Of a DNA stretch of 32,158 nt, positions 1-32,158 are shown one piece after another. Both the position numbers and the translations under genes were made by a program. Numbering within the stretch: the stretch's first letter is position 1; each line of letters opens with the position of its first letter. The notes under the pieces are model-generated. The model searched no databases, had not been told where the DNA came from, and saw only the letters and a program-made list of their open reading frames with translations. Origin of the DNA: an uncultured Anaerolineales bacterium. GTDB taxonomy: Bacteria > Chloroflexota > Anaerolineae > Anaerolineales > Villigracilaceae. Where the stretch lies: NCBI GenBank assembly GCA_903884265.1, contig CAISEG010000145.1, positions 1 through 32,158 of the forward strand, written 5' to 3'.

Positions 1-530
1 AGAAGCCTGCCGCGAACGCCGAAATTGCTCTTACCTTGCTGCGCTGTGTAGGCTGGTTATCGCGCGACGACTTCTCCACCCGCAAGGGCCATGCTCGACC
101 CTTCCTGGAAACGCCCGGGGCGCAGGTACCAGGCATTTGGACATTCGATTATTCCATTATTCCGCATGCTGGCAATTGGCAGAAAGCTTACCTTCAGGCT
201 TACGCTTTCGAAACACCGTTGCGCCTCGTCTCTACCGGTTTGCACGCTGGAACGCTCCCGGCTTCTGGTTCGTTCGTGAAGTCCGAACCGGCAGCATTTG
301 TCGTCAGCTCCGTCAAACAAAGCGCAGACTGGCGCGGCTGGGTGATGCGCGGTTACAATATCACCGGCGAGCCGCTCAATGTGACCATCAAACCTTGGAA
401 GCCGTTCAAAAAGGTGGAGCAGGTCAATTTGGCGGAGGAAAAACAAGCCTCGTTGAAACCCGACAAGGATGGCTGTGTAACCTTCCCCGTACGTTGGCAT
501 GAAATTGTCAGCCTGCGCTTTCAGAATTAA
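1..530 (+). CDS. C-terminal part of a GH38-like alpha-mannosidase (5' truncated by window edge)
   Basis: Reading frame open to the window edge (…NAEIALTLLRCVGWLSRDDFSTRKGHA…PGAQVPG…FDYSIIPHAGNW…), typical of GH38 C-terminal regions; stop at 528-530. Confidence 0.8.
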   Translation, partial: KPAANAEIALTLLRCVGWLSRDDFSTRKGHARPFLETPGAQVPGIWTFDYSIIPHAGNWQKAYLQAYAFETPLRLVSTGLHAGTLPASGSFVKSEPAAFVVSSVKQSADWRGWVMRGYNITGEPLNVTIKPWKPFKKVEQVNLAEEKQASLKPDKDGCVTFPVRWHEIVSLRFQN

Positions 531-581
531 CAAAAACAGGGCGACCCAAAGTGGTCGCCCTGGCCTTTATTGGTTGGAAAT

Positions 582-911
582 CTACAAGGATTTCAAATAT
601 CGCAGGCAGGCAATCATGGCAGCGGTGGATGCGACCACCCATACCGCCAGGACAACATATGAATAAATGTCAAGCGAGATCCCTGGAATAAAGAAAAATC
701 CGGCTGCTGCCAGAGCCAAAACCAGACCGGTCGCCAGTAGCCATTTTCCGCTGAACCTGTTCACCGGATACCAGATGTCCGGGTTTTCCATCGTCTTCTT
801 CACCCGGAAGCCATAAAATCCATTCGGGGGGATCTTTCCCGTGATCATCGGAACAGAAAGGGCCATTAATAGTATTCCGCTGAATAGGTACATGCTCAAT
901 AGGATTAACAA
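582..911 (-). CDS. SdpI-family small membrane protein
   Basis: 109 aa, three hydrophobic segments, 'GKIPPNGFYGFRVKKTMENPDIWYPVNRFSGKW' is the SdpI-family signature region. Confidence 0.75.
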   Translation of the reverse strand: MLILLSMYLFSGILLMALSVPMITGKIPPNGFYGFRVKKTMENPDIWYPVNRFSGKWLLATGLVLALAAAGFFFIPGISLDIYSYVVLAVWVVASTAAMIACLRYLKSL

Positions 912-926
912 GGATTCCTCCAGGGT

Positions 927-1319
927 TTAGATGCTTTTTCCGGATGCCTCGCTGTTCGTTAAGAAATCCCCGATCCGGCGGCGGAAGAGATTCATATCGA
1001 ACGGCTTTGACCAGATGTCGTTGGCTCCCGCGTCCAGTGCCAGTTCCCTTTCACCTTCGCAGTTCATGGCAGTGAGCATCACAATCGGGATTTTCGCGCT
1101 GATCGGTGGCTGCCGCATCTTCCGGCATAATTCGTATCCGTTCATATCCGGCATCATCACATCCAGGAGGGCTAGGTCGGGTTTATTATTTATTATTGAT
1201 TGGATTGCTTCAGAACCGTTGTGAGCCATCCTCACCTGGTAGCCTTCTAATTCTAGTATTTTTCCTAGAAGTACTAGGTTAATATCATTATCGTCAACAA
1301 CCAGGATTTGAAACGGCAT
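927..1319 (-). CDS. Stand-alone response regulator receiver-domain protein
   Basis: MPFQILVVDDND…LLDVMMPDMNGYELCRKM…VMLTA…GANDIWSKPF: complete receiver, no output domain. ATG at 1319 preferred over GTG at 1331 because AGGTGG lies upstream. Confidence 0.85.
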   Translation of the reverse strand: MPFQILVVDDNDINLVLLGKILELEGYQVRMAHNGSEAIQSIINNKPDLALLDVMMPDMNGYELCRKMRQPPISAKIPIVMLTAMNCEGERELALDAGANDIWSKPFDMNLFRRRIGDFLTNSEASGKSI

Positions 1320-1526
1320 AAGCTTAACCACCTTTCCATGAACAATACACGATTAACCACCAATTCGTCAAGCTATAAAGCAAGGTTTGTTGGGTTTTTT
1401 CAAAATCAAAAAGTGTCCCTTTTTATAAGCTGCTTTTCTCTGGGATTTAGTGGGATTCACTCACCCAATCACGCGTTTTTTATCTGTTACTTCGATTCCT
1501 GAGACCCCTCTTGATGCGAGGTCGGC

Positions 1527-1547
1527 TATAATAGGTCCATTCGGAGG
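1527..1547 (+). promoter_or_regulatory. -10 TATAAT (1527-1532) plus Shine-Dalgarno (GGAGG, 1543-1547) of upp
   Basis: ctaTAATaggtccattcGGAGGaatcATG; predicted leader only about 13 nt. Confidence 0.55.
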
Positions 1548-1551
1548 AATC

Positions 1552-2178
1552 ATGTCAAACGTCTTTGCTTCCCAACATCCGCTCGTCGCTCATAAACTAT
1601 CCCGCTTGCGCGATAGGAACACAGAACCCAAAAAATTTCGTGAGCTTGTTCGTGAGCTTGCTGCCCTTTTGGCCTACGAAGCCACCGCTGACTTGGTCAC
1701 GGTTCCCCGTCCTCTGGAGACACCCCTCACTTCGATGACCGGCTCCGAACTAAAAGAAAAGATCGGTCTCGTCCCGATCCTGCGGGCTGGATTGGGGATG
1801 GTGGAGGGCTTCTGGGAATTAATGCCTACCGCTGAGGTCTGGCATATCGGCCTGTACCGTGATGAAAAGACCCTTAAGCCGGTGCAATATTACAACAAAC
1901 TGCCGGTCGAGCCAACCGTTTCCGTCTGTCTTATCCTGGATCCGATGCTCGCCACTGGCGGTTCGGCGGTTGCCACCACCGCCATCGTCAAGCGCTGGGG
2001 TGTCAAGAAGATCAAGTTCGTCGGTCTCATCGGCGCGCCGGAAGGTATTGCAACCATGCAAGCTGCTCATCCGGATGTACCCATCTACCTGGCTGCCATC
2101 GACGACCACCTGAACGAACGTGGTTATATCTTACCTGGCCTCGGCGACGCCGGCGACCGCCAATTTGGAACTGGATGA
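1552..2178 (+). CDS. upp: Uracil phosphoribosyltransferase
   Basis: [36 protein letters not shown]…[14 protein letters not shown]…[11 protein letters not shown]…; ATG at 1552 follows GGAGG, so the ORF-track start at 1450 is too far upstream. Confidence 0.95.
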
Positions 2179-2221
2179 GGATTATTCCAAAAATCTTAAG
2201 ATGTTTTATTGGAATTGCGAA

Positions 2222-2839
2222 ATGGTCGTCTGCCCCTGGTGTGGAACGAATTACGCAGCTTTTCAATCCAATTGCAGCAAATGCGGCGGGCCGATCCAAG
2301 CCGTGCAAGCTGTCCCAGCCTTGCCTAGCGAACCCGAGCTGGTTATGCCGCCTCCCCCTCCGCGCGAAATCGCCGATAATTACCGCTGGAAATTGATGCT
2401 TGCTGACTCCTGGTCGATGGGCGCAGCCACATTCGCACTGATTGGAGCAATTTTCTTCCTCGTCGGTTTGGTACTGGCCGTTGTCATCGTGACTGCCTTT
2501 GTCGGCATCCCGTTCCTGGGAATTGGATTCTTGTTCCTGGGAGGCAGTGGCGCCGTCTTCTATTGGCGTTATAAGGAAGCCGTGAAAGGAGTCGATATCC
2601 TGCGGAATGGTGAGGCAGTCATCGGGAAGGTTACCCGCGCCGAATTGAACTATTCCGTTCAGGTCAATGGGCGTAATCCATTGACGATCGGTTATCAATT
2701 CCAAGTGGCTGGGAAGGAATATCAAAACACGCTTACCGCCCTGAATCATCTTGATCTGCAATTTGAACCCGGCCAGCGTGTTTGCGTCTTGGTCCTGCCC
2801 AACGCACCAGATTACAATTCGCTTTATCCGCACCCGTGA
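2222..2839 (+). CDS. Zinc-ribbon, two-TM membrane protein with a DUF3592-like C-terminal domain
   Basis: MVVCPWCGTNYAAFQSNCSKCGGPIQ (CxxC…CxxC ribbon), two hydrophobic helices, then a beta-rich tail. ATG at 2201 is an alternative start. Confidence 0.6.
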   Translation: MVVCPWCGTNYAAFQSNCSKCGGPIQAVQAVPALPSEPELVMPPPPPREIADNYRWKLMLADSWSMGAATFALIGAIFFLVGLVLAVVIVTAFVGIPFLGIGFLFLGGSGAVFYWRYKEAVKGVDILRNGEAVIGKVTRAELNYSVQVNGRNPLTIGYQFQVAGKEYQNTLTALNHLDLQFEPGQRVCVLVLPNAPDYNSLYPHP

Positions 2840-2934
2840 GAATACGGCCGGCTGGCCCGCCGGGGCAGGTGACATCTGAACGTTGGGCGCTGATTCGGGT
2901 TATATCTCCATTCAGTCCGAAATCACTCCGTAAT

Positions 2935-2973
2935 AAAAAGCAACTGTATTGATCTTCAATACAGTTGCTTTTT
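2935..2973 (-). terminator. Bidirectional intrinsic terminator at the end of the minus-strand yvcK-gap-pgk-tpiA-M50 run
   Basis: aaaaagcaactgtattga-tct-tcaatacagttgcttttt: 18-bp perfect stem, 3-nt loop, A-tract and T-tract on both sides; lies between convergent genes. Confidence 0.9.
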
Positions 2974-2975
2974 CG

Positions 2976-3740
2976 TCACCCCACATCCACCCCGCTCAAC
3001 CTGCTCAGGATCTGATGCAATATCAAGAATGGGAAAATTAACAAGACGTGCAGCACTCCGCTCAGCCCGAAGATCAAAGCCAGCGCCCTCAGGAACTGGT
3101 TGAACGGTGGCGCCAGGTTCGCCAGCATCCAGGTCCCCGCCCCAGCCAGGATTGCTACTGCCACCAGCCCCACGACCGATAATCCCAACGGCAGCCAGGC
3201 ATCTCGGTCGGACTGTGAGGGCATCATCGTGCTGCTGATGGTGAAGGTCAGGTAGAACCACAACCAGAAATCGGGTGCCTGGGGTACAGCTGCCAGTATT
3301 CCCCAGAATGCACCCCAATTCGCGCTGCGCGCCAGGTCCCAGAGTGGCAGTAAGTGCATTTGATAAATGGCTGCATACGCCACGAATAGGCTGCCTGTGA
3401 CCAGGGGTGCCAACCCGATCAGTGCGTCCCGCACGAACCCACCCGATGCGGTTTCAACATATCCCAGGCGGAGCTTGCCATTGGGTTGCGCTTGAGGAAT
3501 GAGCGAGAATTCTCCGGTTTGTACACCGAGGAGTTTTGCCGAGAGAAAATGGCTGAGTTCATGCAATAATACACCCGGAAAGAAGATCAGGGCGAAGATC
3601 ACCTGCGTGACACCGATATTTCGGGTCAGGATGAGAAAGAACGCCTGGATCTCGCGGTGCAGGGATCGCTGAAGAAAAACGAAGAGCACCAGCGCCGCCA
3701 ACAGCCACAGCAGACCATCAAACGCCAGGACGTAACTCAA
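2976..3740 (-). CDS. M50-like membrane metalloprotease-family protein
   Basis: 254 aa, multiple TM segments, HExxH in 'FFPGVLLHELSHFLSAKLLGV'. TTG start with GGAG 7 nt upstream; an in-frame TGA lies shortly upstream. Confidence 0.65.
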   Translation of the reverse strand: MSYVLAFDGLLWLLAALVLFVFLQRSLHREIQAFFLILTRNIGVTQVIFALIFFPGVLLHELSHFLSAKLLGVQTGEFSLIPQAQPNGKLRLGYVETASGGFVRDALIGLAPLVTGSLFVAYAAIYQMHLLPLWDLARSANWGAFWGILAAVPQAPDFWLWFYLTFTISSTMMPSQSDRDAWLPLGLSVVGLVAVAILAGAGTWMLANLAPPFNQFLRALALIFGLSGVLHVLLIFPFLILHQILSRLSGVDVG

Positions 3741-3762
3741 TGCATCGCTCCAGATTCAAAAC

Positions 3763-3797
3763 AAGTGACGCGATTGAGATCCTCCTTCGCGTCACTT
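3763..3797 (-). other. tpiA/M50 intergenic hairpin
   Basis: aagtgacgcg / cgcgtcactt 10-bp perfect stem, 15-nt loop. On the minus strand the loop carries AAGGAGG and the hairpin is followed by GTTTTG. Confidence 0.6.
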
Positions 3798-3818
3798 CGC
3801 TATACAGGTCTTTCTGGG

Positions 3819-4583
3819 TTATGCTCGTTTTGCCGCCGCCTGCACAATGGCGACGAACTCGTCTACTTTCAGGCTCGCCCCGCCGACCAGCGCCCCGTCG
3901 ATCTCGGGCTGGCCGAAGAACTCCGCTGCATTAGCCGCTGTCACCGAGCCACCGTAGAGCACGCGGACAGATTGCCCTGTTTGCTCACCGTACATCTCAG
4001 ACAGAGGCTTGCGGATGAAATCACGGATGACAGCATTGGCATTCTCGCTGGTCGAAGCGCGCCCAGTCCCTATTGCCCACACCGGTTCGTAAGCCACCAC
4101 GCATTGCGCTGCGAACTCTGGGTCGAGGTCTTTGAGTCCCACCCGGATCTGACGCGAGACCACTTCCGCCGTCCGTCCAGACTCGTACTCGCCCAGGGTC
4201 TCGCCAACGCACACGATCGGGATTAATTTCGCGCTTAGCGCCGCCGCGGTTTTCTTGTTCACTGTCTCGTCGGTCTCGCTGAAATACGTCCGCCGCTCGG
4301 AGTGACCGACGATGATGTACATGCAAAACTCCGCTACCATCCCGGGTGCAACCTCGCCGGTGAATGCGCCCTTTGCTTCCCAGTACATATTCTGTGCCCC
4401 GAGACCGATATCGGTTCCCTGCAGGAGTGCGCCAACCGGGAAGATCGCCATGAATGGCGGGCAGAGCACCTTTTCCACCTCTGTGATTCCTCCCAGGATC
4501 GGGGTCATCTCGCTGACGAGCGAACGCGCCTCAGCAATGGTTTTATTCATTTTCCAGTTCCCGGCTACAAACGGTTTTCTCAT
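3819..4583 (-). CDS. tpiA: Triosephosphate isomerase
   Basis: MRKPFVAGNWKMNKT…IVGHSERR…VVAYEPVWAIGTGR…VLYGGSV…GALVGGASLK. Confidence 0.97.
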   Translation of the reverse strand: MRKPFVAGNWKMNKTIAEARSLVSEMTPILGGITEVEKVLCPPFMAIFPVGALLQGTDIGLGAQNMYWEAKGAFTGEVAPGMVAEFCMYIIVGHSERRTYFSETDETVNKKTAAALSAKLIPIVCVGETLGEYESGRTAEVVSRQIRVGLKDLDPEFAAQCVVAYEPVWAIGTGRASTSENANAVIRDFIRKPLSEMYGEQTGQSVRVLYGGSVTAANAAEFFGQPEIDGALVGGASLKVDEFVAIVQAAAKRA

Positions 4584-4714
4584 GATGGCATTATCCCTTC
4601 GATATTTAGGTTTTCTGTGACTATGTTATCCCGGATAGATAGAATATTTTTTGTATTAAAAGACACATGCTCGCACCATGAAGGTTTGGTGGGAGGACCT
4701 AATAAGCATGAAAA

Positions 4715-4745
4715 CGCAGGACGGGTTTTCTATGCCCGTCCTGCG
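4715..4745 (-). terminator. pgk/tpiA intergenic hairpin (weak terminator, attenuator or processing element)
   Basis: cgcaggacggg / cccgtcctgcg, 11-bp perfect stem, 9-nt loop; followed on the minus strand by TTTTC. Confidence 0.6.
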
Positions 4746-4757
4746 GATCATCAACGT

Positions 4758-5930
4758 TTATTTATTCAGCAGTGCCGCCACGCCCGGCAGTTCCTTGCCT
4801 TCCAGGAACTCCAAAGAGGCCCCGCCTCCTGTGGAGACGTGTGTCATCTGCTTGGCAACGCCCGCTTTCTTGACCGCGCTGGCGCTGTCGCCGCCGCCAA
4901 TGACGGTGGTCGCGCCAGAATCGGCCAGAAGTCTCGCCAGGGCAAAGGTTCCTTCGGCGAACTTGGGCATTTCAAACACGCCCACTGGTCCGTTCCAGAC
5001 AATTAATTTGGCGCCTTTAAGTGTTTCTTTATAGACAGCAATAGTCTTGGGACCGACGTCCATCATCCGCCAGCCGGCTGGGATTTTGTCTACATCCACG
5101 GTCTGGCTGTTGGCTTCCGCCTCGAACTTATCGGCTATCACCGCATCCGCTGGTAGCACGATCCGGCTGCCGGACTTTGCCAGGATGGTTTTTGCCAGGT
5201 CGATCGAACCAGCTTCCACCAGGCTGTCTTGCATGTTCAGGCCTTTGGCTGCCAGGAAAGTATTAGCCATTCCGCCGCCAATGATGAGTTTGTCGCATTT
5301 GGTCAGCAGGTTTTCCACCACCAGGATTTTATCGCTGATCTTGGCGCCCCCTAAAATGGCAATATAGGGATGTTCGGGGTTGGCGGTCGCCCGGCCGAGG
5401 TATTCGAGTTCCTTTTCCATCAGGAAGCCGGAAACAGCCGGTAGAAAATGTGCCACGCCCTCAGTCGAGGAATGAGCGCGGTGAGCTGAGCCAAACGCGT
5501 CGTTTACGTACACATCGCCCAGCGCGGCCATCTTCTTCGCCAGTTCCATGTCATTCTTCTCTTCTTCGGGGTGGAACCGGGTATTCTCGAGCATGATCAC
5601 GCCGCCTGGCTTGAGCGCTTTCGCCATCTTCTCCACTTCTGGCCCAACGCAATCCGGTGCCATCTGGACTGGGATGCCGAGGGCTCCAGCCAGCACTTCC
5701 GCTGCGGGCTTCAGGCTTAACTCGGGATCAAATCCACCCTTTGGGCGTCCCAGGTGGCTCATCAGTAACAGGGATGCCCCCTGACTGAGTATGTATTTGA
5801 TCGTTGGGAGAGAGGCTTGGATGCGTTTATCGTCGGTGACCTTTCCACCTTCCATTGGGACGTTGAAGTCCACCCGCATCAGCACGCGCTTGCCTTTTAT
5901 GTCAATATCCTTAACGGTTTTCTTATTCAT
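4758..5930 (-). CDS. pgk: Phosphoglycerate kinase
   Basis: [25 protein letters not shown]…[10 protein letters not shown]…[15 protein letters not shown]…[13 protein letters not shown]…[19 protein letters not shown]. Confidence 0.97.
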
Positions 5931-5946
5931 AGTTCACCCTCATTAA

Positions 5947-5967
5947 GGGCAGGCTTTGGGCCTGCCC
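5947..5967 (-). other. gap/pgk intergenic hairpin
   Basis: gggcaggc-tttgg-gcctgccc: 8-bp perfect stem between the gap stop and the pgk start. Confidence 0.55.
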
Positions 5968-5977
5968 CTATAGATCC

Positions 5978-7036
5978 TTAGAGAGACTTTGCCATCAACG
6001 CGGCCAGATCTGCAGTGCGCACGGAGTAGCCCCATTCGTTATCGTACCAGGCCACCACCTTGACAAAGTTGTTTTCAGTTTTGCCAAGGACACTCGTGAA
6101 CGGCAGGTCCACCGACGAGCTGTGCGGATCACCCTTGTAGTCGATGCTGACAAGTGGTTCGTCGATCGCCTGCAGGATGCCTTTATTGCGCGGTAGCTTG
6201 GCTGCATCCCGGAAGGCTTGGCGCAATTCGTCGCTGGTGGTGGATTTCTCTAGCTCGGCGGTAAAGTCCACTACAGAGACGGTCGAAGTTGGCACCCGCA
6301 AGGCGTAACCCTCGAACTTACCCTTCAGGTTTGGGATCACCAGGGAGATGGCTTTGGCTGCCCCGGTGGTCGTCGGGATGATGTTCATCGCCGCCGCCCG
6401 CGCCCTCCGCAAGTCTGAATGCGGCATGTCAAGGATCTTCTGGTCATTGGTGTACGCGTGGATTGTGGTCATGAAAGCCCGCTTGATTACGTACTTGTCA
6501 TGTACTACTTTTGCTGCTGGAGCCAGGCAGTTTGTGGTGCACGAAGCATTCGAGACCACGTGGTGAGTCTTCGGGTCGTATTTGTCTTCGTTCACACCCA
6601 TTACGATAGTAATATCTTCGCCTTCGGCTGGTGCGGAAATGATGACTTTCTTGGCCCCGCCGGAGGTGATATGGTTGACAGCTCCCTTGACGGTCTTGCC
6701 CTTCTTGTTGACGCCATCATTCTTGATGGTGAAAAGACCGGTGGACTCGATCACGATCTCCACACCCAGGTCCTTCCACGGAATTGCGGATGGATCGGTC
6801 TCTTTAAAGGCCATAACCTTCTTGCCGTCGATGAGCAGATGGTCCTCGGCAAATTCAACCGTGCCGTCAAAACGGCCATAGTTCGAGTCGTACTTGAGCA
6901 GGTGCGCCATGGTTTTCATGTCGCCGATATCATTGAAAGCAACTACTTCCAATTCTTCGGGATAATAATCCCGTATGGCTTTTAAAACCTGGCGGCCGAT
7001 TCGGCCAAAACCGTTGATCCCTACTTTGACTGACAT
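5978..7036 (-). CDS. gap: Glyceraldehyde-3-phosphate dehydrogenase, type I
   Basis: [21 protein letters not shown]…[16 protein letters not shown]…[11 protein letters not shown]. Start set to ATG 7036 after AAGGAGatctacc. Confidence 0.97.
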
Positions 7037-7072
7037 GGTAGATCTCCTTATGATATGAATGGGATTTAATTT

Positions 7073-7088
7073 CAACGCTATTGCGTTG
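7073..7088 (-). other. Small hairpin spanning the yvcK stop codon
   Basis: caacgc-tatt-gcgttg: 6-bp stem, 4-nt loop. Confidence 0.4.
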
Positions 7089-8424
7089 CTTGTTCCCTTA
7101 TGATCGGCCCGGTGCGCTCATTATAAAGATCCATCAGCACTTGGGCCAGTTTAACCGCCTCGTGATATCCTGTCTGCTTGTGGTCGGCAAGGTCGGAGAG
7201 ATACAAACGGGGATCGTCCTTAAGCATCTCATCCACCTTCACCCACTGCATGCCATTTTCCAACTTTTTATCATACCATGAATTGCAGACGATGACGTCC
7301 ACAAGTTCCGGGCCGACCATCTCTTCCAGTGCCCGGATATGGTCCCCCGATGAATATTCGTCGGTCTCACCTTGTTGAGTGGCAATATTCGAGATAAAAA
7401 TTTTTAAGGCCCGGCTGGATCGGATCGCTTGAAGCAGGTCGCCTACCAGGAGATTGGGCAGGATGCTTGTATAAAGGCTGCCAGGCCCGATCACGATCAT
7501 GTCCGCGGCCAGGATTGCCTGGATGACAGGTGGGAATGCCGGAGCATTATCCGGTTCAAGCCATACCCGGCTGACACGTCCTGACGCTCTGGGGATCTGG
7601 CTCTCGCCTTCCACCCGCACCTCGTTCTGGGAGTTCGGTAATATCACATCCGCCACCAGCCGGACGTTATGCAGTGTAGCCGGGAGAACCTGTCCATGCA
7701 CCGAGAGGGCTCGCCCGGATTCAGCGATTGCTTTCTCGAAATTACCGGTAATGTCTGTCAGGGCTGAAATAAACAGGTTGCCAAACGAATGCCCGCCCAG
7801 GCCTGTATCTTCTCCAAACCGGTATTGGAAGAGTTGTGTTAAAAGAGCTTCGTCATCCGAGAGGGCTGCCAGGCAATTGCGGATATCTCCTGGCGGGAGG
7901 ATTCCCAGGTTGCGTCGCAGTTCACCCGAAGAACCCCCGTCATCTGCTACCGATACAACCGCTGTCAGGTTATTCGTATACCCCTTCATCCCTCGCAAGA
8001 CCGCCGCGATTCCATGCCCGCCGCCAATGGCAACGATCCGAGGCCCGCGCTCACGTCGGCGGTATTCGGCCACCTGGTCCACCAGCCGCTGACCAGGCCT
8101 CAGGAAAGGTACCAGCAGGGAACGGTTGAGTCTCCATATGCCCAGCCCGATTAACCCAAATCCGAGCCCTGCAAAAATGAGAACGCGCAAGGGGCGTGTC
8201 AGGAATCGTAAGGATATAAAGGATATGATCGGCAGCCACCAGGTATCCGGTGCTGACCGGTACATATCCAGTAAGAATAAGGCCATGCCTGTTCCAATTA
8301 AGGTAATACCGGCTAGCAGTACCAGGAACCAGCGTTTTACTCCAATACCGGGTACGAACCATTGAAAGAATCGAGAAAGCCCCCGCCAGATGGAATGGAA
8401 CCAGGTGCGAAACCGTCTAAACAT
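7078..8424 (-). CDS. yvcK: YvcK/CofD-like gluconeogenesis factor with N-terminal membrane segment
   Basis: [55 protein letters not shown]…[15 protein letters not shown]; two hydrophobic N-terminal helices. ATG 8424 (MFRRFRTW) chosen because a -10-like element lies just upstream. Confidence 0.9.
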
Positions 8425-8431
8425 CTGGAGG

Positions 8432-8440
8432 ATGATAGCA
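8432..8440 (-). promoter_or_regulatory. Extended -10 promoter of yvcK (TGCTATCAT), predicted leaderless
   Basis: Minus strand reads TGC-TATCAT-cctccag-ATG; 7 nt between -10 and start codon. Confidence 0.5.
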
Positions 8441-8744
8441 GTCTTTAAGGGAATAGTCAACTTTAGAACTCCTCTCAAATCAAAGCTCTCAGCAGCCTCT
8501 AGCGAATCACCCCCAGGGAAGTTTGCTGCTGTATCCAGGGATAAGTAGGTTTTGTTGAACGTTATGAAGGCCCCGGTTGGTCGGCCTCCTCCCGGTGCTC
8601 TTCCGCAGGTCTCCTTCGCGACCTTCGTGCCTTTTTCGTGCGATCAATACAAAGCGGTCACGTTAATAATGCGACCGTGCTACGCTAAACAGGGACTTAT
8701 CCATGGGTTCCCCCGCTAACCCGAACTCCTGCTTGCTATCCGCA

Positions 8745-8753
8745 TGTTATAAT
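8745..8753 (+). promoter_or_regulatory. Extended -10 promoter of the ROK kinase (TGTTATAAT), predicted leaderless
   Basis: TGt-TATAAT-ttcaacc-ATG. Confidence 0.6.
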
Positions 8754-8760
8754 TTCAACC

Positions 8761-9702
8761 ATGAGTGTCATTGTTGCAATTGACATCGGCGGCACCCAGT
8801 TACGCGCTGCAGTATATCCCCTAACTGGAACAACGCCCATTACCGTTCAGCGCACCCCTACCCTTGGCATGGAAGACGGTGTTTTTGAGCGTTTGACCGC
8901 CTTGGTTGACTCTGTCTGGCCAATAGAATTGGCCGACGCCATCTCGGTCGCGGCTCCCGGTCCGGTCGATCCTTACAACGGCACGATCATTTCCACCCCC
9001 AATATCCCTGCTTGGACGAACTATCCCCTGGCTGAAATGCTCTCCAAACGCTATAAAGTGCCGGCCTATCTCGGGAATGACGCCAACTTGGCCGCCCTGG
9101 GTGAATGGAAATACGGAGCCGGTCAAGGCCATCACGACGTACTTTACCTCACCATTAGCACCGGCATTGGCGGAGGAGTGATTAGCAGTGATATGCTCAT
9201 CGAAGGCAGTCGCGGTATGGCCACCGAACTCGGACATGTTACCGTCCTCTCCGATGGGCCTGTCTGTTCCTGCGGAGTCCGTGGCCATCTCGAAGCTGTC
9301 GCCTCCGGGCCTGCGATTGCACGATATGTCCTTGAGCAGATTTCTGCTGGTCGCTTATCCACCCTCAGTTCCGTAAAAAACCTCACCGCTCGCGAGGTGG
9401 CTGGAGCCGCCCGCCAGGGGGACGAACTCGCTAAAGAAGCCTTTGTCCGCGCTGGGAATTTTATTGGCCTGGCTGTTGCTGAATTCCTCCACATCTTCAA
9501 TCCATCCATTGTCATCTTTGGCGGCGGTGTCACCCAGAGCGGTAGCTTGATCCTCGATCCGATCACGGAATCCATGAAACGCAATATCATGGATCCATCT
9601 TATCTCTACGGCTTGCAGCTTGCGACGGTTAAATTAGGCGATGACGCTGGTTTGCTCGGCGCCCTCGCTCAAGCCCACATGCGTCTTTCCAAAGTCAGAT
9701 AG
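8761..9702 (+). CDS. ROK-family sugar kinase (glucokinase-like)
   Basis: MSVIVAIDIGGTQLRAA…GNDANLAALGEWKYGAGQGHHDVLYLTISTGIGGGVI…ELGHVTVLSDGPVCSCGVRGHLEAVASG (ROK CxCGxxGC-like zinc region). Confidence 0.92.
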   Translation: MSVIVAIDIGGTQLRAAVYPLTGTTPITVQRTPTLGMEDGVFERLTALVDSVWPIELADAISVAAPGPVDPYNGTIISTPNIPAWTNYPLAEMLSKRYKVPAYLGNDANLAALGEWKYGAGQGHHDVLYLTISTGIGGGVISSDMLIEGSRGMATELGHVTVLSDGPVCSCGVRGHLEAVASGPAIARYVLEQISAGRLSTLSSVKNLTAREVAGAARQGDELAKEAFVRAGNFIGLAVAEFLHIFNPSIVIFGGGVTQSGSLILDPITESMKRNIMDPSYLYGLQLATVKLGDDAGLLGALAQAHMRLSKVR

Positions 9703-9722
9703 ATTACTAGAAGGAGAAGTTC

Positions 9723-11045
9723 ATGGAACCATATAAGTTACCCGGGCCGAAGGCCAAAGCACTCATTAAGCGCGACTCGGCTGTCATCTCGCCGTCTTAC
9801 CCGCGCGGCGTCCCTTTCGTCATGGATCACGGCAAGGGTACCGAAGTTTGGGACGTGGACGGCAACCGCTTCCTCGATTTTGCAGCCGGGATTGCCGTTG
9901 TCTCCACCGGCCACAGCCATCCCAAAGTGGTCAAGGCCATCCAGGAACAGGCTGAAAAGTTTATCCATATTTCATCCGATTTTTATCACGAAAAATGGAT
10001 CGCCCTTGCAGAAAAGCTTGATGAGATTGCTCCTTTTGGAGAGGAAGCCCAATCCTTCATGACCAACTCCGGCACCGAGGCCGTTGAAACCGCCATTAAA
10101 TTAGCCCGTTACCACAGCGGGCGGACGAATTTCATCGGCTTCACCGGTGCTTTTCATGGACGTACAATGGGCGCAGTAACCTTTACTGCCAGCAAGACTA
10201 CTTATCACCGTGGGTTCTATCCCTTGATGAACGGCGTAGTTCATGCTCCGTTCCCCAATCCCTACCGCCCCATTCTCGAACGGCGTTCTGGAGAGGATTA
10301 CGGCGAGACGGTTGTCCGCTATATTGACGAAGAGATTTTCGGCCATATCGTCCCAGCAGATGAAGTCGCCGGTATCTTGGTTGAATCCATCCAGGGTGAA
10401 GGCGGCTATATCGTTCCGCCCCCCGGTTTCTTCCCGGCTTTGCGCGAACTTTGCGATAAAAACAATATTCTGCTCATCGCTGATGAAGTTCAAAGTGGAA
10501 TGGGCCGCACCGGCAAATGGTGGGCCATCGAACATTTTGACGTGGAACCCGATATCATCACCGCCGCTAAGGGGATCGCTTCCGGTATGCCCCTGGGAGC
10601 CTGCATTGCCCGCGATTCCGTGATGGATTGGCCCCGTGGCTCCCACGGTAATACCTTCGGGGGCAACCCGCTTTGTTGCGCCGCCGCCCTGGCCACTATC
10701 GACCTGATTGAAAATGAGTATCTCGAAAACGCCGCCACAGTCGGCCAGTATACACTCGATGCTTTGAGTGAGATCATGCCGCGTCATCCTTCCATCGGTG
10801 ATGTGCGTGGCATCGGCTTGATGATCGGCGTTGAATTCGTTAAGGATCGGAAAAGCAAGGTCCCCGCAGACGAACTCTGCAACAGGGTGGTAGACCTGGC
10901 TTTCGAACGCGGCCTGATCTTGCTCAGTTGCGGTAAAAGCGTTATACGCATCGCACCACCCCTTAACATCTCCCAGGCTGAGGTGGACGAAGGGTTGAAG
11001 ATCTTTGAAGAGGCGCTTTCCTTGGCTGAAAAAGAAGTAAAGTAA
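9723..11045 (+). CDS. Class-III PLP aminotransferase (acetylornithine / 4-aminobutyrate aminotransferase family)
   Basis: FLDFAAGIAVVSTGHSHPKVVKAI…MTNSGTEAVETAIKLAR…FHGRTMGA…LIADEVQSGMGRTGKWWAIEHF…AKGIASGMPLGA; RBS AAGGAG upstream. Confidence 0.93.
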   Translation: MEPYKLPGPKAKALIKRDSAVISPSYPRGVPFVMDHGKGTEVWDVDGNRFLDFAAGIAVVSTGHSHPKVVKAIQEQAEKFIHISSDFYHEKWIALAEKLDEIAPFGEEAQSFMTNSGTEAVETAIKLARYHSGRTNFIGFTGAFHGRTMGAVTFTASKTTYHRGFYPLMNGVVHAPFPNPYRPILERRSGEDYGETVVRYIDEEIFGHIVPADEVAGILVESIQGEGGYIVPPPGFFPALRELCDKNNILLIADEVQSGMGRTGKWWAIEHFDVEPDIITAAKGIASGMPLGACIARDSVMDWPRGSHGNTFGGNPLCCAAALATIDLIENEYLENAATVGQYTLDALSEIMPRHPSIGDVRGIGLMIGVEFVKDRKSKVPADELCNRVVDLAFERGLILLSCGKSVIRIAPPLNISQAEVDEGLKIFEEALSLAEKEVK

Positions 11046-11062
11046 GCGCATAAACGACTTGC

Positions 11063-11097
11063 AAACTCACCCCGGGATACCCTCCCGGGGTGAGTTT
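11063..11097 (+). terminator. Intrinsic terminator after aminotransferase gene
   Basis: aaactcaccccggga-taccc-tcccggggtgagttt: 15-bp perfect stem then T-rich. Confidence 0.9.
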
Positions 11098-11319
11098 TTA
11101 GAATGGGATATTCCTGTCTGCTTATTCTAATGAATACCGCCCGCTTACCATTCCTGGAAACTAATTCCTCTTCTTTCGTGATTCACGCCACTGATCGATC
11201 TCTCAGAATTGCAAATACATACACACCTCCAATATACAAATAGCATAAATCTACCGGTTCCCGCATCTGTCGGTGATAAAATATTCCAATCGATCTTAAC
11301 TTGTCGATCATGGATTCCA

Positions 11320-12867
11320 ATGCTTCCTGATTTCCGCGTTCGCCAACGCGATTACCTGCTCGAAATATCCCGCGCCCTCACCCAGGAACTCGACCTGGAC
11401 AAACTCTTGGCGCGCATCCTGCGCATCTCCATCGAAATGCTTGCCGGTCAGGCGGGAATCCTTGCTCTTAAAGAGACCGGCGGCTGGCGTGTCGCTGCCG
11501 CTCATGGCATTCCCCCTGCATTCTTGAGTTATCTCGAACCACTCCTGGCCGAGGAAAAGGCCGCCGAACTCAACTTGGTTGAACTCAACCGCATGTTGAA
11601 GGAACTGACCTATACCACCAGCCTGGGATTGCTGAACGGTGTCGGTATTCCCCTCGCCGCTCATGGGCAGGTCATTGGCGTCATCTTTATCTTCCGCAGC
11701 TACCCCGATTTGTTTTCAGCCAACGACAAGCTCCTTCTCCAGTCTTTCGCTGACCAGGCCGCCATTGCTGTCTTTAACGCACAATTATATAAACAGATCA
11801 CTTATGAAAAAGGTCGTCTGGATGCCCTGGTCGATTCCGCCGCCGATGGCATCCTCATCCTTAATGCTGACCACACCATCGAACGCTGTAACATCGCTTT
11901 CGAAAAACTCTACGGCCATTCTCGTGCTGACATCCAGTCGAAAGCCCATACTGAGATCATCCGCTGGGCGCGCCGGCCTGATGGTCTCACCCTCGAGGAA
12001 GCCGTTGCTGGCGGTTGGCCGCTCACCACGAACGCCTATCTTTATGTGGAAGGGGATCTCCAGCGTCCAGACCCTCCCGCCCTGCCGGTCGGGATTACTT
12101 ACGCCCCTCTTCTCGCTCCAGACAACACCCTGCGCAATGTCATCGCCACCGTGCGCGATATCACCAAGTTCCGCAATGCGGAACAGATCAAGAATACCTT
12201 TGTGTCCATTATCAGCCACGAGCTTAAAACGCCTGTTGCCCTGATTAAAGGTTACGTCAGCACCTTGCGCCGCGAAGATGCCAAATGGGACAAGGCCATC
12301 GTCAAGGACAGCCTGGCCGTCATCGAAGAAGAGGCCGACCATTTGGCTGCCATGATCGATGACCTGCTCGACGCTTCTCGGCTACAGGCCGGTGGACTCA
12401 CCCCCAACCTTTCCGACGTTTCCATCCCGGAATTGGCAGAACGTCTTTCGGAACGCTTCCGCACCCAGACCGACCGTCACACCATCCTGGTGGATTTCCC
12501 TACAAAATTCCCCATCATCCTTGCCGATGAAAACCGACTCTCCCAGGTTATCTCCAACCTCTTATCGAATGCCATTAAATATGCCCCCAAAGGCGAGATC
12601 TGCATCCGCGGACAGGTTCGACCTGAACAGGTCATCGTCACTATTAGTGACCAGGGTCCGGGAATTGACCCGGCCGATATCCCCTACATCTTCGATCGCT
12701 TTTACCGCTCAGACCAGGCTGTTCGCAAAACGAAAGGCGCCGGGCTGGGGCTTTACCTGGCAAAAGCTGTCATCGAAGCCCACGGTGGTCGCATGTGGGT
12801 CGACCCGCAACCTGGTTCCGGTGCCCGCATCTGTTTTTCCTTGCCACGTTCGCGCGAATTGAGGTAA
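11320..12867 (+). CDS. Soluble sensor histidine kinase (GAF-PAS-HisKA-HATPase_c)
   Basis: LEISRALTQELDLDKLLARIL (GAF), VDSAADGILILNADHTIERCN (PAS), IISHELKTPVALIKGYVSTL (H box), NLLSNAIKYAPKG, DQGPGIDPADIPYIFDRFYR, GAGLGLYLAKAVIEAHGG (N/G boxes). ATG at 11320 preferred. Confidence 0.9.
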   Translation: MLPDFRVRQRDYLLEISRALTQELDLDKLLARILRISIEMLAGQAGILALKETGGWRVAAAHGIPPAFLSYLEPLLAEEKAAELNLVELNRMLKELTYTTSLGLLNGVGIPLAAHGQVIGVIFIFRSYPDLFSANDKLLLQSFADQAAIAVFNAQLYKQITYEKGRLDALVDSAADGILILNADHTIERCNIAFEKLYGHSRADIQSKAHTEIIRWARRPDGLTLEEAVAGGWPLTTNAYLYVEGDLQRPDPPALPVGITYAPLLAPDNTLRNVIATVRDITKFRNAEQIKNTFVSIISHELKTPVALIKGYVSTLRREDAKWDKAIVKDSLAVIEEEADHLAAMIDDLLDASRLQAGGLTPNLSDVSIPELAERLSERFRTQTDRHTILVDFPTKFPIILADENRLSQVISNLLSNAIKYAPKGEICIRGQVRPEQVIVTISDQGPGIDPADIPYIFDRFYRSDQAVRKTKGAGLGLYLAKAVIEAHGGRMWVDPQPGSGARICFSLPRSRELR

Positions 12868-12918
12868 GATAGGCCGTTCGCCGGTAACTACCGATCCCAT
12901 TGTATATCGAGAGAATAC

Positions 12919-14289
12919 ATGCCTCCTCAAAAAACCCAGATTTCCTGTCCTCGCTGTCATAAGCCGGTTGTCGTTCAGATCGAGCAACTTTTTGATGTCA
13001 CTTCCGACCCTGGTGCAAAACAACGTCTCTTGGGTAACGTGTCAAATTTTGCCGCCTGCCAGTCCTGCGGCTATACCGGCCCGTTGGCCACCCCCATTGT
13101 CTACCACGACAACGATAAGGAACTCCTGCTCACTTATTTCCCTGGTGAACTCGCCATGCCCGTTAACGATCAGGAAAAACTCATTGGCCCTATCATCACC
13201 CAGCTTACCAACCATCTGCCCCCTGAAAAGCGAAAAGGCTACCTCCTCCGCCCGCAGAGTTTCTTGACCTACCAGAGTCTCATTGAGCGCGTCCTCGGTG
13301 CAGATGGGATCACCCCGGAGATGATCCAGGCACAACAGAAACGCGTTTCCCTCGTGGAACGTCTGCTTGGTGCGTCCAGTCCGGAGGTCCGTTCGGGGAT
13401 CATTAAGCAGGATGCAGCCCTTTTTGACGCCGATTTCTTTGCTATTTTCAGCCGTCTGGTTGAAGGTGCCCTCTCCTCCGGTCAGGAACAAGCCGCCCAT
13501 AAGATGGAGGAGATCCAGAAACAACTCCTCGCTGAGACCGAATATGGGCGCAAGGTCGCCGTACAATCAAATGAGATCCAGGAAGCCATTAAAACCCTGC
13601 AGGCTGCCGGGAAGGGACTGGACCGGGAGAAATTGCTTAACATCCTGATCGAGGCTCCCAACGATGACCGCCTGAATGCCCTGGTCAGTTTCACCCGCCC
13701 GGGATTGGATTATCTCTTCTTCCAGAGTCTCACCGAGCGCATCGACAAAGGCTCCGGCGAAGAACGTAAGAAGTTGGAGATTTTGCGCGCAAAATTACTT
13801 GAGATCACCCGCAAAGTTGACCAGCGCGCCGAAGAAGAATTCAAACATGCCAAAACTTTGCTCAATACTCTATTGTCAGCTGAAAACATTAAACAGGCAA
13901 CCACCGAACACCTGGATGAAATAAATGATACCTTTGTCCAGGTTCTCAATCGTGCCCTCCAGGATGCCAATAAAAAGAATGATGTTGTTTTGATGCCGAA
14001 ACTCCAGGAGATTGTAGCCGTGCTGCAGCAAGCCAGCGCCCCGCCTCCCGAATTGGCCCTTCTGGAAGAAATGCTCGCCGCCTCGGATGAGACCGCCCTG
14101 ATCCAAATGATTGAACAACACGCCGCGGAAATGACCCCCGAATTCAATTCGATCGTTGCCAGCGTCATCTCTCGAAGCGAGGAACAGGCCGGTGGAAAGC
14201 CTTCCGGCGAGGAAGCCCAGATGCTGGAAAAGCTCCAGGTAATCTACCGGGCCATCCTGAAGTTCACCATGAAGAAGAATCTGGCCTGA
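12919..14289 (+). CDS. CpXC-domain protein with long helical C-terminal part
   Basis: ISCPRCHKPVVVQIEQLFDVTSDPGAKQRLLGNVSNFAACQSCGYTGPLATPIVYHDNDKELLLTYFP (CPxC…C..C). Followed by about 350 aa of predicted helix. Confidence 0.75.
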   Translation: MPPQKTQISCPRCHKPVVVQIEQLFDVTSDPGAKQRLLGNVSNFAACQSCGYTGPLATPIVYHDNDKELLLTYFPGELAMPVNDQEKLIGPIITQLTNHLPPEKRKGYLLRPQSFLTYQSLIERVLGADGITPEMIQAQQKRVSLVERLLGASSPEVRSGIIKQDAALFDADFFAIFSRLVEGALSSGQEQAAHKMEEIQKQLLAETEYGRKVAVQSNEIQEAIKTLQAAGKGLDREKLLNILIEAPNDDRLNALVSFTRPGLDYLFFQSLTERIDKGSGEERKKLEILRAKLLEITRKVDQRAEEEFKHAKTLLNTLLSAENIKQATTEHLDEINDTFVQVLNRALQDANKKNDVVLMPKLQEIVAVLQQASAPPPELALLEEMLAASDETALIQMIEQHAAEMTPEFNSIVASVISRSEEQAGGKPSGEEAQMLEKLQVIYRAILKFTMKKNLA

Positions 14290-14295
14290 TCGCGA

Positions 14296-14327
14296 AAACT
14301 TCCGCAGAGACGAACCTGCGGAAGTTT
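14296..14327 (+). terminator. Intrinsic terminator-like hairpin after CpXC gene
   Basis: aaacttccgcag-agacgaac-ctgcggaagttt: 12-bp perfect stem. Confidence 0.75.
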
Positions 14328-14419
14328 CTTGACTGGGTACTTCATAAATAATTGCACCTTTTTAGTTGTTATTCGTGTTTTTTGGTTGCTTCAGTTCAGT
14401 AATTTTTGCGGTGCCAATA

Positions 14420-15079
14420 TTATTCAATGACAGGTGGGTTATCCAGCCGGATCCCATGACCACGTACCGTCACGATATATTTATGCCCCGGGTCCAGCGA
14501 AGCGATCCGGTCTCGCAGGCGGCGCAGGAGCGCATCTAGAGCCTGGTCTGAAACACCAATTGCTTCCTCTTCCCCCCATGTTTCGCTGACCAATTGTTGT
14601 CTGTCCACCACTTGTCCTTGATGGTCTGAGAGTATTTGCAGCAAGTGAAACTGCAAAGCTGAAAGTGGCGGGTCGATCAAAAGATTGTCCACCCAGGCTC
14701 TGCGGGAGCGCATGTCGAGCCGCAATCGCCCTGAAATATCTCCAGAGTCTGCCAACGGGACGGTCGCGTCGGAGGTCAGGTAGATGAATTGCTGGGCTAA
14801 TGCGATCTGTACCGTGTCCCCATCCAGCAAGGTTACCTGCCCCACCACCGGGGTCCCATTACGATGGACTCCGTTTTTACTGCCCAGATCTTCCAGGACA
14901 ATCCCTTCAGGTGTTGGGGTCAGCCGGGCATGGAAACGAGAAACCTGCCTGTCTTGTATGATCACTTCACAGGTCAGCTCACGTCCGATGGTAAGGATCT
15001 TGTCTACCACCCACCGCTCACCTTTAAGAGGACCGGTCTGTCCGATTAATAAGGGGGCTTCTTCCAAGTTTCCATCCAT
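14420..15079 (-). CDS. FHA-domain protein with C-terminal winged-helix (Trans_reg_C-like) DNA-binding domain
   Basis: LTIGRELTCEVIIQDRQVSRFHARLTPTPEGIVLEDLGSKNGVHRNGTPV (FHA core) then LSALQFHLLQILSDHQGQVVDRQQLVSETWGEEEAIGVSDQALDALLRRLRDRI…VRGHGIRL (OmpR-type wHTH). Confidence 0.85.
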   Translation of the reverse strand: MDGNLEEAPLLIGQTGPLKGERWVVDKILTIGRELTCEVIIQDRQVSRFHARLTPTPEGIVLEDLGSKNGVHRNGTPVVGQVTLLDGDTVQIALAQQFIYLTSDATVPLADSGDISGRLRLDMRSRRAWVDNLLIDPPLSALQFHLLQILSDHQGQVVDRQQLVSETWGEEEAIGVSDQALDALLRRLRDRIASLDPGHKYIVTVRGHGIRLDNPPVIE

Positions 15080-15130
15080 ATCATATCCTTCTGGAGAAGT
15101 GGATTATACAACAGGATACAAAAAGACGCT

Positions 15131-15136
15131 TATAAT
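15131..15136 (+). promoter_or_regulatory. -10 element (TATAAT) upstream of the Ser/Thr kinase
   Basis: gcttTATAATatg; a second TATAAT lies on the minus strand at 15108-15103 for the divergent FHA gene. Confidence 0.4.
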
Positions 15137-15236
15137 ATGTCTAATTGTAAACGGATGCGCCCCGCTGGTCAAACAACGCCGAAACCCCGACAACTGGGCG
15201 CTGCCTGATTTTTCGTTTACTGCGAATCGAACCAAT

Positions 15237-16229
15237 ATGCCTATCGCGCTGAAAACCGGAGAGGTGCTGCGCGGCCGTTATCGTATTCGCGAGCGCATTG
15301 GTCAGGGAGGTATGGGAAATATCTACCTGGCCGATGACCTGCGTCTGGAAGGACGCCGTTGTGCGCTCAAAGAAGTCGAGCACGACCGTACAGTACCCGC
15401 CAAACTGCTCAAGGAGGCTCGTCAGCAATTCCTGCATGAAGCCACTGTTTTGGCGCGCTTGGATCATCCGAACCTGCCCAAGGTCTCAGACTACTTCTCT
15501 ATCGGTCCGCGCGACTACCTGGTGATGGATTACATCCCTGGCAAGGATCTGCGCCTTCGCATGTTGGATGCAAAGCAGAAGAACATCTTCCTGCCCGAAG
15601 AAGATGTTCTTGGATGGGCTAACCAACTGGCAGATGCTCTTACATACCTTCACAACCAGACCCCGCCGCTCGTCCATCGGGATGTGAAACCCTCCAACCT
15701 GAAGATCACCCCCAATGGCCTGCTCAAATTGGTGGACTTTGGCTTGGTCAAAGCCCTCGTTCCTGACGAAATGACGATTACCGTCATCCAGGGGCGTGGT
15801 ACCGCCCTGTACACCCCGTTGGAACAATACGGCGGTGATGGTGTCCATACCGACGTCCGCAGTGATATTTATGCTTTTGGCTGCACCCTCTACCACCTGA
15901 TGACAAATACCCCGCCCACCGACGCCCGCGATCGCTTTTTACACCCCTCCAGTATGCCGGCACCGCGCAAACTAAATCCTGCCCTAAGCCAGCGCACCGA
16001 ACGCGCCATCCTGTGGGCAATGGAACTGCACCCGAATGATCGTCCAGCTACAGCCGAGGATCTCCGTCAATTCTTGATCGGAACGCGCGAATTGCCTCCT
16101 CGTCCGCAGGGACTGGCGCACAAACAAAGTTCGTTTTTCCAACTCGCCAGTGGAAAACCAGAGCAGGTTTTGCTCTGGGTCTCGGCAGGGTTATTGCTTG
16201 TTAGTTTGGTTGCTTCGTTGATTCCATAG
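15237..16229 (+). CDS. Serine/threonine protein kinase (PknB-like) with one C-terminal TM helix
   Basis: LRGRYRIRERIGQGGMGNIYLADD…ALKEVE…LVHRDVKPSNLKI…LVDFGLVK…GTALYTPLEQYGG…SDIYAFGCTLYHLMT; TM at VLLWVSAGLLLVSLVASLI. Confidence 0.93.
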   Translation: MPIALKTGEVLRGRYRIRERIGQGGMGNIYLADDLRLEGRRCALKEVEHDRTVPAKLLKEARQQFLHEATVLARLDHPNLPKVSDYFSIGPRDYLVMDYIPGKDLRLRMLDAKQKNIFLPEEDVLGWANQLADALTYLHNQTPPLVHRDVKPSNLKITPNGLLKLVDFGLVKALVPDEMTITVIQGRGTALYTPLEQYGGDGVHTDVRSDIYAFGCTLYHLMTNTPPTDARDRFLHPSSMPAPRKLNPALSQRTERAILWAMELHPNDRPATAEDLRQFLIGTRELPPRPQGLAHKQSSFFQLASGKPEQVLLWVSAGLLLVSLVASLIP

Positions 16230-19014
16230 ACAGGCGCATCCAGGTATATGCAGCCCCATAGCCTGCTGCTGCGCCTAATAAGACTACCCCCATCATCCCC
16301 AACCATCCGTTTTTTTGAAGTAAACCTGCAGCTCCCGGTAATCTCACAGCCAGGTATGTATACGCCACCAACCCGCCTGCGGTAATACACAATGCCGCCC
16401 GCACTGCCCACCGCTTGGCGAAGTACAACTTGCCGGTCCAGTAACCGAGCGAGGCCAGTCCCCCCAGGAGAATCAGCATCCAAAACCAACCCCCTAGGCC
16501 TGGATATCCCTCCGCTAGGGGTGATGAAGGTGTTACTACCGGGGTGGCAACGACTTCCTTGGTCGGAGTAACACTGGCGATGGGAGTAGGGGCAACCACG
16601 GTCACACCGAAGCCCTCACTGGAAACATCTAATTGCAGGGCAACCGATGTCAGCGCAGGGTCGCTCTCTGCTCGGATTTCAAGCAGCCCCGGGCGGTCGA
16701 TACTGAATGAAGCTCCTGCCACTCCTTGATTCGTGGCCGCATAGATCTGCTGAACTACTCCCCCCTCCCCGCTCAATAAAATGCTGAAGCGAACCTCCGT
16801 CCCGTCCGGCACCGTGTGCCCGTTATGGTCAAAAATGATGCTTGTCTGCACCGTAACGGTGTCGCCAACACGGAAAGATGGCGTGGGAGTCGCTTCGGGT
16901 GTCGCTGCTTCCGTCGGGACTGGCACAGGAGTGGGATTGATGGAAAGGCCGATGACTTGATTCGGATCGGGGGATGTAGCCTCGAACAAGTCGTATCCGA
17001 TCCCTGGGACGGAAACAGGCAGGGAACCCATTGGAGCAAGCTCCCGGAAAAGCAGGCGGGCTGCCACTTCTACGAATGGTGCAGATTTGCTGTACAGGCA
17101 GTAGTAGGCAGTTAATTTGGAAATATCCGTCGCATCGAGATAATACGGTGCATTGAATGCAAACACGATAATTCTTTTATCGCGCAGCAAGTCTGGCCGC
17201 TCGGAAAGGAAATCGTGCAGGAGTACGGTCTGGGACTCACCGGGTTCTGCATCCAGCATATTGATGACTACCCAATCCGCCTGGCCCAAAGAGCCTTCCA
17301 GGTCGGGATCTCCCTCCCCGCCCTCAAGAATGGCGCTCAAACTTGTCAGCGGATAGGAGATCAAATGGCTGACCTGCACTTGCCCGCCCGCATGCGGACC
17401 ATAAAGGCGCAGGATCACATTTTGAAGTGCATCCACCGCCAGCATTGATTCCTCTCCGCAAGTGCTGCACTGGCTTCCTTGACGGGTATCGGTTATAAAA
17501 ACGATTCGGTCGCTCAGCACAGGGGGTGACGGGAGGACAGTATTCAGATCCGCGATATCCGGGTTGACCAGGGTGGCAGACTCGCGGGCAACTTTAAACG
17601 TTACCGCTTCAGACGTCCCGATCTTTGCCAGCCCCTCCACCGGCGGGATTACCTGCGCCAGGGTAAAACCATTGTAGGTACGATATTTGGCGGTTAGGAT
17701 GCGCAGAACTGCGTCATCCACACGCTGGGCAAAAGCTGGGTCTTCGCGATATTTTTGATTGAAGAACTCGATCGCGCTGACGACAGTCGTGTAATTATCC
17801 GGCTCGTCACTTGCAATGATATTTCCCATAAAGAGCAGGTCATTTCCAGCCAGAAAAGCATCCCGTACCACCAGGCGCGCCATGAAAGATTGCCCGGTTG
17901 GATCATAGAAACGATGGACGGTCTGGCTGCCGAGGTCGTCGCTGACCATCAATCCTCCCCCAGTACGCCAGGTGGCAAAGGCTGGCAGGGTTAGTATCTG
18001 CGAAAGAGCCTCCGGGTCAAAACTGACTGGGCGCGTCGTGGAGCGGATATTACCCTGGAAACCCTGGTAGCGGATGTGGGAGACCAGCAGGCCGTCAGCC
18101 GTGCTTTCAGGAGTAGAGGCGTTCCCCGTAACAGAAAAATAGGGGGCCAATTCGATTTGTTTCAATTGCTCAAGTGACTTGCGGACGGTGGCTGGTTCTC
18201 CTCCAGCAGGACGGTCTGCGCTGCCGCGGCCCGGGAAGTGGTCGGCAATAACCATCATTCGCCCGTTGCTGCCGGTATGCAAACCCGTAATATAGGCACT
18301 CCCCATCGCCCCCACCCAATACGGATCGCCACCAAAAGCGCTTGCACCCAGTCCGTTCCCCAGCGTGGACCCGGGCGACTCGAGTACATCCAGCGAAGGT
18401 CCAAAATAGAGGTTGATTCCGAGGCTTGATAATTCCTGTCCTGCCACCCAACCCACCTGTTCAGCCAGCGCAGGATCCCAGCTGGCGCCGAGTGCCATCA
18501 GGTCTGGCAAAGGCGTCAGTCCATTCAGGATCTGGTCATTGGGATATCCATCGCCATCTTGTGAAATTCCCACAAAGAGAGGAATGTAATTCGCCGGGGT
18601 GGATGTCGCTGTCGGTGCAACGGTGGGTGTGCCGGTATCTGGGCCGGCGGGAACGCCTTGCGATGCCTGCCATTCCGCCGATTGCAGTTGGTTAATTAAT
18701 TGGTAAGCGCTTGAAACGGTAGCGGGCGCAGCTACAAAATTGTCATTTCCGGCCTGTAAAACCACTCCTCCCACATGATAATTGTTGATCAGGTTATAGA
18801 TCTGGGATTTCTGGTCTGCGCTGGAACCAGTAAAGGTGACTAAAAAGAGTTGTCCCACCCGTTCTTCCGGCGTCATTTTCGCCAACATCTGGGCGGCATT
18901 CCCTGCTGGGTCGTTGCCTTGGAACGATTCGTTCGCGCGCACATTCGCCGTTTGGCTATACGATAACGCCAACGAAACCAATAGCAGAATGGATGGGAAA
19001 CAGCGAAGGTTCAT
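16201..19014 (-). CDS. Exported GH3-family (beta-N-acetylhexosaminidase-like) protein with P/T-rich linkers and C-terminal TM helices
   Basis: MLAKMTPEERVGQLFLVTFTG…YHVGGVVLQAGN…VIADHFPGRGSADRP…GGLMVSDDLGSQTV; signal-like N-terminus; 3' end overlaps the convergent kinase by 29 bp. Confidence 0.85.
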   Translation of the reverse strand: MNLRCFPSILLLVSLALSYSQTANVRANESFQGNDPAGNAAQMLAKMTPEERVGQLFLVTFTGSSADQKSQIYNLINNYHVGGVVLQAGNDNFVAAPATVSSAYQLINQLQSAEWQASQGVPAGPDTGTPTVAPTATSTPANYIPLFVGISQDGDGYPNDQILNGLTPLPDLMALGASWDPALAEQVGWVAGQELSSLGINLYFGPSLDVLESPGSTLGNGLGASAFGGDPYWVGAMGSAYITGLHTGSNGRMMVIADHFPGRGSADRPAGGEPATVRKSLEQLKQIELAPYFSVTGNASTPESTADGLLVSHIRYQGFQGNIRSTTRPVSFDPEALSQILTLPAFATWRTGGGLMVSDDLGSQTVHRFYDPTGQSFMARLVVRDAFLAGNDLLFMGNIIASDEPDNYTTVVSAIEFFNQKYREDPAFAQRVDDAVLRILTAKYRTYNGFTLAQVIPPVEGLAKIGTSEAVTFKVARESATLVNPDIADLNTVLPSPPVLSDRIVFITDTRQGSQCSTCGEESMLAVDALQNVILRLYGPHAGGQVQVSHLISYPLTSLSAILEGGEGDPDLEGSLGQADWVVINMLDAEPGESQTVLLHDFLSERPDLLRDKRIIVFAFNAPYYLDATDISKLTAYYCLYSKSAPFVEVAARLLFRELAPMGSLPVSVPGIGYDLFEATSPDPNQVIGLSINPTPVPVPTEAATPEATPTPSFRVGDTVTVQTSIIFDHNGHTVPDGTEVRFSILLSGEGGVVQQIYAATNQGVAGASFSIDRPGLLEIRAESDPALTSVALQLDVSSEGFGVTVVAPTPIASVTPTKEVVATPVVTPSSPLAEGYPGLGGWFWMLILLGGLASLGYWTGKLYFAKRWAVRAALCITAGGLVAYTYLAVRLPGAAGLLQKNGWLGMMGVVLLGAAAGYGAAYTWMRLSMESTKQPN

Positions 19015-19086
19015 TTTTTACCGCTGACCGGGGTAATGAAGGATGCTAATTGCGGCTCACTCTTTATGGGAACCGCTCCAGCTGGA

Positions 19087-19839
19087 TTATTTATCTCTCC
19101 CGAGCAGGTGGAGCGCCAATGCCAGGTCAGCGGTAATGATACCGTCCACACCCAGGCCGATCACGCCCCTGATATCCGCTTCGGTAACAACCGTCCAAAC
19201 GTTAACTTTTTTCCCGGCGGCATGAACACGCTCAACCAGGCCGGCGTCCAGGTCTTTGAAGTGTGGATGCAGGGCAGCGTAACCAGCGCCACGCCATGAA
19301 AACGAGCGGCCCCAGAACCCTATCCAACCGGGTATGGTAAGCAAACCGCAGGGCACCTCCGGTAGAAGCCGGTGCGCCCGCCGCAGGTTGCCTGCAAAGA
19401 AAGACGAGAAGAGGATGCACTCCTGCATGGCGTGTTTCCTGACTAACTCCACCACCTTCATTACCAGCCCGTCATTCAGAGTGGAATAGTTGGTCAGTTC
19501 CACATTCATATAGAGACGTTTACCAAGCGTCTCGAAGACCTCATCCAGGGTGGGAATCTTTTCGCCGGGGAATTGCCCGGGAAATTGAACACCCGCATCC
19601 AGCTCGCGCAGCGCCGCTAGGGGCAGCTTTGCCGCTTTCCCGGTCCCATTCGTTGTCCGGTCCACGGTCGGGTCATGCAGAATGATCACCTCGCCGTCCG
19701 CGGATAATTTCACGTCGAATTCAACGCCATCGGTACCTTTTTCAGCCGCCTGCCGGAATGCTGCCAGCGTATTCTCAGGAGCATGAGCTTTGTCGCCGCG
19801 ATGGGCAATCACGATCGGGGAAGGTAAATTATTCCACAT
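19087..19839 (-). CDS. Glycerophosphodiester phosphodiesterase
   Basis: PIVIAHRGDKAHAPENTLAAFRQAAEKGTDGVEFDVKLSADGEVIILHDPTVDRTTNGTG. ATG at 19839 preferred over TTG at 19854. Confidence 0.93.
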   Translation of the reverse strand: MWNNLPSPIVIAHRGDKAHAPENTLAAFRQAAEKGTDGVEFDVKLSADGEVIILHDPTVDRTTNGTGKAAKLPLAALRELDAGVQFPGQFPGEKIPTLDEVFETLGKRLYMNVELTNYSTLNDGLVMKVVELVRKHAMQECILFSSFFAGNLRRAHRLLPEVPCGLLTIPGWIGFWGRSFSWRGAGYAALHPHFKDLDAGLVERVHAAGKKVNVWTVVTEADIRGVIGLGVDGIITADLALALHLLGRDK

Positions 19840-19840
19840 T

Positions 19841-21166
19841 TTAGATATCCACAAAGTAGGCTTGAGAGGCGCGGTCGATCATTTCATTTGTCATTGTCGG
19901 GTCGGTCGAAAGAAAGCGTGCGATATCGAGGATCTGGTCGCATAGATCCCGCGGGTGGGAAGCGCGTAATTTTCGATTGCGCTTGATGTAGTACTCCTGC
20001 AGCAGATAGGCCAACCCCTCATCGTTGTAAGGAATACCCTTTTGCTGGGATACGCGCTTGAATATTTCTCGGTATTCCTCAAAAGACGGGTCGGATATTT
20101 CAACCTTATGGCGCAGACGGCGCAGGAAAGCCTCATCCACCAGGTCGCGTGGCGGTAGGTTGGTGGAAAATACCACCAGCACATCAAATGGGATTTCAAT
20201 TTTACGCCCGGTGTGCAGGGTCAGGTAATCGACACGGTTTTCCAGCGGCACGATCCAACGATTGAGTAGATCGCGCGGTCTCACCTGCTGCCTGCCAAAA
20301 TCGTCGATCAATAGGATGCCCCCGTTGGCCTTGACTTGGAACGGGGCTTCGTAGTATTTGTGCGTGTCGTCAAAGACGAGGTCGAGTCCTGCCAGGGTTA
20401 GTTCGCCGCCCACCATAATAAAAGGACGCCGGATTTTAATCCAGCGCGGGTCACGCCGTCCGTTTGAACGCAGGCTGCCGGTCCCCGGTTGCGAATCCGA
20501 ATCGGGCGCCCGTTGGTGGTTGACCGAGTCGTATAATTTGACGATCTGCCCATCCAGGTAAAGCGCATACGGGATGTACATCGTCTGGCTGAGCACGAGA
20601 TTGCCAAACGCTTTTGCTACGCTGGTCTTGCCGTTACCGGGAGGCCCATAAAGGAATATCGACGTGCCCGAGTTCAGAGCTGGGCCAAGACGTTGGAGAA
20701 TTTTCTCAGAAAGGACTAATTGGGAGAGAAGCTGGCGCATCGTCCGGCCGGTGATCGCCACCCGGCCTCGACTCTGGCGGCGGATGGATTCATTATAAAC
20801 TTCGATCGGCACAGGTGCCGGGCCTGCATATTGGCTGCGCTCGAGAGCCTCACGCGCGCGGACAATCCCTGCGCCTGTGATGGCATATTGATACGAACCT
20901 TCGCCCACGCCCATCTGGGAGGATTTCACCTCGATGAGCTTCTCGTGTTTGAGCGACTCAAGGATCTGGTCAACGATCCCTGCAAAAGGCAGGGCGATTT
21001 CCTCGGCAGTCATAAAGCCGGTCAAATAGCCCTGGAAATAAAATATTTTTAATGCCAGGTCCTGCAGCCAGAGTAACGACAGGCCAGTATCTTCCAACTT
21101 GTTTAGTGGCGGAGGGACAAATGATCCCCCTTGATTAGCGGATTTACCTCTTGGTACAGCAGTCAT
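19841..21166 (-). CDS. AAA-family ATPase with N-terminal helical/winged-helix-like region
   Basis: FLYGPPGNGKTSVAKAFGNLV (Walker A), GGILLIDDFGRQ (Walker B), VVFSTNLPPRDLVDEAFLRRLRHKVEISDP (sensor / Arg finger region). Confidence 0.85.
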   Translation of the reverse strand: MTAVPRGKSANQGGSFVPPPLNKLEDTGLSLLWLQDLALKIFYFQGYLTGFMTAEEIALPFAGIVDQILESLKHEKLIEVKSSQMGVGEGSYQYAITGAGIVRAREALERSQYAGPAPVPIEVYNESIRRQSRGRVAITGRTMRQLLSQLVLSEKILQRLGPALNSGTSIFLYGPPGNGKTSVAKAFGNLVLSQTMYIPYALYLDGQIVKLYDSVNHQRAPDSDSQPGTGSLRSNGRRDPRWIKIRRPFIMVGGELTLAGLDLVFDDTHKYYEAPFQVKANGGILLIDDFGRQQVRPRDLLNRWIVPLENRVDYLTLHTGRKIEIPFDVLVVFSTNLPPRDLVDEAFLRRLRHKVEISDPSFEEYREIFKRVSQQKGIPYNDEGLAYLLQEYYIKRNRKLRASHPRDLCDQILDIARFLSTDPTMTNEMIDRASQAYFVDI

Positions 21167-21195
21167 AACGGCCTCCGGATTGAATGTACAGGTGA

Positions 21196-21204
21196 ATTAT
21201 AGCA
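21196..21204 (-). promoter_or_regulatory. Extended -10 promoter (TGCTATAAT) of the AAA ATPase gene
   Basis: Minus strand TGCTATAATtcacctgtacattcaatccGGAGGccgttATG; this transcript has a leader and RBS. Confidence 0.55.
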
Positions 21205-21237
21205 CGCCGGTTTTCTTCTCGGGCAGCTAATCTCATT

Positions 21238-21243
21238 TATAAT
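21238..21243 (+). promoter_or_regulatory. -10 TATAAT of GT2 gene, predicted leaderless
   Basis: TATAAT-caacct-ATG: 6 nt from -10 to start codon, no room for an RBS. Confidence 0.55.
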
Positions 21244-21249
21244 CAACCT

Positions 21250-21933
21250 ATGAGCCTTTCCGTGATCATTCCGGTTTATAACGAAATTGCCACCATCAAG
21301 ATAGTCTTGGAACGCGTCCTGGCAACCGGGCTTGCCACCGAGATCCTTCTCGTGGATGATGGCTCTACCGACGGCACGCGTGACCTGCTCATAGGGCTGG
21401 ATGGTCACCAGGGCATTCGCGTGATCCTCCATCCGAAAAACCGGGGCAAAGGCGCCGCGGTGCGTACAGGCATCTCTGCCGCCACCGGCAACGTCGTCCT
21501 GATCCAGGATGCCGACCTGGAGTACGATCCGTGCGATTTTCCTGCCCTGCTCAAACCCATTCAAGAGGGCAAAGCGGATGTCGTCTATGGGTCGCGCTTC
21601 ATGGGTGGGCCTCACAGGGTAACAATGTTCTGGCACCTGCTTGCTAACCAGTTGCTCACCCTGACGACCAATCTTCTCTATAACTCCATCTTGAGCGACA
21701 TGGAAACTGGTTACAAGGCCTTCCGCCGGGAAGTTCTCGAAAATATCAAGCTGCGCGCAAACCGCTTCGATTTCGAACCGGAATTTACTGCAAAAATCTT
21801 AAAGCAGAAAGCGCGCATCTTTGAAGTACCCATTTCTTTCAACCCGAGGGATTATGCCGACGGTAAGAAGATTAAGTTCCTGGACGCCTTTGCGGCTCTT
21901 TGGGCTTTGATCAAATACAGATTCATGGATTGA
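21250..21933 (+). CDS. Family-2 glycosyltransferase (dolichyl/polyprenyl-phosphate sugar transferase-like)
   Basis: MSLSVIIPVYNEIATIKIVLERVL…EILLVDDGSTDGTRDLL…KNRGKGAAVRTGI…IQDADLEYDPCDFP…DMETGYKAFRREVL. Confidence 0.92.
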   Translation: MSLSVIIPVYNEIATIKIVLERVLATGLATEILLVDDGSTDGTRDLLIGLDGHQGIRVILHPKNRGKGAAVRTGISAATGNVVLIQDADLEYDPCDFPALLKPIQEGKADVVYGSRFMGGPHRVTMFWHLLANQLLTLTTNLLYNSILSDMETGYKAFRREVLENIKLRANRFDFEPEFTAKILKQKARIFEVPISFNPRDYADGKKIKFLDAFAALWALIKYRFMD

Positions 21934-22244
21934 TAACCAACCACCCGGCACTTTGTAAAATGGTCACAGAACCTTGTTCCGCCCGCATGCTCATCTCGGA
22001 CGCGAGTGCTGGGGAGGGTCGGTAAAACCCGTAAAAACACATCTATTCGTTAATAAAGAATAACACGAGAGCGAAAGCTTGGTCTACAGCGCGGTCGAGG
22101 CTACCCTGCTCTTAATTACGATCAATGAACGAATGACTGACTCCTGGCTGTGTGAAGCGAATTGCGTAGTGGTCGCTTACTAGTTGCTTGGCAAGCAGAA
22201 CGACCTATTTGAACCTGATCCCACCGGCACTTTTACTATACCCC

Positions 22245-22268
22245 GATTTTTCAGTCTTTCGAAAAATC
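22245..22268. repeat. Inverted repeat upstream of the DHH/GHMP promoter
   Basis: gatttttc-agtctttc-gaaaaatc: 8-bp perfect stem. Confidence 0.5.
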
Positions 22269-22288
22269 CAAACCTTAACCGTGTAGAG

Positions 22289-22294
22289 TATAAT
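22289..22294 (+). promoter_or_regulatory. Candidate -10 (TATAAT) for DHH/GHMP operon
   Basis: gtagagTATAATtaattt; no convincing -35 seen. Confidence 0.4.
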
Positions 22295-22300
22295 TAATTT

Positions 22301-22583
22301 CGATATAAATCCCGCAGCCTTGTTTTCCTCGAGCAGTTATGGGCCTTTATCATTCACAAAGTTATTTTTTGTCGGGTCGAAGGATTTGCTATTGGAAAAC
22401 TGCGGGACAGTTCGAAAACATACACACTCTGCGTTCGATGAAATTGGTCTTGCTTATCGGGTGAAGAGCGCCAAGGAACCTGTGAATTTCGCAAACAGGT
22501 CGCCATCCAAAGCGCTATTCAATTGAAATTTGAGATTCGGGCCTGCCTGCTGTTTAACACGGCCGAATTGAAGGAGAATAATT
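22301..22583 (+). ncRNA. Candidate structured 5' leader or independent ncRNA
   Basis: tcccgca(22310-22316)+gttttcc(22322-22328) pair with ggaaaac(22394-22400)+tgcggga(22401-22407). Separate nested stem acctgt/acaggt (22478-22483/22495-22500) inside agcgc/gcgct (22467-22471/22512-22516). No credible ORF. Confidence 0.35.
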
Positions 22584-23798
22584 CTGAATACCTTAATTGA
22601 CGCCATGGAACGTGCCATTCAGGAAATTATGCAATGGCCCGGAAAGACCATCCAGGTCTTTCACCATAACGATTCGGATGGGCTTACTTCAGGCGCCATC
22701 CTCGAGCGCGCCTTGGAAAGGCAAGGATACAAAGTCCAGCGCTACTGTTTGGAAAAACCATATCCCGCAGTTCTCAAAAAAGTTTACGAACAAGAGGGAA
22801 GGATCCTTATCTTTGCCGATTTTGCGGGCAGGATCGCACCGCTGCTTTCCGAATTGAACAAGGGCAGAAATCTGACCCTGATCCTGGACCACCATGTCGC
22901 TGAAGCCTCGACCGATCCGAGAGTTCTCAACCTTGACCCGGATCTATTTGGATTGAAAGGGGATCGGGATATTTCCGCTTCGACGACCTGCTATCTTTTT
23001 GCTCGGGCACTGGATCCGGTCAATCGTGACATGGCGCATATCGCTGCCGTGGGAGCGGTGGGAGACGGTTTTTTTGTGGATGGCGCGCTGGTGAGCCAAA
23101 ACCGGGACGCGGCAATGGAAGCTGTCCAACAAGGGATGATCGAGATCAGGAAACATGCAACCGGTGAACAGTACCTGTTGACAACTTCGAAAGGGCCGAT
23201 CAACTGCATTGAATTCGGTGACTATCTTGATGTATTGGGGGGAGTTGGTTATTACCAAAAAGGACCAGACATGGGGGTCAGGGTTTGCCTTGAAGGGATC
23301 TCACCGGAGTCGGACCGGATGGTCGAAGAATTAAAAGCCATCCGAACGAAGATATTTAACGATGAGATCGCGAGGCTCCAACCAGGTGCTATGAAACAAG
23401 CGCCCCATATCCAATGGTTCCATGTTGAAAAACGCTTATTCCCGATGGGAGTAAAAATGATCGGGGCATTCTGTGATGCTATTAAAGACACCAACCTTAT
23501 TGATCCCCGGAAATACCTTGCAGGATTTCAGGTCATTCCCGACGAGATCCCGGGTTTCGACGCTATTAAGTTTAACCAGGTGAAGATCTCCATGCGGGCG
23601 TCTCCTTATATGGAAGGGGAGATCCGGGCAGGCAGAGCAATGGGACTCAATATATTGCTCCCCGAAGCGACGAATAGACTTGGAGGATTTTCTGATGCCT
23701 GCCATAGTCTGACGGCTGCCACCACGGTAGCCATTGGTAAGGAAGAAAAACTGATCGAGGAAATGGAACAAATTTTAAAAGGAGAATCGTATGGCTAA
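22584..23798 (+). CDS. DHH-superfamily phosphoesterase (RecJ-like fold)
   Basis: FHHNDSDGLTSGAIL, ILIFADF, LILDHHVAEAS, AAVGAVGDGFF motifs. Start placed at CTG 22584 because AAGGAG (22571-22576) is 7 nt upstream; the ORF-track ATG at 22605 is 28 nt from the SD. Confidence 0.85.
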   Translation: MNTLIDAMERAIQEIMQWPGKTIQVFHHNDSDGLTSGAILERALERQGYKVQRYCLEKPYPAVLKKVYEQEGRILIFADFAGRIAPLLSELNKGRNLTLILDHHVAEASTDPRVLNLDPDLFGLKGDRDISASTTCYLFARALDPVNRDMAHIAAVGAVGDGFFVDGALVSQNRDAAMEAVQQGMIEIRKHATGEQYLLTTSKGPINCIEFGDYLDVLGGVGYYQKGPDMGVRVCLEGISPESDRMVEELKAIRTKIFNDEIARLQPGAMKQAPHIQWFHVEKRLFPMGVKMIGAFCDAIKDTNLIDPRKYLAGFQVIPDEIPGFDAIKFNQVKISMRASPYMEGEIRAGRAMGLNILLPEATNRLGGFSDACHSLTAATTVAIGKEEKLIEEMEQILKGESYG

Positions 23799-24726
23799 AG
23801 GAACTGGTTTTGGAAAAACGATCTTGATCGGCGATCAATTTGTTCTGGATGAAGTTCCCGCGATTGTTTCGTCAATCCCCTTTGAAACGGTGACAACGGT
23901 GGAAAGGGTTGACGGTGATGGCTGGATCTTGGAAGACAACCGCATTGAGGTTCCGGGATATAAGGAAAAGAAAAAGGAACAGCAGGCGCGCTCGATAGAT
24001 AGGGTTCTCGAGGTCATGCACATTGACGTCAAAAAGAACCCGATCAAGATTACTGTTGGGGGGACATTACTGGCTGGCAGTGGGGTGGGCGCCAGTGCTG
24101 CCAGTTGCGTTTCGCTTGCACGCGCATTGAACGAAGAGTTCAAGTTGGGTTGTCCGATCGAGGAGATTAACCGGGTGGCCTGGCAGGGCGAGTTTCCTTA
24201 CCATGGGGTTGCGAGTGGGGTTGATAATACCGCCTCAACCTATGGCGGGCTCATTCTCTTCTATTTAAAGGATGGAAAACAACATTTTGAAAGGATCAAG
24301 ACCCCGAAATCATTTGAAATAGTATTGGCCAACAGCGGCGTCACAGTGAATACCGCCGCCCTCGATGAGTTTATTGATCTGCAAAAGAAAGAAGATCCTG
24401 CCCTTTTTGCATCTCGTCTCAAGGCCATCACTGCCCAGGTTTTTGACATGAAAAAGGCCCTTGAAGCTGGTGATCTGGAGAAGGTTGGAAAGATTATGTC
24501 GGATAATCACAAGATCCTGGTCGATATGGTCATGTCTCACGAAACTCTGGACTACTTGTGCAAACTGGCCATCGAAAAGGGAGCTTTGGGGGCCAAGGTC
24601 ACCGGAGGAGGCAGAGGCGGCTATATGGTTTCTTTGACTCCCGGGAAGCAGCTCCAGGATACGGTCGCTTCAGCTTTCGAAAAGGAAGGCTATAAGCTCA
24701 TTCGGGCAACCATCGGTGGAAGTTGA
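23791..24726 (+). CDS. GHMP kinase, mevalonate-kinase-like
   Basis: GKTILIGDQFVLDEVPAI, LLAGSGVGASAASCVSLARAL, HGVASGVDNTASTYGGL, AKVTGGGRGGYMVSL. Overlaps the DHH gene by 8 nt; SD AAAAGGAG upstream. Confidence 0.85.
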   Translation: MAKGTGFGKTILIGDQFVLDEVPAIVSSIPFETVTTVERVDGDGWILEDNRIEVPGYKEKKKEQQARSIDRVLEVMHIDVKKNPIKITVGGTLLAGSGVGASAASCVSLARALNEEFKLGCPIEEINRVAWQGEFPYHGVASGVDNTASTYGGLILFYLKDGKQHFERIKTPKSFEIVLANSGVTVNTAALDEFIDLQKKEDPALFASRLKAITAQVFDMKKALEAGDLEKVGKIMSDNHKILVDMVMSHETLDYLCKLAIEKGALGAKVTGGGRGGYMVSLTPGKQLQDTVASAFEKEGYKLIRATIGGS

Positions 24727-24811
24727 TTGCATCGATGGCTTACCTGACCTCCATTCAAGCCAGCTACAGCACCAGCCAGGCGAGTAACAATATCAGCGGG
24801 CAGGAGCTGTA

Positions 24812-25606
24812 ATGAGCGACCTGCCCATCCCAAGACACTTCTTTTCCGGGTATCTCTTCGACCTGGATGGGACAGTCTATCTGGGGGAAGCCCTGCTCCC
24901 CACCGCGGGCGAAACCCTGACGGCCTTGCGCAGGCATGGCTCCCGTACGATTTTTATTTCCAACAACCCCACCCATGCGCGCCAGGACTACGCTGATAAG
25001 CTCACCCGCCTGGGTGTGCCAACCCCCATTGAAGATATTCTGACTTCGTCGCTTGTGATGGTGGATTTTCTGAAGCGGCGTATGCCGGGTGCCCGTCTGT
25101 TCGTTGTCGGCGAGGAACCGCTGTGCGCAGAGCTGCGCCGTGGAGGCTTCGAGCTCACCGAGCAGGCGCTAAATGTTGATGCCGTCATCGCCAGCTTCGA
25201 CCGCACCTTAGTTTACCGCAAGCTGCAGATCGCCTTCGACGCCATCCGGGCCGGGGCGCGTTTCTTCGCCACCAACCCGGACCGTTACTGCCCTGTCCCC
25301 GGCGGCGGTGAGCCCGACTGCGCCGCCATCATTGCCGCCATCGAAGCCTGCACCAATACGCACGTCGAAGCTGTGGTCGGCAAGCCGTCCAACTACATGA
25401 TTGATGCCGCCCTGAACTTGATGGACTTGCCGGCCGCCGATTGCCTGATGACCGGCGACCGGTTGGAGACAGACATATTGATGGGCCGGGAGGCCGGCAT
25501 GTCCACCGCACTGGCACTGACCGGTGCGACTCCTGAATCCGCCCTGGCGGGCTCGTCCATCCAGCCGACCTACGTCCTGCGCCATTTGAGTGACCTTCTA
25601 CCGTAA
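24812..25606 (+). CDS. HAD-IIA family phosphatase (NagD-like)
   Basis: GYLFDLDGTVYLGEALLPTAGETLTALRRHG…FISNNPTHAR…VVGKPSNYMIDAAL…LMTGDRLETDILMGREAGMSTALALTG; RBS GGAG. Confidence 0.93.
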   Translation: MSDLPIPRHFFSGYLFDLDGTVYLGEALLPTAGETLTALRRHGSRTIFISNNPTHARQDYADKLTRLGVPTPIEDILTSSLVMVDFLKRRMPGARLFVVGEEPLCAELRRGGFELTEQALNVDAVIASFDRTLVYRKLQIAFDAIRAGARFFATNPDRYCPVPGGGEPDCAAIIAAIEACTNTHVEAVVGKPSNYMIDAALNLMDLPAADCLMTGDRLETDILMGREAGMSTALALTGATPESALAGSSIQPTYVLRHLSDLLP

Positions 25607-25620
25607 CCTCGCCATTCACA

Positions 25621-25662
25621 CCCAAGATCCTCCTGGTGGACGACAGCTCTACGCTTGGTAAG
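25621..25662 (+). pseudogene. Possible 5' remnant of a receiver-domain gene (PKILLVDDSSTLGK)
   Basis: In-frame …SPFTPKILLVDDSSTLGK… resembles a response-regulator beta1/alpha1 start. No start codon and no continuation of the receiver fold. Confidence 0.35.
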
Positions 25663-25733
25663 GGTCATCGTTTGGTCTCTTTTGCTATGGGCAAAGCAGG
25701 GCAGTTATATGTCATCCTTGCATCGATAAAATT

Positions 25734-25755
25734 AGAACAAATTTTCTGTTATAAT
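25734..25755 (+). promoter_or_regulatory. Extended -10 promoter (TGTTATAAT) overlapped by an AGAA-N6-TTCT dyad, predicted leaderless
   Basis: tAGAAcaaattTTCTGTTATAATggtcccATG; TG at 25747-25748, TATAAT at 25750-25755, ATG at 25762. Confidence 0.55.
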
Positions 25756-25761
25756 GGTCCC

Positions 25762-26175
25762 ATGGCTTTCTGGTATCGTCTCCTCTACAGGTTTGGCCTG
25801 CGCCGCGATCCCGGTCCCCGTTCCTACGAACTGGATGTCGCTTTGCACACAGCCCTTGAAGACCTGGCCCTCCGCGAACAACGCCCGGCAAACGAGGTCG
25901 TTTCAGAGCTGGTCGCTAGTGGCTTGGACCGGCGTTTCTCGCAAGAGGACCTTCTCCAGCGCTGGCGATCCCTTTCGCCCCGCGAACAGGATGTCTCGGC
26001 CCTGGCTTGCATCGGTTATACCAACCGTCAGATTGCCGCCCGGCTGGGCATCTCCCCTGAAACGGTCAAGACCCACCTCCACAACGCCCTGGTCAAATTC
26101 AACCTGCACAGCCGCTCCGAACTGCATTTGCTGATGGCCGGCTGGGACTTCTCTGCCTGGGAACGCCAGGTCTGA
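25762..26175 (+). CDS. Small transcriptional regulator: RHH-like N-terminus plus LuxR/GerE HTH
   Basis: YELDVALHTALEDLALREQRPANEVVSELVASGLDRR (ribbon-helix-helix-like) then LSPREQDVSALACIGYTNRQIAARLGISPETVKTHLHNALVKFNLHSRSEL (LuxR HTH). Confidence 0.8.
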   Translation: MAFWYRLLYRFGLRRDPGPRSYELDVALHTALEDLALREQRPANEVVSELVASGLDRRFSQEDLLQRWRSLSPREQDVSALACIGYTNRQIAARLGISPETVKTHLHNALVKFNLHSRSELHLLMAGWDFSAWERQV

Positions 26176-26205
26176 GCCCCATGCTCGGAAAGCCCCCGCC
26201 TCTGC

Positions 26206-26251
26206 CTCCCCCATCCGGTGAACCCTTTTCTCCCCCATCGCCTCCCCCGTC
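26206..26251 (+). repeat. Three direct repeats CTCCCCCRTC
   Basis: 26206-26215, 26230-26239 and 26242-26251; start-to-start spacing 24 and 12 bp. Confidence 0.6.
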
Positions 26252-26262
26252 GGGGGATTTTC
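26243..26262 (+). terminator. Short GC-rich hairpin with T-tract after the RHH-LuxR gene
   Basis: tccccc-gtc-ggggga-tttt. Confidence 0.5.
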
Positions 26263-26292
26263 ATGTGGCCGTGTTGGGGCTATGCTGTCAGC

Positions 26293-26823
26293 ATGGACAT
26301 CCTGCCCCTCCCCCCTCCTCGTTCCCTGACCGTCTTCTGCGCCCCCGGCGGATCGCTCGAACCGGTTGCACAGGTCATGGCGGAACTGGCCCTGCGCGGC
26401 CCGCTGACCGTCCTGGACGGCGGCAACCGCTTCCCCGCCTATCACCTGATTAGGCTCATCAGCGGCCGCATTTTCGATCCGTCTTCCGTCCTGCAGCATA
26501 CCTTCATCCGACGCGCCTTCACCTGCCACCAGGTGCTGGCCATGCTTGAGGGCACACTCACATTGCCCCAGCCCTGCATCCTCCTCGACCTCCTGGCCAC
26601 TTTCTATGATGAGCAGGTTCCCGTGCAGGAAGTCCGCCGCCTGTTGGATGGCGCCTTACGCCAGGTCGAACGCCTGTGTCAGGTCTCCCCGGTCCTGGTG
26701 ACCGCCACCCCGCCGCACACCACTGGCCGGGCTTTTCTGCTGGAGCAGCTCTGCGCCCGCGCCGATCAGCTCTTCGCCCTCGAACTGCCCGCCTCGCCGC
26801 CCCTTCAACCTGCCCTCTTCTAG
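26293..26823 (+). CDS. RecA/Rad51-fold protein lacking a recognisable Walker A motif (PolB2-operon-associated type)
   Basis: SLTVFCAPGGSLEPVAQVMAELAL (P-loop position, no GKT/S), RIFDPSSVLQHTFIRRAFTCHQVLAML (Rad51-like), PCILLDLLATFYDEQV (Walker B position). Confidence 0.6.
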   Translation: MDILPLPPPRSLTVFCAPGGSLEPVAQVMAELALRGPLTVLDGGNRFPAYHLIRLISGRIFDPSSVLQHTFIRRAFTCHQVLAMLEGTLTLPQPCILLDLLATFYDEQVPVQEVRRLLDGALRQVERLCQVSPVLVTATPPHTTGRAFLLEQLCARADQLFALELPASPPLQPALF

Positions 26824-26831
26824 TCGCTGCT

Positions 26832-27104
26832 ATGGGCCGCACCCTTCCTTCCAGCACCCAGAATTTCCTCCAGGAACAGGCCTCCTTCGCCCGCTTCCGG
26901 CGCGCCCTGCGTCGTTCCGACCAGGTCGCACTGGACGACTTGTTCGCCTCCGCCCGCCAGCATCTTGCCGCCGCGGCCTACGCGGCCAACGCCCTGCCTT
27001 TCGAGACCTTCCTGCTGGCCATGCTGCTCGAAGAGCATAAGCAGGTCATGCGCCTGCGCCAGCTTGTGGAGGCAGACCTGCATATTACCCCCGGAGATGG
27101 CTGA
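26832..27104 (+). CDS. Small helical protein of the PolB cassette
   Basis: 90 aa MGRTLPSSTQNFLQEQASFARFRRALRRSDQVALDDLFASARQHLAAAAYAANALPFETFLLAMLLEEHKQVMRLRQLVEADLHITPGDG. Starts 9 bp after the upstream stop; overlaps the polB start. Confidence 0.65.
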   Translation: MGRTLPSSTQNFLQEQASFARFRRALRRSDQVALDDLFASARQHLAAAAYAANALPFETFLLAMLLEEHKQVMRLRQLVEADLHITPGDG

Positions 27105-29397
27105 ACTCACCGGCTGGCTTCTGGATGTATACGCCGGAGAACAGGGGCTGACGATCTGGCTGCTGACCGACAACGGGGAACGCCGCTGCCTGAGCCAAAC
27201 TTTCCCCGTCACCTTCTTCGCCGCCAGCCAGGCCGTTCGACAGGGTCTTGATAAACTCGACCTGCCAGCTCACGGCAGCACCTCGGACCTGCGCGCGGCA
27301 TGGCGCTGGCTTTCCTCCCAGTCAGAGCCGCTGCGCCTGGCACGGGCTGAGCGCCGGGATCTGTTTGCTGGCCCCATCCCGGTCCTGTCCATTGAAGTCC
27401 AACAACCCGCCCACCTCCCGGGGTTGTTCCGGCGCTTCTCAGCAGCTTTCCCCAACCTGACATTTTACGACGCGGACCTTCCCATCTCTCTGCGCTATGG
27501 GGCGGTTTTCGGTGTCTTCCCCTTATGTCGCTGCTGTGTGGAGGTGCAGGGCAACCAGGTTAAAACCATCCTCGCCCTCGACTCGCCCTGGGACCTTGAT
27601 CCCGAATACCCGCCCCTGCGTCTCCTGGCGCTTGAACCAGACTGCAACCCCTCGCATGCCGTACCGAAAGGGATCATTTTTTCCTACAAAGATATCCGCT
27701 ACCGTATGCCGCTTGAACCGGTTCGGGCGCTGCTGGCCAACCTCAAATCCATCCTTCGGACTTACGACCCCGACATGCTCCTGACCTCATGGGGCGACAC
27801 CTGGCTCCTGCCAAAACTGCTTGAACTCTCCCAAGCAAATCCCCTGCCGCTCAATCGCGACCCATCCGCCCTCATCACCCGTAAAGAACAGCGCACCTAC
27901 TACGCCTATGGACAGGTCATTTACCGCGGTGCGCAGGTCCACTTGGCTGGGCGCTGGCACATCGACAAATATAACGCCGTCATGTACCACGACTATGGCC
28001 TGGACGGGATCTTTGAACTGGCACGTGTCACCGGCCTGCCTGTCCAGACAGTTGCGCGCGTTTCGCCTGGAACGGGCATCTCCTCCATGCAGATCATGAC
28101 GGCCCTGCGCCAGGGCGTCCTCGTCCCGTGGCGTAAACAGCAGGCCGAAGCTCCGAAAAACTTGTTTGAACTCGTGCGCGCCGATATGGGCGGGCTGGTC
28201 TACCAGCCAACCATCGGCCTGCACAGCAACGTGGCCGAAGTTGATTTCGTCTCCATGTATCCCAGTATTATGTCCCACTTCAACATTTCCCCGGAAACGA
28301 TCCTGCCGGGTGAGAACGACCCGCAGACCGGTCTGCCCCTCACCCGCCCGGAGCGTGGGCTGGTTCCCACCACCCTCCAGCCGCTCCTGCAGAAGCGTAT
28401 CGCCATCAAGTCGCAATTGCTGTGCCTGCCAAAATGGGATCCCCGCCGCAAGCGCTACCAGGCCACCGCCTCCGCTTACAAGTGGCTGCTGGTCACCTGC
28501 TTCGGATATCTGGGCTACAAGAATGCCCGCTTCGGGCGCATCGAATCGCATGAGGCGGTCACCGCCTATGGGCGCGAGACCCTGCTGCGCGCCAAGGAAG
28601 CCGCCGAAGACCTGGGTTTTGAAGTTCTTCACCTGTATGTGGATGGGATGTGGATTAAAAAACCCGCTTTCGCCACCCCGGCCGATTTCCAGCCCCTGCT
28701 TAACGAGATTCTCACCCGCACCGGCCTGCCCATTGCCTTGGATGGGGTCTATCGTTGGGTGGCATTTTTGCCTTCCAGGCTGGATGCGCGTATTCCGGTG
28801 GCAAATCGTTATTTCGGTGTCTTTCAAAGCGGGGAGATCAAGGTACGCGGCATTGAATTGCGCCGGCGCGACACGCCCGATTTCATCCGCGAAACGCAGC
28901 AGCAAATGCTCAATATCCTGGCCAAAGCCCCCGACGCTGAACATGTTCCAAACCTGCTCCCTGAAGTACAGGCTCTCGTACACCGCCGGCTGGCAGACCT
29001 GAAGCGCGGGCGCGTGCCACCGGAGAAACTGATTGTCCGCCAAACCCTGAGTCGCGAACTGGACGCCTACCGTTCCCCTTCCCCCGCAGCTCTGGCGGCG
29101 CGCCAACTGGCAGACCGCGCCGCGCCTCTGCGTCCCGGCCAGGTGGTGCGTTTTCTCTATACCCTGGGCAAACCGGGAGTGCGGGCCTGGGATCTGCCGG
29201 GTGAAATGGATTGCAGGACGATCGATGTTGCCCGTTATTCCACCCTGCTGGAGCGCGCCGCCGAGACGATATTTCAGCCTTTCATGTCAGAGCCGGTCGA
29301 AACCAAATTGCCTTTGCTTTCTGGTTTGTATATGCCAAATAAAACCTCTCTTCTTCAAGAACAGGCGGCGGTTAATTGGATTTCCGGAACGGCCTGA
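27097..29397 (+). CDS. Family-B DNA polymerase, PolB2-like, with degenerate catalytic motifs
   Basis: Motif A DFVSMYPSIM; motif B region ASAYKWLLVTCFGYLGYKNARFG; motif C YVDGMWI; N-terminal exonuclease-like region FYDADLPISLRYG…LRLLALEPD…YDPDMLLTSWGDTWLLPKL…YGLDGIFELARVTGLP. ATG at 27097 overlaps the upstream stop (ATGGCTGA). Confidence 0.88.
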   Translation: MAELTGWLLDVYAGEQGLTIWLLTDNGERRCLSQTFPVTFFAASQAVRQGLDKLDLPAHGSTSDLRAAWRWLSSQSEPLRLARAERRDLFAGPIPVLSIEVQQPAHLPGLFRRFSAAFPNLTFYDADLPISLRYGAVFGVFPLCRCCVEVQGNQVKTILALDSPWDLDPEYPPLRLLALEPDCNPSHAVPKGIIFSYKDIRYRMPLEPVRALLANLKSILRTYDPDMLLTSWGDTWLLPKLLELSQANPLPLNRDPSALITRKEQRTYYAYGQVIYRGAQVHLAGRWHIDKYNAVMYHDYGLDGIFELARVTGLPVQTVARVSPGTGISSMQIMTALRQGVLVPWRKQQAEAPKNLFELVRADMGGLVYQPTIGLHSNVAEVDFVSMYPSIMSHFNISPETILPGENDPQTGLPLTRPERGLVPTTLQPLLQKRIAIKSQLLCLPKWDPRRKRYQATASAYKWLLVTCFGYLGYKNARFGRIESHEAVTAYGRETLLRAKEAAEDLGFEVLHLYVDGMWIKKPAFATPADFQPLLNEILTRTGLPIALDGVYRWVAFLPSRLDARIPVANRYFGVFQSGEIKVRGIELRRRDTPDFIRETQQQMLNILAKAPDAEHVPNLLPEVQALVHRRLADLKRGRVPPEKLIVRQTLSRELDAYRSPSPAALAARQLADRAAPLRPGQVVRFLYTLGKPGVRAWDLPGEMDCRTIDVARYSTLLERAAETIFQPFMSEPVETKLPLLSGLYMPNKTSLLQEQAAVNWISGTA

Positions 29398-29484
29398 TCC
29401 GTTGCCCCGCAAGTGCATTAATACCCCATCTTTACCTGATTTGAGACAATCTCGTTTCCAGGATTATCTCCCTTTTAAGTGTGG

Positions 29485-29528
29485 AACAATATCGGCTCCC
29501 TTGATTATCCGAGGGAGCCGATATTGTT
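29485..29528 (+). terminator. Bidirectional terminator between convergent polB and lipoprotein genes
   Basis: aacaatatcggctccct / agggagccgatattgtt, 17-bp perfect stem, 10-nt loop, then TTTTG-rich. Confidence 0.88.
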
Positions 29529-29561
29529 TTGCTTGGTATTTCGTATGCCTGTTCAGCCATC

Positions 29562-30455
29562 TCACCGGCAATGGTTTGGTAGGCCTGACGGATCGCTGTT
29601 GAAACCCAGGGCGCAGGTATTATCGACTTGATATACATCCGGGAGAGTAAGCAATGGGATAAATTGGGTCGGGTCAAAGGTTCCCTGGTACGCCCACGTC
29701 CACCATCCAAAGCTGGTATCGCCATCCAACAGGGAAGGCTTGAAGGCAAATTCGATATCTTTGGTTGGGGTGCGTCGTGCCCAAAGCATATCGGGATCTG
29801 CTCCGCTTCCCTGTTCAAAAATGAGATTAACATTCCCGTCCACAAAACGCCAGGCGTGTACTTTGGCTGTGCTCCAGACTACGTCACTTAAAGCCAGGTT
29901 CTGGACGGCGATGATGACATCACTTAAACCATCCAGATTTAGGTCCAGTTCCAGGAAATAAGTAACCTCGCCATCGCCTTGAGTTGCAACAACATCCACT
30001 GGGTGGATGCGCGCATAGAACCAATTAATATTCGCACCGAACTGGGTTACCTGGATATCCAGGTATGGTAGGTAAGTACTCAGATCGGCTGTAAACGGGC
30101 GTTCTACAAAATTAATATTCCATAGGTCGCAAACTGTGTTAAGCCTTAAGGGCAGGATGGGAGCGCCGTTAGTGTCGGTCATGGTGCAATCGTGCGCTGT
30201 TTGCAACTCGATATAAGATGGTGTCCCTGGTTGGGTGAGGTGTTGGATTTGTGTTGGGGTTGGGACAATGGTCGGAGTAGGTGGTAGAGAGGCTGTGCTG
30301 GTTGCTTCTGGGGGAAGCGCGCTGGGTATTGTCACTGGTTCCGTCGGCGCAGGCGGAACAACAGCCTGCGTGGTTGCGGGTGGCACTCCGCACGCCTGCA
30401 ATGTCAGGCAGAACAATATAGCAATTCCGAATATGGTGCTTATTTTTTTATTCAT
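29562..30455 (-). CDS. Secreted lipoprotein of unknown function
   Basis: MNKKISTIFGIAILFCLTLQAC (lipobox LQAC), P/T-rich linker, then a beta-rich domain; RBS AGGAGG. Confidence 0.75.
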   Translation of the reverse strand: MNKKISTIFGIAILFCLTLQACGVPPATTQAVVPPAPTEPVTIPSALPPEATSTASLPPTPTIVPTPTQIQHLTQPGTPSYIELQTAHDCTMTDTNGAPILPLRLNTVCDLWNINFVERPFTADLSTYLPYLDIQVTQFGANINWFYARIHPVDVVATQGDGEVTYFLELDLNLDGLSDVIIAVQNLALSDVVWSTAKVHAWRFVDGNVNLIFEQGSGADPDMLWARRTPTKDIEFAFKPSLLDGDTSFGWWTWAYQGTFDPTQFIPLLTLPDVYQVDNTCALGFNSDPSGLPNHCR

Positions 30456-30632
30456 TTCTCCTCCTGATTGCTCCTAATCACCGAGAAAATGATCATCATT
30501 CAACGCTTGTGATAAAAATCGCTGTGGGGATAACATGCTGCTCGACCCAGAATCAATTTGTTTTTTATTGTACATCAGAATTTTAGACAATTCACCCCCT
30601 TCAGATAGCCATTCATTCTATTAACAAATCTG

Positions 30633-32158
30633 TTAATCAGGGCTGCCCGCAGGCTTCACGTCTTTTAAATTAAGTTGCAGCGAAGTCCGGCCGTTGAATT
30701 CGTTGGATTCGAAAGTATAGAGCAGGTCCACCCGCAGGGGCAGCTTAGGCTGGAGACCTCCGAGCCGGAAACCGATGGCGTCGTAAGTGACCCGCCCATC
30801 CGTAACCATCAATTTTAAGTGTTTGCTATCCGCCCCCACCGTGCGGGAATTGGTGACCCGCACATCCCTGCTAACGAACACAGCTTCCGGATTCCCGTAA
30901 CCGGTCGGTTGGAGATATTCCAGCTGTTTAAGCAGTTCCGGCTTCAAGTCCGCCAGCGGAACATCCGCGTCCGCCCTTAATGTCTGGCGTAGATCCTGTC
31001 CCTGCAATTCTTCCGTCGCAAGGGTTTTCAGCCTGGTCTTTAGTGCTTCCAGGTTCTCGTTGCTCACTGTGAATCCTGCCGCGGCGGCATGACCGCCATG
31101 GCGGATGAGCAGATCCTTGCACTTGTCGAGCGCTTCGGTGATATGGAATTCCGGGATGGAACGGCACGAACAGCGTGTGGTTTCTGCCAGGACCTGCCCG
31201 ACCACTGCCGGGCGGTAATAAGTTTCGACCAGGCGCGAAGCTGCCAGTCCGACCACACCAGCGTTGAAATCAGGGTGAACCGCAAAGAAAAGGTCCGCCT
31301 CAGGATCTTCGGCTAGGGCCATCGCCTCGGCTTCTGCCTGGATTTTACGGGTGATCTCTTGGCGTTGCCGGTTCTGCACATTCAGTTGCTGTGCCAGGTT
31401 CCCGGCAGTTTTGATATCCTCAGTGATCAGAAGATCGAACGCTGCCAGCGCTGATTCCAGCCGTCCAGCCGCATTCAGGCGTGGCCCAAGGACAAATCCG
31501 ATGCTTGTTGCAGTGATGCGCGCCAACGCTAAGTCCGACACCGCTGCCAGGGAGAATAAACCCTGCCGTTTGGTCTCACGTAGTTTTTGAAGTCCCTTGC
31601 GCACCAGGATGCGGTTCTCGCCCACCAGCGGAGCCAGGTCGGCAACTGTCCCCAGGGCCACCAGGTCAAGCAGATCCTCTTCCTGAAACCCTTCTACTGC
31701 TTTTCCGTTGGAGATCAAAAGGGCTTGAATGATCTTATACGCCACCCCCACTCCGGCCAGGTCTTTATCGGGATATGCATCTCCGGCCTGTTTAGGATTG
31801 ACAACCGCAAAAGCCGCAGGCAGGTCGCCTGCCGCTGGTTGGTGGTGGTCAGAGATGATCAGGTCAAGCCCGATCGAGCGGGCGTAAGCGGCCTCGTCAG
31901 GCGAGCGGATGCCGCAGTCGACAGTGATCACCAACCTGACCCCTTCATTTTTAAGGGTATCCAGGGCCTCATTGTTCAGCCCATAGCCTTCATCGAAGCG
32001 GTTGGGGATATAACCGCTTACATTCCCGCCCATGGCACGCAACGCTTGCACGAGCAATGCTGTCGCAGTAACCCCGTCCACATCGTAATCGCCATAGATC
32101 GCAATTGGTTCCTGGTGGTCGAGAGCATGCCGCACCCGTTCAACCGTGGCTGGAATGC
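30633..32158 (-). CDS. recJ: Single-stranded-DNA-specific exonuclease RecJ (N-terminus beyond window)
   Basis: IAIYGDYDVDGVTATALLVQAL…VDCGIRSPDEAAYARSIGLDLIISDHHQP…VALGTVADLAPL…GPRLNAAGRLESAL…GGHAAAAGFTV; frame open to the window end (…ATVERVRHALDH). Confidence 0.95.
   Translation of the reverse strand, partial: IPATVERVRHALDHQEPIAIYGDYDVDGVTATALLVQALRAMGGNVSGYIPNRFDEGYGLNNEALDTLKNEGVRLVITVDCGIRSPDEAAYARSIGLDLIISDHHQPAAGDLPAAFAVVNPKQAGDAYPDKDLAGVGVAYKIIQALLISNGKAVEGFQEEDLLDLVALGTVADLAPLVGENRILVRKGLQKLRETKRQGLFSLAAVSDLALARITATSIGFVLGPRLNAAGRLESALAAFDLLITEDIKTAGNLAQQLNVQNRQRQEITRKIQAEAEAMALAEDPEADLFFAVHPDFNAGVVGLAASRLVETYYRPAVVGQVLAETTRCSCRSIPEFHITEALDKCKDLLIRHGGHAAAAGFTVSNENLEALKTRLKTLATEELQGQDLRQTLRADADVPLADLKPELLKQLEYLQPTGYGNPEAVFVSRDVRVTNSRTVGADSKHLKLMVTDGRVTYDAIGFRLGGLQPKLPLRVDLLYTFESNEFNGRTSLQLNLKDVKPAGSPD

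Follow-up and report, generated by a model that had tools for sequence, protein, structure and literature searches.

A RadA-like protein without ATPase residues in an Anaerolineales genome is the iRadA of the known PolB2 mutasome

The gene at 26293-26823 of the window (the whole stretch of DNA analysed, 32,158 nucleotides) raises the question of what a Rad51-like protein without a Walker A lysine does in a bacterium that encodes a normal RecA elsewhere in the same genome. A sequence-only reading had proposed a Rad51-family paralogue that no longer hydrolyses ATP and possibly acts as a scaffold or as a RecA-filament adaptor. We find that the gene is the iRadA of the known PolB2 mutasome; this family is already published, and the dead-RadA protein is already explained. 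Set against the main texts of PMC4104785 and PMC11791011, two accompanying features look new, i.e., a conserved helix-turn-helix (HTH) gene that heads the operon and an SOS promoter box in front of it (Table 1).

Table 1. Features of the PolB2 operon in the window
Feature	Position	Strand	Size, basis or context
SOS/LexA-type box AGAACAAATTTTCT, 1 mismatch to AGAACnnnnGTTCT	25734..25747	+	closely followed by a TATAAT -10 element
Small LuxR/GerE-type HTH DNA-binding protein, first operon gene	25762..26175	+	137 aa; Pfam GerE E 6e-17
iRadA, RadA/Rad51-core protein lacking both the Walker A Lys and the catalytic Glu	26293..26823	+	176 aa; homologue alignment, profile, AlphaFold model, Foldseek
LQPALF, iRadA C terminus, beta-clamp-binding-type motif (Q[LP]xLF)	26803..26820	+	homologue comparison; PMC11791011
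PPB2 (partner of PolB2), conserved MGRT arm at start	26832..27104	+	90 aa; homologues; PMC11791011 motif
PolB2-type DNA polymerase	27097..29397	+	766 aa; NCBIfam match; alignment with haloarchaeal and phage relatives
Stem-loop of 20 pairs, strong and terminator-like	29483..29530	+	3' of operon

A RadA core and its lost ATPase residues

The open reading frame of iRadA runs from an ATG at 26293 to a stop codon at 26821-26823, its start position is common to the homologues, and it contains both segments on which the sequence-only reading had relied, RRAFTCHQVLAML and CILLDLLATFYDE. Searches of Pfam, NCBIfam and PHROGs did not place the protein in any usable family, and a PDB search with the single sequence gave a borderline match to RadA (E = 0.017). 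A profile built from 25 homologues and compared with solved structures matched RadA at E 2.5e-8 over positions 26-145, with archaeal RadA proteins as the closest solved relatives. The AlphaFold2 model (pLDDT 89.3, pTM 0.83) also finds RadA/Rad51 as its best Foldseek matches (E 3e-8, probability 1.0), and RAD51D and XRCC3-complex chains, i.e., Rad51 paralogues, are among the structural matches. Given this profile E-value and this fold-match probability, the resemblance to RadA is not due to chance, and the suggested Rad51-family core holds.

Compared with RadA/Rad51 recombinases (PDB 5qul, 1pzn, 6tuu), iRadA shares the fold and the DxxNxF and RAFxxxHQ core, yet it lacks the N-terminal helical domain of RadA, the model opening directly with the first core strand (residues 12-16), and its C-terminal part is shortened in our reading of the alignment and the model. 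The nucleotide-binding residues differ as well. Between the strand at residues 12-16 and the helix at residues 23-35 of the AlphaFold model, where RadA has GxxxxGKT, iRadA reads APGGSLEP, so that Glu23 stands for the P-loop Lys and Pro24 for the Thr in our own registration by position; the Walker A lysine is thus missing as had been noticed. LDGGNRF of iRadA aligns on IDTENTF of RadA, and the Glu of the RadA "DTE", which we take from Rad51/RadA biochemistry to be the catalytic residue, is replaced by Gly44, a residue invariant among the 25 aligned homologues. Several homologues have Asn or His in place of D99, the Walker B Asp of iRadA. An alternative P-loop was sought in orthologues, and GK[ST] occurs in the homologous region of none of the 30 homologues; the sole pattern match, found in L018, falls within open frame that precedes that region. 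Loss of the ATPase residues across the homologues is therefore a family trait and not a sequencing error. From these substitutions iRadA is predicted to be unable to hydrolyse ATP, in agreement with the earlier suggestion of an inactive paralogue.

The PolB2 operon and the role of iRadA

In the window, iRadA, PPB2 and PolB2 follow one another in this order on the same strand, with gene ends that overlap or nearly abut, and among the loci read PPB2 and PolB2 stand beside iRadA wherever the contig reaches. The iRadA-PPB2-PolB2 mutasome operon has been published (Makarova 2014, PMC4104785; Timinskas 2025, PMC11791011), and this is the sole bacterial gene order reported there. Published iRadA proteins of archaeal and bacterial PolB2 operons (arCOG07763/04294/08101) resemble the window protein in being a RadA core without the N-terminal domain and with the ATPase residues lost, in adjoining PPB2 and PolB2, and in carrying a clamp-type motif at the C terminus. 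This motif, Q[LP]xLF, lies at or near the C terminus in 17 of the 29 full-length iRadA homologues, and the window copy, with QPALF, agrees with the beta-clamp motifs that PMC11791011 describes in bacterial iRadA. The N terminus of PPB2 reads MGRTLPSSTQ; the MGRT motif, described in the same paper, is kept in 27 of 28 homologues, with MGNV in the remaining one. PolB2 matches NCBIfam PRK05761.1-2 with E 2e-118 and 396.5 bits, a score under the curated cut-off of 516. Its alignment with haloarchaeal and phage relatives shows motif C as LYVDG, in which the first Asp of DxD is gone; motif A (DFVSMYPS) is intact and the DK motif (HIDKYN) is present. At the level of Pfam domains, PolB2 matches DNA_pol_B only, with no exonuclease match.

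Very probably, iRadA is the catalytically dead RadA/Rad51 homologue of an SOS-expressed PolB2 translesion-synthesis mutasome, docked on PolB2 together with PPB2 and tethered to the clamp. The evidence from sequence here comprises RadA homology, loss of the ATPase residues, operon composition, motif conservation and the promoter box; the complex comes from the modelling in PMC11791011, and translesion function from the Sulfolobus PolB2 work cited there. In the proposed mechanism, DNA damage would activate host RecA and lead to LexA cleavage, and the promoter with the LexA-type box would then express four genes, HTH, iRadA, PPB2 and PolB2. Folded as a bare RadA core, presumably without ATP binding and without the N-terminal domain, iRadA would find its docking site at a RadA-like oligomerisation loop of PolB2; PMC11791011 predicts that iRadA binds PolB2 via a RadA-like subunit interface, and its models show iRadA to be specific for PolB2. 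One MGRT arm of the PPB2 trimer is modelled as inserted in the PolB2-iRadA cleft near DNA. The bacterial sliding clamp may hold the complex via the C-terminal QPALF, a motif that points to clamp binding by iRadA in the window organism, and by analogy the complex would then extend mismatched or damaged primer ends.

A scaffold role, one half of the earlier suggestion, thus agrees with both the evidence and the literature; the other half, adaptation to host RecA filaments, gives way to PolB2 as the partner (PMC11791011). An adaptor that works independently of the polymerase and, in the manner of an inactive Rad51 paralogue, caps or remodels the RecA filaments of the host would fit a Rad51 fold without ATPase residues and the Rad51 paralogues among the structural matches. 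However, the linkage of iRadA to PPB2 and PolB2 in the loci read, its specificity for PolB2 in the published models and the absence of a RecA link in the neighbourhoods examined make such an adaptor improbable. It is still less probable that the gene is a functionless, decaying remnant of a recombinase gene, as its lost ATPase residues, its shortened product and the presence in the same genome of another iRadA fragment that has decayed might suggest, because 30 homologues, the most distant at about 35% identity, keep the frame open and the homologue alignment has invariant residues (D42, G44, R74, F76, T77, F104 and D106), i.e., conservation under selection.

The PolB2 mutasome also recalls E. 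coli Pol V (UmuD'2C-RecA) and the ImuA-ImuB-DnaE2 mutasome, in which a RecA-family subunit likewise belongs to an error-prone polymerase complex under SOS control. It differs from them in having a B-family polymerase and a RecA-like subunit that is inactive and dedicated to the complex; in this analysis, neither PPB2 nor PolB2 showed a sequence relation to Umu or Imu proteins. That iRadA is itself an ImuA-type protein of the ImuA-ImuB-DnaE2 mutasome, a thought prompted by the shared general logic, in which an error-prone polymerase is accompanied by an inactive RecA-like subunit, and by no tool result, has a negligible chance of being right, since the iRadA profile matched RadA, with archaeal RadA closest among solved structures, Pfam and NCBIfam returned no match for iRadA, ImuA included, and its neighbours are PPB2 and PolB2 rather than ImuB or DnaE2.

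The promoter box and the HTH gene

Unlike published PolB2 operons, that of the window has a conserved LuxR/GerE-type HTH gene ahead of iRadA. Enriched PolB2-operon neighbours named in PMC4104785 and PMC11791011 are lexA or orc1/cdc6, and the main text of PMC11791011 contains no mention of LuxR or helix-turn-helix. The HTH protein (model pLDDT 85) has its LuxR/GerE HTH on the C-terminal side, and the family has a WDFSxW-like C terminus (window 25762-26175; loci L041-L051). Of 49 iRadA loci, 31 have a full-length HTH gene as the first gene of the operon; counted over the 101 genomes, 31 of 43 full-length HTH copies have iRadA downstream within 1.5 kb and in the same orientation. Ten copies do not directly precede iRadA: nine have no iRadA detected nearby, and one lies about 2.2 kb away from it. 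Orphan HTH genes were also considered as heads of an ImuA-ImuB-DnaE2 operon, a candidate that we rejected; their scanned neighbours encode radical-SAM, AAA, TIR, redoxin and other proteins, and a DNA-repair link of the orphan copies is therefore unsupported.

The SOS box was sought by pattern search and at individual loci. With 0-2 mismatches, AGAACnnnnGTTCT is present in the HTH-gene promoters of all 21 operons examined. At most one mismatch is found in 20 of these 21 real promoters (counting that of L023, which has the exact sequence) compared with 0.26% of randomised control regions, the promoters being related sequences. The box also precedes iRadA in 6 of 8 operons without an HTH gene immediately upstream, and it occurs with 0-2 mismatches in the promoters of 10/10 HTH genes away from iRadA. 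The variant [AC]GAACnnnnGTTC[TG] lies upstream of lexA in four of four genomes, the window's own among them; recA is preceded by AGCACnnnTGTTC[TG], likewise in four of four. Because variants precede both lexA and recA, the box is probably the LexA operator of this group, and LexA control of the operon in the window organism can be inferred from its promoter sequence; the HTH protein may bind the same box. The -35 element of the window promoter is weak, and a consensus promoter scan of the window called no promoter at the operon.

Experiments on PolB2 mutasomes are few, and those found are in archaea. A bacterial PolB2 case with a shared LexA-type box links a polymerase derived from archaea to the SOS response of bacteria, and in the conserved HTH gene the PolB2 mutasome gains a concrete new candidate partner. 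We suggest only tentatively, and consider it rather unlikely, that the HTH protein is a fourth dedicated, SOS-induced component of the mutasome in these Chloroflexota, tuning its expression or placing the complex on DNA.

Distribution and history

iRadA is encoded in 44 of the 101 related genomes, and its closest named relative comes from a Chloroflexi MAG (L001). No relative turned up when viral contigs were scanned with the iRadA profile, and a tblastn search of phages with PPB2 was likewise negative; tblastn with PolB2 led to Leptospira phages that carry an iRadA-PPB2-PolB2 cassette, KF114879 (L038 3198-6454) and KF114878 (L039 3219-6271). The annotation of this phage cassette calls iRadA a hypothetical protein and sets the start of PPB2 (MGRT) at the wrong place.

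G+C content is 0.60-0.65 over the operon region (window 25500-29400) versus 0.47-0.57 in most of the window, which suggests lateral transfer. In the tree, the window iRadA groups with that of a different genus (G035, support 99/97), and the decayed second iRadA fragment of the same genome (G000, contig C96:2616-2840; L050 2538-2858) groups with own-genus copies on a long branch. It is plausible that the window copy was acquired laterally, and an assembly binning error may instead account for its placement. Just upstream of a HAD hydrolase gene and the operon, a DHH-family gene overlaps a GHMP kinase gene that has mevalonate-pathway-type domains (22605-24726).
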